Origin: a virus
DNA length: 49,609 nt
IMG/VR virus record: IMGVR_UViG_3300030012_004328
Span: 1 to 49,609 of that record
Reading direction: 5' to 3' (one strand)
The notes beneath the pieces were generated by a model that saw only the letters and a program-made list of their open reading frames with translations, was not told where the DNA came from and did no database searches. Positions within the stretch are counted from its first letter, which is position 1. Every line of letters begins with the position of its first letter. Shown piece after piece: positions 1-49,609 of this stretch. The translations under genes were made by a program, and so were the position numbers.

Positions 1-2
1 AT

Positions 3-1376
3 AAAGCAAGAGAGTTACAAGCTCAAGTAATGGGTGATGAAACTGCTACAGAAATACAAAAAGCACAAGTAAATTTAGAATTATTAAGAGCTAATAAATT
101 AGCTCTCTCATTAAAACATGACACATTTGAAGCAGAAGCAAATGCTCTTAGTGAATTCAAGCGTTTAAGTAAGGCAGAATTTAACCTTGATAGAAAACTT
201 GCAGAAGCCAAAAGAAAACTAGCCGCCGCTCAAATAGACCGCATGAAAATGTTAAAAGGCGAGCAGCGGACTGCTGAAATGAATGTTGGTTTATCTTCTG
301 CTATAAAAGGACCATTTGCCGATAATATAAAATTAGCATCTGAGCAAAATTTAACTCAAAGAAATCTTGCCATAGGAAAAGAAGATATTAGAGCGGCACA
401 GGAAAAGTTAGATGAAGCTGATCCTAGTGATAAAGATTTTTCTAAATTAAAAGATGATGTAGCAACTGCATCAGAAAAATTCAAAGACGCCGTAGCAAAA
501 GCTGGTGTTGGCCTTGTTCAAAAAATGAGGCAAGTAGCCGATGCTCTTACAGAGGCAAGAGAAAAAGGCAAAGAGCTTGAAACTCAAAGAGCTAAAATTA
601 TAGAAGGATTTATAAACGATATTGTATCTGGTAGAAAAACAGGAGATTTTAGCGAGGCGGTATCTATGGTCAAAGCACTTGAAGCTGGTGCGAGAGAAGT
701 AAAGGTAATATTAGATAGAGAAAGAAAAAAAGCTAAAAGAAACCTTGGAGATGATTTTGATGAGAAAGATTTTCTACAAAGCGACTCTCTGAGAAATGCA
801 ATTGGTCAAAATCGCGCAAGAGAACTAAGTCAGATGGCGATGGACGCGCAAACAGCAGCAAACCGAGCGGGGTCTGGTAAAATTGCTGAAAACTTTATTG
901 AAAATGCACTACCACCAATATTAAGAAGTGTGTTAGATAGCACAGCTTCTGCTAGAAAAGCGGCTGTGACTACAGGACTTGAGGGGTTAGGTGATGAAAG
1001 AGCGCGAAACGTATTGGGGGCTGACACTAAAGATATAGATGAGCAAATAAATCAAAACACACAAGCATTAATATCTTTAAAGGGTCAATTAGATCAAACT
1101 AAAGGCGCTTTTGAGAAACTAGAACAACAAGTGAGCGACACAGATGCTAAAGGAATTCCAGCACAAATAAAAAGAACTGTCGCAGCAATGACAAAAGCAG
1201 CTGATAGCACAGAGGGTGTTCAAGATTTTGCAACGAAGCTAAATGAAGGGGTTAAGACTACAACTGACTTTTTGGCAAAGCAAGGTGAATTTGTAAAACA
1301 ACAAGATATTCTAGTTGGAAAGATGACTGATGCATTAAAAATTATTCAAGATAAACTAGATGAAATATCAGGATAA
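3..1376 (+). CDS. Probable tail tape-measure protein, C-terminal part (5' end outside window)
   Basis: The frame is open from the first bases of the window and reads through the ATG at 30 without a stop, so this is the 3' part of a longer gene. The visible part (about 458 residues) is rich in Ala, Lys, Glu and Gln with long heptad-like helical stretches and almost no Cys or Trp, as expected for the rod-like protein that sets tail length and is threaded through the tail tube. It precedes a run of large virion genes, which fits a tape-measure gene. No lysozyme or peptidase domain is visible in this part. Another long coiled-coil virion protein is the main alternative, because the identifying N-terminal and membrane-like segments lie outside the window. 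Confidence 0.55.
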   Translation, partial: KARELQAQVMGDETATEIQKAQVNLELLRANKLALSLKHDTFEAEANALSEFKRLSKAEFNLDRKLAEAKRKLAAAQIDRMKMLKGEQRTAEMNVGLSSAIKGPFADNIKLASEQNLTQRNLAIGKEDIRAAQEKLDEADPSDKDFSKLKDDVATASEKFKDAVAKAGVGLVQKMRQVADALTEAREKGKELETQRAKIIEGFINDIVSGRKTGDFSEAVSMVKALEAGAREVKVILDRERKKAKRNLGDDFDEKDFLQSDSLRNAIGQNRARELSQMAMDAQTAANRAGSGKIAENFIENALPPILRSVLDSTASARKAAVTTGLEGLGDERARNVLGADTKDIDEQINQNTQALISLKGQLDQTKGAFEKLEQQVSDTDAKGIPAQIKRTVAAMTKAADSTEGVQDFATKLNEGVKTTTDFLAKQGEFVKQQDILVGKMTDALKIIQDKLDEISG

Positions 1377-1401
1377 ACCTAGATAACATATCAGAAAAAT
1401 A

Positions 1402-2949
1402 ATGTCTGCCCTTATTGTAAATAATGTTTTATCTTCATCTGTTCAAGTAACTTATAAGTATTTAGATACAGATGAGTTATTTGGATATGATATTGAGGGG
1501 ACTTATGAAATAGACATTTCTGATGTAAGAATTTTACAAAACGAAACGAGCTTACTTGAAGGTAGAGATGCTATTCAAAACGCATACAATAGACCTAACA
1601 TTACAGCACGGATAGGTGCTGATGATTATTTAAATGGTCGAGTCTCTAGCTACAATTTTTCTGAGGGTAGCTTGGTCGGTTCAGAGACAGTATCCATAAC
1701 TATAACAGAGTCTAGAAGATTAGATAGTTACGCCTCTTCTGAGTTTGCTAAATACATACCTAATCCACATGCTTTAGAAACTTTTTCTGAGACATATAAT
1801 TTTTCTAGAAATGGCGCTGATTATACTTCTACAAGAAACATATCTATAAAGTATGCTCAAGAAGCAGGTGATCAGTTTCTAAGTAATGCTAGAACATTTT
1901 TAACTAATTACTATTTTGCTAATAGGCCAAGTCTTGGTTATCAAGAAGATGGTATATCTGAGAACGCCAAGATAGATAAAAATTTTAGAGGTCTAATAAA
2001 TGAAAGTTATAATCTATTAGATCTAACTGTTTCTTTACAGGAAACCGTTGAGTCATCTGTAGTAGATCCAAGTAAGCATGTTAGTAGAAAAGAAACTCAT
2101 ACCTTGGCTGTAGACGAGTCGGGATTTTTAAATAAAACTTTTAATATTGAGTTAAAATCTTTGAGGTTAGATTCAGAGAATGTTCTTACTTCTGCGATGG
2201 CGTCAATAGTAGATGAAAAGAAATCTGAAGAACAAGCAAAGTTTGGTTCTCCGTTCTCAATATCTAAGGCTATAACAAAAAATGGAAATACAGCGACCCT
2301 AACAATACAATTTTCTACAGACCCGAAAAAATCTCAAGAAAATATAATATCATATTCGGGTCAAGAGCAAAAAAGAGAAAGATTTATAGATTTTACTTTA
2401 AACATACAGTTCACCTCTCAAGGTAAAAATCAAATAGCTAAATTTAATAACTCAAAGCAGTCTTGGATAAATGAGCAGCCTAATTACGGTGATAAAATCA
2501 AAAGATTATTTCACCCCTTGCAAAATTTTTATGAGAAAAGCAGGTCTACAAATTTTCAAAAATCAGATGGCAAAATATCGGAGTCTGTAGTTTTTACAAC
2601 AGATGACTCCTATGAATCATCTGATGACGGATTGTTAAAATTGAAAAAGAGAGTTTCAAAAAACTTCCAGATACAAAGGATAGAAAAGTTCTTAGATATT
2701 GGTGATTTAAAAGATCAGGTTGTTCAAAGTGATTTAAAGACAGTGGGCAAGGCTACAGTTACTGCTGATGCTATAGTTAGCCAAAGTGCAGGTGTATATA
2801 AGGCAAAAGAAATTTTAGAATCCAAAACAGAAGAGTTAAATGAAATGGTTGATGAAGATGTTATTCATATAACTTCTGATGTGGTAAATTTAAATCTTGG
2901 AGAAGGAACAGCATCTAGAACATTAAATTATTTATTTATAAAAGAATAA
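1402..2949 (+). CDS. Virion (tail/baseplate) structural protein with repeated beta-rich units
   Basis: This 515-residue protein is rich in Ser, Thr, Asn and Asp with alternating beta-strand patterning and no enzymatic motif. Loosely repeated units recur, in which a Ser/Glu-rich segment is followed by a strand of the type SYxFxxN or TLxIQFS; examples start near residues 120, 210, 280 and 390. This suggests stacked beta-sandwich domains. The next gene has the same style and its stop shares one base with that gene's start, so the two are probably co-translated and related by duplication. No clear Shine-Dalgarno sequence precedes the ATG; the 25-base gap from the tape-measure-like gene is A-rich. 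The exact virion role is not recognised. Confidence 0.55.
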   Translation: MSALIVNNVLSSSVQVTYKYLDTDELFGYDIEGTYEIDISDVRILQNETSLLEGRDAIQNAYNRPNITARIGADDYLNGRVSSYNFSEGSLVGSETVSITITESRRLDSYASSEFAKYIPNPHALETFSETYNFSRNGADYTSTRNISIKYAQEAGDQFLSNARTFLTNYYFANRPSLGYQEDGISENAKIDKNFRGLINESYNLLDLTVSLQETVESSVVDPSKHVSRKETHTLAVDESGFLNKTFNIELKSLRLDSENVLTSAMASIVDEKKSEEQAKFGSPFSISKAITKNGNTATLTIQFSTDPKKSQENIISYSGQEQKRERFIDFTLNIQFTSQGKNQIAKFNNSKQSWINEQPNYGDKIKRLFHPLQNFYEKSRSTNFQKSDGKISESVVFTTDDSYESSDDGLLKLKKRVSKNFQIQRIEKFLDIGDLKDQVVQSDLKTVGKATVTADAIVSQSAGVYKAKEILESKTEELNEMVDEDVIHITSDVVNLNLGEGTASRTLNYLFIKE

Positions 2950-4577
2950 TGTCTGAAGAAATTTCATATGGATCTTATAATTTTCCTACACCTACGCCAT
3001 TTGTAGCGGAAGGTGTAGAGCCTGTTTATGTAGAGGGAAAGGTAGATCATTTTGTAAATTCTATTGACATTGTTGGCAATTTAACTGGTGAAAATTTAAG
3101 TGGGCTACATCTTGAAAAAATGAAGATGATAAGTGGTCTACTTCCAACATTTGAAACCTTAACGATTACTAATAGTTCATCTAATTCTGGGATAAAAATA
3201 TTTCCAAAATCAAAACCTCAAAATATATCTTTTGATAGTTCTGATTTAACAACCGTTTTACCTTACTCTGTTTCTTTTATATCATTTAAATCAGGAACCT
3301 TTGCTAAATTTTTTGGAATTCAAAACCCAGTTGATAACTGGACCTTTAATGAAGAGGACGGAAGAGTTGTTACAGCCACTCATAATGTTTCTGCCGAAGG
3401 AGTAAAAGTTGGGGATAAATCTCCACTTGATAGTGCTAGGGAATTTGTAACAGGTAGAGTTACGGGTTTTGCTGATTTAAGTTTGTTCCTAACAGGGCAA
3501 ACTGGCTATCTAATGTCTAGAACTGAAGATATAGACAAGTCCAAAAATTCATATGGGATACAAGAGACTTATAAATATAATACAGATACAGATACAGATT
3601 ACAGTGGTTTGTTTACTTCAAACTCTACCATATCTTTTGATAAGGATGCTGGGTTGAATGTAAATGTTAATGCAAGTATACAGGGGGATTTCATAGGAGC
3701 GGGATTAGCTAATCCATCAGATGGTGGAAACCGATTTAGGGTTTCTACAGGTTTGTTTACACCAAGCCAAGCTGCTGAAGTTGCAGTAAATGCAGTGGTA
3801 TCTTCTTTATCTAATTATGAAAGTGGTTCGTATACCTTCATAGAGAGAGGTCCAACAACAGTTTCTTACAATATAGACACTGGGACAAACAAGATTGATT
3901 TCAGCTACACTTTTAATGATCCTGACAATACAGATCAAATAGGAAATGTTCTTCATACTAGAAGTTCATCAGTATCTGTTAGCAAGGATGATTCTAAAGT
4001 AGGAATCTCTGTTCAAGGAGAGTTAAAATATAATTCTCCTTTTGACATATTCCCAACTGGAGACCCTGCCACTGGAGCAAGATTTTTAGAGGTTGATAAA
4101 GAATTCAGTGGTATAGCGGAAAACTCTGGATTTTTAAATTTAGCGATAGAAGCATTACAAGATTTCACTGGAGATGCAACGGGGTATTACATAAGTGGTG
4201 ATTATATAAATCCAGAGCCATTATCAAAATCTATTACCAAGACACCTGAAGATAGTCAGATATCATACTCTCTGACTTTTGATAATCGCATTGATTTATC
4301 TTCTGGATCACTTTCAGGTCTTAAGGTTAGTATAAGTGATAAAAAACCCATAGAGCTTAGTGGTATAGTTCCTAGTTTGGGTGGATTTGCGAAACAAAAG
4401 ATAAACAATAGGACAGCAGGAGAATTTAAGGCAACAGCTAGTTGTGAGGCATCTACGGGAGAACTACAACAGTTAATTGATGTTGTTAGTGGGCATATGA
4501 CGGGCACTTTTGTCTTTGACGAAAGCAGTAGTTTAAATGAGCAAAATATTTCATATAATGTAAGTAGATACTATTGA
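2949..4577 (+). CDS. Virion structural protein, probable paralogue of the preceding gene
   Basis: This 542-residue protein is beta-rich. It has internal repeats of a unit that begins with a Ser/Lys/Thr segment and continues into a strand like ISYSLTFDN or IDFSYTFND (near residues 205, 300 and 430), each followed by a Gly/Ser-rich loop and an acidic helix. The same periodic design is seen in the preceding gene, so a tail-associated repeat family is likely. The start ATG overlaps the preceding stop by one base and only one base separates it from the next gene. No catalytic motif, signal peptide or membrane segment is visible. A baseplate or tail-tip role is inferred only from position downstream of the tape-measure-like gene. 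Confidence 0.55.
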   Translation: MSEEISYGSYNFPTPTPFVAEGVEPVYVEGKVDHFVNSIDIVGNLTGENLSGLHLEKMKMISGLLPTFETLTITNSSSNSGIKIFPKSKPQNISFDSSDLTTVLPYSVSFISFKSGTFAKFFGIQNPVDNWTFNEEDGRVVTATHNVSAEGVKVGDKSPLDSAREFVTGRVTGFADLSLFLTGQTGYLMSRTEDIDKSKNSYGIQETYKYNTDTDTDYSGLFTSNSTISFDKDAGLNVNVNASIQGDFIGAGLANPSDGGNRFRVSTGLFTPSQAAEVAVNAVVSSLSNYESGSYTFIERGPTTVSYNIDTGTNKIDFSYTFNDPDNTDQIGNVLHTRSSSVSVSKDDSKVGISVQGELKYNSPFDIFPTGDPATGARFLEVDKEFSGIAENSGFLNLAIEALQDFTGDATGYYISGDYINPEPLSKSITKTPEDSQISYSLTFDNRIDLSSGSLSGLKVSISDKKPIELSGIVPSLGGFAKQKINNRTAGEFKATASCEASTGELQQLIDVVSGHMTGTFVFDESSSLNEQNISYNVSRYY

Positions 4578-4578
4578 T

Positions 4579-5994
4579 ATGAGTGAAAAAGGATTAGACT
4601 TTTCTTTGCAAGAGACTCTTGGAAGCAATAAAAACTTATTGGTTTTTTACAACTTCTCTGGGATGAGTGGAAGACATCTTGGTAATGAACTAGATGATAG
4701 TCTGAACTATGCTGTTATTGAGAATTGTGAGCCAGCTGTAGACACTGGTGTTTATAGCGGAGTTTTGGTGGGGGCTGGAGGAACGATACCAACAGTAACA
4801 GCTCTTGCTAGAAGCACTTTTTTGTTAGATGATACGTTAAATTTAAGTGGGTCAAATGTAAAGGTAACAGGAACAAATTCATTACCTTATAATGATTGCT
4901 CTGTTGCATTTGATTTTGAATTTAAGGATACTGTAGATAATTCAGTTTTATTTGGTTCTTTAGAAAAGACATCTCAAACAATAAATGGACAAGTCATAAC
5001 AGGCGCTAAAGGATTTAATTTTGGAGTAACAGATAGGGGTCAACTGTTTTACCAAGGCTTCGATCAGGGTGGAGATTTTATAAAGACATCAAGTTCTTTT
5101 GAACTATCAAAAAGAAATGTTATAAGTTTTTCTCTAGGCTCTAATCAACTTAGTGTTTGCAGATTCGATTATTTAAATAACGAAATACAGAAAGAAGATT
5201 TCACCGTAAACACTTCTTCGATTGCTAATAATGAAGAATTTTACATAGGTGGATCAAACCAATACTTTAGAAAAGGTGCAGCAGGTTGCTCTGGAGAATT
5301 CGGAACAGCAAGCGGGATAAATGTCCATTCTTTCTGCTTATTATCTGGTTATGTAGCGCCTTCTGTTATGTTCTCATTGGGCAGCGGATTAGTGGGAGAT
5401 TATTTTACAAGCATACAGCCATTGGTAGAACAAAGAAGAATAACAGGATACAATCAAATCATTAAATACCAAACTGGTATAACAGGATATGATTACGAGA
5501 ATACTGGTAGTATAAATATACAGACTGGTAGATATATGGAGACTGGTAATATTTTTGCAGATGATCCCACAGGAAGCAATGTTAAAGAGGGTGATAGATA
5601 TTTTATATACAGAACTTTTGATTCTGCACTTTCTGCCAGTGGGGTAAAAAACTTTGTGAAAGAACAAGTTGGATATCTACACCCACAGTCTGGTTATCAA
5701 TATCTACCGACTGGAGATGGCGCGTTTGATACATTAGGTTTACAAAATATTGAAGGAGCTGTGTCTGACTTTATTGAACAAAAAGGTATATCTGGCGCTG
5801 GGACCATAAGTGTAAAATTATTTGGATCTAGATTTCAGGTAGGTTCGTTAGATAAAATTAGTGGAGTAATACAAGAGCCTCTATATGAAACAATTGAGTC
5901 TACTCCAAAAGGGCATGGATCTGGTGTAAAAATGGGTGGATTAAGTTCTACGTTTAAGAAGAATTATATTTATTATTTAGGAGAAAGAATATGA
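4579..5994 (+). CDS. Virion protein with LamG/concanavalin-like domain
   Basis: The 471-residue product has a region at about residues 80-260 with the layout of a LamG-type jelly-roll: the segment CSVAFDFEFKD, then GFNFGVTDRGQLFYQG, then EFYIGGSNQYF. This is the 'define the laminate, count the strands, report the glyph' pattern of phage proteins that bind carbohydrate or other virion subunits. The C-terminal half is rich in Gly, Tyr and Thr with short repeats of the type TGxxxYxTGxT. The start lies one base after the preceding stop, and the gene overlaps the next by four bases (ATGA). A tail-fibre or receptor-contact role is plausible but inferred from fold resemblance and position. Confidence 0.5.
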   Translation: MSEKGLDFSLQETLGSNKNLLVFYNFSGMSGRHLGNELDDSLNYAVIENCEPAVDTGVYSGVLVGAGGTIPTVTALARSTFLLDDTLNLSGSNVKVTGTNSLPYNDCSVAFDFEFKDTVDNSVLFGSLEKTSQTINGQVITGAKGFNFGVTDRGQLFYQGFDQGGDFIKTSSSFELSKRNVISFSLGSNQLSVCRFDYLNNEIQKEDFTVNTSSIANNEEFYIGGSNQYFRKGAAGCSGEFGTASGINVHSFCLLSGYVAPSVMFSLGSGLVGDYFTSIQPLVEQRRITGYNQIIKYQTGITGYDYENTGSINIQTGRYMETGNIFADDPTGSNVKEGDRYFIYRTFDSALSASGVKNFVKEQVGYLHPQSGYQYLPTGDGAFDTLGLQNIEGAVSDFIEQKGISGAGTISVKLFGSRFQVGSLDKISGVIQEPLYETIESTPKGHGSGVKMGGLSSTFKKNYIYYLGERI

Positions 5995-6851
5995 TTTACG
6001 ATGCTGTTATATTTACTGGTGATGCCACAATATCTGGATGTCATTCAGCTCAGTTTTTTACAGATAATTTTAATTTGTTAAATAAAAATACAGCTGGAGC
6101 TGAGAACGAACATTTTTTCGATAGATCTTTATTGAGGGAAAATAATACAATTCAATTAAATTTAAATTCTCAGACCTTAACACAAGAAGTGCCTATCACG
6201 GGGCAAGCTACTAATGAAATAGTCTTCTCAATAAACACTGGAGATTTTTTTATTAAAGATACTGGTCAGGTAGATGTTGTAGATAGAAATAGATTATTTT
6301 TTGATAATGGTAAAGGAGAGTTAAGCGCTCCAGTAAAATCGGAATCAAACTTAATATATAATTTTATATCTGGGGTTTCCGTAATAACTAAAGGAGATCT
6401 GGGGCAAAGTTTGAAAGACAGCATTGATGATGCAATAGGCAGTAGTTATATTTTTAATGATATAGATTATTTTTTAAATGGTCAAAAAGTTTACTCTGGT
6501 AATGGTGTTGGGGTTCAAAATGCCACTGTAAAAACAACCTTATTCAATAATTCTGCTACAGCTAATGGAATTGTTACAGCAGATAATAAATCAAATTTTA
6601 AGTATGCTGCTTATAGAAAAAGACCTAAATCAAATTCAATCACAGGAATATCCCCAGATGTCTTTGGATCTGAATTCATAGAAAAAAGAACAAATTTTTA
6701 TATAAATGGCATGTTGGAGCTTCAATCTAGTTATCTGGAGCTATATACAGGTGTAACTATGATAGAGAAGGATAAAAAAGCTCTAATAAGTGGATCTCTT
6801 GCTGGAGATAAATTTAAGGTGAGTGTTAAAAATGAGTTTCTCTCCTTATGA
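5991..6851 (+). CDS. Virion-associated protein of unknown fold
   Basis: The 286-residue product shows no recognised domain. It is Asn/Ser/Thr-rich, beta-patterned and lacks a signal peptide or transmembrane segment. Its composition matches the flanking virion genes. The ATG overlaps the preceding stop as ATGA, and the gene's own end overlaps the next start the same way, so it belongs to a tightly coupled tail operon. A baseplate or tail-completion role is a position-based inference only. Confidence 0.45.
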   Translation: MIYDAVIFTGDATISGCHSAQFFTDNFNLLNKNTAGAENEHFFDRSLLRENNTIQLNLNSQTLTQEVPITGQATNEIVFSINTGDFFIKDTGQVDVVDRNRLFFDNGKGELSAPVKSESNLIYNFISGVSVITKGDLGQSLKDSIDDAIGSSYIFNDIDYFLNGQKVYSGNGVGVQNATVKTTLFNNSATANGIVTADNKSNFKYAAYRKRPKSNSITGISPDVFGSEFIEKRTNFYINGMLELQSSYLELYTGVTMIEKDKKALISGSLAGDKFKVSVKNEFLSL

Positions 6852-9502
6852 AAGAATCAATTACAAAATTAGACTTAAATTTCACCAATGCTGGTGGAGG
6901 ACACACTGCCTCCGTTTCCACTACGGTGAATCCTAAAAATGTAGATGGATCAGGAGAAGCTGGCACAGTTATTGGAGATATTGGAGAGGTTAATAATTTT
7001 TCTAATGAAGATATATCCAGAATGATGACAAACTTTGTCTGCACGACAAAAACAGTATCGGCAGACCCAACAAAGAAAACCATAATTAGAAGGTATGTTG
7101 ACAAAACAACCTTAATATTAGATTCTCACGTTGTATTAGTTAGGGGCCTAAATATAGGGCCAGAGGGAGGAAATGAATTTGAAGGCCCTCTTCCTTTTTT
7201 CTCTGAAGTAGTAAACAGTCCTCTCAATTCGTTTAGGCCACTAGACCCTGTAAAAAATGGCTCTGTTTTAGAAATAGGTAAAATTTACAATGTAGAATCA
7301 GCAGCTAATTACCAAGGTTTAAAAATAAGTTTAGTTTATCATAATAAACAACTTAAAGAAGAACTTTGTTTAAATTCAGAATTCATAAGTGATACTTATA
7401 AGTCTGCACCAGACCTAGCTCAATACGACTTAAAGCTTGGTTATACCTTAAAAGAATTTGAGCAAATGCTTAGTCTAGTTGGCTTGAGAGTTATTGGTCT
7501 ACCAACAGAGAATTTGGAATCTATATTATTCGAAGCTAATGGGACTTTATCTAGTGTCATAAGTTCTGTGGCTAGTTATCTTGGATTCTTTTGGTATATA
7601 GATCCAGAAACTGGATTTATAAGATTTATAAACACAGAAAAAGCTGCATCTATACCCATAACAGATCACACAGACTCTAGTGATTCTAATGTTATTTCAG
7701 CTTCATTTACTCAGAGTAATATATTCAACAGAATTGTTAACGTATATAACGGCTCTACAGAAAAAGATCAAAATGATCCAAAGGATGATGACAGACCAAG
7801 ACCAGTTTTCTTAAAAAGAGTTAGGTTTGAAGACCTCAAGGGAAAAAAGCCTCTTTTAAATGAAGCGGTTATAGCAGCATTTTTTGCATTATTTGATCAA
7901 AACGAGTCAGAGGATGTCTTTAATAAATTTGCTTATTTGTTTATAGTTTTTTGTAGAATATCTGAGTTGATGGAAGAAGCTGATTCAGCTCAAGTAACTC
8001 ATGGATCACCTAAATTTGATCCTCTTGATGGAATCATAGATGGTGTTGATGATGATGCTTATAGAACAGTTTTTAATCTATATGAACACAGGCCAAAGAA
8101 AAATAGATTAAAAATTGGTGATGATTTTAAGAGAAATTTTATACAATTTAAAAGATTCACATATCCTAGAAACGCAAACTTTTTCACATACGACGATAAT
8201 CCATTTAAGGGTCAAGTTTTATTTAGAGGGCATAATGGAACATCACGTTCACTTTATGATAGGCGAGAGCCTTTAGCTAAATCAGGATTAAGGCCAAAGG
8301 GAGGGAGATTAAATAGGGTTATTAATGAGTTTTGTTATTATGAATTAATACCGCAAGACAACAATGGTAAAACCGTATCTGCATTGCCGTTTCCATCAAA
8401 AACAAAATTATATACTTTTTTAAAGTTGTATTTTAAATTAGGTGGAGCTGTTTACATATCCAATGGATATAGTCAATATAAGTCAGAGAGGATGGATTTT
8501 AGCAACTCAAGTGGGACAACAATATTAGGACCATTTCATAAAGACACTAGGATCGACGCTATTTCAGAGCTTTCAGATATAAATGCTTTACTAGAATTTA
8601 TGGGTATTGAGAATGCTTTGATTTCAGATTTTGCAGATGCGGTGCAAACTTCTGATGATAAAAAAAGAAAAGTAGTAACAGTTCACGATTTTCATTTTAT
8701 AGGATTTAGAGCTATAAAGAAACTAGAAAGAGAACCTAAAAAACTTGATGGTGCAGATAATGTGGTTGGAGGAGAGCCTGTCGATTATGACCTATTTACA
8801 GATTATATTGAGATAGTAGAATTTCCGAATAAAAGAGGTAAAAGATACGTAGGAGGTCCAACTAATGTTGGTGATGGTGAGTTTATACAACGAGATTTTA
8901 ATCCTCTTGGTTTGTCATTAATTAAAAATGTTAGAAAAATAATTAAAAAGTCAAGTGTTAACTATTTGCAGTCAACTAGAAAGAAGAAGTTTTTAAAAGC
9001 AACTTATGTAAGAAGTAAGACTAGGGTTAATAAAGACAACGAAGAAGGAGAAGAGCAAGAAGATGACGATATAGCAGCATCAAGTGAAAATGATCAGAAA
9101 ATATCAGATTTGTTTGATAGGTTTGATCTTAAATTTAATTCTTACGAGTCTCCTAATTATAGTAATCTAAACAAATTAACACTATCTTCACTATCTGGGT
9201 CAACTCCAGAAATGAAATTGTTAAGAAGAGTCAGAGGTGTTTATAGAAACACTTTCGATAAACCAAGCTCTTCTAGTAGAACGCTTTATGGATTACATGT
9301 TCCTAATTTTGAGCCTACTATGAATTCAATATCAATATCAGTAGGTTCAAATGGGATTCAAACAACAATAAATGAATCAACCATTAAACTGATACCACCA
9401 GATCAGCAATTCTTAGTGACAGAGGGTCAAGAGGCATTGACTCCAAAATCTACTATGCCAAGGAATTTCACCTCTTCTCAAAGAAATCTTCTTGGATTAT
9501 AA
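6848..9502 (+). CDS. Large tail/baseplate hub-like protein
   Basis: This 884-residue protein is the last gene of the left tail block. Residues about 200-260 contain a helix-rich segment (YTLKEFEQMLSLVGLRV) followed by a Gly/Phe/Trp-rich turn (YLGFFWYIDPETGFIRF), a pattern I associate with tail hub and tail-associated proteins that combine a small alpha/beta domain with beta barrels. An acidic stretch near residues 735-750 (EEGEEQEDDD) looks like a disordered linker. The C-terminal roughly 130 residues are Ser/Asn-rich. The gene overlaps its upstream neighbour by four bases, and its stop overlaps the stop region of the convergent gene. The hub assignment is tentative. Confidence 0.4.
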   Translation: MKESITKLDLNFTNAGGGHTASVSTTVNPKNVDGSGEAGTVIGDIGEVNNFSNEDISRMMTNFVCTTKTVSADPTKKTIIRRYVDKTTLILDSHVVLVRGLNIGPEGGNEFEGPLPFFSEVVNSPLNSFRPLDPVKNGSVLEIGKIYNVESAANYQGLKISLVYHNKQLKEELCLNSEFISDTYKSAPDLAQYDLKLGYTLKEFEQMLSLVGLRVIGLPTENLESILFEANGTLSSVISSVASYLGFFWYIDPETGFIRFINTEKAASIPITDHTDSSDSNVISASFTQSNIFNRIVNVYNGSTEKDQNDPKDDDRPRPVFLKRVRFEDLKGKKPLLNEAVIAAFFALFDQNESEDVFNKFAYLFIVFCRISELMEEADSAQVTHGSPKFDPLDGIIDGVDDDAYRTVFNLYEHRPKKNRLKIGDDFKRNFIQFKRFTYPRNANFFTYDDNPFKGQVLFRGHNGTSRSLYDRREPLAKSGLRPKGGRLNRVINEFCYYELIPQDNNGKTVSALPFPSKTKLYTFLKLYFKLGGAVYISNGYSQYKSERMDFSNSSGTTILGPFHKDTRIDAISELSDINALLEFMGIENALISDFADAVQTSDDKKRKVVTVHDFHFIGFRAIKKLEREPKKLDGADNVVGGEPVDYDLFTDYIEIVEFPNKRGKRYVGGPTNVGDGEFIQRDFNPLGLSLIKNVRKIIKKSSVNYLQSTRKKKFLKATYVRSKTRVNKDNEEGEEQEDDDIAASSENDQKISDLFDRFDLKFNSYESPNYSNLNKLTLSSLSGSTPEMKLLRRVRGVYRNTFDKPSSSSRTLYGLHVPNFEPTMNSISISVGSNGIQTTINESTIKLIPPDQQFLVTEGQEALTPKSTMPRNFTSSQRNLLGL

Positions 9503-10267
9503 TTTCTTTATTATTGAAATTATTTTCCTACATTCTTTTGCAGGTAGATCCTCATAAGAAGACCAATCCTTTGCGTCTTCATTCCTGTAGGAATCATCCT
9601 TCCACAGTTGCCTCAGAAACGTCTTGAAGCTATCAAATGAGCCATCCCCTAACTTATCTCCCAAAGCCTTCTGTAGCGCCCCTGAAGGGGTCAGAGGGAG
9701 CATTACTGCATCACTAGAGGAATCATGTTCTACAGTGTTTGAATTATTAGCACCTTTTGACTTATCAATCTCATCTGCACCCACAATGTGGATATTTAGA
9801 TAATTACGAACACAACGCACAAAAGCTCGGTTACAAGCTATTGTTTCTAAGAACTTAGCGCAGAAGTTATCTGTATTTGCAAGAGTAGCATTAGCATAGT
9901 CTTGGTATGCGACTTCATCTTGTGTCTCATAATTCTTGTCCCAGTTTATCGTGCATTTAGCAGTCACATAGCCATCTGAAGGCTGAGTCACATCAAAAGC
10001 TACCGTGGAGTATCCTCTCATTTTAGCTAACTCTTTGATACCTCCAAGCATGATAAGAAGCTGTTTATCGGAAAGACCCTCTACAGAATTGGGAACATCT
10101 TTTTTTCTTGAGACAAACCAGTCTTTGTTTGGATACAAGAACTCCTCCTTGATCATAGCTCTCCAGTTTACAGAGCCATCTTCATTAAATTCGTAGTCTA
10201 CATTCTCAAGCAATCCGTGCTCGTTACGCTTGTAGATATCTGGCCCGTAGATCTTTTTCTTACTCAT
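9497..10267 (-). CDS. Conserved phage protein, possible ssDNA-annealing (Rad52-like) recombination protein
   Basis: The 256-residue protein has a segment (about residues 65-165) that runs LSDKQLLIMLGGIKELAKMRGY, a strand with YVTAKCTINW, then a helix with ETIACNRAFVRCVRNYLNI ending in VGADEID. It also has a short C-terminal helical module with a Trp. I recall this arrangement from phage proteins placed with recombination genes, and the strand-helix layout resembles single-strand annealing proteins. That is recollection rather than a catalytic motif, and no residue proves it. It overlaps the start of the upstream glycosyltransferase gene by eight bases on the same strand. An SSB-like gene sits three genes upstream. 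Confidence 0.35.
   Translation of the reverse strand: MSKKKIYGPDIYKRNEHGLLENVDYEFNEDGSVNWRAMIKEEFLYPNKDWFVSRKKDVPNSVEGLSDKQLLIMLGGIKELAKMRGYSTVAFDVTQPSDGYVTAKCTINWDKNYETQDEVAYQDYANATLANTDNFCAKFLETIACNRAFVRCVRNYLNIHIVGADEIDKSKGANNSNTVEHDSSSDAVMLPLTPSGALQKALGDKLGDGSFDSFKTFLRQLWKDDSYRNEDAKDWSSYEDLPAKECRKIISIIKKL
9499..9526 (+). terminator. Weak AT-rich hairpin at convergent gene ends
   Basis: An 8-base perfect inverted repeat (ATAATTTC at 9499-9506 and GAAATTAT at 9516-9523, 9-base loop) is followed on the plus strand by TTTT. It sits where a plus-strand and a minus-strand gene end facing each other. The stem has only two G-C pairs, so termination would be inefficient. It overlaps the last codons of the minus-strand gene. 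Confidence 0.3.
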
Positions 10268-11384
10268 CTGAATCAGAGTAAACTCTGAAGAAATCTAGGT
10301 CAATGAAAAAATGATCTAAATTTTTACGATCATTCAGGTCAAAAAAACTGTCGTAAATCTTGTCTCCGCAAACAACTTTTTTATTGCTTTTTATTTTAAG
10401 AGAAGTTGGATCTTTATGATCAATTTTACTTCTGTTAGTTTTTATTAGATCGTTTAGATTAAGATAATTTATCAAAGTATCAAAATTTTTATATCTCTCA
10501 TCTGCAAGATTTTTAGAGGATGTGCATGTAATAACATGAGGCATGGAAGAAGACTTCAATAATTTTAAGAAATCTTGATCAAAAGAATCTGCTTGATAAA
10601 CAATCTTTTTAATTCTTCCAGACCTTATAAGATTTTCAGTTATGGGTTTTTTGGTAGTAACCTCGACTTCATTTCTCTGTAGAATGTTTGCTAACACTTG
10701 TTCATTATGAGCGTAATCCATTCTAACATCTATCAACGGGGCTGTTACGCTTGTTTGGATTGTAGGTATTACTTCTACAAAATTACTCATATATTTTTCG
10801 CCAATATACACAGTTTTGTGATTTATTGTTTTGTTAATGCCTAATACATCAAGCACAGCTTGAGCTATTTGCTCAGGTTTAATAAAATTAATTGTTTTAG
10901 GATGCTCTTCCAATGAAAAAGATGGCTTCCTGCCACCTCGATCAGATTCAATGGTTATGAATTTAGAATTTTTATTCCACAATGGATTGCAGGTATCAGC
11001 ATAGGTATGAGCATATATACTAACAACAGGTTTATCTAGCGCAGATGCTATATGCACAGGGACACTATCAATACCTACATGACCTAAAGAATTATTTATA
11101 ATGTAAGCACATTGTTTTAATGAGTTTGTTGGAACATGATCATCTACGCCCTCTATTCTTTCTTCTCCGTGAGATCCAATCTGTATAATCTTTATGTCAT
11201 TTAATTTAGATTTAAGTAATTCTATAACATCGGGCCACATGTTATATTCTTTAGATTGAACTTTTTTGTCATTATGAATGGTTATGTATTTGTCATACAT
11301 AATCGGAAAGTAGTGGGGTTTTAAAACAGGATTTCCTATTTTGACACCACATGATTTTGCATATTCTTCTGCTAGATGACTCAT
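10260..11384 (-). CDS. GT9 (heptosyltransferase-family) C-terminal domain plus unknown C-terminal domain
   Basis: Residues about 1-185 match the C-terminal Rossmann half of GT9 glycosyltransferases. There is a strand reading KIIQIG, then the donor-site segment GHVGIDSVPVHIASALDKP followed by VVSIYAHT, which corresponds to the family pattern of Asp, small residue, His and Ala near the nucleotide-heptose site. The N-terminal Rossmann half is missing here but is present at the end of the immediately upstream gene, whose stop overlaps this start as ATGA. The two products may assemble into one enzyme. Residues about 190-374 form a separate alpha/beta domain that I do not recognise. Heptose as the donor is inferred from the family and from the hld-type genes elsewhere in the window. 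Confidence 0.65.
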   Translation of the reverse strand: MSHLAEEYAKSCGVKIGNPVLKPHYFPIMYDKYITIHNDKKVQSKEYNMWPDVIELLKSKLNDIKIIQIGSHGEERIEGVDDHVPTNSLKQCAYIINNSLGHVGIDSVPVHIASALDKPVVSIYAHTYADTCNPLWNKNSKFITIESDRGGRKPSFSLEEHPKTINFIKPEQIAQAVLDVLGINKTINHKTVYIGEKYMSNFVEVIPTIQTSVTAPLIDVRMDYAHNEQVLANILQRNEVEVTTKKPITENLIRSGRIKKIVYQADSFDQDFLKLLKSSSMPHVITCTSSKNLADERYKNFDTLINYLNLNDLIKTNRSKIDHKDPTSLKIKSNKKVVCGDKIYDSFFDLNDRKNLDHFFIDLDFFRVYSDSDE

Positions 11385-13093
11385 CTTAATTCAAATTGTG
11401 TTTTATCTTTTCCGTTGTGAAGATAATTCAAATGTCTTTGTGTTCCAATGTTGGGTAGAAAGGCCATTTCAAAATATCCCTCGTGATCACCTCTACCTTC
11501 TAGGAATAAAAGATTTTCTACTTGAGGATTATATGGAAGCAGTTTGTGTATTGCAGGATTATCCTCAATCATTTGATAGTATTCTGGTTTAGTGAAGATA
11601 TAGATATTTTTTTCTGGATATAAAGATTTCAAGTTTTCCATTAAAGAATTCAATATGAGAATATCTCCAGCAGATTCTGGCAACACTACTGCTATTCTAT
11701 TTGTAGGCCCTTCATCATCTAAAACATCATCTAGACTAATTAGATTCTGTGTATTTTTATCTTCTTCTTTTTCTTCGAATTTTGGTTTATCTAAACTGAG
11801 AAAGACATTTTTAAGTTTTTTACAAATACTGTTGATTGAGTAAGACTGTTTTACATGTTTCATTCCAGATGAAATTATAGAAAGTTTTTCTATGTCATCC
11901 ATCCTGTAAACTTTTTCAAGTTTTTCTGCTATATCTTCTGGGCATGTAGATGCCTTAATGAATTGAGTTGAAGGTTCTCTATACTCATTCCATTTTAAAG
12001 GAATACCTCCTTGTTTTTCATAGCAGGAATCTGTTCCGCAGGAATACTCCGTTACTAATGTAATCAACCCAGCAGATTTGGCCTCTTGGATAGGAAGCTC
12101 TTGACCACCACTAGTAAAAGGGTGGCAGTATACGTCCATGCAATTATAAAGCTCATTTAGCTCGACCTCACCAATACCTTTGTTACTGTTTTTTGTCTTG
12201 AATGTTTTTTCTTTTTTACATCTAGGACAATTTTTTTCTTCTCCTTGATAATGAGATACAAAGTAAAAATCACAAGCATGACAAACATAAGTAGATAATA
12301 CATCTTTTTCGTCTATGCCCATTTCTCTAACATATCTAGGTATATCCCAGCCATGTCCGATTTCCCCCCAATCTGTATGTAATAGAAGCTTACATTTTAT
12401 ATCTGCATTTTTTTCTTTAAATATTTTAAAACCTTGTAGCAAATTAGGAACAGATTTACGCAATTGATTTTTAAAAACAAATCCAATTACATAAGAGTCA
12501 TCTATGCCAAATTTTTTTCTTATTTCAGACCTATTATCAAGTGGCTTAAAATTAGTATAGTCAATTGCACCGTGAATTGTTTCTACATTTTTGTGTCCTA
12601 GTCTCTTCATTTCTTTTTCAGCAAAAGAGGCCCACACAAGCATTTTGTCAGCAAGGGGTTCCATTTGAAGAGCTTGATCAAGTATTGGAACACTATCTAA
12701 AGTAGTCCATAAAACTTTATTTATTTTATTCCACCAAGGTTTATTTTGATATTCTGTGAAAGCCCATATATCTTCAACTCCAAGATATATATCAGGTTTA
12801 CATTCTTCTATTATTTTGTCTATTGTATAGAATCCATACTGAGCCATTCTTTCTTTTGGGCCATCTCCCTGTATTGCTTGAAGGGTAGCTGCATCACTAG
12901 GATGAGTCCCATAAGATTTCCAAGGTGTCAAAAGGTCTGCTCCAAACTTAGCTCCATTAGCCGCTTCAATAACTTCTATATCTGGGTCATTGTGAAGACC
13001 CATCATAATATTTCTAGTATTTTTTCCAAATCCAGTAACCAATCGACTATGGTTAGAATGGAACAATACCTTTATTTTTTTAGAATGGGACAT
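11381..13093 (-). CDS. GT4 glycosyltransferase with zinc-ribbon insert, fused to a GT9 N-terminal half
   Basis: The 570-residue protein begins with a GT-B fold of the GT4 family: a Gly-rich loop after KVLFHSNHS, then the nucleotide-sugar site GGQELPIQEAKSAG around residues 329-342 with the two Glu of the E-x(4-7)-E motif. Between its last strands lies an insert with C271, C274, C289 and C292 (C-x2-C-x14-C-x2-C), a probable zinc ribbon. After an acidic linker (about 438-463), residues 464-570 form a new strand-loop-helix, RIAVVLPESAGDILILNSL, which is the start of a GT9 Rossmann domain. The rest of that GT9 fold is encoded by the next gene. The start overlaps the end of the SSB-like gene by 14 bases. 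Confidence 0.75.
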   Translation of the reverse strand: MSHSKKIKVLFHSNHSRLVTGFGKNTRNIMMGLHNDPDIEVIEAANGAKFGADLLTPWKSYGTHPSDAATLQAIQGDGPKERMAQYGFYTIDKIIEECKPDIYLGVEDIWAFTEYQNKPWWNKINKVLWTTLDSVPILDQALQMEPLADKMLVWASFAEKEMKRLGHKNVETIHGAIDYTNFKPLDNRSEIRKKFGIDDSYVIGFVFKNQLRKSVPNLLQGFKIFKEKNADIKCKLLLHTDWGEIGHGWDIPRYVREMGIDEKDVLSTYVCHACDFYFVSHYQGEEKNCPRCKKEKTFKTKNSNKGIGEVELNELYNCMDVYCHPFTSGGQELPIQEAKSAGLITLVTEYSCGTDSCYEKQGGIPLKWNEYREPSTQFIKASTCPEDIAEKLEKVYRMDDIEKLSIISSGMKHVKQSYSINSICKKLKNVFLSLDKPKFEEKEEDKNTQNLISLDDVLDDEGPTNRIAVVLPESAGDILILNSLMENLKSLYPEKNIYIFTKPEYYQMIEDNPAIHKLLPYNPQVENLLFLEGRGDHEGYFEMAFLPNIGTQRHLNYLHNGKDKTQFELR

Positions 13094-13640
13094 CTGAATC
13101 TTCAGTATCTAAGGTATCTTCTTGAATCTCTTCTTTAGGAGCTTGAGGTTTATATGAGTCTGCCACAATAAAGGATTCTAAGATATATTTTTTTAGTAAT
13201 TCTGATAAGACCTCTGTTTCTCCAGCTTCCAAAGGAAGCTTGAATGTCATAGATGAATTTCGTGTAACACTGACTCCAAATGCAGGAGTTTCATGCCAAG
13301 TATCTCCATCCTTACCCATGATCTTTCTTTTCTTATCCCAAGGAGTAAATTTGATTATGGTTGTATCATCATTTCTTCTGTGAAAAGCAACGAAGGGTAT
13401 TCTGGTCTTAAATGAAGAAAGGACTTCTCCAGCCTCATTTGCTGATAGTTTAATTGTGCCAGATTTTTCAGGATTCTTAGCGTTTTCCTTAAAAGAGCCA
13501 CTTTTTGTCTTATCATTCCAGCTATGCTGTTGAATCATAGAGACATACATAACTGCATTCCCCTTTTTGTCTTTAGCTAGATCAAAACTGAAAGCAGCAC
13601 CTGTATTTTTAGAGTTTGGCTTATAAAGAGTAAATTTCAT
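13080..13640 (-). CDS. Probable single-stranded-DNA-binding protein with acidic DVPF tail
   Basis: This 186-residue protein has a single beta-rich domain (about residues 1-145): FSFDLAKDKKGNAVMYVSMI, a Lys-rich loop, GTIKLSANEAGEVLSSF, and a later strand-helix. The domain looks more like a Whirly/PC4-type ssDNA-binding fold than a classical OB SSB. The last 25 residues are strongly acidic and end in DVPF, closely resembling the DDDIPF tip by which bacterial SSBs recruit partner proteins. The combination supports an SSB role in phage replication. The start codon is separated by 38 bases from a divergent plus-strand gene, so that gap holds the promoters of both. Confidence is moderate because the fold call is by eye. 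Confidence 0.5.
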   Translation of the reverse strand: MKFTLYKPNSKNTGAAFSFDLAKDKKGNAVMYVSMIQQHSWNDKTKSGSFKENAKNPEKSGTIKLSANEAGEVLSSFKTRIPFVAFHRRNDDTTIIKFTPWDKKRKIMGKDGDTWHETPAFGVSVTRNSSMTFKLPLEAGETEVLSELLKKYILESFIVADSYKPQAPKEEIQEDTLDTEDSDVPF

Positions 13641-13678
13641 TGAATTCGTGTAATTTATAAAAGATAATCTATTGTATT
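13641..13678. promoter_or_regulatory. Compact divergent promoter region with GTGTAA motif
   Basis: Only 38 bases separate the divergent starts at 13640 (minus) and 13679 (plus). The plus strand carries GTGTAA at 13648-13653, a hexamer that recurs just upstream of several other plus-strand genes in this window, followed by an AT-rich run. The minus strand reads TATAAA and TACAAT in the same space. No -35 TTGACA-like element is seen, so a phage-specific sigma factor may act here. Confidence 0.4.
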
Positions 13679-14512
13679 ATGCCATTTAACAAAATTCAAC
13701 CTGAACAGATCCAATTAGCTACTTTTTTTAGTGATTCTGGAGATCTGAATATAACCCAGACTGACACTGGTGTTCAGATGAATTTATCTAAAAATTTGAC
13801 AGGGAACTTTGCTTTTACTGGGCAAGTTCTTACAAATGGGAAAAGGGTTTTTGGACTAGGACATACTGGTTCTAATGTATTTGATCCAGACAGCGGGAAC
13901 CTTTTATTTTTAGGTGGTTCTACTGAAATGGGGCAAGATGTTAATAATTTCGATAATATTGCACTGATAACGCAGGGTTCAAGTATCAGCGGAATAAATA
14001 ATGTTGCCATAAATACAAAATCAACAATCTTCCAAACTGGGAGTCAAAACAATACGATAGTTGCTGGTAATAGCGTTACATTTGGAAAGGTGGCAACTGG
14101 ATCTGCTGTAATAAAAGACAGCGCAGCCACCAGCTTAACTGTAAATGATCAAAATACCCTTACTGTTCAATTTGCGAATGGGCACTTTTTTGAGGCGGGA
14201 GATAATTACTTTGAAGGAGCCGCGAGTTTCAATGCATCTGGGATATTTAGCGGAAAACTTGATGTGTTAAGTGATGCCACATTAAGTGGTTCCACTATAG
14301 TAAATGAAGGCTTGCTAAATGGAGATAGAACCATAACTGGAGTTCAAAGATTCGCCACTGGTTTCCAGCTACCAAAATGGGAGGGGCAGAGCATGGGGAC
14401 TGGGCCATCTAGCGCCCCAACAACTGGGGCATTAGCAATATCTGGCTCAACCCTTTGTGTTTTTGTCGGGGCTAGCTGGGCTGGCGTAGCTATTTCAGGA
14501 GCGCCAATCTAA
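13679..14512 (+). CDS. Tail-fibre-like structural protein
   Basis: The 277-residue product is dominated by Gly, Ser, Thr, Asn and Ala in a repetitive beta pattern, with short units such as LTGNFAFTG, SGNLLFLGG and ASGIFSGKL. No Cys-rich or enzymatic motif is visible apart from one Cys near the C-terminus. Such sequences fold as trimeric beta helices in phage fibres. It is the only plus-strand gene inside a minus-strand block, is transcribed from its own short upstream region, and its last four bases overlap the end of the convergent gene. Whether it is a fibre or an accessory head decoration cannot be told from the sequence. Confidence 0.5.
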   Translation: MPFNKIQPEQIQLATFFSDSGDLNITQTDTGVQMNLSKNLTGNFAFTGQVLTNGKRVFGLGHTGSNVFDPDSGNLLFLGGSTEMGQDVNNFDNIALITQGSSISGINNVAINTKSTIFQTGSQNNTIVAGNSVTFGKVATGSAVIKDSAATSLTVNDQNTLTVQFANGHFFEAGDNYFEGAASFNASGIFSGKLDVLSDATLSGSTIVNEGLLNGDRTITGVQRFATGFQLPKWEGQSMGTGPSSAPTTGALAISGSTLCVFVGASWAGVAISGAPI

Positions 14513-14889
14513 TCAAAATCAATTTTGACTGATTTATTTTCATAAGAAGTCTTCTTATCAGCAATGTGTTTCTTGCCTACTTCTTTTTCGTATCTATTGA
14601 AGTGTTGTCTTTTGATTGGGTCTTCTCCACCAGCTTTCTCAGCTCTCTTTTCGCTAAGTTCTTTTGAGTAATCCATCATATCTCCAAACGTGCCTTTCAT
14701 GTTTGCAGTTTTCTCCACAAAAGAGTTTGAATTAAATGGGTCAGCATTTGCTGATATTGAACAACGAGTTGGTAAAAATACTCTTTTCCACTCTACACCG
14801 TCTTTGGAGAAGACATGAGGCTCACTCATGGTCTGAATGATCTCCTCATATCTCTCCTCAGTTGGGTGTTTGTAGACGTAAATTGGCAT
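14509..14889 (-). CDS. FmdB-like small protein (zinc ligands lost)
   Basis: The 126-residue protein opens with MPIYVYKHPTEERYEE and continues with EPHVFSKDGVEWKRVF, which follows the N-terminal layout of the FmdB putative regulatory family (MPxYEYxCxxC... RV). The two Cys pairs that bind zinc in that family are absent; only one Cys remains, near residue 43. From memory, cysteine-free versions are common in large myoviruses. The C-terminal half is Lys/Glu-rich and probably helical. The start overlaps the stop of the upstream Hsp20 gene by one base, so the two are co-translated. The function is unknown; a virion or assembly role is possible. Confidence 0.5.
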   Translation of the reverse strand: MPIYVYKHPTEERYEEIIQTMSEPHVFSKDGVEWKRVFLPTRCSISANADPFNSNSFVEKTANMKGTFGDMMDYSKELSEKRAEKAGGEDPIKRQHFNRYEKEVGKKHIADKKTSYENKSVKIDFD

Positions 14890-15212
14890 TATTTTACTTT
14901 AATTTTTACTTGTTCACTAACACATTTTTTAGGCATGGTAACTGTTAGTAATCCATCTTTAGTCTCGGAAGAGATATCTGAGATAGATACTGCACTATAC
15001 AATGTTAAATTGAATTTTTTTTCTCTCTTTTCATTCTTTGCATGAATTTGAAGGTCATCATCAGTAGCAACAATTTCGATGTCATCTTTTGAGAAGCCAG
15101 CTAGTTCAAATTCACCAATATAGACATCACCGCTATCTTTGATTTTAGCGTGTTTAGTAGTTTCAAATTGGTCAAAGTAATCCATAAATTTTTTATTAAG
15201 TTTGTAATACAT
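14889..15212 (-). CDS. Small heat-shock protein (Hsp20/alpha-crystallin)
   Basis: The 107-residue product carries the alpha-crystallin beta-sandwich. The segment GEFELAGFSKDDIEIVATDD is followed by an Arg/Lys-rich strand, then DGLLTVTMPKK, where family members carry the conserved Gly-x-Leu motif (here GLLTVTMP). The N-terminal arm is short. Hsp20 genes are known in large marine myoviruses, where they are thought to protect proteins during infection or act in virion assembly. Upstream reads AAGAG about 10 bases before the ATG, one of the few Shine-Dalgarno-like signals on this strand. A 28-base gap separates it from the upstream glycosyltransferase gene. Confidence 0.85.
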   Translation of the reverse strand: MYYKLNKKFMDYFDQFETTKHAKIKDSGDVYIGEFELAGFSKDDIEIVATDDDLQIHAKNEKREKKFNLTLYSAVSISDISSETKDGLLTVTMPKKCVSEQVKIKVK

Positions 15213-15240
15213 AATAATCTCTTATCAATTTTTATACCAA

Positions 15241-16335
15241 TCAAGAATCGCTATACATGTGTGAAAGAATTGCATCAATAGTCTTTGAGTATGTAAAACT
15301 GTCACGAAGTTTTGTCCCTTCTGTGTTGATTTGACCCACTTTATCAATAGCTTTATCAAAGGATTCTAGTATAGAATCTCCATTCAATTTATAATACTGA
15401 CCTTGATTAAATGTATTACCCTCTTTGAAAAAGAAATTATCATAACATGGTTGCTTACCTACTGGGTCAACAAGGATAGAGTTTTCTTCTGTGGCCCAAT
15501 CTTTATGGGCGGAACAGTTACTGACTATTGACCATTTTCCTAAAGCTGTAGCGTTAAAAGAAGGTAGATTCCATCCTTCTCCATTAGAAAGACCAGAGAG
15601 ATCAATATCTATGGAGTTTATGAAGTCATTCATTTCAGAATTTGTCTTCAAATGAGGCAAGAAATTAACATTTGACCAATTTTGACCCCTAAGAGAAGAT
15701 TGTATTGCTTGATTCATCTGATCTTCATTAAGAAACGGATTATGAACTAAACAAGAAAGCTGATACTTAGGATTGTTTCCGAACTTATCTGTCCAAAGTT
15801 GAATAATAGCTTGTGTATTTTTCCTTCTTTCAAATTTACCAACTAGACCAAAATGTATAGTATCTTCTAGATACTTTTTGTCTGTAACATAAAAATCCTC
15901 ATCAAACCCTAAAGGAACATATGATACATTATCACATCCTTTATTCTTAAAAATATCAGCCGCTTCAGAACAAGAAAAGAATGTATGCTTCTGAAGATTA
16001 ACAATATTTACCTCCTCTTCTGTAGGAGAATCTGTTTCATAAAAAGTGTATAAATATTGATTTGGCAAAACTCTTTCTGATCCATTGATGTGCCAAACCT
16101 TTAGTGATTTTGAAGATGTGTGAAGTTTTTTTAATCTGTTTGTAGCGATATTAGAAACCCATTGCTTGAATTCTTCGCCAATCTTATCATACGCATCAAA
16201 GTTGCCTTGGTCTCCCACAGGATACAAAGACACTTCTAAATCTCTTTTTTGAATTTCTCTTAGAAAATTTATACTTACATTTCCCAAGCTAAGAGAGTTT
16301 ATTGGTCCGTCAAAATTTAATTTTTTCATTTTCAA
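15241..16335 (-). CDS. GT-B glycosyltransferase (GT4-like)
   Basis: The 364-residue protein has the two-domain GT-B layout. The N-terminal Rossmann half leads to a strand FFSCSEAADIFKNKGC and VSYVPLGFDEDFY, the usual inter-domain segment. A second Rossmann half starts IHFGLVGKFERRKNTQAII and leads to IDIDLSGLSNGEGWNLPSFNA, where the E-x(6-7)-E donor motif is degenerate (Glu is present in GEGW). It is co-directional with the sigma-factor gene and overlaps its end by 26 bases. The donor and acceptor sugars cannot be read from the sequence. Confidence 0.7.
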   Translation of the reverse strand: MKMKKLNFDGPINSLSLGNVSINFLREIQKRDLEVSLYPVGDQGNFDAYDKIGEEFKQWVSNIATNRLKKLHTSSKSLKVWHINGSERVLPNQYLYTFYETDSPTEEEVNIVNLQKHTFFSCSEAADIFKNKGCDNVSYVPLGFDEDFYVTDKKYLEDTIHFGLVGKFERRKNTQAIIQLWTDKFGNNPKYQLSCLVHNPFLNEDQMNQAIQSSLRGQNWSNVNFLPHLKTNSEMNDFINSIDIDLSGLSNGEGWNLPSFNATALGKWSIVSNCSAHKDWATEENSILVDPVGKQPCYDNFFFKEGNTFNQGQYYKLNGDSILESFDKAIDKVGQINTEGTKLRDSFTYSKTIDAILSHMYSDS

Positions 16336-16906
16336 TCTTGTAATTGAATTCTTTTATAGCTTTATCATGTATATTAATGCATCCTTGAGCAGAAAGATTT
16401 ATTTTTTTAGCTACATCTTTCCAAGGCTTTAACTTACCTCGTTCTCCACAAAAATATCGTTCATGAAATATTACTTTTAATCTCTGATCTTTGTGCTTAT
16501 CAATCAGATTAAGAATCCTAGCAAAAGAATCGTTTATTCTGCAAGACTCATCTGGAGTTGCTGATTTGTCTTTTTGACAAAATTTAACTTCTTCAAAGTT
16601 ATTAAAGACCTTATTGTTCTTATTTTTAGTCTTCTGTGTTAAACACATATATTTTGTCTTATTAGCCAAATGAGTAGAAAACTTAGCTTTGTTTTCATCA
16701 TATTCTAAAGCGGCTCTGTAAATAGTGTAATCTTTATCCTTCATTATGTCTTGGATTTGATTCTGAGTTAGGCAGTTTGAGCCAAATCTCTTTATCATGT
16801 CCACATATATGCCAGAGTGCCTAGAAATAAGCTCATTTAGAGCTTTTTCGTTATTTTCTGACCTAATCATCTCTGTTAGGGCTGAATCTGTAAGGTCTTC
16901 GATCAA
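16310..16906 (-). CDS. Sigma-70-family RNA polymerase sigma factor (T4 gp55-like late factor)
   Basis: The 198-residue protein has a region-2 signature (RHSGIYVDMIKRF..., then IYRAALEYDENKAKFSTHLANKTKYM), the core-binding and -10-reading helices. A region-4 helix-turn-helix follows at about residues 160-190 (WKDVAKKINLSAQGCINIHDKAIKEF). Region 3 is nearly absent, as in T4 gp55-type late sigma factors. The reading frame starts at a TTG right after an in-frame stop. The first ATG is at residue 13, but the preceding residues (DLTDSALTEM) fit the usual N-terminal helix, so TTG is preferred. A promoter lies just upstream. It is the likely activator of late genes that lack host-type promoters. Confidence 0.75.
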   Translation of the reverse strand: MIEDLTDSALTEMIRSENNEKALNELISRHSGIYVDMIKRFGSNCLTQNQIQDIMKDKDYTIYRAALEYDENKAKFSTHLANKTKYMCLTQKTKNKNNKVFNNFEEVKFCQKDKSATPDESCRINDSFARILNLIDKHKDQRLKVIFHERYFCGERGKLKPWKDVAKKINLSAQGCINIHDKAIKEFNYKIENEKIKF

Positions 16907-16918
16907 CTAGCTTTTATT

Positions 16919-16946
16919 AATATACAATTAAATATGAAAATATCAA
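16919..16946 (-). promoter_or_regulatory. Sigma70-type promoter for the minus-strand sigma/GT operon
   Basis: Read on the minus strand, TTGATA (16946-16941) is followed after 16 bases by TATATT (16924-16919). Initiation about seven bases later would fall only a few bases before the TTG start codon at 16906, giving a nearly leaderless message. Confidence 0.5.
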
Positions 16947-16996
16947 GTGAAATTTTCTTCTTGACACCTGAAAAAATGAATTTACCCTTCTCTTTA

Positions 16997-17064
16997 GAAC
17001 GTATGGGATACGAGCGTATTGGATACGTTATTAAATAAATATTCCATACGTTAAGGATACGTTC
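16997..17064. repeat. Cluster of six ATACG-core repeats in divergent control region
   Basis: Within 68 bases the core ATACG/CGTAT occurs six times. GGATACG is found at 17006-17012, 17021-17027 and 17055-17061, CCATACGTT at 17044-17052, and reverse-orientation copies at 16998-17004 (AACGTAT) and 17015-17019 (CGTAT). A perfect 9-base inverted repeat pairs AACGTATGG (16998-17006) with CCATACGTT (17044-17052). The cluster lies between the sigma-factor and nrdB promoters, as expected for operators or replication iterons. Confidence 0.7.
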
Positions 17065-17074
17065 ATATTAATTT

Positions 17075-17094
17075 AATGTCTTCGACATTTTTTT
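17075..17094 (+). terminator. Hairpin with T-tract upstream of nrdB (terminator or attenuator)
   Basis: AATGTC (17075-17080), triloop TTC and GACATT (17084-17089) form a short stem followed by a run of seven T residues on the plus strand. It could stop transcripts entering from the ATACG repeat region. The nrd promoter lies just downstream, so it would insulate rather than attenuate that gene. Confidence 0.4.
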
Positions 17095-17106
17095 CAGAAA
17101 AAGGCA

Positions 17107-17135
17107 TTGACTCAGTTCTTCGCTCAATCTAACAT
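17107..17135 (+). promoter_or_regulatory. Sigma70-type promoter for nrdBA
   Basis: TTGACT (17107-17112) and TAACAT (17130-17135) are separated by the optimal 17 bases. A start about seven bases after the -10 box would leave a leader of roughly ten bases before the nrdB ATG, with no Shine-Dalgarno sequence. Confidence 0.65.
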
Positions 17136-17150
17136 GTGTAACTTTACGAA

Positions 17151-18122
17151 ATGATTTTTGAAGAACAAGTATCTAGGAAGCCTGACCGCTACCCTTGGGC
17201 ACAGGAGTTTATTGAGGCGATGCATAATGGGTTTTGGACAGATAAGGAGTTTAGCTTTACTAGCGATGTGCAAGATTTCGCTGTTGAGCTGAATGACACG
17301 GAGAGGGAAATGATTATCAGGACGCTATCTGCAATAGGGCAGATTGAGGTCGCTGTTAAGAAATTCTGGAGCAAATTGGGTGACAATCTACCTCATCCCA
17401 GTCTTACAGACCTTGGGTTTGTAATGGCTAATGTGGAGGTTATTCACAATAATGCGTATGAGAGACTTCTGAAAGTTTTAGGATTGGAAGATGTGTTTGA
17501 GCAGAATCTTAAGCTAGACTTTATTGAAGGAAGGGTTAATTATTTAAGAAAATATAACCATAAGTTCTACAAGGACTCAAAGCAGCAGTATGTCTACTCT
17601 CTGATTTTATTTACTCTTTTTGTAGAGAATGTGTCATTATTTAGTCAGTTTTATGTAATCAACTGGTTCAATCGCTATAGAAACGTGCTAAAAGATACTG
17701 GTCAGCAAGTTAAATATACTAGGAACGAGGAAAATATCCATGCTTTAGCTGGTATTAAGATTATCAACACTATCAGAAATGAGCATCCAGAGCTTTTCAA
17801 CGAGGAGCTAGAGGAGAGAATCATCAAGGAATCTCATGCTGCATTTAAGGCAGAGTCTAAAATTGTTGACTGGATGGTTAACGGATATAATGAAAAAGGC
17901 ATAAGTGCGCCTATTTTAAAAGAATTTATTAAGAATAGAATTAATGAGTCGCTAGAACAAATTGGGTTTAAAGCAGCATTCGATGTTGACAAACAAATCC
18001 TAGTTAATACAATCTGGTTTGAGGAAGAATTGCTTGGCAATAACGCTACAGACTTTTTCCATACTCGACCCGTAGAATACGCGAAAAACTCGCAAACATT
18101 TGACGCAGACGATCTATTCTAA
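17151..18122 (+). CDS. nrdB: Class I ribonucleotide reductase, small (beta) subunit
   Basis: The 323-residue protein is a ferritin-like helical bundle with the di-metal ligands in order: E66, E96 and H99 (ExxH in NVEVIH), E159, then E194 and H197 (ExxH in ENIH). Y103, four residues after H99, matches the radical-bearing Tyr of the E. coli enzyme. The C-terminal tail FDADDLF is the type that docks on the large subunit. The first ligand is Glu where E. coli has Asp. The enzyme generates the radical used by NrdA to reduce ribonucleotides for phage DNA synthesis. The stop overlaps the nrdA start by one base. Confidence 0.92.
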   Translation: MIFEEQVSRKPDRYPWAQEFIEAMHNGFWTDKEFSFTSDVQDFAVELNDTEREMIIRTLSAIGQIEVAVKKFWSKLGDNLPHPSLTDLGFVMANVEVIHNNAYERLLKVLGLEDVFEQNLKLDFIEGRVNYLRKYNHKFYKDSKQQYVYSLILFTLFVENVSLFSQFYVINWFNRYRNVLKDTGQQVKYTRNEENIHALAGIKIINTIRNEHPELFNEELEERIIKESHAAFKAESKIVDWMVNGYNEKGISAPILKEFIKNRINESLEQIGFKAAFDVDKQILVNTIWFEEELLGNNATDFFHTRPVEYAKNSQTFDADDLF

Positions 18123-19768
18123 TGAAAGACTATTATTGGCTAAACGACGATTCAAAACAATTTCTTGAAAGAGGATACCTTAGAAAAGGAGAAACAGCTA
18201 AAAAGAGGATTAGGAGCATAGCAGAGGCTGCTGAGAAATATCTCAGACAGGGGGGCTTTGCAGATAAATTTGAGGACTACATGAAGCGTGGGTTCTATTC
18301 CCTAGCTAGTCCTGTGTGGTCTAATTTTGGAAGAGATAGAGGTCTTCCAATATCCTGCAATGGGGTTTACATCAATGACAAGATGGACTCTATTTTAAGA
18401 AAACAGGCTGAAGTTGGTATGCAAACCAAGCACGGTTCTGGAACCTCTGGTTATTTTGGTGATCTTAGGGCCAGAGGAAAATCTATCAGCGTTGGAGGCA
18501 CTTCTGCTGGAGCAGTTTATTTCATGGAGCTTTTCGATAAAGTTGCCTCAATAGTATCTCAAGGTCATGTAAGAAGAGGATCTTTTGCTGCATATCTTCC
18601 TGTCGATCATCCCGATATTGATGAGTTCCTAATGATTAGGAGTGAAGGCAATCCAATTCAACAAATGTCATTTGCTGTTTGCATTGATGACAAATGGATG
18701 CAGTCAATGGTCGATGGAGATAAAGACAAGCGTAAAGTTTGGGCAAACATCATAAAAAAGAGATTTGAAACAGGATATCCGTATATATTCTTCACAGATA
18801 ACGCCAATAACAATGCTCCACAGGCGTATAAAGACAAGGGACTCAAAATCCATGCCTCTAATCTTTGCAGTGAAATATCATTGCATTCTTCAGAGGATGA
18901 GTCCTTTGTCTGCTGTCTTTCTTCCCTGAATTTATTGAGATGGGATGAGATAAAAGAAACTGATGCTGTTGAAACTTTAGTCCAGTTTTTGGATGCTGTT
19001 ATGGAAGAGTATATCTACAAGACGGAGAACATACCGTTCATGAAGTCTTGCCATAATTTTGCTAAAAGACAAAGAGCTATCGGAGTTGGTGTTCTTGGCT
19101 GGCACTCACTCTTACAATCCAAAATGATTCCATTTGAAGGATTAGAAGCTCAGTTTCTAAATGCAGAAGTTCATAATATTATTAGAGAGAGGTGCGATAG
19201 AGCCACACATAAACTAGCAGAAGAGTTTGGAGAGCCAGAGTATCTTAGAGGATACGGCAGGAGGAATATGACTACAATGGCTATAGCACCCACCACCTCT
19301 AGCTCTTTTATTCTGGGTCAAGTTTCTCCTTCTATTGAACCGTTAAATAGTAATTATTTTACTAAAGATTTAGCTAAGGGCAAATTTACATATAAAAACC
19401 CTTATCTAGAGCATCTTTTAGAACAGAAGGGCAAAAATAATGCTACTACTTGGAAGTCGATACTAGTTAAAGGAGGATCTGTTCAACACTTAGATTTTCT
19501 TTCTGATCAAGAGAAAGACGTATTTAAGACTTTTGGTGAAATATCTCAAAAAGAAATCGTTATACAGGCTGCTCAAAGACAGAAATATATTGATCAGGGT
19601 CAGAGTCTAAACGTAATGATTTCGCCTAAGTGCCCAGCAAAACAAGTTAGTGAATTACTAATATTTGGCTGGGAGCAGGGAGTAAAAAGTTTCTACTATC
19701 AAAGAAGCGCTAACCCCAGTCAAGAGTTGGCTAGATCTATTTTAAACTGCTCTTCTTGTGAAGGATAA
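18122..19768 (+). CDS. nrdA: Class I ribonucleotide reductase, large (alpha) subunit, compact form
   Basis: The 548-residue catalytic subunit carries the active-site set N247, C249 and E251 (NLCSE), the redox pair C79 (ISCNG) and C265 (CCLSSLNL), the radical-transfer tyrosines in FYYQRS near residue 530, and a C-terminal CxxC tail (NCSSC). It is about 200 residues shorter than the E. coli protein. There is no N-terminal ATP-cone domain, so the usual dATP shut-off is absent. Such slimmed enzymes suit a phage that must keep dNTP synthesis running. It is translated directly after nrdB. Confidence 0.92.
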   Translation: MKDYYWLNDDSKQFLERGYLRKGETAKKRIRSIAEAAEKYLRQGGFADKFEDYMKRGFYSLASPVWSNFGRDRGLPISCNGVYINDKMDSILRKQAEVGMQTKHGSGTSGYFGDLRARGKSISVGGTSAGAVYFMELFDKVASIVSQGHVRRGSFAAYLPVDHPDIDEFLMIRSEGNPIQQMSFAVCIDDKWMQSMVDGDKDKRKVWANIIKKRFETGYPYIFFTDNANNNAPQAYKDKGLKIHASNLCSEISLHSSEDESFVCCLSSLNLLRWDEIKETDAVETLVQFLDAVMEEYIYKTENIPFMKSCHNFAKRQRAIGVGVLGWHSLLQSKMIPFEGLEAQFLNAEVHNIIRERCDRATHKLAEEFGEPEYLRGYGRRNMTTMAIAPTTSSSFILGQVSPSIEPLNSNYFTKDLAKGKFTYKNPYLEHLLEQKGKNNATTWKSILVKGGSVQHLDFLSDQEKDVFKTFGEISQKEIVIQAAQRQKYIDQGQSLNVMISPKCPAKQVSELLIFGWEQGVKSFYYQRSANPSQELARSILNCSSCEG

Positions 19769-19805
19769 TTCCCCTTTCTGAAATTCGTGTGTAGAAAGTC
19801 ATACT

Positions 19806-19916
19806 ATGACTGACCTAAACACGATAATAGAGGAGGATATAAGTCCTGACACAAATACTGATGAAACCCTAGCCTATATATTAGGCAAAATCAGCGAAGA
19901 GATTATTGAAGAATAG
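19806..19916 (+). CDS. Small acidic peptide (36 aa), unknown
   Basis: The ATG at 19806 opens a 36-codon frame ending in TAG at 19916. The product is very acidic (about ten Asp/Glu) with two short amphipathic helices and ends in EEIIEE. A GTGTAG element lies 11 bases upstream, like the GTGTAA motifs before other genes here. There is no Shine-Dalgarno sequence. It lies between nrdA and the promoter at 19917. Coding status is uncertain because of its size. Confidence 0.4.
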   Translation: MTDLNTIIEEDISPDTNTDETLAYILGKISEEIIEE

Positions 19917-19945
19917 TTGACATAATAAGGTCTCTATCTTACAAT
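19917..19945 (+). promoter_or_regulatory. Near-consensus sigma70 promoter
   Basis: TTGACA (19917-19922) and TACAAT (19940-19945) with a 17-base spacer make this one of the best host-type promoters in the window. It starts one base after the stop of the small acidic ORF and would fire at about 19952, reading into a 10-base-pair hairpin and then the glycan gene cluster. Confidence 0.75.
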
Positions 19946-19985
19946 ATGGTTGGTCGAGGATTTATTTCCTTGAGGTCATAGTGAG

Positions 19986-20012
19986 CCTCTGGGTCGCCCC
20001 TAGACCCAGAGG
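19986..20012 (+). promoter_or_regulatory. GC-rich leader hairpin just before the start codon of the glycan operon
   Basis: CCTCTGGGTC (19986-19995) pairs perfectly with GACCCAGAGG (20003-20012) around a 7-base loop, and is followed by TTTCT and the ATG at 20018. In a genome this AT-rich a ten-pair stem with seven G-C pairs is conspicuous. It could block ribosome access, stabilise the message, attenuate transcription, or end a roughly 65-base small RNA starting near 19952. The U-run is short for a terminator. Confidence 0.6.
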
Positions 20013-20017
20013 TTTCT

Positions 20018-20779
20018 ATGTCTACACTTCCTTTAAATCTTATTATCTTTAGCACCACTATGGGTCATGGTGGTAGACACACTTATCAGGATTGTATTAA
20101 TAACCTTGATAGCAAGATAGAACTGTCAGTTTTCTCTAACAAACTTCTGCACCTTAAATCAAGAGATGGGGAGGAGCACATAGCAGATGAAATAAAATCC
20201 TTTTGCTCACACCACGATATTAGGGTTATAGAATCAAAAGAAGATATAGTCCATCACTCTGAAAACCACTTGTCTCACTCCGCAGGATATTTTAAAGATA
20301 TTTATACAGCATATTCGGACTTAGAAGCTAGAAAACAAAAATATTCTCTGTGGCTGGAAGATGATTGGCTTTTTAAAACTAATGATGAGCGATGGGATTG
20401 GGGTTTTGAGACATCCTTGGAGTCTGCTATTAGGGAGTCTATAAAGTTTTTGGATAATAATCCAGATCAAATCTGCGTTAGATTTAATGGTGGGGAAAAA
20501 TTTTGCGATCCAGAGGGAGAATTTAACAAAGAGAGTGAAAATATATTTACTCAAGCCATCAACTATACTGAGTATGGCCCTACATTTACATTTCAACCTA
20601 ATATAAGTAGAACTAGTGAAATTTTTGCTGCTTGGAAAGCTGGTCAAAATTATTTAGATAGACTTGGATCTTATCATTGCGAATTGATGTCAGGAGATCT
20701 TTTAAAAACATTGACAAATTCAGATACTCCATTTTCTTTTTTTGATCCAAATAAAATTTATTCGTATCATATAGGATGA
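20018..20779 (+). CDS. GT-A-like glycosyltransferase
   Basis: The 253-residue protein starts with a strand NLIIFSTTMGHGG followed by a helix, and has SLWLEDDWLF near residue 110, an acidic cluster at the place of the DxD metal site of GT-A enzymes. A late strand SYHIG ends the protein. It is first in a chain of five GT-like genes linked by short overlaps and ending in a GDP-mannose dehydratase, so a role in building a phage-specified glycan is likely. The last four bases overlap the next start (ATGA). Donor and acceptor are unknown. Confidence 0.55.
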   Translation: MSTLPLNLIIFSTTMGHGGRHTYQDCINNLDSKIELSVFSNKLLHLKSRDGEEHIADEIKSFCSHHDIRVIESKEDIVHHSENHLSHSAGYFKDIYTAYSDLEARKQKYSLWLEDDWLFKTNDERWDWGFETSLESAIRESIKFLDNNPDQICVRFNGGEKFCDPEGEFNKESENIFTQAINYTEYGPTFTFQPNISRTSEIFAAWKAGQNYLDRLGSYHCELMSGDLLKTLTNSDTPFSFFDPNKIYSYHIG

Positions 20780-21615
20780 AGCTTTGGCTAATAGGGGTAA
20801 CCACACAGGGTCATGAACAAGACCTTAAAGAATTGATAGAACCAATCAAAGATGATTTTGATGGTTTGGTTTGGACCTTTCATTATCCAAAGGATGAAGG
20901 GTCATGCTATTTAGAGTCAGTCAAGGGTGAGGGTGAAATAATTTATACTAAATGGTGCAATAGACTAGATTTTAGTAGAAATCATAGCCTATATCAAGGA
21001 CCCATGAAGTTTGGGGATTGGTTTCTAACTATAGATACTCTTGAGAGGCTTTCTCCTACGTTTACTAAAAATTTAAAAAAACTATGCGCAGACTTAGATG
21101 ATTTAGATGTAGACGGAGCATATCTTTACAATAAAAGGTTTTTGTTTAAACTAAAAGAGCAAACAGCTTTTGTAAATAATCCACATGAGGGTATAATTGG
21201 TTGTTCTAAAACTTTGGAACTATCTAATCAACATTTTTGGAAAAAAGAATATCAAAAAAATGTTAGAGATGAAAAAAGACTAAACCCGTATCATTTTGTT
21301 GAGCATAACATGAAATATTATGTATATCCCAACACAAATCATTTAGTTCTTGGATTTGAAAATGATCAAAATTTAATAAAAAAAAGATATGAAAATAGGT
21401 CTATTCTTTTTGATGAAGTCTTTAGCTTAGGTTTTTACCCTTATGATCTAAAATCTTTGGAGGAGTGTTTTAGAACAAGGCTAACTCGAACTATAAGAGA
21501 CTGCATAAACTTTGATAAGTTTGTAAACGATTGGTATAGATATAAAGTCTTAGGTCAAAAAGTTGGGCTTATAAACAGGCATGATTTTAGTTGCTTTAAT
21601 AAAATAAAATTCTAA
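20776..21615 (+). CDS. GT2-like glycosyltransferase
   Basis: The 279-residue product has the segment WCNRLDFSRNHSLYQ followed by GDWFLTIDTLERLSP (about residues 60-95). This parallels family-2 enzymes in which an Arg-Asn helix is followed by the metal-binding 'xxDxDE' strand; here that strand is degenerate (IDTLE). A His/Asn-rich segment (NNPHEGIIGC) follows, as in acceptor-side loops. It is translationally coupled by ATGA to the upstream gene and by a one-base overlap to the next. The loss of a clean DxD could mean altered metal use or an inactive partner subunit. Confidence 0.45.
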   Translation: MKLWLIGVTTQGHEQDLKELIEPIKDDFDGLVWTFHYPKDEGSCYLESVKGEGEIIYTKWCNRLDFSRNHSLYQGPMKFGDWFLTIDTLERLSPTFTKNLKKLCADLDDLDVDGAYLYNKRFLFKLKEQTAFVNNPHEGIIGCSKTLELSNQHFWKKEYQKNVRDEKRLNPYHFVEHNMKYYVYPNTNHLVLGFENDQNLIKKRYENRSILFDEVFSLGFYPYDLKSLEECFRTRLTRTIRDCINFDKFVNDWYRYKVLGQKVGLINRHDFSCFNKIKF

Positions 21616-22397
21616 TGATATCAATATATACAACAGGTTTTAACCTAGAAAAAATAAACATAAACTTTGATGAAGTTTTTTCTAACTGGCTGGTCTATGC
21701 GAATGAAATAGTTTTGTCTACCTTTCAAGATGAAATAAAAACAACTGTAGACATAATATCTAAAAGTAAATTTTACGACTCGGGAAAAATAAAAGTAGTA
21801 GGACTTAAAGTTGATATAGAGAATGATGTGTATTGGGAAGGTAAACTAAAAAACTTTGCGTTAGAAAACTGCACGAATTCCGTAGTTTTACAGTGCGATT
21901 TAGACGAAAGGGTTTCGGGAGATCCAAAACATTTTGAAGTTTGTCGTAGATCTATATTAGATCATGATTTTTCATGTAGTGTGATGCTACCAACTATGGA
22001 TCTATACGAAGATCTAGATCATTACATAAATTTAGGAAAAAAATGGTATTTACATACCAAAGAGGGAACATTCAGAGGCTCTGTAAATTGGGCTAGAAAA
22101 GAAGATGGGAGCCTTGATCCAGAGAAGAGCGATACTTGCGAGTTAATTGATGCGAAAGGAAATTTAATTCCATGCATAGCAAATGTTGAATATAGCTCAA
22201 ATGATTATCCTAAAATTATTCATTTAGGATATTTAGATTTAGATAAGAAAAATTGCGTAAACGAGTTTTGGGGTAAGATATGGAATCATAGATCATCTGG
22301 CTCATTTGACCCAGAATACAAGATGGAAAAAGTTACATCTGGCGACCCAAGAAAAAAGAAACATAATTTAAGCAAACCTTTGTGGCCCACGCTATGA
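21615..22397 (+). CDS. GT-A-like glycosyltransferase
   Basis: The 260-residue protein contains CTNSVVLQCDLDERVSGDP near residues 86-104. The DLDE matches the DxD(E) metal- and nucleotide-sugar-binding strand of GT-A enzymes. An upstream helix (EGKLKNFALENC) precedes this strand, as is usual. Towards the C-terminus, a His in IIHLGYLDL fits the conserved C-terminal His/Gly strand. Overlaps with both neighbours (one and four bases) place it in the same operon as the other GTs. Confidence 0.55.
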   Translation: MISIYTTGFNLEKININFDEVFSNWLVYANEIVLSTFQDEIKTTVDIISKSKFYDSGKIKVVGLKVDIENDVYWEGKLKNFALENCTNSVVLQCDLDERVSGDPKHFEVCRRSILDHDFSCSVMLPTMDLYEDLDHYINLGKKWYLHTKEGTFRGSVNWARKEDGSLDPEKSDTCELIDAKGNLIPCIANVEYSSNDYPKIIHLGYLDLDKKNCVNEFWGKIWNHRSSGSFDPEYKMEKVTSGDPRKKKHNLSKPLWPTL

Positions 22398-23176
22398 AAA
22401 AATATGGAATAATATATTGTGGGTATAATACAGAAGATTATACCCTTGATTCAATAAGACCATTCTTACAGGATCAAAACTGCGTTGTTTCTGCTGTATC
22501 AGTCCCTTTTGCAGAGTATGAGAATATAGATTCATTTGAGGATAGCACTACTGATATACTAAGAGAATTAGTTAGTTCTGGTGAACTTAAATATTTAGTA
22601 GACTCTCCCAAGTTTATATCAGAAGCGGACGCTAGAAATTTAGCTCTAGATAATTTAAAAAAATATAATTTAGATTACATATGGCTAGTTGACTCTGATG
22701 AGTTTTATACTAAACGAGATATTGAAGAAATACAAAAGTATGTGGAAAGTTCTAGCAAAAACTTATTTAAAATAAGCTTAAGAAACTATGTGTTTGACAC
22801 TGACCACTACTTAGAGGAACCCTTTTGTCCTCCAAGAATATTTAAAACAAAAATAGTTATCCCAGAACTAGAAAACTTTATTGAGTTAGATAAATTTTAT
22901 TGGGATAATGACATTTGTTATATATTTGATAATAAGTATATAAAATATGACGATGTTGAAAGTCTAACAGTCATACCAGAGTCTGTAGCGATAATAAAAC
23001 ATTTCACTTGGCTGAATGACAAAATAGGCAAAAGGAAAGTCGAATATCAACATAAGCATTTCGGTCATTGCGGATACAGGTGGAATAGCGAAAAAAAATC
23101 TTTAGAATTTGATTTAGATTTTCATAAGACTAATAATTTGGAAATACCCACAGTTAGATGTGTTTACGATGATTAA
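22394..23176 (+). CDS. GT-A-like glycosyltransferase
   Basis: The ATG at 22394 overlaps the upstream stop as ATGA; an in-frame GTG twelve bases earlier is less likely. The protein (260 residues) has SEADARNLALDNLKKYNLDYI followed by the metal-site strand WLVDSDEFY, the textbook order helix-Arg-Asn then DSDE for family-2-type GTs. An aromatic/His-rich C-terminal segment (HKHFGHCGYRW) may form an acceptor or metal site. It is third of the four GT-A-like genes with an acidic motif in this cluster. Its end overlaps the next start by eight bases. Confidence 0.6.
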   Translation: MKKYGIIYCGYNTEDYTLDSIRPFLQDQNCVVSAVSVPFAEYENIDSFEDSTTDILRELVSSGELKYLVDSPKFISEADARNLALDNLKKYNLDYIWLVDSDEFYTKRDIEEIQKYVESSSKNLFKISLRNYVFDTDHYLEEPFCPPRIFKTKIVIPELENFIELDKFYWDNDICYIFDNKYIKYDDVESLTVIPESVAIIKHFTWLNDKIGKRKVEYQHKHFGHCGYRWNSEKKSLEFDLDFHKTNNLEIPTVRCVYDD

Positions 23177-24020
23177 GGTAAAAATATATGGAGCCAAAGA
23201 GTATTGGTGTCAGGTTCCTCGGATAAAAGATGGATTTAAAGGCTTGGGACATGAGGTGACACAAGGTGACAATTATGATTTTGTTTACGCAAACAATTTT
23301 GATTATAGCGATATAGATTCAGAACATCGAGACTCCGCAATATCAAACAAAGGATTTAAAATATTCAATGTTCTAGATATTCCCCCTCATATACCAGATT
23401 TTCCCATAGATAAACTAAAGGATCAATTATCTCAGGCAGATATTGTGACCTGTATTAGCAATCCTGTTAAAAAACAACTTAGTGACATAGGGATAAAATC
23501 CGAAGTAATATGGAATCCAATAAAAGATATTTTTTATGATTCTAACATGAAGCGAGAAATAAATTGCTTGTATGTTGGTAGATGGACAGATCCTAATAAA
23601 AGATTTGAATTGTTAGATAACATAGAAAAATTTATAGTTGGTCCCACTGGTCATGGTGCTAATGGAAATTATTTAGGATTAGTGAATGATACTTCACTTA
23701 ATCAATTATATAATTCTGCAAAAATAGTTGCGCTCCCATCTAAATTTGAGGGACTTGGTTTACCAGCTTTAGAGGCTATGGCGGCAGGGGCAATCCCACT
23801 TGTTTGCAGCGATAATCCTAATTCAAAGCTTTGTCCTGATTTTTGTGTCGCAGAACCAACGATTGAATCAGTTACCACTACTTATAATTCTCTTATCAAT
23901 CACTTTAAACATTTTCAAAGTGTCATTGTTGACGAGTGGACTTCTTGGATTCAAAACAAGTTTTCTAAATTTAGTATTGCTAAAAATATTGTTGATCTAT
24001 ATAATAGCAAGTCAAAATGA
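23169..24020 (+). CDS. GT4-type glycosyltransferase (compact)
   Basis: From the ATG at 23169 the protein has about 283 residues. It shows a GT-B C-terminal domain: CLYVGRWTDPNKRFELLDNI, then KIVALPSKFEGLGLPALEAMAAGAIPLV, the classical GT4 donor site with E-x7-E (Glu in FEGLGLPALE). The N-terminal Rossmann half is abbreviated, since complete GT4 enzymes have about 350-400 residues. The last four bases overlap the gmd start, so it is coupled to GDP-sugar synthesis; a GDP-mannose-derived donor is possible but unproven. Confidence 0.75.
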   Translation: MIKVKIYGAKEYWCQVPRIKDGFKGLGHEVTQGDNYDFVYANNFDYSDIDSEHRDSAISNKGFKIFNVLDIPPHIPDFPIDKLKDQLSQADIVTCISNPVKKQLSDIGIKSEVIWNPIKDIFYDSNMKREINCLYVGRWTDPNKRFELLDNIEKFIVGPTGHGANGNYLGLVNDTSLNQLYNSAKIVALPSKFEGLGLPALEAMAAGAIPLVCSDNPNSKLCPDFCVAEPTIESVTTTYNSLINHFKHFQSVIVDEWTSWIQNKFSKFSIAKNIVDLYNSKSK

Positions 24021-25057
24021 AGAAAATAATTATTACAGGCGTTACAGGGCAAGATGGTAGCCATATGGTTGATTATCTTCTAAAGCATACACAGCACACG
24101 ATTATTGGGGGCGCTAGAAGACTTAGTGTTAAAAACCATAAAAACATTAAGCATCTACAAGATAACGAAAGATTTTTTCTTATTGACCTAGATGTTTCAG
24201 ATCCTCAAAACACAGAGAGAGTCATTTCTGAACACAAGCCAGATTACTTTATTAACTTTGCTGCCAATTCTTTTGTCGGTAGTAGTTGGAAAATGCCTAC
24301 GCAACACATGGAAACAAATGCTATGGCTGTTCTCCATCAATTAGAGGCTATTCGCAGACACTGCCCGAATTGTCGATACTACAATGCTGGTAGCTCTGAA
24401 GAGTTTGGAGATATTGTCGAGTCTCCTCAAACAGAAGAACACCCGCTACGCCCTAGAAGCCCATATGGAGCAGCTAAATGCTCGGCTAGACACTTGGTTA
24501 AAGTCTATAGAGACTCTTATTCTCTCTATGCCGTTCAAGGTTTTCTTTTTAATCATGAAGGAGTTAGAAGAGGAGAAGAATTTGTGACTAGGAAGATCAC
24601 AAAAAATGTCGCTCGCATCTCAAAAGAGTATGCGACTAATAAATCCTTTGAACCTTTAAGGCTTGGTAATGTAGACTCTAGAAGAGATTGGAGTGATGCA
24701 GAGGATTTTGTAATGGGTATATGGCGTATGCTAAATCAAGACAGGGATAATGTTCGTGATTATGTTTTATCTTCTAATGAAACCCATACAATCAGAGAGT
24801 TTGTAGAAGAGGCATTTAACTTTGCTGGTTTTCATAGATCTATATGCAGATGGGAGGGAGAAGGTGATCAAACAAAATATTATCATGGCTCTGACCTGCT
24901 TGTGGAAGTTGATCCACAGTTTTACCGACCAGCAGAAGTTGATTTGCTTTTAGGTGATTCAACGAAAGCTAGAGAAGAACTTGGGTGGTCTCCTCAAACA
25001 AGTTTTATACAGCTTGTAGAAAAAATGGTTCGCCATGACATTGAGATGTTAGGTTGA
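24017..25057 (+). CDS. gmd: GDP-mannose 4,6-dehydratase
   Basis: The 346-residue protein is an extended short-chain dehydrogenase. The NADP-binding loop TGVTGQDGS is at residues 7-15, the catalytic Ser/Glu region at AGSSEEFG (124-131), and Y150 and K154 lie in SPYGAAK. The family-specific segment FNHEGVRRGEEFVTRKIT follows, matching the GMD pattern FNHESPRRGxxFVTRKIT with one change. It converts GDP-mannose to GDP-4-keto-6-deoxymannose, the precursor of GDP-fucose, GDP-rhamnose and perosamine. No reductase or aminotransferase for the next step is seen in the window, so it may use host enzymes. It ends the GT operon. Confidence 0.9.
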   Translation: MKKIIITGVTGQDGSHMVDYLLKHTQHTIIGGARRLSVKNHKNIKHLQDNERFFLIDLDVSDPQNTERVISEHKPDYFINFAANSFVGSSWKMPTQHMETNAMAVLHQLEAIRRHCPNCRYYNAGSSEEFGDIVESPQTEEHPLRPRSPYGAAKCSARHLVKVYRDSYSLYAVQGFLFNHEGVRRGEEFVTRKITKNVARISKEYATNKSFEPLRLGNVDSRRDWSDAEDFVMGIWRMLNQDRDNVRDYVLSSNETHTIREFVEEAFNFAGFHRSICRWEGEGDQTKYYHGSDLLVEVDPQFYRPAEVDLLLGDSTKAREELGWSPQTSFIQLVEKMVRHDIEMLG

Positions 25058-25081
25058 CACTCTATCTCATTGGTGTATATT
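25054..25081 (+). promoter_or_regulatory. Sigma70-type promoter giving a leaderless message
   Basis: TTGACA at 25054-25059 overlaps the gmd stop region, and TATATT lies at 25076-25081 after 16 bases. Initiation about seven bases downstream coincides with the ATG at 25088 of the first replication gene, so the transcript would start at or next to the initiation codon. Confidence 0.6.
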
Positions 25082-25087
25082 TCGTAT

Positions 25088-25561
25088 ATGCCCAAGGGTA
25101 AAAAGAAGTGTCCTGAGTGCCAAGCCATAGTTGGAGCTGCTAAAAAAACTTGCTCATGTGGCTTTACTTTTAGTGCCGCCAAAAAAAATGATCGAATAGT
25201 CGAGCTTTTTGCAGTTAAAAAAGCCCCGACTTTTGCGGAATGTAAGAGATCATTTTTAAAAAGAATGCTAGGCAATCAAAAGCCTAGTAGCTACGCCTTG
25301 GAAATGTCTGTTGTCAAGAAGATATTCGAGGGCTTTAACAACGACCTTGATTTTTTATCAAAGGTCAAGCCTCCCTTTGAATTTAAAAATAGTATTAAAT
25401 ATTTTTTAACAAAAGAAGGTAAAGAATACCTATTAAGGAAGTATAGGGAGTTTTATTACAAACCTCCAGAAAAGGATAAATTTGTTGACAATCGAGTTAA
25501 ATCTGGAGAAGATATATTGAGTAAAAATATAAAAACATTAAAAGAATTTTTAGATGACTAA
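25088..25561 (+). CDS. Zinc-ribbon protein at head of replication operon
   Basis: The ATG at 25088 is chosen over an upstream TTG (25070) because the TTG lies within the promoter. The 157-residue product starts with a Lys-rich tail and a zinc ribbon, C-P-E-C at about residues 8-11 and C-S-C-G at about 22-25. A roughly 110-residue helical domain follows, with many Lys and aromatic residues. Its place directly ahead of uvsX, dnaB and the primase suggests a DNA-binding accessory such as a helicase loader or recombination mediator, but no family is recognised. The end overlaps the uvsX-like start by eight bases. Confidence 0.5.
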   Translation: MPKGKKKCPECQAIVGAAKKTCSCGFTFSAAKKNDRIVELFAVKKAPTFAECKRSFLKRMLGNQKPSSYALEMSVVKKIFEGFNNDLDFLSKVKPPFEFKNSIKYFLTKEGKEYLLRKYREFYYKPPEKDKFVDNRVKSGEDILSKNIKTLKEFLDD

Positions 25562-26693
25562 CATGAAGAAAAAAAGCGGTTCGATAGAATATACAGAAGC
25601 ATTCCTTAAATCAAACAAAGATTATCACTACAATTTACAAGAGACAGCAGAACCATATCTAGTCTCCAGTGGGTCCATGATTCTGGATCACGTTTTGGGT
25701 GGTGGTTTTGGATCTGGGTTACACAGATTCCTTGGAGCTAATGAAGGAGGTAAAACAAATGAGGCTCTGCATGTTATGCATAACATGCTTAAGACAGTAG
25801 AAAACTCCAAAGGTCTTTTTGTAATGGCTGAAGGCAGACTAAGCAAAGAAATCAAAGATAGGGCGGGAATTAAATTTGTCCATTCAGCAGCAGATTGGGT
25901 TATAGGCACATGTTTGGTTCTTGAGTGTCACATTATGGATACTATGATAGATTTCTTGAGAGGGTTGGTGAAAAACAATACCGATAAAGAAAAATATTGC
26001 ATTGTAATCGACAGCATGGATGGACTCATTACAAAAGAAGATTTAGAAAAAGGATCTTCTGATGCTAGGAAAGTGGCAGGAGGAGCTTTGATGACCTCAG
26101 ACTTTCTGAAAAGGATTAGTTTGGGTATGAGCAAATTTGGTCACATGTGCATCATGATCTCTCAAGTAAGATCAACTATCTCCACAAGCATGTATGCCAA
26201 GCAAGACCCAAACAACCAAACAAACAGTAGTGGTGGCAATGCTATCTTACATTATCCAGACTGGATTCTTGAGTTTAAGAAACAAAATAAAAGTGACAAA
26301 ATCCTAGAGAAGCCTAAAGAGCAAATCCATGCTGATAATAAGATCTATGGTCATAATGCGAAAGTCGCCATCCTAAAATCAACAAACGAGTCTACAGGCA
26401 GACTTGTTTTCTATCCAATAAAACATGGTAGAAAAAACGGCAGATCTATCTGGGTAGAAAGAGAAGTTGTTGACATGCTCTTGATGTGGGGCTATTTAGA
26501 TAAATCTGGAGCTTGGATTAAAGTTGATGACAAGGTAAAAAGCTACCTGCAAGATAACAACATAGAAATAAAAGACTCTTATCAAGGAATTAATGCAGTT
26601 TATGATCTTCTGGAATCAGATGAAAAAATCACCTCTCTGCTCGTTGATTTTGTAAAAGAAAATATTTTAAGTAATGACATTTCTGTGTGCTAA
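25554..26693 (+). CDS. uvsX: UvsX/RecA-family recombinase
   Basis: The 379-residue protein has the RecA core: the lead-in GSMILDHVLGGGF, Walker A GANEGGKT at residues 61-68, Walker B YCIVIDSMDG, and the L1/L2 region with ISQVRSTIS and NSSGGNAILHYPDWI. A C-terminal helical extension follows. It resembles the phage UvsX branch more than host RecA in length and in the short N-terminal domain. It would form filaments on ssDNA for recombination-dependent replication and repair. Starts at 25554 and 25563 are both ATG and differ by three residues. It overlaps both neighbours. Confidence 0.85.
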   Translation: MTNMKKKSGSIEYTEAFLKSNKDYHYNLQETAEPYLVSSGSMILDHVLGGGFGSGLHRFLGANEGGKTNEALHVMHNMLKTVENSKGLFVMAEGRLSKEIKDRAGIKFVHSAADWVIGTCLVLECHIMDTMIDFLRGLVKNNTDKEKYCIVIDSMDGLITKEDLEKGSSDARKVAGGALMTSDFLKRISLGMSKFGHMCIMISQVRSTISTSMYAKQDPNNQTNSSGGNAILHYPDWILEFKKQNKSDKILEKPKEQIHADNKIYGHNAKVAILKSTNESTGRLVFYPIKHGRKNGRSIWVEREVVDMLLMWGYLDKSGAWIKVDDKVKSYLQDNNIEIKDSYQGINAVYDLLESDEKITSLLVDFVKENILSNDISVC

Positions 26694-27096
26694 TGGCCGA
26701 GAGAGAAAAATAAAGAGCGTCAGCAAATATTTGATTGACTGGGAAGGCGGTTGCAAAAGCGGGATACAAAAAGATGTAAAACAACAAATAAAACCTTACT
26801 GGTTTGCTGATGTTGTCTTTGAAGAGTTTCCTGTTGCTGGGACAAGAATGACTCTTGACTTCTACAATGCTACCACTAAGGTCGCTATAGAAGTTGATGG
26901 AAATCAACATTATAGGTTTAACAAATTCTTTCACAGCAACTCTAGGCAAAACTTTCTTGAGCAACTTAAGAGAGATGAGAAAAAAGAGTATTTTTGTGAG
27001 ATCAATAATATTAAGCTTATCAGAGTTTTAGAATCAGATGTAATTGATTCTGATAAATACCCCAAAGACCTTATTGAAAATTTAACATGCGATTAG
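26674..27096 (+). CDS. Putative Vsr/DUF559-type PD-(D/E)XK endonuclease
   Basis: The 140-residue protein has the compact nuclease core TRMTLDFYNATTKVAIEVDGNQH (split here as D62 in LDFY, then E73 in AIEVDG, then H79). This layout is shared by very-short-patch-repair-like and DUF559 nucleases. A Lys-rich helix follows, with the strand KLIRVLESD near the end. It starts inside the end of uvsX (20-base overlap) and overlaps the next small gene, so it is part of the recombination/replication operon. A repair or branched-DNA cutting role is likely; a free-standing homing nuclease is less likely given its tight coupling. Confidence 0.6.
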   Translation: MTFLCANGRERKIKSVSKYLIDWEGGCKSGIQKDVKQQIKPYWFADVVFEEFPVAGTRMTLDFYNATTKVAIEVDGNQHYRFNKFFHSNSRQNFLEQLKRDEKKEYFCEINNIKLIRVLESDVIDSDKYPKDLIENLTCD

Positions 27097-27320
27097 AGCA
27101 AGAAGATTCATCAGGAGGATTGCCACAATCCTTGCTTGATAAAATATACGACTCATCTGGATCATCAAACGGTGGCAACAAAGGATTTATGTTATTCTAT
27201 GTAAATAAAGATGGATGCCCAAGTATGACAAGCAAGACTGAAAACCCTTGTGTTGATATGGCATTAGGTAAGCTAATAGAACTAGCAATGAATAAAAAAG
27301 AAGATGACATAAATTTATGA
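27087..27320 (+). CDS. Small conserved-operon protein, unknown
   Basis: A 77-residue protein with a Ser/Gly-rich N-terminus, a short hydrophobic strand (FMLFYVNKDG) and an acidic C-terminal helix. No recognised domain. It overlaps the nuclease gene by ten bases and the helicase gene by four, so it is translated as part of the replication operon and may be a helicase- or recombinase-associated adaptor. That role is inferred only from position. Confidence 0.5.
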   Translation: MRLEQEDSSGGLPQSLLDKIYDSSGSSNGGNKGFMLFYVNKDGCPSMTSKTENPCVDMALGKLIELAMNKKEDDINL

Positions 27321-28855
27321 TTTACTCGTTTGATTTAGAAAAAAAGGTTCTTAGTGGTATACTACAACATCAGCACAAGTGGGAGGAAATCTCTATCTAT
27401 TTAAATGACAGTGATTTCTACTCTGAGGACTCAAAGGTAAACGTCTCTATATTTAAGCTTCTCAAAAACGCACTAGATAATGCAGAGACAATTGACGAAA
27501 CTATTTTAGTTCAAAGGATACAGCAGCTAAAAGCTAGTTTCCCCGATAGTGTCGATATCGCTGAGTATGTGTTTTCGTTAGCATTTTACAAGATAACTGA
27601 GGACATATTCATCAGCTCAGTCAAAGAGCTTAAAAAGTATAGTGCTCGTAGAGAAATATACACAAGCTGTAAAAAGGTTGCCTCTTTTGTAAAGAGTGCC
27701 GACCCAAACCTTAAATATGGCGATATTATTGAGCAGTCTGATCAGATATATAATAAGAATATAAAAGATTTTGAAATGACTGAGGCTGGACCAGTCAATC
27801 TTTTTGATATGATGGAACAGGTTGTTGAAGAGCGTGGTAACAATCCAGTTGAGGACTTTGGTATGCTTGGTCCTCACAAGCGCATCAACGAGATGTATGG
27901 GTCTTTATTGCTTGCTGGGAATATTTCTGTTATCGTTGCTAGATCAGGAGTCGGCAAGACGAACTTCTGCATGGATTTTACAACTAAAGTTTCTGCTGAA
28001 CATGGAGTCCCAGTTCTTCATTTTGACAATGGAGAGATGAGTGAAGAGGAACTTATCTTTAGGCAGTGCTCTGCTATGACTGGAATACCTGTTTGGCTTT
28101 TGCAAACTGGCAAGTGGAGAACAACTTCTTACAAAGACTGGACCTCAGAGCAGGTTGTAGCCAAGGTTAGGTCTGCATGGAATAAAATCAAAAACATGAA
28201 ATTTTATTATGAGAATGTGGCTGGTCTTTCTCCTGATGAAATGTGTTCCCTGCTTAAAAGATTTTACTTTTCAAAAATAGGTAGGGGCAACGAACTTATT
28301 TTTAGTTTTGATTATATTAAGAGTGACTTTGGTAGTATCGGGAAAGTGGATGGGTGGCAGCAAGTTTCTTATTTGGTTCATAAATTCAAGCAAACCATAC
28401 AAAGAGACTTGTCGTTTGACGGCAAGCCTTGTGTATCAATGTTGACCTCTGTGCAATCTAACAGACTTGGAATTACAAACAACAGAGCTGCTGGTTCAAT
28501 TGTGGACGATGAAAGTGTTGTGTCACTTTCTGACGGGATCACACAGTTTTGCTCTCACCTTTTCCTGCTTAGAAGAAAGGTTGCTGATGAGATACATGAA
28601 GAGGGCGCTAACTTTGGAACACATAAGCTGATAAACCTAAAGGCTAGACATCTAGGTCGAGATGCATTACGAGCTATTCACCCAGTAGAAATGCCAGATG
28701 GTTCTAAGAGACAGAATTTTATTAATTTAAATGTTGAAAACTTTAGAATCACTGAGTGTGGAGATCTTCAAGATATAGTCAATGCATTCAATGGAGGTGG
28801 TATTGAAGTTAATACAAACGACTCAGATGAAATACCCATAAACCTCAGAGCTTAA
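27317..28855 (+). CDS. dnaB: Replicative DNA helicase, DnaB family
   Basis: The 512-residue protein has a helical N-terminal domain starting FDLEKKVLSGILQHQ. A RecA-type motor follows, with Walker A ARSGVGKTNF near residues 208-217, a downstream LHFDNGEMSEEEL as in DnaB motif H1a, Walker-B-type strand ELIFSFDYIKSD, and the late arginine-finger region with LKARHLGRDA. It unwinds the phage fork 5'-3' and normally interacts with the primase, which is encoded by the next gene with a one-base overlap. Its length is slightly above the bacterial norm. Confidence 0.85.
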   Translation: MIYSFDLEKKVLSGILQHQHKWEEISIYLNDSDFYSEDSKVNVSIFKLLKNALDNAETIDETILVQRIQQLKASFPDSVDIAEYVFSLAFYKITEDIFISSVKELKKYSARREIYTSCKKVASFVKSADPNLKYGDIIEQSDQIYNKNIKDFEMTEAGPVNLFDMMEQVVEERGNNPVEDFGMLGPHKRINEMYGSLLLAGNISVIVARSGVGKTNFCMDFTTKVSAEHGVPVLHFDNGEMSEEELIFRQCSAMTGIPVWLLQTGKWRTTSYKDWTSEQVVAKVRSAWNKIKNMKFYYENVAGLSPDEMCSLLKRFYFSKIGRGNELIFSFDYIKSDFGSIGKVDGWQQVSYLVHKFKQTIQRDLSFDGKPCVSMLTSVQSNRLGITNNRAAGSIVDDESVVSLSDGITQFCSHLFLLRRKVADEIHEEGANFGTHKLINLKARHLGRDALRAIHPVEMPDGSKRQNFINLNVENFRITECGDLQDIVNAFNGGGIEVNTNDSDEIPINLRA

Positions 28856-29901
28856 TGAACTATAAAGAGGTTTTAGAAAATCTTGGCTATCGCCTTAAAG
28901 ATCATGGAGCATACTGGAGAACAAATGCAGTATATAGATCTGGTGATAACTCTACAGCATTGCAGATATATAAAGATACGGGAGTCTGGAAAGACTATGT
29001 AGAAGACTCCTCTTTCATGCCTTTTGAAGCGCTTCTTCAAAAGACTCTAAATACAAAAGATCCTAATGCGGTAAAGCACTATTTAAAGGATAATGGTGTA
29101 AATATAGGTGCAAGAATAAAGCAAAAGCACTTATTGAAAGAGGAAAAAACATACTCTCCTAATGTCTTACAAAAGCTGCTGCCTCATCATGATTTTTACA
29201 TTGATAAAGGCATGTCTAAAGAGACATTACAGGACTTTAAATGTGGTTTAGCCATGTCAGGTAAGATGTATCAGCGTGTCATCTTTCCTATATTCAGGAA
29301 AGACGGTAGAATTCACGGTTTTTCAGGAAGAAAGGTTACAGATGACGATAGACCAAAATGGTTGCACATGGGCAAATCATCTAACTGGTTTTACCCATAC
29401 TACAATATACAGCATGTCCAAGAATCTATATTGGAGAAGCAGTCCGTTCACATAGTTGAGTCTGTTGGTGACTGCCTATCTCTATACAATAGTGGGGTAA
29501 AAAATGTTTTAGTCTCATTCGGCTTGAACATATCTCCTAAATTCATATCAAGGCTATCTATGCTCCCAGTGAGCAAGATATTCATATCATTCAACAATGA
29601 TAATTTATCCTCTGTAAATAGGGGCTTTGAAGGAGCTATTAAATCTATTTTTAAGTTAGTTGATTCAATTGACTTTGATAAAATTTATTTTAGCCCACCA
29701 GAAAAAAATGATTTTGGAGAGATGAGCGCAGAGCAAATAGAAAAATACAGCTCTGAGTGCTATAATATGGAACATAGTGATTCTATGAAGAATATTATTA
29801 GCATCGCTAAAAAAATGAATGATAGGGGTGTCAATAAGAGTTTTTCATCATCTTTTGCAAAACTTGTGAAGAAAAACAAATTCCATTATGCAGAATTCTG
29901 A
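28855..29901 (+). CDS. DNA primase with TOPRIM domain and zinc-less N-terminus
   Basis: The 348-residue protein begins with a segment shaped like the primase zinc-binding domain (YWRTNAVYRSGDN..., WKDYVED) but without its Cys ligands. The TOPRIM core follows: the Glu strand VHIVESVGDCLSLY near residues 198-211, then KIFISFNNDN near residues 242-250, where Asn stands in the first position of the usual D-x-D pair. It would make RNA primers for lagging-strand synthesis with the adjacent DnaB. The altered residues are typical of some phage primases and do not by themselves indicate inactivity. It overlaps the RecB-like gene by 14 bases. Confidence 0.75.
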   Translation: MNYKEVLENLGYRLKDHGAYWRTNAVYRSGDNSTALQIYKDTGVWKDYVEDSSFMPFEALLQKTLNTKDPNAVKHYLKDNGVNIGARIKQKHLLKEEKTYSPNVLQKLLPHHDFYIDKGMSKETLQDFKCGLAMSGKMYQRVIFPIFRKDGRIHGFSGRKVTDDDRPKWLHMGKSSNWFYPYYNIQHVQESILEKQSVHIVESVGDCLSLYNSGVKNVLVSFGLNISPKFISRLSMLPVSKIFISFNNDNLSSVNRGFEGAIKSIFKLVDSIDFDKIYFSPPEKNDFGEMSAEQIEKYSSECYNMEHSDSMKNIISIAKKMNDRGVNKSFSSSFAKLVKKNKFHYAEF

Positions 29902-30928
29902 AAACAAACCTCTTTCTGCATCACGGATAAAAACCCTACAGACCTGCTCTTGGCAATATTGGTGCAAATATCATCTTAAGCTACCTGATAAATCAAATGA
30001 GGGCAGCTTAAGAGGCACTATATGTCATGCTATATTTGAAAATCTTGGTAATCCTAGACATAAGAAGCATTATACTAGGATTGTAAAAACCCAAAATACT
30101 TACGCCTCTCCACCTATTAAAAGAATGGTCGAGGCTTATGCCAAAAAGTATCAAATAGACGATTTTGAGAACATGGATCTCATAAATCAGATGACAGTAG
30201 AAGGTTTAAATTATGACTTTTTTGGCGACAAAGATGGTAAACCCACTGAGTCGATAAGTGAGAAAGATTTCGACATATCTGTGACAGAAGATGGTAAAAA
30301 CTACAGAATCTTAGGCTTTATTGATAAATTATTCCTATTTAAGAGAAAAAAGCTCGCAATAATTAGAGATTTCAAGACATCCAAGCAGATTTTTTCAGGT
30401 AAAGAATACACAGACAACATGCAAAATCTGATGTATTGCCTTGCAGTCAAGCATCTTTACCCAGAATTTATGAAACGAAAGATGGAGTTTTTGTTTCTTA
30501 AGTTTGATTGCAACAATGACGGATGTTGCAGTATGGAGCCGTTAGATAATGATGAGCTAGAAGGGTTTGAATATTTTCTTACAGAGGTTCAGCAAATTAT
30601 TAATAATTATAATGTAAAAATAGCTTCTAAAAATCTAGCGTATGATAAGGGTTACATGGACAGAGATGCTGGGTTTGCGGGTAGGGTTGTATGTGGGAGA
30701 GCAGACTATGCTGGACAGTTAAAAAAAGATGGCACTCCGATGTGGCATTGTCCATTTAAGTTCCCCAGAGACTACTATGTTTTAGTCAATGAAAAAGGAG
30801 ACTGGGTAGCCTCTGCCGATGAACGAGAAACTCTTGCTGATAGGGTAAAAAATGGCTTAACAATAGAGAAGGCAAAATATGAGGGATGTCCTGCATTTTC
30901 ATTTGACAAGCGTATAGAACTTCTGTAA
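29888..30928 (+). CDS. RecB/Cas4-like PD-(D/E)XK nuclease, possible metal cluster
   Basis: The 346-residue protein shows the RecB-type nuclease order: LSASRIKTLQTC (residues 9-20), H47 in RGTICHAIFE, D146 in LGFIDKL, then D161 and K163 in IRDFKTSK, and a Gln/Tyr helix (NMQNLMYCLAVKHLYP). C20 plus C269, C288 and C334 mirror the one-plus-three Cys pattern that holds an iron-sulfur cluster in AddB and Cas4, although the spacings are wider. It probably processes DNA ends for UvsX-dependent recombination. There are no CRISPR features, so a Cas role is not suggested. Confidence 0.75.
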   Translation: MQNSENKPLSASRIKTLQTCSWQYWCKYHLKLPDKSNEGSLRGTICHAIFENLGNPRHKKHYTRIVKTQNTYASPPIKRMVEAYAKKYQIDDFENMDLINQMTVEGLNYDFFGDKDGKPTESISEKDFDISVTEDGKNYRILGFIDKLFLFKRKKLAIIRDFKTSKQIFSGKEYTDNMQNLMYCLAVKHLYPEFMKRKMEFLFLKFDCNNDGCCSMEPLDNDELEGFEYFLTEVQQIINNYNVKIASKNLAYDKGYMDRDAGFAGRVVCGRADYAGQLKKDGTPMWHCPFKFPRDYYVLVNEKGDWVASADERETLADRVKNGLTIEKAKYEGCPAFSFDKRIELL

Positions 30929-30937
30929 TTTCAGGGG

Positions 30938-31636
30938 GTGATACCATTATTTAAGAGCACTTTTAGCATAGGTAGGTCTCTATTGAGGGTTGAGGATCTA
31001 GTTGATATAGCTCAGTCTGGAGATGTAAAAAGAATGATCTTAGTAGAGGATAACTTCTACGGATTTAGAGTTATCAATAAAGCCTTTCTTAATATTGGGG
31101 TGCCTTTGGTTTACGGTGTTAAGCTTCCTGTTGTCCAATCAGATTTATCTGAACAATCTAGTAAACTGATATTTTTTCCCAAAAACAACAAAGGGGTAAA
31201 CAATGCCAGAAAACTATATACAAAATGTTATACCAGCGAAGGCGACTGTTTAAATCTTTCTAAGCTAGAAGATAACGAGTTAGAAGAAATTAGTATTGGA
31301 GTCCCGTTCTATGATTCATATGTTTACAATAATATTTTTCATTTTGGTATGTGTAACTTGTCTTTGAAAAAGTATGATCACTTTTACATAGAGGAATCTA
31401 ACAATCATCCTTTTGACTTTCAGATCAGTGCGGTTCTTAAAAAAATGAAAGTAAAAACAGAGAAGGCAAAAAGCATATATTACAGAGATAAAGATGACTT
31501 TGAGGCATTTCAAATGTATAAGGCTGTGTGCTCTAGAAAACAAGGAAGAGTCCCAAGTTACAGCAATCCAAGACTTAATGACTTTTGCTCTAATGAATTT
31601 AGCTACGAATCTTTTTTAGAAAATGTTGCCAAGTAA
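30938..31636 (+). CDS. DNA polymerase III alpha, detached PHP-like N-terminal module
   Basis: The 232-residue product matches the beginning of bacterial DnaE: LFKSTFSIGRSLLRVEDLV corresponds to the opening strand and Ser-rich turn of the PHP domain. RMILVEDNFYGF with FRVINKAFLNIGVPLVYGVKLP follows the 'alTDhxnlxGxxxFxxxxxxxGikpIxG' pattern. The His residues that bind metals in active PHP domains are replaced by Phe and others, so it is probably structural. It starts with GTG directly after an AGGGGG run and overlaps the proofreading gene by 14 bases. The polymerase body follows in a separate gene. Confidence 0.75.
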   Translation: MIPLFKSTFSIGRSLLRVEDLVDIAQSGDVKRMILVEDNFYGFRVINKAFLNIGVPLVYGVKLPVVQSDLSEQSSKLIFFPKNNKGVNNARKLYTKCYTSEGDCLNLSKLEDNELEEISIGVPFYDSYVYNNIFHFGMCNLSLKKYDHFYIEESNNHPFDFQISAVLKKMKVKTEKAKSIYYRDKDDFEAFQMYKAVCSRKQGRVPSYSNPRLNDFCSNEFSYESFLENVAK

Positions 31637-32237
31637 TCAAAAATATCTTGTCTTTGATACAGAGACAGAGGGCTTAAATCTACACTCGTCAAAGACTTGG
31701 CAGTTGTCTTGGATAATTTGTCAGGGATCAAAAATCCTAGAAACTCATGATGAGTTTATAGCTCATAAACATCTAAATGTTTCAGAGGGTGCAAAAAGAG
31801 TAACAGGATTTAATTGGGAGACATATAACAAAAAGAGTAAAACCTTATCGCAAGTTTGGTCTAAGTTTGAGAAGTATATATTCGATCCTCAATACATTGT
31901 AGTTGGTCAAAACTTGTTGGGGTTTGATGTATATATGATTGCAGCTCTACAACGTATGCTTGGTCAAACTCCAGACTATTCTTATTTACCTAGAATATAC
32001 GATACAAGGGCTTTAGCTAAGGCATACAGAGAAGAACTTGATAGACCAAAAGGCAATCTTCTTAGTTGGCAATACAAAATCATAAATGATAGGACACTAA
32101 AGGCTAAGGTTTCTCAAAATCAACTATTGAAGTTTTTTGATATAGATTTCGATGAAGATAAACTTCATGATGCCCTTTATGATATAAAAATGTGTTATCA
32201 AATCTTCTTAAAACTAAAGAAGCACATGGATCTGTAA
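31623..32237 (+). CDS. dnaQ: DnaQ/epsilon-type 3'-5' proofreading exonuclease
   Basis: The 204-residue protein has all three DEDDh motifs: D12 and E14 in VFDTET, D102 in NLLGFD, and H182 with D187 in HDALYD. It removes misincorporated nucleotides behind the polymerase. Its position between the detached PHP-like gene and the polymerase gene echoes the order PHP-exonuclease-polymerase of Gram-positive PolC. It overlaps the upstream gene by 14 bases and its stop overlaps the polymerase start as TAATG, so the three products are probably made together as one replicase. Confidence 0.88.
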   Translation: MLPSNQKYLVFDTETEGLNLHSSKTWQLSWIICQGSKILETHDEFIAHKHLNVSEGAKRVTGFNWETYNKKSKTLSQVWSKFEKYIFDPQYIVVGQNLLGFDVYMIAALQRMLGQTPDYSYLPRIYDTRALAKAYREELDRPKGNLLSWQYKIINDRTLKAKVSQNQLLKFFDIDFDEDKLHDALYDIKMCYQIFLKLKKHMDL

Positions 32238-34798
32238 TGTTTGAAGATTTTACACCATACGATGATTGTGAACCTGCGGGTGTAGAACTACCCAAAACAA
32301 TTGTTGACCTTAAAAAGCTAAAAGAGATAGGTCTCGGTCCAGATAGCTCAACTAAAGATATATTATACGAACTAGCCAGAAAAGGCTTGAGAGATAAAGG
32401 CATAACTAAGTATGAAAATAAAAACGACTATTACCAAAGAGCAAAACAAGAGCTTGAGACCTTTGAGGAGCTTGGATTTACAGATTATATTTTACTTAAC
32501 TGGGACGTTCTAAATTTTTGTCATGACAATAACATTCCAACTGGTGCTGGCAGGGGTTCTGCTGCTGGTTCTCTTGTATTATATCTCCTTGGAGTAACAA
32601 ATATTGACCCTATACCTCACGACTTGTTCTTTGAGAGATTTGTATCTAAATCTAGGGCGAAGACTGTGACCGATAAACGAGGCAAGGAATTCTTGGTCGG
32701 TAGCTTACTTCCTGATGTTGACTCAGATATATCTTATGATCAAAGACATAAGGTCATAGAATATATTGAAAGAAAACATGAAGGTAGAACAGCTAAGATT
32801 CTTACATTCAATACTTTTAGCTCTAAACTCTGCATACGAGAGGCTACTAAATATTTTGATGAGGCTAAAGAAGACGAAGCTAATCAGGTGTCAGATATGA
32901 TACCAAAACTGCATGGTAAAGTATTCCCTTTGTCACAAGCAAAAGAAGAGTCAGATAAATTTAGATCATGGGTAAAAAAACATGAAAAGACTTATAAAAA
33001 TGCACTGAAGATAGAAAACCTTCCTAAAAATACAGGAGTCCATCCCTCTGGAATTGCTATCTGCTCAGAGGATATAGGGAATGTAGTTCCACTACAAAAA
33101 ACAAAAGATGGAGACTTAGTTACAGGATATGATATGTCTGATGTAGCAGACCTAATGGTTAAGTTTGATATACTAGGTCTAAGAACTTTAACGATAGCTC
33201 ACAAGACTTGCGAGAAAGTCGGCATAGATATTGAAGACATAGATCCAAATGACAAGATGATCTATGAGATATTACAGGACTTTAAACATCCAATAGGTCT
33301 TTTTCAGATTTCTGCTGAAACAAACTTTAAAGTTTGTAAAGATATAAAGCCAGCTGATATAAATGAACTTTCAGATGTTGTTGCTCTAGCTAGACCAGCA
33401 GCTTTAGAATTTGTTAGTGTTTATAAAACACAAAAAGAGTTTCCGTCTCAACTTAATTTAAACGAAGAACTCGATACCATACTTTCTTGGTCTAAAAACG
33501 TCATTCTATATCAAGAGCAGCTGATGCAGATTGCTCATAAAGTTTTTGGTCTTACCCTTGAAGAAGCTGAGATATTGAGAAGGATCGTAGGCAAAAAGAA
33601 GGTTGATGAAATGCCCAAGTGGAAAGATAGGATTTATGAGGCGGGGAGAGAAAATAATCTTGATGAGGAAATCAGTGACTTCTATTGGAACTCACTAGTT
33701 GCTGCGTCTCACTACTCATTTAATAAGTCTCATAGCTTTGCTTATGCTGATCTTGCCGCTAAGACCGTTTACTTAAAACACAAGTATCCACAGGAGTTTT
33801 TCCTATCCATTTTAGAGTGCGCCGAGTTTGACCCAGAACCCTTGCAGACAGTATCTGGAGTAAATGAAGAGCTATCTGATTTTGGCATGTGTATGTTGCC
33901 TCCATGCCTTTTTAAATCTGATTTTGATTTTAAAATTGAGGAAGGTAATATTAGATATGGCTTAAACAGCATCAAGGGCATATCTTTAAAATCAATAAAA
34001 AGCCTGATTGATTTCCGAGGTATGGAATTCAATAACAAATACGAAGTATTCGTAGCTGCCAAACAATGTGGTATAAACATATCTGTTTTATCAGCACTGA
34101 TTCAAGCTGGGACTATGGATCACACCAAGACTAATAGAACCAAAATGGTTCTAGAAGCTCAATCATTCAACTTACTAACAGACAGAGAAAAAAGAAACTT
34201 CTCTAAAATAGGAGAGAGGTTTGGCTATGATATACTAAATGCTATATCAGAGGTTCTGGAAAAACAAACTCTTGGAGATGACAACAAGCCTATAATGTCT
34301 CAAAAAAGATTTAAAACATTTAGAGCCAAGTTTGATAAATATAAAAAGATTTATAATCAAAATAAAAAACATGAAATGTTTGCCAAGTGGAGATACGAAA
34401 GCTCTCTTCTTGGTTATAGTTACTCTCACAATCTTAGAGAATGTTTTCAAGATAGGTTTTCATCGCTGATTGATTTGAAAGAGGTTGAAGACTTAGTAGA
34501 TCGGCAAAACTTTCAAGTTGTTGGTGAGGTAAAAGATTTCTTTACAAGAACATCTCAAAATGGTAATAAATACATGATGCTATCAGTCTCTGATAATACA
34601 GCGACAAAGACATTCTTATTTATGGATAATCAAAGAGAAGCTAGATTAACAAACTTCCTAGATAGCAAATACAAGCTTGCTAAAAGTAAAGTAATTGTCA
34701 TATCAGGATCTAAGAGCAATAATACATTTTTTGTAGACAATGTAAGCCCAGTGGAAACAGATATATATATGAAATTGAGGGAGGTGAAAAATGCCTAG
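32237..34798 (+). CDS. dnaE: DNA polymerase III alpha subunit, polymerase part (no PHP domain)
   Basis: The ATG at 32237 (TAATG overlap) gives 853 residues. The C-family core is intact: GAGRGSAAGSLVLYLLG (residues 103-119), the catalytic pair D162 and D164 in PDVDSD, NTGVHPSGIAI, and the third Asp D311 in KFDILGLRTL. Later segments include SYSFNKSHSFAYA-like fingers (HYSFNKSHS) and a C-terminal region with an OB-type strand (FQVVGEVKDFFTR). The N-terminal PHP domain of about 280 residues found in host DnaE is missing and is supplied by the gene two positions upstream. No separate clamp or clamp loader was recognised in the window. Confidence 0.9.
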   Translation: MFEDFTPYDDCEPAGVELPKTIVDLKKLKEIGLGPDSSTKDILYELARKGLRDKGITKYENKNDYYQRAKQELETFEELGFTDYILLNWDVLNFCHDNNIPTGAGRGSAAGSLVLYLLGVTNIDPIPHDLFFERFVSKSRAKTVTDKRGKEFLVGSLLPDVDSDISYDQRHKVIEYIERKHEGRTAKILTFNTFSSKLCIREATKYFDEAKEDEANQVSDMIPKLHGKVFPLSQAKEESDKFRSWVKKHEKTYKNALKIENLPKNTGVHPSGIAICSEDIGNVVPLQKTKDGDLVTGYDMSDVADLMVKFDILGLRTLTIAHKTCEKVGIDIEDIDPNDKMIYEILQDFKHPIGLFQISAETNFKVCKDIKPADINELSDVVALARPAALEFVSVYKTQKEFPSQLNLNEELDTILSWSKNVILYQEQLMQIAHKVFGLTLEEAEILRRIVGKKKVDEMPKWKDRIYEAGRENNLDEEISDFYWNSLVAASHYSFNKSHSFAYADLAAKTVYLKHKYPQEFFLSILECAEFDPEPLQTVSGVNEELSDFGMCMLPPCLFKSDFDFKIEEGNIRYGLNSIKGISLKSIKSLIDFRGMEFNNKYEVFVAAKQCGINISVLSALIQAGTMDHTKTNRTKMVLEAQSFNLLTDREKRNFSKIGERFGYDILNAISEVLEKQTLGDDNKPIMSQKRFKTFRAKFDKYKKIYNQNKKHEMFAKWRYESSLLGYSYSHNLRECFQDRFSSLIDLKEVEDLVDRQNFQVVGEVKDFFTRTSQNGNKYMMLSVSDNTATKTFLFMDNQREARLTNFLDSKYKLAKSKVIVISGSKSNNTFFVDNVSPVETDIYMKLREVKNA

Positions 34799-37106
34799 TT
34801 TACCCCTAACTCCACATATCGAAGGAGTTCTTGAAAAAACTAGAGAGCTTTCTGCTATTCTGCACAGAAATGGAGCAGACATAGATTTATTTTTCCACTG
34901 CTTTTTAAATGATTTGAGCCAATCTTGTGCGACCATATTTAAAAAAGTAAATGTCGATCCTAGAGATTTATTAAAAGAATCTAGAGAAGTTCTTAACAAG
35001 AAGCGGAAGAATAAGAATTCTACAAAATCTCTTAAAACAGATATACGCAAATTATTAAAAGAAGCGCAGCAGGTATCTAAAGAAAATTTTGAATTAGATT
35101 ATATACCTCCAGAGGTAGTGCTGATGATGTTTTTTGATGAAAAACATGCGCCAAAGGTTGTTAAAAAACTTTATCCACAAGGTGAAGAGGAAGCAGATTG
35201 CATTATTTTGGGCTTTATAACTGAGTGTTCTCTAACAGCTAAGGATTTTGAATTATCAGATGATATAAATAGATTATCACTTGGTAAGCCTGATGACTGG
35301 ATCGACATGTTTGATAAGAACGAGATTCTTTCTCAATTTGCTGAAAATTTAAACTTAAAAGCTTTAGAGGGAGAGTTTGACAAGATAGTTGATTTTGATG
35401 GCAAGATGGATGAGCTGTCTACAACTCTTTGTAGAAAGAAAAAGCCAAATGCACTTTTAGTTGGTCCAGCGGGGACTGGTAAAACGTCTCTCGTAGAGGG
35501 CCTAGCTAATAAAATAGTTATTGGTGATGCTCCAGAGCTTATAGCTAATAAAGTTATATATTCTGTTAGCTTATCTAGCATGGTAGCTGGCACAGAATAC
35601 AGAGGTCAGTTTGAAAAACGCCTAGAGGACTTTGTAAATGAAGCAAAGAAATATACTAATCTAATTTTGTTTATTGATGAGGTCCACACGTTGATAGGTG
35701 CTGGAGGAGCTACTAGCAATTCTCTAGAAGCTTCTAACATACTCAAACCAGAACTTGCTAGAGGAACAATTAGCTGTATTGGCGCTACTACAATCAACGA
35801 ATATACAAATACTATCAAGAGAGATACTGCTTTAGATCGTAGATTTGAGAGAATTATCATCAGAGAACCCTCTAGATTTGAGATGGAGGAAATTCTTCCT
35901 ACTATTGCTTCATATTACGAAAAATTTCACACAGTCAAATATACTGATTCTTTCTTGGATAATATTATAGACTACTGTGAAAAGTATATACCTAATAAAT
36001 TTTATCCTGACAAAGCAATTGACATAATAGATCACTGCGGAGCACAGGCTAAAGTTAATTTTTGGCATGTTACACCATCTATAAAAGAGATACAGGTGGA
36101 GACAATGCAAGCTGCCCTAGATCCAGAAAAAGATCACACAGAGCTTTTAGAAAGACTTAATGATAGCCTAGAGAAATGGACAGAGGGTGTCCCAGAAGAA
36201 AAACCAGAAGTAAAGCTTTCACATTTAAAGGACTTCTTCTCTAAAAAAAGAAACCCATTGAGTAATACGGTCCTCATAGACAAGTGCTTTAAGTGCATTG
36301 AGAAGTCAATAGTCGGACAAAAAGAACTTCTCAAAAACCTAAAAGAGAAAATAACTTTATCTTCTCTTGGTATTAGAAAAACAGACAATTTCTCTTCTCC
36401 TGACTGTTATGTTGTTAGCGGATCTAAGTTCAGTGGCAAGTCTTACTTCCTCGATATATTCAAAGACACATTACAAAAACATGGAGTAAATGTTCTTTCA
36501 TACAGTGGTGTGCATTTTGCTGATTTGTATGCCCCTCACAAGATAGCGACCTCTCAGGGTAATAATACATCTCTTTGCGAGAAAGTTTTAATTAGTCCAA
36601 ATAGTGTCATTATTATAGATGATTTTCACAAAGTAGATAACTCCTCTATACCCTTATTTAATCAAATATTTAAGGATGGTAGGTTTCAGATGAACAATGG
36701 CGACATGGCTGATTTCACTAATTGCATTATCTTCCTAACAAGTGATCTTTCTAATAGCCAATCGTCTATGGGTTTTCAAGAAGCCAAATCAGACAAAGAC
36801 AACCTCATGATTCATCCAGATATATTGAAGCACGTTGATGAATGCTTTCCATTGAAGGAAATAAATGAAAGAGGTCTTAGAAGAATACTTTGGATGAAAC
36901 TCAAGAGACTTAAGAACAGGCTTAAAGACAACGACATAGAACTTAATTTTGATTTTAAATACATAAAATCAATTATAGATAGCTTATCTAATGAAAAAGT
37001 TAAGATAGAGGCTCTGAACAAAAAAATACTTTCAGAAATAACGCCTTATGTTTCTAGTTCTATACTAGACGGCAATAAAAAAATCCAACTTTTAATTGAA
37101 AAATAG
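34791..37106 (+). CDS. ClpA/ClpB-like double AAA+ ATPase
   Basis: The 771-residue protein has an N-terminal helical domain of about 200 residues. The first AAA+ module has Walker A GPAGTGKT (225-232), Walker B LILFIDEVH (291-299), EYRGQFEKRLED and the arginine-finger region LDRRFERI. The second AAA+ module is degenerate: Walker A GSKFSGKS near residue 545 and Walker B IIIDDFHK near residue 606, with Asp in place of the catalytic Glu. It overlaps the polymerase gene by eight bases, so it belongs to the replication operon. It could unfold or remodel replication proteins or stand in for a loader; no partner peptidase is seen. Confidence 0.8.
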   Translation: MPSLPLTPHIEGVLEKTRELSAILHRNGADIDLFFHCFLNDLSQSCATIFKKVNVDPRDLLKESREVLNKKRKNKNSTKSLKTDIRKLLKEAQQVSKENFELDYIPPEVVLMMFFDEKHAPKVVKKLYPQGEEEADCIILGFITECSLTAKDFELSDDINRLSLGKPDDWIDMFDKNEILSQFAENLNLKALEGEFDKIVDFDGKMDELSTTLCRKKKPNALLVGPAGTGKTSLVEGLANKIVIGDAPELIANKVIYSVSLSSMVAGTEYRGQFEKRLEDFVNEAKKYTNLILFIDEVHTLIGAGGATSNSLEASNILKPELARGTISCIGATTINEYTNTIKRDTALDRRFERIIIREPSRFEMEEILPTIASYYEKFHTVKYTDSFLDNIIDYCEKYIPNKFYPDKAIDIIDHCGAQAKVNFWHVTPSIKEIQVETMQAALDPEKDHTELLERLNDSLEKWTEGVPEEKPEVKLSHLKDFFSKKRNPLSNTVLIDKCFKCIEKSIVGQKELLKNLKEKITLSSLGIRKTDNFSSPDCYVVSGSKFSGKSYFLDIFKDTLQKHGVNVLSYSGVHFADLYAPHKIATSQGNNTSLCEKVLISPNSVIIIDDFHKVDNSSIPLFNQIFKDGRFQMNNGDMADFTNCIIFLTSDLSNSQSSMGFQEAKSDKDNLMIHPDILKHVDECFPLKEINERGLRRILWMKLKRLKNRLKDNDIELNFDFKYIKSIIDSLSNEKVKIEALNKKILSEITPYVSSSILDGNKKIQLLIEK

Positions 37107-37129
37107 CGTGTTCATGACGATCATAAATC

Positions 37130-37294
37130 ATGAGTGGATCTGCCGCCAAAAGACTCAGACAGCTAATTGGATATGATAAAAAAAATCCAAATCCAATCCA
37201 CAAAAAGCTTTACAATAAGCTGAAAAAGCGATACTCCTCTACTGATCCCGATAAGTTTTGGGAAAGTGTTAAATTAAGATTCAACAATGAGTGA
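37130..37294 (+). CDS. Small basic protein (54 aa), unknown
   Basis: The ATG at 37130 opens a 54-codon frame with a basic product (about 14 Lys/Arg) containing KRLRQLIGYDKKNPNP and KLYNKLKKRYSSTDPDKFW. It looks like a short helical nucleic-acid-binding protein. It is followed by the next gene with an eight-base overlap (37287), supporting co-translation. It lies 23 bases downstream of the ClpA-like gene. No family is recognised. Confidence 0.6.
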   Translation: MSGSAAKRLRQLIGYDKKNPNPIHKKLYNKLKKRYSSTDPDKFWESVKLRFNNE

Positions 37295-37499
37295 TAATAC
37301 CAAACTAAATGACGAATGGAAAAAGCGCGAATTAGGAGCGCTTTGGAGAGTTGACGGCAAAAAGCAATCCTTCTACAGTGGGTCTATTAAAGATTCTAGT
37401 GGAGAAGAAATTAAGATTGTGTGCTTCCCAAACTCTTTTAAAGAGAAGGGTTCCAATCAGCCTGACATCAGGATTTATACTAGCAAAGAGGGTGATTAG
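37287..37499 (+). CDS. Small DUF736-like protein
   Basis: The 70-residue protein contains KRELGALWRVDGKKQSFYSG and later IRIYTSKE. It resembles DUF736-type and related phage proteins that share the pattern (I/L)GALW-x-x-GK-x-x-x-x-x-SG and fold as a small beta sheet. The function is unknown. It sits in a run of short genes after the replication block and is one base from the next ATG. Confidence 0.55.
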   Translation: MSDNTKLNDEWKKRELGALWRVDGKKQSFYSGSIKDSSGEEIKIVCFPNSFKEKGSNQPDIRIYTSKEGD

Positions 37500-37500
37500 T

Positions 37501-37728
37501 ATGAGTGAAGAAGACACCCAAAAGCTCAAAGCCTATCTCACTTCTGAGATGGTTTCTAGGGTTACTCTAGCAGAAGCAATCAATATTATGCATAACTTGG
37601 CTACTCAAGAAGTTGAGGAGAATGTCAATAAAATGTCTGATGAGGAGAAGGCTAGTGCTCTTGAGGAACTATCTGCAAAAGTAGAATCTCAAAAAGAACA
37701 AACTACAGAGTCTGATTCAGGAGAATAG
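37501..37728 (+). CDS. Small acidic helical protein, unknown
   Basis: The ATG at 37501 follows the upstream stop by one base and gives a 75-residue, strongly acidic, mostly helical product: a first helix AYLTSEMVSRVTLAEAINIMHNLA, then a Glu/Lys-rich coiled segment ending in Ser/Asp/Glu. No domain is recognised. The frame is also open farther upstream, but that part overlaps the preceding gene and is not supported. Confidence 0.55.
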   Translation: MSEEDTQKLKAYLTSEMVSRVTLAEAINIMHNLATQEVEENVNKMSDEEKASALEELSAKVESQKEQTTESDSGE

Positions 37729-37744
37729 GTGTAAGACACTTAAA

Positions 37745-38146
37745 ATGGCTTATACGCTCACCTTCCTAGACCATAGGTTATATCAAAGTTTATCTTTTGA
37801 TGCCGATATTAAGTTTCCTGATTACTCAGAATATACTAAAAAATTCTGGATATTGAAGGAGTATGCTAAAACGTCATCAAAGATAAGCTTGGGTGAAAAA
37901 GATGAGAACCCAAGTGTAAAAACAAATTCTTCTTATAGTATTGAGAAATCATTTAAGGATGATGGAGAGCTTGTGGTAGAGTTGATACAACACATCAAAT
38001 TTTCTGATGATTTTGACTACTTTGCTAAAGCAGAAATACAAGAGACTGAAGATGAAGAACTTGAGGCCATTTTTAGTGAAATTAAAGCCTCTGATTTTGA
38101 TGTAAATAAAATCAAAGAACTTTTTCACGATTGTTTTGAACAATAA
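37745..38146 (+). CDS. Conserved-looking phage protein, unknown
   Basis: The 133-residue product has mixed strand and helix character and a strongly acidic C-terminal half (EIQETEDEELEAIFSEI). No domain is recognised. GTGTAA at 37729-37734 lies ten bases upstream of the ATG, one of the recurrent motif sites. The end overlaps the TTG start of the epimerase gene by eleven bases, so it may be coupled to that gene. Confidence 0.5.
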   Translation: MAYTLTFLDHRLYQSLSFDADIKFPDYSEYTKKFWILKEYAKTSSKISLGEKDENPSVKTNSSYSIEKSFKDDGELVVELIQHIKFSDDFDYFAKAEIQETEDEELEAIFSEIKASDFDVNKIKELFHDCFEQ

Positions 38147-38978
38147 CGTATTAATAACTGGCGCAGCTGGATTTATAGGTAAAAACCTATCGGCTTTCTT
38201 GGAGCACAGAGGATTTAAGGTTACTAGATTCGATAAAATTTTAGGTCATTCTGGCTATCCCGACATCTTAGATCAAGATATCGTAATACATCTTGGCGCT
38301 AATTCTAGCACTACAGAGACAAATCTAAGAAAGATTGTTTATGAAAACTTTGAGTTTTCAAAGAGACTGTATGAAATGTGTTCGCGTATTGATGTAAAGT
38401 TTCAATATGCTAGTAGCGCCTCAGTTTATGGTATCTCTAGGAAATTCAAGGAGACTGACTTCTGCAAACCCCTTAGCCCTTATGCTTTTAGCAAATATAT
38501 GTTTGATTGCTGGTTGTTAAACCAAGATTACCCATATCAAGGATTTAGATACTTTAATGTATATGGATTAGGAGAAGAAAACAAAGGCAATCAATCTAGT
38601 CCAGTTTCCACGTTTATTCAACAAGCTCAAAGGAATGGCGAAATAAAAGTTTTTGAAAATAGTGAAAAGTATAAAAGAGATTTTGTATCGGTAGATGATG
38701 TTTGTGAAATGCACCACAGGATGCTAAGTGAAGAGGTATCAGGCGTGTATAATGTTGGAACTTCTTGCCCTATATCGTTTAGAGATGTAGCAGAAATAGT
38801 TAAACAAAATATTTCCTGCACAATAACAGAAATACCCATGCCTAAAGAATTAAAGGGGCAATATCAAAAGTTCACAAAAGCAGATAATTCAAAACTTATG
38901 GATGTTTGTGGAGATTACGAGTGGCAGACTGTTCAACAATATATAGAGCAAAATAAAGATTCTTATCTTCAAAGATGA
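38136..38978 (+). CDS. hldD: ADP-L-glycero-D-manno-heptose-6-epimerase-like enzyme
   Basis: The 280-residue protein is an extended SDR: NAD(P) loop TGAAGFIG (8-15), HLGANSSTTE, the Ser strand YASSASVYG, and Y116 and K120 in SPYAFSK. The HldD-specific segments are all present in order: GFRYFNVYG, ENKGNQSSPVSTF, KRDFVSVDDV, NVGTSCPISF and KGQYQKFTKAD. It would convert ADP-D-glycero-D-manno-heptose to the L-form used in LPS inner core. A TTG start is inferred from the overlap and from the first residues leading straight into the Rossmann strand. Matching kinase and nucleotidyltransferase genes lie 5.5 kb downstream. It overlaps the spanin-like gene by four bases. Confidence 0.88.
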   Translation: MNNNVLITGAAGFIGKNLSAFLEHRGFKVTRFDKILGHSGYPDILDQDIVIHLGANSSTTETNLRKIVYENFEFSKRLYEMCSRIDVKFQYASSASVYGISRKFKETDFCKPLSPYAFSKYMFDCWLLNQDYPYQGFRYFNVYGLGEENKGNQSSPVSTFIQQAQRNGEIKVFENSEKYKRDFVSVDDVCEMHHRMLSEEVSGVYNVGTSCPISFRDVAEIVKQNISCTITEIPMPKELKGQYQKFTKADNSKLMDVCGDYEWQTVQQYIEQNKDSYLQR

Positions 38979-39241
38979 TCGCCTTAATTAAATCTATTTT
39001 AAAATCTTTAGAATTATATTTGTCTTTGAAAAATAAGACGTTTTACTTAAAATTAGTTAAAGATCATGAAAAAGAACGTAAATCAATTATACAAGAAATT
39101 GAAAACATTAGGACTAATGGCGGTGACGCTGACCGTGCTGACCTCTTGCGGGAACAACTCATCCGTAAAGACAGGGATTTTAAACATCTATCAACCTTCT
39201 ACTCTGAATCTGAAAAAGGGGTTGACAGTTCAAACGGTTGA
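38975..39241 (+). CDS. Possible inner-membrane spanin-like protein
   Basis: The 88-residue protein has an N-terminal hydrophobic but Lys-interrupted segment (MIALIKSILKSLELYLSL), then a charged helix with coiled-coil character (KDHEKERKSIIQEIENIR, later LLREQLIRKDRDF). A lipoprotein gene lies in the +1 frame inside it, which is the hallmark of i-spanin/o-spanin pairs that fuse inner and outer membranes at lysis. The membrane segment is weak, so the call is tentative. A holin and endolysin follow 1.4-2.3 kb downstream. The start overlaps the hldD-like stop as ATGA. Confidence 0.45.
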   Translation: MIALIKSILKSLELYLSLKNKTFYLKLVKDHEKERKSIIQEIENIRTNGGDADRADLLREQLIRKDRDFKHLSTFYSESEKGVDSSNG

Positions 39242-39335
39242 CGGTTATTATACTCCTCAACAAGATGAAATTTGGCACTCTGATACTAGATTTAGAAAAC
39301 TTGAGAGACAAATCTATTTCCCTAGTGGCAAATAA
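39066..39335 (+). CDS. Lipoprotein nested in overlapping frame (o-spanin-like)
   Basis: The 89-residue product has a signal peptide MKKNVNQLYKKLKTLGLM with hydrophobic AVTLTVLTSC. The LTSC lipobox puts the modified Cys at residue 28, directing the mature protein to the outer membrane. The gene starts inside the upstream gene in the +1 frame and runs 94 bases past its end, as in lambda Rz/Rz1-type spanins. The mature part is short (about 62 residues) with Gln, Asn and Tyr but few Pro. A generic phage-encoded surface lipoprotein is the alternative. Confidence 0.6.
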   Translation: MKKNVNQLYKKLKTLGLMAVTLTVLTSCGNNSSVKTGILNIYQPSTLNLKKGLTVQTVDGYYTPQQDEIWHSDTRFRKLERQIYFPSGK

Positions 39336-39338
39336 ATC

Positions 39339-39366
39339 TTGAAAAATAAAACATAACTTATATAAT
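39339..39366 (+). promoter_or_regulatory. Sigma70-type promoter, leaderless geometry
   Basis: TTGAAA (39339-39344) and a perfect TATAAT (39361-39366) are 16 bases apart. Initiation about seven bases later falls within a few bases of the ATG at 39376. Confidence 0.6.
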
Positions 39367-39375
39367 ATAGCGAAT

Positions 39376-39588
39376 ATGAAGTCGATTGAATTCACACCAG
39401 AAGAGGCTCAGGCGGTCATCCAGCTTTTTGATGTCGCCTGTAAGAGTGAGGGCCTTGGGGTTGCAGAAGCTGCTGCTACTTTAACCAAAAAATTCCAACG
39501 AGCATTTGGAGCGCAAGCAGAGCCAGAGGTCGTAGAAGCCTCTGAATTTGCAGATTCTGTAGAGCCTCCTTCAGAAGATAGCGAGTAA
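39376..39588 (+). CDS. Small acidic protein, unknown
   Basis: The 70-residue product has one helical domain (TPEEAQAVIQLFDVACKSEG, then GVAEAAATLTKKFQRAF) and an acidic, Ser/Pro-containing disordered tail. It is preceded by a strong promoter that places the transcript start near the ATG, so it is probably expressed. No family is recognised. Expression early in infection by host RNA polymerase is an inference from the promoter type. Confidence 0.55.
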   Translation: MKSIEFTPEEAQAVIQLFDVACKSEGLGVAEAAATLTKKFQRAFGAQAEPEVVEASEFADSVEPPSEDSE

Positions 39589-39595
39589 TTTATAC

Positions 39596-39623
39596 TTGAC
39601 CAGCTATTTTCTAGTGTAACAAT
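39596..39623 (+). promoter_or_regulatory. Possible promoter for the outer-membrane barrel gene
   Basis: TTGACC (39596-39601) is followed after 16 bases by AACAAT (39618-39623). GTGTAA (39614-39619) overlaps this -10 candidate. The ATG is at 39634, so the leader would be a few bases. Two overlapping signals, host-type and motif-type, cannot be separated by eye. Confidence 0.4.
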
Positions 39624-39633
39624 AATCTCAGTT

Positions 39634-40311
39634 ATGAAGAATCGTATTCTTACAACAATAATGATGGGTGCTGCTTTATTCAGCACGGTTAATGGAGCTA
39701 CAGTTGCTGATATTTCAGTTGAAGCTGGCGTTTCTTACAGCAATCTGTCAACTAGTGGCGGATTAGCTATTAGAGATAATTCAGCATCTGCCTCTATTTT
39801 AGCAGAAAGCCCTCTTTCTGGAGGAACTCTAAATTTAGCTGTTGATCTTTTTAGAACCGATGATGAAACAGAAGCCGATGTAGCTGTTGGCTGGGGGTTG
39901 CCCGTTTCAGTTTTTGGAGCTACTATTGACACAGAGGTCTACTTCCAAAAGATTGACTCCTCTTTTGGGGGATGGGAAGAAGTCGGAGTAGCTCTTGGTT
40001 ATTCGCTCGATTGGTTTGATGTTGAGGCTGCATTATGGCATGAACTTGGCACAAACGCTGGTTATGGAGTTGAACTCACTGTTTCCCGTGAATTTGCTAC
40101 ACCTGTCGATGGACTTAGTGCTAGCCCATTTGTAACGGTTAACTTTGCAGACTCTTACAATGCTCTCGAACTAGGTGTTTGCGCGAAATATGTAATATCT
40201 GACGCTCTGTCAGTTGGCGCAAAAGTATCACTTAATGATAATGATGCAGGTGGCTCATATGCTCTTGATCAAGAGTGGATGGCTGGACTTGGCCTCACCT
40301 ACAAGTTTTAA
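39634..40311 (+). CDS. Outer-membrane beta-barrel-like protein with signal peptide
   Basis: The 225-residue precursor starts MKNRILTTIMMGAALFS with a likely cleavage after NGA near residue 22. The mature part is a series of short amphipathic strands alternating with Gly/Asn/Asp turns, such as GVALGYSLDWFDVEAALW and LSVGAKVSLND, and the protein ends in LTYKF. A C-terminal Phe after alternating residues is the insertion signal of Gram-negative outer-membrane proteins. About eight to ten strands fit the length. A phage-encoded barrel could alter the host surface and block superinfection or assist lysis. It is not similar in an obvious way to Lom or to classical porins. Confidence 0.65.
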   Translation: MKNRILTTIMMGAALFSTVNGATVADISVEAGVSYSNLSTSGGLAIRDNSASASILAESPLSGGTLNLAVDLFRTDDETEADVAVGWGLPVSVFGATIDTEVYFQKIDSSFGGWEEVGVALGYSLDWFDVEAALWHELGTNAGYGVELTVSREFATPVDGLSASPFVTVNFADSYNALELGVCAKYVISDALSVGAKVSLNDNDAGGSYALDQEWMAGLGLTYKF

Positions 40312-40319
40312 TAAACTTT

Positions 40320-40544
40320 ATGAAAAAAGTAAATACTAGGGTCATTAGTGCGATCCGCAATACAAAAGGTCGGTTTTTTGGACTTTATACATCAAGTGGA
40401 GAAGTTCTTAATGCTCAACTTATGTCGGAAACAAGCAACTACGTTAATGTTTATGACCGCAATGCTGGCGTGAACCGCAAGTTTGCTAAAAACAATATTG
40501 CTGGAGTCCGCGTTGCAGAGAAAAATTTTGGTAAAGTTTCTTAA
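40320..40544 (+). CDS. Small beta-rich protein, unknown
   Basis: The ATG at 40320 gives 74 residues: RVISAIRNTKGRFFGLYTSSG followed by strands and NRKFAKNNIAGVRVAEKNFG. The pattern suggests a small SH3- or KOW-like barrel with a basic face, such as a nucleic-acid-binding protein. It lies eight bases after the outer-membrane barrel gene and just before a strong terminator, so the two probably share a transcript. No family is recognised. Confidence 0.5.
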   Translation: MKKVNTRVISAIRNTKGRFFGLYTSSGEVLNAQLMSETSNYVNVYDRNAGVNRKFAKNNIAGVRVAEKNFGKVS

Positions 40545-40573
40545 CTTTATCAACTATACATCCCAAGCATATT

Positions 40574-40607
40574 AAGAACCCCCTGTAAAAAGGGGGTTCT
40601 TTTTTTT
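40574..40607 (+). terminator. Strong rho-independent terminator
   Basis: An eleven-base stem (AAGAACCCCCT at 40574-40584 and AGGGGGTTCTT at 40591-40601, 6-base loop) is followed by a T-run to 40607. It ends the transcript carrying the barrel gene and its small downstream neighbour. GTGTAA at 40614 lies just beyond it and starts the next unit. Confidence 0.92.
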
Positions 40608-40630
40608 ATTTTCGTGTAAAGTAAATATAC

Positions 40631-40948
40631 ATGGAACCTGAAAAGTCTTTGCTGAAGGAATTCTTGAATGGAGGATGGCTGGTCCCTCTTGTTGGGGCTG
40701 CTGCAATGTTTGCTAGACTTCTCTCAGGACAGAATGAATTATCAATAAAACAACAATTAAAAAGAATACTTACAGCTGCAATAGCTGCTGGTATAGCTTG
40801 GTTTGTATTAGAACAAACAGATGTGTCTTCCTTAACTAAAGCCATTACATATGGTATTATTGGTGTAGTTAGTCCAGAGGTTATAAGTGGAATCGTAAGA
40901 TTAGGAGAGCGATTTGCTAAAAACCCCGAGCGATTTTTGAAAAAATGA
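40631..40948 (+). CDS. Holin-like membrane protein
   Basis: The 105-residue protein has three hydrophobic segments: GGWLVPLVGAAAMFARLL (13-30), a second at about 47-62 (ILTAAIAAGIAWFVL), and a third near 70-88 (AITYGIIGVVSPEVISGIV). A basic C-terminal tail (AKNPERFLKK) follows. This three-segment form matches class I-type holins. An endolysin lies two genes downstream. GTGTAA (40614-40619) precedes the ATG by 11 bases. The last four bases overlap the next gene, a second membrane protein that could regulate it. Confidence 0.65.
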   Translation: MEPEKSLLKEFLNGGWLVPLVGAAAMFARLLSGQNELSIKQQLKRILTAAIAAGIAWFVLEQTDVSSLTKAITYGIIGVVSPEVISGIVRLGERFAKNPERFLKK

Positions 40949-41550
40949 GACCTAAATTTATAGTTTATTGTTTGGCTATTATATGCTTAACCTTTGGATG
41001 GAGAGGTTTAACTCTTACTGAAAAGATAGAATCTACTTTACAAGAAAATGCTAGACAAGCAGAAGCTTCGATAATGGAAATAGGAATGTGTTTTGACTGG
41101 TATGGCGTAATAATAGTCAACTCTGTCATTAAAACATCACATGGCGTTATATCTCCCAGTGAAATGGTTGATGTCCTTCAAGAAGAGTCTAAAAACAAAG
41201 ATGAATATCTAGAGGGTTACAAAGATAGTATTACAGAGGATGAAGCTGAGTATGCAGACTTCGTTTTCGCTCAAGAAGAAAAAATTAGTATATATGTGGA
41301 CCAACTTATAAAGTGGGCAAATACTAATCAAATAGATAAAATAAAAGCTTCTGTTCCATTAATGTATCAAATGACAGACCCTACAATTGATGCTATTAAT
41401 AACATTATGGATACGAAAATGTATTATAATGAGAAACAATCTGAATTACTATATGGTCAAATAAACCAATATAGAGACTTTATGATTCTTGCCATTCTTT
41501 TATCAATCGTAATGTCAATATGCACATCTAACAAAAGGCGCTGTATTTAA
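40945..41550 (+). CDS. Membrane-anchored protein of lysis block, unknown
   Basis: The 201-residue protein has a hydrophobic N-terminal segment (FIVYCLAIICLTFGW), a roughly 150-residue acidic, helical, probably periplasmic domain, and a second hydrophobic segment near the C-terminus (FMILAILLSIVMSI) ending in a basic Arg/Lys tail. This two-anchor shape and its position between holin and endolysin suggest an anti-holin or lysis regulator, but no family is recognised. It starts as ATGA overlap with the holin gene and abuts the endolysin ATG directly. Confidence 0.5.
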   Translation: MRPKFIVYCLAIICLTFGWRGLTLTEKIESTLQENARQAEASIMEIGMCFDWYGVIIVNSVIKTSHGVISPSEMVDVLQEESKNKDEYLEGYKDSITEDEAEYADFVFAQEEKISIYVDQLIKWANTNQIDKIKASVPLMYQMTDPTIDAINNIMDTKMYYNEKQSELLYGQINQYRDFMILAILLSIVMSICTSNKRRCI

Positions 41551-42171
41551 ATGAATTTTAAAGGTAAAAAAGAAGTAGTAAAAGCCGTGCAAAAACTCAT
41601 TGGTGTTTCTGCTGACGGTGCTGATGGTCCTGTAACTTGGAATGCTATACTGGCAAAACTATCTACAAAAGAAACAGCTGATGCTACTGGTAGCATAGCA
41701 GAGAAGATGGTTCAGTTAGCCCGTGCAGAAATAGGCGTATCAGAAGTTGATGGTAGCAACTGTGGTCCAAGAGTAGATGAGTATAAAGCTGCTACTTGGT
41801 TAGATCCAGATAAGGGCTGGCCTTGGTGTGCCGCTTTCATTTGTTGGTTGGTAAGAGAAGCCATAGATGGAGAGACTGTAGCATTCAAAAGACCTCAGAC
41901 CGCTGGAGCTTGGGACTTTGAGAACTGGGCTAAGAAGCAAGCTGGCAATGGTGTTGAGTTAAGAAAACCTACAAACGAAGATATCAAAGCTGGTGACATA
42001 GTTGTATTTACCTTCTCTCACATCGGCATAGCAGTCAAAGACATTGATTCTAGTGGCTATGTAACTACTATAGAGGGGAACACCAACGGTGCTGGCAGCA
42101 GGGAAGGCGGCTCTGTTTTAGAAAAAAATCGTCATGTATCTAAGATTAGGAGTAGGATAAGGATTCTGTAA
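41551..42171 (+). CDS. Endolysin: peptidoglycan-binding and CHAP domains
   Basis: The 206-residue protein begins with a short peptidoglycan-binding module (VVKAVQKLIGVSADG, ADGPVTWNAILAKL). A CHAP domain follows, with the catalytic Cys in WPWCAAFICW (near residue 92), the His in SHIGIAV (near residue 153) and Glu/Asn in IEGNTN. It cleaves peptidoglycan amide bonds at the end of infection. There is no signal peptide, so release depends on the holin encoded upstream. The ATG follows the upstream stop directly. Confidence 0.88.
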   Translation: MNFKGKKEVVKAVQKLIGVSADGADGPVTWNAILAKLSTKETADATGSIAEKMVQLARAEIGVSEVDGSNCGPRVDEYKAATWLDPDKGWPWCAAFICWLVREAIDGETVAFKRPQTAGAWDFENWAKKQAGNGVELRKPTNEDIKAGDIVVFTFSHIGIAVKDIDSSGYVTTIEGNTNGAGSREGGSVLEKNRHVSKIRSRIRIL

Positions 42172-42172
42172 T

Positions 42173-42649
42173 ATGGAGTGGGAGGTAGATCTTACTGAGC
42201 AAATCAGGGCTAGCAAGTGGAGCATGAAGCGTAAACGCGCTATTGATTGCGACAACCCAAAAGGCTTTAGCCAAAAACAATATTGCAAAAGACAAAAAAG
42301 AGGAGGATCTTATAAGTCAGAAGGCGATAAGGGTAGAGTTCCAGAGAAACGCAAAGACGGAACTAAAAGACCTAAATCTGAACATTCAGACCTTTATACT
42401 GACGAAGATCCAAAAGGGACAATAAAAGGTTTAGGTTTTAAAGATGCTAAAACTGCTAGAGATTCTATAAAAATAATTAAAAACTCTAACAGAAAACATG
42501 CTCACAAAGTTCAAGCAATGCTCGTAATGATACAGAGGGCTAAAGTTGCACTTAAAAGGACATCAGACCCTAAGAAAAAGAAAAATCTTAGAGCAGCTAT
42601 AAAAGCATATGAGCCAGCTTTTGAGAGGCTTAAAAAAAAGCAACTCTGA
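42173..42649 (+). CDS. Basic conserved phage protein (virion-type module)
   Basis: The 158-residue product is strongly basic. It starts WEVDLTEQIRASKWSMKRKRAIDCDNPKGFSQKQYCKRQKRGG and has a later segment KGTIKGLGFKDAKTARDSI and KVQAMLVMIQRAK. From memory, segments of this kind recur in phage head-core or maturation proteins, and similar Lys-rich modules occur in the gene at 46512. No enzymatic residue is seen. The ATG overlaps the endolysin stop region by two bases, so it is the last gene of that unit. Confidence 0.5.
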   Translation: MEWEVDLTEQIRASKWSMKRKRAIDCDNPKGFSQKQYCKRQKRGGSYKSEGDKGRVPEKRKDGTKRPKSEHSDLYTDEDPKGTIKGLGFKDAKTARDSIKIIKNSNRKHAHKVQAMLVMIQRAKVALKRTSDPKKKKNLRAAIKAYEPAFERLKKKQL

Positions 42650-42986
42650 CATAAAGTTTTTTGGATCTAATTCTTTGACACGTTATAATAATTTCGTGCA
42701 AAAGGTTAAAATTAAGATTAATAAATACGATATTTTTGACTACGCTGTTGGTCAGACCACTTTTGACCCTATCGAAAAGTGCATCGACCCCATGAGATAC
42801 GAGGTTTTTGATACTTTTATATACGATACAAAAGAAAAGAAAAATATAGATCAATCAGAGGATTTTTGTCGTTTTTCTAAACAAGTTTCTCAATTGAGAA
42901 GCAACGCTAGAAAAATGCAGCCTTCTGAGATAGATCAGTTGTGTCAGGAGCTTGAGGAAATCGCTCCAAAATCTATTTCCATTTAA
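42609..42986 (+). CDS. Phage protein of unknown function with alternative GTG start
   Basis: The long form (125 residues) starts at 42609 inside the preceding gene. A GTG at 42696 in the same frame would give 96 residues starting VQKVKIKINKYDIF. The shorter form is favoured because a TTGGAT-17-TATAAT promoter (42661-42689) would start the message at that codon. The protein has a strand-rich centre (KYDIFDYAVGQTTFDP) and a helical C-terminal part (SEIDQLCQELEEIAP). No domain is recognised. Confidence 0.5.
   Translation: MSQLLRGLKKSNSDIKFFGSNSLTRYNNFVQKVKIKINKYDIFDYAVGQTTFDPIEKCIDPMRYEVFDTFIYDTKEKKNIDQSEDFCRFSKQVSQLRSNARKMQPSEIDQLCQELEEIAPKSISI
42661..42689 (+). promoter_or_regulatory. Candidate sigma70 promoter inside the 42609 frame
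   Basis: TTGGAT (42661-42666) and a perfect TATAAT (42684-42689) are 17 bases apart. The predicted start coincides with an in-frame GTG at 42696, which would give a leaderless message for a shortened product. TTGACA at 42675 is too near the -10 box to serve as its -35 element. Confidence 0.5.
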
Positions 42987-43027
42987 ATTACGATAGTGTA
43001 ATTTATATTGAAAGGATATAACATATT

Positions 43028-43219
43028 ATGGACATAATCATTCAATTAATTCAAGATAACCCTTGGTGGGGAGTAGTTGCTTCTGCTGTTGCTCTTGCCT
43101 CTGCTATCACTGCTGCAACTCCTACTCCAAAAAAAGGAAGTTTCTGGGCCAAGATTTATGCTCTTGTTGATTGGGCTGCGCTCAATATTGGCAAGAGTAA
43201 AGACAAGGGAGAAGAGTAA
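43028..43219 (+). CDS. Small single-span membrane protein
   Basis: The 63-residue protein has one hydrophobic span (WWGVVASAVALASAITAATP, about residues 13-32) and an amphipathic Trp-containing segment with a basic/acidic C-terminal tail. AAAGGA at 43011-43016 lies about 11 bases before the ATG, and GTGTAA lies at 42996-43001. It could be a second holin or pinholin, or a membrane regulator. The position downstream of the lysis cassette supports this only weakly. Confidence 0.5.
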   Translation: MDIIIQLIQDNPWWGVVASAVALASAITAATPTPKKGSFWAKIYALVDWAALNIGKSKDKGEE

Positions 43220-43226
43220 TTTACTC

Positions 43227-43254
43227 TTGACTAATCCTTTTGACGGCATATAAT
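43227..43254 (+). promoter_or_regulatory. Sigma70-type promoter for the heptose/surface operon, leaderless
   Basis: TTGACT (43227-43232) and a perfect TATAAT (43249-43254) have a 16-base spacer. Initiation at about 43261 lies two bases before the ATG at 43263, leaving essentially no 5' leader. Confidence 0.7.
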
Positions 43255-43262
43255 ACTCTTGA

Positions 43263-43637
43263 ATGAGTATTAGTCCCGTTTTTTCTAGACTAGAAGCCCA
43301 CCCAAAGAAATGGGGTGATGAGCTTTGGATAACCAATAACGAAAAGTATTGTGGGAAGATCCTTCGTTTTAACGAGGGGTCTTCTTTTTCTATGCACTAC
43401 CACGTATTGAAAGAGGAGACTTGGTGTGTAACCAAGGGTAGGCTAAAACTAGAGTATTACGACTTAGAAAAGGCTGATAAGCTTGAGAAAATTCTAGAAG
43501 AGGGAGATGTAGTTCACTTAAATCCTTGTGTCCCACATAAACTTACTGCTCTAGTAGAATCCAGTGTTTTTGAGGTAAGCACTCAGCACTTTAATGACGA
43601 TTCTTACAGAATAGAAAAAGGCACATCTCAAAAATGA
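43263..43637 (+). CDS. Cupin-fold protein (sugar isomerase-like)
   Basis: The 124-residue protein has the two cupin motifs. The first is around MHYHVLKEETWCVTKGRLKL (His-x-His followed by Glu and Gly), and the second is GDVVHLNPCVPHKLTAL. This resembles the metal-binding barrel of type II phosphomannose-isomerase-like and sugar-isomerase cupins. It opens an operon with a heptose kinase, a nucleotidyltransferase, a methyltransferase and an HAD phosphatase, so a sugar-phosphate isomerase role is attractive but unproven. It overlaps the next start by four bases. Confidence 0.65.
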   Translation: MSISPVFSRLEAHPKKWGDELWITNNEKYCGKILRFNEGSSFSMHYHVLKEETWCVTKGRLKLEYYDLEKADKLEKILEEGDVVHLNPCVPHKLTALVESSVFEVSTQHFNDDSYRIEKGTSQK

Positions 43638-44380
43638 AATTTCTAGTAATCGGCGAAACTTGTAGTGACAGATTTTGCTACGGCAAATCGAGCAGATTAT
43701 GTCCAGAAGCCCCAGTCCCTGTATTTGTTCCAGAGAACGGCACTAGCAACTTGGGTATGGCAACTAATGTTTTTAGGAACCTAAAAGCAATAGATAACAA
43801 TTTACACAATGGTAGTCCATATAGAAATGATATGGATCTTTTTACAAATGAAGCCGAGGGCCATAAAACTAGGTATGTTGATTCTCAGTCAAATCAAATG
43901 TTTTTAAGGGTAGACACTGATTCTTACCCTACTTGCAGGGATCTTCCTGATAATATAGAAGATTACGATGCTGTTATTGTCTCTGATTACAATAAGGGTT
44001 TTTTAAGACCTTATCACCTAAAAGAAATTGGTTTCAGGAGCAAACTTTCCTTCTTAGATACAAAGAGAGACTTCAATGTTGATTGGTCAGACAACTTTTC
44101 TTTTATTAAGATAAATGAAAAAGAATACGAAGAAAATGGTTGGAAACATAGAGCAGAAAATGTGCTCGTAACAAAAGCAGAAAAAGGCTGTTGGTATCAA
44201 GATAAAGATTACCCATTGAATAAGCCATCAGAAGTCAGAGATGTATCTGGTGCGGGTGATACATTTTTAGCAGCTTTTTCATACTCTTATACTGCAACCA
44301 AAAACTTAAATACTGCTATACTTTTCGCACAAGATTGTTGCCAAGATGTTATTACAAAAAAGGGTGTTACTACTATATGA
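43634..44380 (+). CDS. Heptose-phosphate kinase-like PfkB protein (HldE N-terminal domain equivalent)
   Basis: The 248-residue protein is a PfkB/ribokinase-fold sugar kinase. Its N-terminal part reads LVIGETCSDRFCYG, then CPEAPVPVF as in HldE; a NQMFLRVDTD strand, YDAVIVSDYNKGFL, FIKINEKEYE and the catalytic-Asp signature DVSGAGDTFLAAF near the C-terminus follow. It is about 70 residues shorter than the kinase half of E. coli HldE, with the middle lid region trimmed. It would phosphorylate heptose-7-phosphate at C1. The start overlaps the cupin stop and the end overlaps the adenylyltransferase start (ATGA). Confidence 0.8.
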   Translation: MKFLVIGETCSDRFCYGKSSRLCPEAPVPVFVPENGTSNLGMATNVFRNLKAIDNNLHNGSPYRNDMDLFTNEAEGHKTRYVDSQSNQMFLRVDTDSYPTCRDLPDNIEDYDAVIVSDYNKGFLRPYHLKEIGFRSKLSFLDTKRDFNVDWSDNFSFIKINEKEYEENGWKHRAENVLVTKAEKGCWYQDKDYPLNKPSEVRDVSGAGDTFLAAFSYSYTATKNLNTAILFAQDCCQDVITKKGVTTI

Positions 44381-44895
44381 AACATAAAAAAATAGTAAGC
44401 TATCAAGAGATTTTGCAAGAGAGGCAGACAGCTAGAGATATAGAAAAGTTTGGTATTAAAAAGTTTTTTATATTCACTAATGGATGCTTTGATTTATTTC
44501 ATGCTGGTCACGCTACTTTATTGAGCGCAATGAAGAACGCTTGTAGCTTAAATTCAAGATTAATAGTTGGCATCAATAGTGATTCTAGTGTTAAATCTTT
44601 GAAGGGAAAAAATAGACCTATAATGAATGCAAAACAAAGAGCTTATATGGTCGCTTGTCATGAATCTGTAGATTATGTATTTACTTTTGATACCAAAACA
44701 GTTGTAAAACAACTTCGTGAATTGCAACCAGATTTTTGGTGCAAGGGAGGTGATTACAATGATGATTCCCTAAAAAAATCAGAACTAAACGCATTCTGGG
44801 AGAACCCAACGGCAGGAGGTATAAAATTTATACCCTTCATAGAAGATATAAGCAGTAGTGATATCATAAAAATCATAAAAGAAAAAAATGACTGA
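44377..44895 (+). CDS. Heptose-1-phosphate nucleotidyltransferase-like (HldE C-terminal domain equivalent)
   Basis: From the ATG at 44377 (ATGA overlap) the protein has 172 residues. It matches the cytidylyltransferase-fold half of HldE: TNGCFDLFHAGHATLL with the HxGH nucleotide-binding motif, LIVGINSDSSVKSLKG, NRPIMNAKQRAYMV, and later the HldE-like WCKGGDYNDD and SSSDIIKII. It would join ADP to heptose-1-phosphate. In E. coli this domain is fused to the kinase; here the two are separate genes, as in HldA/HldC systems. An upstream in-frame ATG inside the kinase gene is less likely. Confidence 0.85.
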   Translation: MKHKKIVSYQEILQERQTARDIEKFGIKKFFIFTNGCFDLFHAGHATLLSAMKNACSLNSRLIVGINSDSSVKSLKGKNRPIMNAKQRAYMVACHESVDYVFTFDTKTVVKQLRELQPDFWCKGGDYNDDSLKKSELNAFWENPTAGGIKFIPFIEDISSSDIIKIIKEKND

Positions 44896-45601
44896 GGAAC
44901 AATTAGAATCAAATCACGAAGAAATCGGCTATTATAGCAATGAAATGCAAGATGTAGCTGCTCTTAAACTACTTAAAAATGCGGATTCACCCACTTTTTT
45001 AGATATAGGGTGTCGTCATCCTGTAGAAATCAATAATACTTTACTCCTTGAGGAGAATGGCTGGTCAGGTATTTGTGTTGATATAGATGATTATTCTGAA
45101 GAATTTAAAGAAAAAAGACAAACTCCTTTTTATCAAATAGATTCTACTAGTGATGAGTTCATAGAGCTTTTAGAAAAACATTTTCCTCAAAAGGTGATAC
45201 ATTATGTGTCACTTGACGTTGATTCTGCAAGTTTACAGACTCTTAAAAACATTTTAAAAAATGGCTTTAAGTTCATATTTATGACTTTTGAACATGACTA
45301 CCATTACGTTAGAACGCATGAATTATGTAATAAATGGCATGGTGGAGATAGAACTATTGATGAAGTTAAGGCTTGCAAGTCTAGCTCCAAGAAGATGTTA
45401 AGCACTTGTGGTTATAAATTATTATTTGAGAATGTATCATTTCATGAAGATTATACAGGTATTATTCCTCATCCTTGGGAAGACTGGTGGATAAATCCTA
45501 TGTGTTTTAAATATGGACATTTAGTAAGACTTGATAATGTATCAGGTAAAAACATGCATTTTAAAGATTGTGTTGATAGGATTGTAATTTCTACATATTA
45601 G
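44888..45601 (+). CDS. FkbM-like SAM-dependent methyltransferase
   Basis: The 237-residue protein has the Rossmann methyltransferase order TFLDIGCRHPVEINNTLLLEE (Gly-rich SAM loop), WSGICVDID (acidic end of strand 2) and a YVSLDVD strand with FKFIFMTFEHDY, as in FkbM-family enzymes that methylate sugars. The C-terminal part is Trp- and His-rich (HPWEDWWINP). It overlaps the nucleotidyltransferase gene by eight bases. Capping of a glycan by O-methylation is a reasonable inference from the operon. Confidence 0.65.
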   Translation: MTEEQLESNHEEIGYYSNEMQDVAALKLLKNADSPTFLDIGCRHPVEINNTLLLEENGWSGICVDIDDYSEEFKEKRQTPFYQIDSTSDEFIELLEKHFPQKVIHYVSLDVDSASLQTLKNILKNGFKFIFMTFEHDYHYVRTHELCNKWHGGDRTIDEVKACKSSSKKMLSTCGYKLLFENVSFHEDYTGIIPHPWEDWWINPMCFKYGHLVRLDNVSGKNMHFKDCVDRIVISTY

Positions 45602-45607
45602 CAAAAC

Positions 45608-45925
45608 ATGAGCACTTACATTGTAGATATTGACGGGACAATCTGCACTCACAAAAGTCCCGAAAACAAATATGAAGATGCCAAGCCACTGAAAGAGAGG
45701 ATAAATTTTTTTAACAAGCTTTACTCTCAAGGTCATCAGATTATTTATTGGACCGCTAGGGGTGGTGCTTCTGGAGTTGATTACTCAGAATTGACAAAGC
45801 AGCAACTTGATGAGTGGGGTGTAAAGAGAACAGAATTAAGAATGAAGAAGCCTTCCTATGATTACTGGATTGATGATAAAGCTCATAATGTTAATGAATT
45901 TTTCAAAGGATACTATTATCATTAG
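45608..45925 (+). CDS. Short HAD-superfamily phosphatase
   Basis: The 105-residue protein has the HAD motifs: DIDGTICT (nucleophile Asp with Asp two residues on), IIYWTARGG (motif II Thr), KKPSYDYWIDDKAHN (Lys and the late Asp pair). It is a minimal cap-less HAD of the type found with capsule and surface-sugar genes. In the heptose pathway the phosphatase GmhB is also an HAD enzyme, so this one could supply that step; GmhB itself is longer (about 190 residues). It follows the methyltransferase gene after six bases. Confidence 0.75.
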   Translation: MSTYIVDIDGTICTHKSPENKYEDAKPLKERINFFNKLYSQGHQIIYWTARGGASGVDYSELTKQQLDEWGVKRTELRMKKPSYDYWIDDKAHNVNEFFKGYYYH

Positions 45926-45930
45926 TTATT

Positions 45931-46485
45931 ATGATGTCCAATAAAGCAAAAGGAATGTCCTCTCCTTATCATATAATGAAGTCTGCTGGAGGTCAGGATA
46001 GTGAACAGAGATTTTATGACTCTTGCAGGGCACTTAATAAGGATATTAAAAAAACTAAAAAAAATACTGATATATATAGTCATACAGATTTTATCGTTGA
46101 TGGTAAATCATATGATGTGAAAGGTATCAAGCAGACTCAAAAAGAAGGCAAAATTCTTTTAGAACTAAAGAATGTTAAGGGTGAACTGGGTTGGTGCAAT
46201 GACAAAGGGACTCCAGAGTGGATTGCTTTTGATTATGGTCATTTCTTTTTATGCGCTAAAAACAAAGACTTATATAGATTTACTCAGACTTGTGAAGATT
46301 TAAACGTCAAAGTAAAAAGCATAGGTAAAGCCTTGTATAAGTCATATACTAGAAAAGACCGAAAAGATCAAATGACTGTCATATATCTTTATGATGTCTT
46401 AAATACTTGTGATCATTGGTTTTTGCCATATAAAGAAAACCGTTCTCCAATGGAAGAATATGAGGAGCCAAAAGACCTATTGTAG
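45931..46485 (+). CDS. Putative PD-(D/E)XK restriction-like endonuclease
   Basis: The 184-residue protein has a nuclease-like core IYSHTDFIVDGKSYDVKG: Asp in TDF, then D-V-K, the (D/E)-x-K pair, followed by LLELKNVKGELGWCN. A late strand WIAFDYGHFFLC and a basic C-terminal region (SYTRKDRKDQM) follow. This is the layout of small phage nucleases. It could degrade host DNA or act in packaging or repair. Starts at 45931 and 45934 are adjacent ATGs. The gene ends before the GTGTAA motif at 46485. Confidence 0.55.
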   Translation: MMSNKAKGMSSPYHIMKSAGGQDSEQRFYDSCRALNKDIKKTKKNTDIYSHTDFIVDGKSYDVKGIKQTQKEGKILLELKNVKGELGWCNDKGTPEWIAFDYGHFFLCAKNKDLYRFTQTCEDLNVKVKSIGKALYKSYTRKDRKDQMTVIYLYDVLNTCDHWFLPYKENRSPMEEYEEPKDLL

Positions 46486-46511
46486 TGTAACAACCAGTAA
46501 ACTTTTATATC

Positions 46512-48017
46512 ATGCCACTTCCAGTCCCAAGAAATAATGAGAAAAGAGGCGATTTCGTTAGTCGCTGTGTGTCTAATTTGACCGATAAAGACGAGTTCAA
46601 TGACAATAAGCAGAGAGTTGCTGTCTGTATTAATATTTTTGAGCAAGCAGAATCAAAAGCTTCCGTTGTTACGGGAGAGGGAGATGAAAAAAGTCTTTAT
46701 TTCTCTGATGCAGCTAATGAAAATAAAACTTTAAATAAACCATTTAGAACCCCCAAGGGTCCTAAAAAGTTCTCTGTTTATGTTAAAAATGAAAAGGGCA
46801 ACGTCATTAAGGTTAACTTTGGTGACCCCAATATGGAGATTAAAAGAGATGACCCCAAGCGCAGGAAGGCTTTTAGGGATCGTCATAACTGTGATCAGGC
46901 AAAAGATAAGACTACTCCCAAATACTGGTCTTGTAAAATGTGGGAATCAGGAAAAAGCGTTACTCAGGTAACAAAAGGATCTGCTGAAGACTGGGATGGA
47001 AAAACATTTTTTGACCATGATTCTCTTGTTGAAGAATGTCCTGCTCTCTTGGATTTGGCAGAAGGCGCAAAACGTCCCGGACCCAAAAGCGGAGCACAGA
47101 CACCAGCAGAGCCAAGTGAAAGAAAAAGAGGCTCTAAGCGCAATCCCAAGGGCAGTGCTAAAAAAGGTGGTGGAAAAATTACTTTTAGTGAAAAAACAAC
47201 AAATACTCTAAAAGATAAGGTTAAAAAACATAACGCTAAGTATTCTAGAAAAGTGACCTTGGGCCAGCTTAAGCGTGTTTATCGTCGTGGTGCAGGTGCT
47301 TTTAGCACCTCTCACCGTCCTAACATGTCTCGTCATGGATGGGCTATGGCTAGAGTCAACACTTTCCTTAAAATGATGAGGGGTGGTAAGGTTAAAGAAT
47401 CTTACAGAAAGGCTGACCAAGATATTGCTAAAGCAGCATACAAGAGCAAGAAGGTCTACGGCATGGACATGAGTGATGATGAAAAGACTGTATTTAAGTC
47501 TTATATGAGCCACTGCATGATGAACGATGCTGATATGGTGGACACAAAAGACATGGATATGGATAAAACTATGTCTTCTTGTGCTATGCAGTATAAGAAA
47601 GACAGAGCCATGATGATGGAAACAGATGAGGAGAACAAGGCGCAGCTTACTGAAAAACAGAAAAAACTTCCTCCAGCTCTAAAAAAAGCAATCTTGGAGA
47701 AGATGAGAAAAGAAGGTAAAATCTCCAAGGAGGAAGAAGAAGAGGAGAGCAAGGCTGCCTATCATTATGATAAGAAAAAAAAGAAGTCTGAGGGCAAAAA
47801 GAAAAAGTATTCTTATGGCGCACCTGATGTCAATAAGCACTACTTTGAAACAAAAGAAGAGGCTATGAAAGATGCCAAGAAACTTGGCTTAGACGGCATA
47901 CATACTCACAAAACAGAGGATGGCAAAACTCTATATATGGCTGGGCCAAATCATGAGGCTTTCATGAAGCGTCATAAAGAGGTCATGAAAGAGAAGGAGA
48001 ACTCAAAAAAAAAGTAA
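46512..48017 (+). CDS. Modular virion/head-core-type protein, likely extended by -1 frameshift
   Basis: The 501-residue zero-frame product has modules familiar from phage head-core and maturation proteins. An N-terminal Cys/Asp segment (PVPRNNEKRGDFVSRCVSNL) comes first. A second module reads KFSVYVKNEKGN, VKVNFGDP, KRDDPKRRKAFRDRHNC and YWSCKMW. A Gly/Lys/Ser-rich linker leads to a third with KVTLGQLKRVYRRGAGAFSTSHRP and WAMARVNTFLKMM. A Lys/Glu-rich coiled segment follows. At its end A9-G forms a dnaX-type slippery site followed at once by TAA; a -1 shift would give about 550 residues. Both forms may be made. GTGTAA lies 22 bases upstream of the ATG. Confidence 0.7.
   Translation: MPLPVPRNNEKRGDFVSRCVSNLTDKDEFNDNKQRVAVCINIFEQAESKASVVTGEGDEKSLYFSDAANENKTLNKPFRTPKGPKKFSVYVKNEKGNVIKVNFGDPNMEIKRDDPKRRKAFRDRHNCDQAKDKTTPKYWSCKMWESGKSVTQVTKGSAEDWDGKTFFDHDSLVEECPALLDLAEGAKRPGPKSGAQTPAEPSERKRGSKRNPKGSAKKGGGKITFSEKTTNTLKDKVKKHNAKYSRKVTLGQLKRVYRRGAGAFSTSHRPNMSRHGWAMARVNTFLKMMRGGKVKESYRKADQDIAKAAYKSKKVYGMDMSDDEKTVFKSYMSHCMMNDADMVDTKDMDMDKTMSSCAMQYKKDRAMMMETDEENKAQLTEKQKKLPPALKKAILEKMRKEGKISKEEEEEESKAAYHYDKKKKKSEGKKKKYSYGAPDVNKHYFETKEEAMKDAKKLGLDGIHTHKTEDGKTLYMAGPNHEAFMKRHKEVMKEKENSKKK
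47994..48014 (+). promoter_or_regulatory. -1 frameshift cassette: SD-like stimulator plus A-AAA-AAG slippery site
   Basis: AAGGAG (47994-47999) lies eight bases ahead of A-AAA-AAG (48008-48014) read in the zero frame of the upstream gene, and TAA follows immediately. This is the arrangement of the E. coli dnaX signal, with a Shine-Dalgarno-like stimulator upstream of the same heptamer. No strong downstream hairpin was found by eye. Confidence 0.7.
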
Positions 48018-48163
48018 AGTCTGATAGCAGTCTCTGGGAGAACATAAGAAAGAAAAGAGAGAGAATTAAAAGAGGCTCTGGTGAAAAGATGAGAAAAAAG
48101 GGTGACAAAGGCGCTCCAACTGCTGATCAAATAGAAAGAGCTAAGGGTAAGAATAAAAAATAA
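48008..48163 (+). other. -1-frame C-terminal extension (50 codons)
   Basis: After the slip, the -1 frame stays open for 50 codons to TAA at 48161-48163. The encoded extension is basic and includes SLWENIRKKRERIKRGSG, then GDKGAPTADQIERAKG. It has no usable start codon before a late internal Met, so it is not a stand-alone gene. It reads like a conserved C-terminal module I associate with other phage structural proteins. Confidence 0.65.
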
Positions 48164-48190
48164 TAAAAATTCATATTACCTAACTAAATT

Positions 48191-48225
48191 AATACTGTCA
48201 CTCAAAAGGTGGCAGTATTTTTTTT
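48191..48225 (+). terminator. Rho-independent terminator
   Basis: Eleven paired bases with one G-T wobble (AATACTGTCAC at 48191-48201 and GTGGCAGTATT at 48209-48219) around a 7-base loop are followed by a T-run to 48225. It ends the modular virion gene transcript. The next gene has its own GTGTAA motif at 48269. Confidence 0.88.
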
Positions 48226-48295
48226 GATACAATATGTGCGCCACTATAAAAACAAATATTTGAAATCAGTGTAATTATTTAATATCATTATTAAA

Positions 48296-48655
48296 GTGAA
48301 GACTATCTTAAAAAAGGTAATTAAATTAGAGACAAAGCGTCATGACTTTGATAATGATTTCGCATATATTGAAATATGGAAAAATGCAAGGTTAAAAGAT
48401 TGTTATTTTGCGGAAAAACAATATCTGTGGCCTGACGGTTCTCTAAAAAAAGGAGGGTTAAAATATTTTTACTCTCCTCTTAAACAAGAAGATGTTGAGA
48501 AAGAGATTAAACCACTAAATTATGATACTTTTAAATGGTTTAATCGTTTATATTACTTTGATGAAGATGGTTTTGTTTGCCTAATAGATGGCACTAATTC
48601 TACGAGAGACTCTACTCTAGATAACAAAAAACAAGAATATTCATCTGCTATGTAA
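48296..48655 (+). CDS. Small phage protein, unknown (GTG start)
   Basis: The GTG at 48296 opens a 119-residue frame, and GTGTAA (48269-48274) lies 22 bases upstream. The product has a basic N-terminus, a strand-rich middle (FAYIEIWKNARLKDCYF) and a Tyr/Trp/Phe-rich region (FKWFNRLYYFDEDGF) like a small beta-sheet domain. No family is recognised. It is followed after 13 bases by another virion gene, which suggests an accessory virion role. Confidence 0.5.
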   Translation: MKTILKKVIKLETKRHDFDNDFAYIEIWKNARLKDCYFAEKQYLWPDGSLKKGGLKYFYSPLKQEDVEKEIKPLNYDTFKWFNRLYYFDEDGFVCLIDGTNSTRDSTLDNKKQEYSSAM

Positions 48656-48668
48656 CTAAAGATGAATA

Positions 48669-49609
48669 ATGTCGTTTGATAAAGAAATTTCTTTTAGTCA
48701 AAGTGTGGGCGGCTTTAGTGTCGATGAACCCACACCTTTTTTGCCTAGTGTATCTCCACTTTATGCCGATACAGGCACAGACCCATTTGGCTCTATAACT
48801 GGGTATGAAGTAATATGGAATCAGGCATATGTTTTAAACACTGTGTCAGAAGGGCAGATTCAGGATAGGAAAAAGAATAGAATATCTGGAATGGGGACAG
48901 GTGGTGTCGAAATTCTAGAAGCTGAACATAGCAGAACTTATTTCGCTGAGATAAAAATAGATTCTGATAATTTTTTAGTAAATAATGCCACCTTAACTGG
49001 AGTCAACGAGGGAGAAGATGATGCTATAGTAACTACCTTCCCTCACATTCTGTTTTCAGATGACACTAATCCTACAGAATTTACTGGTTATTACCCTGTA
49101 GCAAAATTACATAACGGAAATTTAATAGAATTTACTCAAAGAAGTAATATTATACTCTCTGATCGTCAAATTAAACAACTTGGCGTTGATGGTGGCATAA
49201 ATACAGGTAATGGGGCTGCTCAAATAATTAAAAAAGGAGAGGGTGACGATAGTTATACATCAGACACCAATCCAGTTAGATTTAAATCTATTGTTGGCTC
49301 TGGGACGGTCCACGTTATAGATAGTCCCACCTCTAATCAAATTGTTATTAGTGGTAGTGGAGATGTTGGTGCGGGAGCAAGCTGCGTTAATATTGGTTCA
49401 GCAGCAAAAGTATATGAAGATGGATCTTCTGATCCTTTTGAATTCAGGACTTTAACAGGTAATGGCGACCCCGAAGATGTAGGTAAAAACAATACTACTG
49501 TTAAAATAGATCCTGCTAATGCTAATCAAATTCTAATCAGTGGTGGATATGCCAAAAACCTAGAAAACACTGATGGACAAAAGGTTTATGTAGAAGATTC
49601 TATAAGGCC
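48669..49609 (+). CDS. Virion protein, N-terminal part (3' end outside window)
   Basis: The ATG at 48669 opens a frame still open at the end of the window (about 313 residues). The product is Gly/Ser/Asn/Asp-rich and beta-patterned. A repeated unit of the form FKSIVGSGTVHVID... NQIVISG recurs as FRTLTGNGD... NQILISG, about 75 residues apart. It resembles phage fibre, decoration or adsorption proteins with stacked beta repeats. The N-terminal segment contains Pro/Phe-rich PTPFLPSVSPLYAD. No enzymatic motif is visible. Confidence 0.55.
   Translation, partial: MSFDKEISFSQSVGGFSVDEPTPFLPSVSPLYADTGTDPFGSITGYEVIWNQAYVLNTVSEGQIQDRKKNRISGMGTGGVEILEAEHSRTYFAEIKIDSDNFLVNNATLTGVNEGEDDAIVTTFPHILFSDDTNPTEFTGYYPVAKLHNGNLIEFTQRSNIILSDRQIKQLGVDGGINTGNGAAQIIKKGEGDDSYTSDTNPVRFKSIVGSGTVHVIDSPTSNQIVISGSGDVGAGASCVNIGSAAKVYEDGSSDPFEFRTLTGNGDPEDVGKNNTTVKIDPANANQILISGGYAKNLENTDGQKVYVEDSIR

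Follow-up and report, generated by a model that had tools for sequence, protein, structure and literature searches.

A poly-A run at the 3' end of a marine phage gene as a possible slippage junction to a conserved, out-of-frame C-terminal module

Introduction

A gene of a marine phage ends in a run of nine adenines, and behind it lies a conserved tail in another reading frame. Is this tail added to part of the gene's product and, if so, by which kind of recoding? The gene belongs to IMG/VR virus record IMGVR_UViG_3300030012_004328, all 49,609 nt of which were analyzed and are hereafter called the window. C-terminal extension of phage proteins by frameshifting has been described for the coat protein of T3/T7, for Lactobacillus phage A2 and for Listeria phages A118, A500, and PSA, and Ig-like domains are among the extensions (PMC5009743). 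The Ig-like extensions are reached in frame or by a -1 or +1 shift, a variety attributed to chance landing after recombination (PMC5009743). Slippage on adenine runs is known from bacteria; in T. thermophilus dnaX, slippage on an A9 run gives about 50% short product (PMC1088944), and in C. rodentium tssM1, slippage on an A11 run rescues the gene at about 20% (PMC4256274). A sequence-only reading of the window had proposed a dnaX-like, programmed -1 ribosomal frameshift at the end of a virion-type gene, giving 501- and 550-residue forms of one structural protein. Here, we compare the junction with those of related phages and weigh the routes by which the tail could be translated.

Results

The junction and the reading frame behind it

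The zero-frame ORF (Table 1) closes with AAC TCA AAA AAA AAG TAA. The elements on which the sequence-only reading was built are all present: the in-frame heptamer, the TAA that immediately follows, an AAGGAG eight bases upstream, and an open -1 frame with no plausible start of its own. From the run, the -1 frame stays open up to the TAA at 48161-48163 and encodes KKVKSDSSLWENIRKKRERIKRGSGEKMRKKGDKGAPTADQIERAKGKNKK, for an extended product of 501 + 49 = 550 aa. By itself, an in-frame A_AAA_AAG is unremarkable, as ~10 are found in the 15,775 codons of the window's genes. The A9 run, on the other hand, stands alone: the 49.6 kb contain no other A/T homopolymer of nine or more, whereas a first-order Markov model predicts ~5.7, as if runs of this length were avoided. 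Other long runs in the window (A8, T8) leave their genes unbroken.

Table 1. Features of the gene and its 3' junction (window positions, or residues of the 501-aa ORF where marked aa).
Feature	Position	Strand	Remarks
Zero-frame ORF, modular	46512..48017	+	501 aa; MPLPVPRN..DFVSRC..KQRVAVC segment at N-terminus
phrog_7595 region	aa 68-144		PHROG match
DUF5824	aa 237-305		Pfam match
DUF3721-like C-terminal domain	aa 445-476		weak
SD-like AAGGAG	47994..47999	+	8 nt 5' of heptamer; codes Lys-Glu
A9 run, proposed slip site	48005..48013	+	
A_AAA_AAG heptamer, zero frame	48008..48014	+	inside A9 run
Zero-frame stop TAA	48015..48017	+	terminus of 501-aa form; adjoins heptamer
-1 frame extension (phrog_16028)	48014..48163	+	basic LWENIRKKRERIKRGSGEKMRKKGDKGAPT domain; 49 codons + TAA
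Intrinsic-terminator-like hairpin with T-run	48191..48225	+	~30 nt 3' of the extension's stop

Three other in-frame A_AAA_AAG heptamers near gene ends, at 22352, 42634, and 44356, were rejected as candidates, leading to short -1 readings or lying in an ordinary start overlap. At 44335-44380, a 186-aa ORF is listed with a TTG start; a later ATG that overlaps the upstream stop is the probable start, and the heptamer at 44356 seems coincidental.

Read in the -1 frame, the sequence gives a match (E 1.4e-15) to the small family phrog_16028, which has no assigned function, and the encoded domain is ~90% identical to domains that are fused in other phages. Judged by this match and by the fused homologues, the open -1 frame exceeds what chance would provide. 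An independent start for the extension was considered and rejected, since the window's extension reaches mid-domain without an ATG, GTG, or TTG, and the split members described below share no conserved start codon. Given the position of the terminator-like hairpin, the extension would occupy the gap from the zero-frame stop to the likely end of the transcript. Structure prediction of a fused C-terminus gave a long helix with moderate confidence (pLDDT 72, pTM 0.37), which had no meaningful match among PDB structures, and a sequence search of solved structures likewise returned no match. Queried by tblastn with the domain, cultured-phage records gave no match, probably through low-complexity masking, and the genome collection yielded one weak partial match and no convincing relative. 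Other phage proteins (L115, L140, L142, and L155; unrelated carriers) have a module of the same LWENI/GSGEKM type close to their start, apparently with its own ATG, and from this distribution the module appears to be mobile between carriers.

The 501-aa ORF also matches phrog_28338. Neither this family nor phrog_7595 or DUF5824 has an assigned function, and the locus lies between sugar-metabolism genes and a fibre-like gene; the virion-type, head-core-like label given to the gene by the sequence-only reading was therefore not borne out. The upstream neighbours are of heptose/sugar type and the downstream neighbour is a fibre-like ORF. Window positions 43263-45925 hold a host-like metabolic cluster with cysteine-dioxygenase-like, PfkB/HldE-type kinase, heptose-type adenylyltransferase, and phosphoheptose-isomerase/kinase-like genes. 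The same kinds of genes lie upstream of the fused gene of a relative, L002.

Fused and domain-less relatives

About 40 distinct relatives carry the domain fused in frame, typically as ...KRHKEILKEKEKSDSSLWEN. The nearest full-length relative, L002, is 87% identical over residues 1-498 and has the domain fused; relative to it, an AAG is replaced in the window by AACTCAAAAAAAAAGTAAAG, a net gain of 17 nt that brings in both the stop and the A-run. A single further A would restore the fusion, but since the window has a net gain of 17 nt over the known fused genes, its split did not result from one simple base loss. Other homologues have no domain (L212/L410, L406, and L408), and the terminus of L212/L410, ...MKEKQKKK*, resembles that of the window's short form. 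In L207/L388, at about 2160, there is a truncated, out-of-frame piece of the module (GDKGAPTPDQIKRAKGK), an apparent loss of the domain.

A second clade with the same layout

The arrangement recurs in a clade of seven contigs in which an A10 run and a zero-frame stop separate the domain from the gene; five of them need a -1 shift and two a +1/-2 shift. The -1 members (L154, L228, L226 + L231, L233, and L360/L492) have a ten-A run, a short zero-frame tail, a stop, and then the domain in the -1 frame. L226 and L231 were counted once, since they come from one sample, share an identical junction at two contig ends, and are probably one virus. In the +1/-2 members (L358/L518 and L359/L488), where the +1/-2 frame carries the domain, the sequence is GAA AAA AAA AAC GCA AAT AAA TAG. 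While A_AAA_AAG is in phase in the window and in 5/5 of the -1 relatives, L358 and L359 have A_AAA_AAC. The zero-frame stop lies 0-4 codons past the run in all split relatives, and every split member has 9-10 A shortly before a stop. A complete scan of IMG/VR for A8 or longer before SSLWENI returned nine stretches, namely one fused gene (L514/L407) and eight split records, all with A10 and a zero-frame stop.

In a DNA tree of 50 distinct rows and 420 columns, the split rows formed one clade (100/100), with the two +1/-2 rows nested inside the -1 rows at full support. The window fell elsewhere, into a clade of 17 rows (100/99) in which it was the sole split row and all others were fused. These separate positions imply that the poly-A run and the split arose at least twice, and the nesting of the +1/-2 rows implies that the required shift changed at least once. 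By this phylogeny and the comparison with L002, the window's split arose separately, within an otherwise fused clade, via the net 17-nt insertion. The recurrence of the heptamer and of an out-of-frame domain in an independent clade leaves the 501- and 550-residue forms, made by recoding at the junction as had been proposed, as the best reading of the locus.

Selection on the domain and the junction

Along the split clade, the 39-codon domain accumulated 29 parsimony changes, of which 23/29 were at third positions and ~21 were synonymous (binomial P ~2e-9 against neutrality at 20% synonymous), and its pN/pS was ~0.10, compared to 0.09 in fused genes. Together, this bias and the low pN/pS show that the domain is translated in the split clade despite its out-of-frame position and evolves there under protein-level purifying selection. 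The window's own domain is intact, with a pN/pS of 0.04-0.15 against fused homologues, although such selection could predate the split.

Between run and stop, the -1 members read GCG AAG TAA, GCG AAA TAA, or GCA AAA TAG, with the -1 residues altered. Of the changes in this stretch, 3/4 were synonymous when read in the zero frame, TAA to TAG among them, and 0/4 when read in the -1 frame; zero-frame codons and stop are thus preserved among these members, and the short form would seem to be retained as well, insofar as so few sites can tell. Codons of the run itself were no more conserved than other Lys/Glu codons, which are too few to inform on selection.

Discussion

Putative slippage on the run and its competitors

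The reading that we favour, and to which we give slightly less than an even chance, places the recoding junction on the poly-A run, where slippage, most likely of RNA polymerase, adds the tail to a fraction of the protein. Most products would end at the zero-frame TAA with 501 aa. In some transcripts, RNA polymerase would add one A (A9 to A10), and a fraction of products would gain the conserved, basic 49-residue module to reach 550 aa; ribosomes slipping -1 on A_AAA_AAG might help. Since AAG and AAA both encode lysine, the same 550-residue protein, reading ...SKKKVKSDSS, would result from either route. Both the two forms in the window phage and the choice of slipping machine are what we infer from sequence. 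As to its origin, a mobile module probably inserted past the natural end of a gene for a domain-less homologue, in another frame, and was later reached by slippage; a scenario of this kind has been proposed for the Ig-like extensions of phage proteins (PMC5009743).

The closest competitor, in our view unlikely but far from negligible, is a programmed -1 ribosomal frameshift at A_AAA_AAG that, with the help of the SD-like AAGGAG, yields the 550-aa form. The in-phase heptamer of the window and its -1 relatives is canonical, it fits translation alone as well and so counts against slippage, and the 8-nt spacing of AAGGAG in the window is plausible; moreover, A_AAA_AAG ranks in the top three heptamers for shifting in E. 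coli, provided that stimulators are present (PMC4066793). Where stimulators are absent, however, the shift-prone heptamers of E. coli exceed a background of ~0.05% by just 2-10 fold (PMC4066793). The SD-like element is missing from L154, L233, and L360/L492, lies farther upstream in L228/L226, and is present in the fused L002, where it codes for KE; the sequence-only reading had asked whether heptamer, SD-like element, and -1 domain are conserved together, and only the heptamer and the domain are. No clear or stable stem-loop was found at a stimulatory distance downstream (z -0.18 in the window, -0.2 to -1.8 in relatives), and a -1 shift cannot serve the two +1/-2 members. Thus, the heptamer of the dnaX-like model stands while its stimulators do not, and the absence of a stem-loop and of a conserved SD is as expected of homopolymer slippage. 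In a cell-free system, E. coli ribosomes made little product by sliding at A9 or A10, and robust sliding begins at A11 (PMC4363877). A point against slippage by polymerase is that intact genes of the split-clade genomes contain A9 and A10 runs too, at a rate close to or somewhat below expectation, so that the polymerase there may slip little on A9 or such runs may be tolerated. Considering all of this, slippage is favoured over ribosomal -1 shifting, but not strongly.

It is also conceivable, if rather improbable, that the window's split comes from a miscount in assembly or from a lone indel, and that the true or ancestral sequence has A10 and is a plain fusion (...KENSKKKVKSDSSLWEN...). A single added A would re-fuse the gene, the closest homologues (such as L002) are fused, and the window is the lone split row of its clade; furthermore, it is a single contig for which the search gave no near-identical record, and long A-runs are prone to sequencing and replication errors. 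The sequence-only reading had named homologues with the domain fused in the zero frame as a sign of such an error. They do exist, but what separates the window from them is a net insertion of 17 nt and not an indel of 1 nt. In addition, the window's A8 and T8 runs leave their genes intact, and the same layout is conserved across many substitutions in the second clade with its zero-frame stops kept. Finally, the out-of-frame domain might be an untranslated recombination remnant, as the domain-less homologues and the truncated piece in L207/L388 might suggest; we consider this very improbable given the protein-level purifying selection apparent in the split clade and the intact, constrained domain of the window, with the proviso above that the latter constraint may be older than the split.

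Beyond the window, slippage on the A-run would extend to a more general proposition, which we hold more tentatively: through a frame-agnostic poly-A slip junction, at which RNA polymerase would make mRNAs with mixed numbers of A, some copies of the protein may gain a mobile, non-Ig module at their C-terminus; such a junction would have arisen at least twice and withstood a change of the required frame from -1 to +1/-2.

Comparison with known systems and significance

Like the extensions of the T3/A2/PSA type, the window's module is a mobile C-terminal addition to what would be a fraction of the protein, with recoding near the 3' end, and is fused or out of frame across relatives. In contrast to those, it is a short and basic LWENI/GSGEKMRKKG domain rather than an Ig-like one, the junctions share an A9-A10 run but no conserved stimulator, and no head-gene context marks the carrier as a virion protein. 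As in T. thermophilus dnaX and C. rodentium tssM1, there is a sense-strand A run (A9-A11), no requirement for an SD or hairpin, and two length variants; as in tssM1, a stop follows soon after the run, and the longer form would be the product of slippage, as proposed here. Those systems are bacterial and their slippage was proven by transcript or protein analysis, whereas our case is built on comparative genomics; A9 runs also occur within normal genes of the split-clade phages, a further difference. With E. coli dnaX, the window shares the in-frame A_AAA_AAG and an upstream SD-like AAGGAG; however, the shift in dnaX leads to a shorter product and that of the window would lead to a longer one, and here the SD is not conserved and no stem-loop was found. 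In the literature searched, programmed transcriptional slippage was not described for any gene of a tailed phage.

This one phage gene family forms a natural series in which the domain is fused, split by -1, split by +1/-2, or absent, and which allows the rescue of out-of-frame modules by slippage, and selection on the ratio of two forms, to be tested. With this locus, the routes by which phages make protein variants in proportion would come to include a non-Ig domain and, possibly, transcriptional slippage. Gene callers will overlook the extension or label such genes as broken.

In the split-clade genomes, another modular gene (DUF5824 + phrog_7595) also has an A9 run (L535:746-798; L539, - strand; L551, - strand), and in L535 and L539 an A10 run lies 43 nt 3' of that A9 inside an intact frame (GSKKKFGVYVKN). 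The A-runs of this second modular gene are possibly further slip sites, or else a sign of A-run tolerance.
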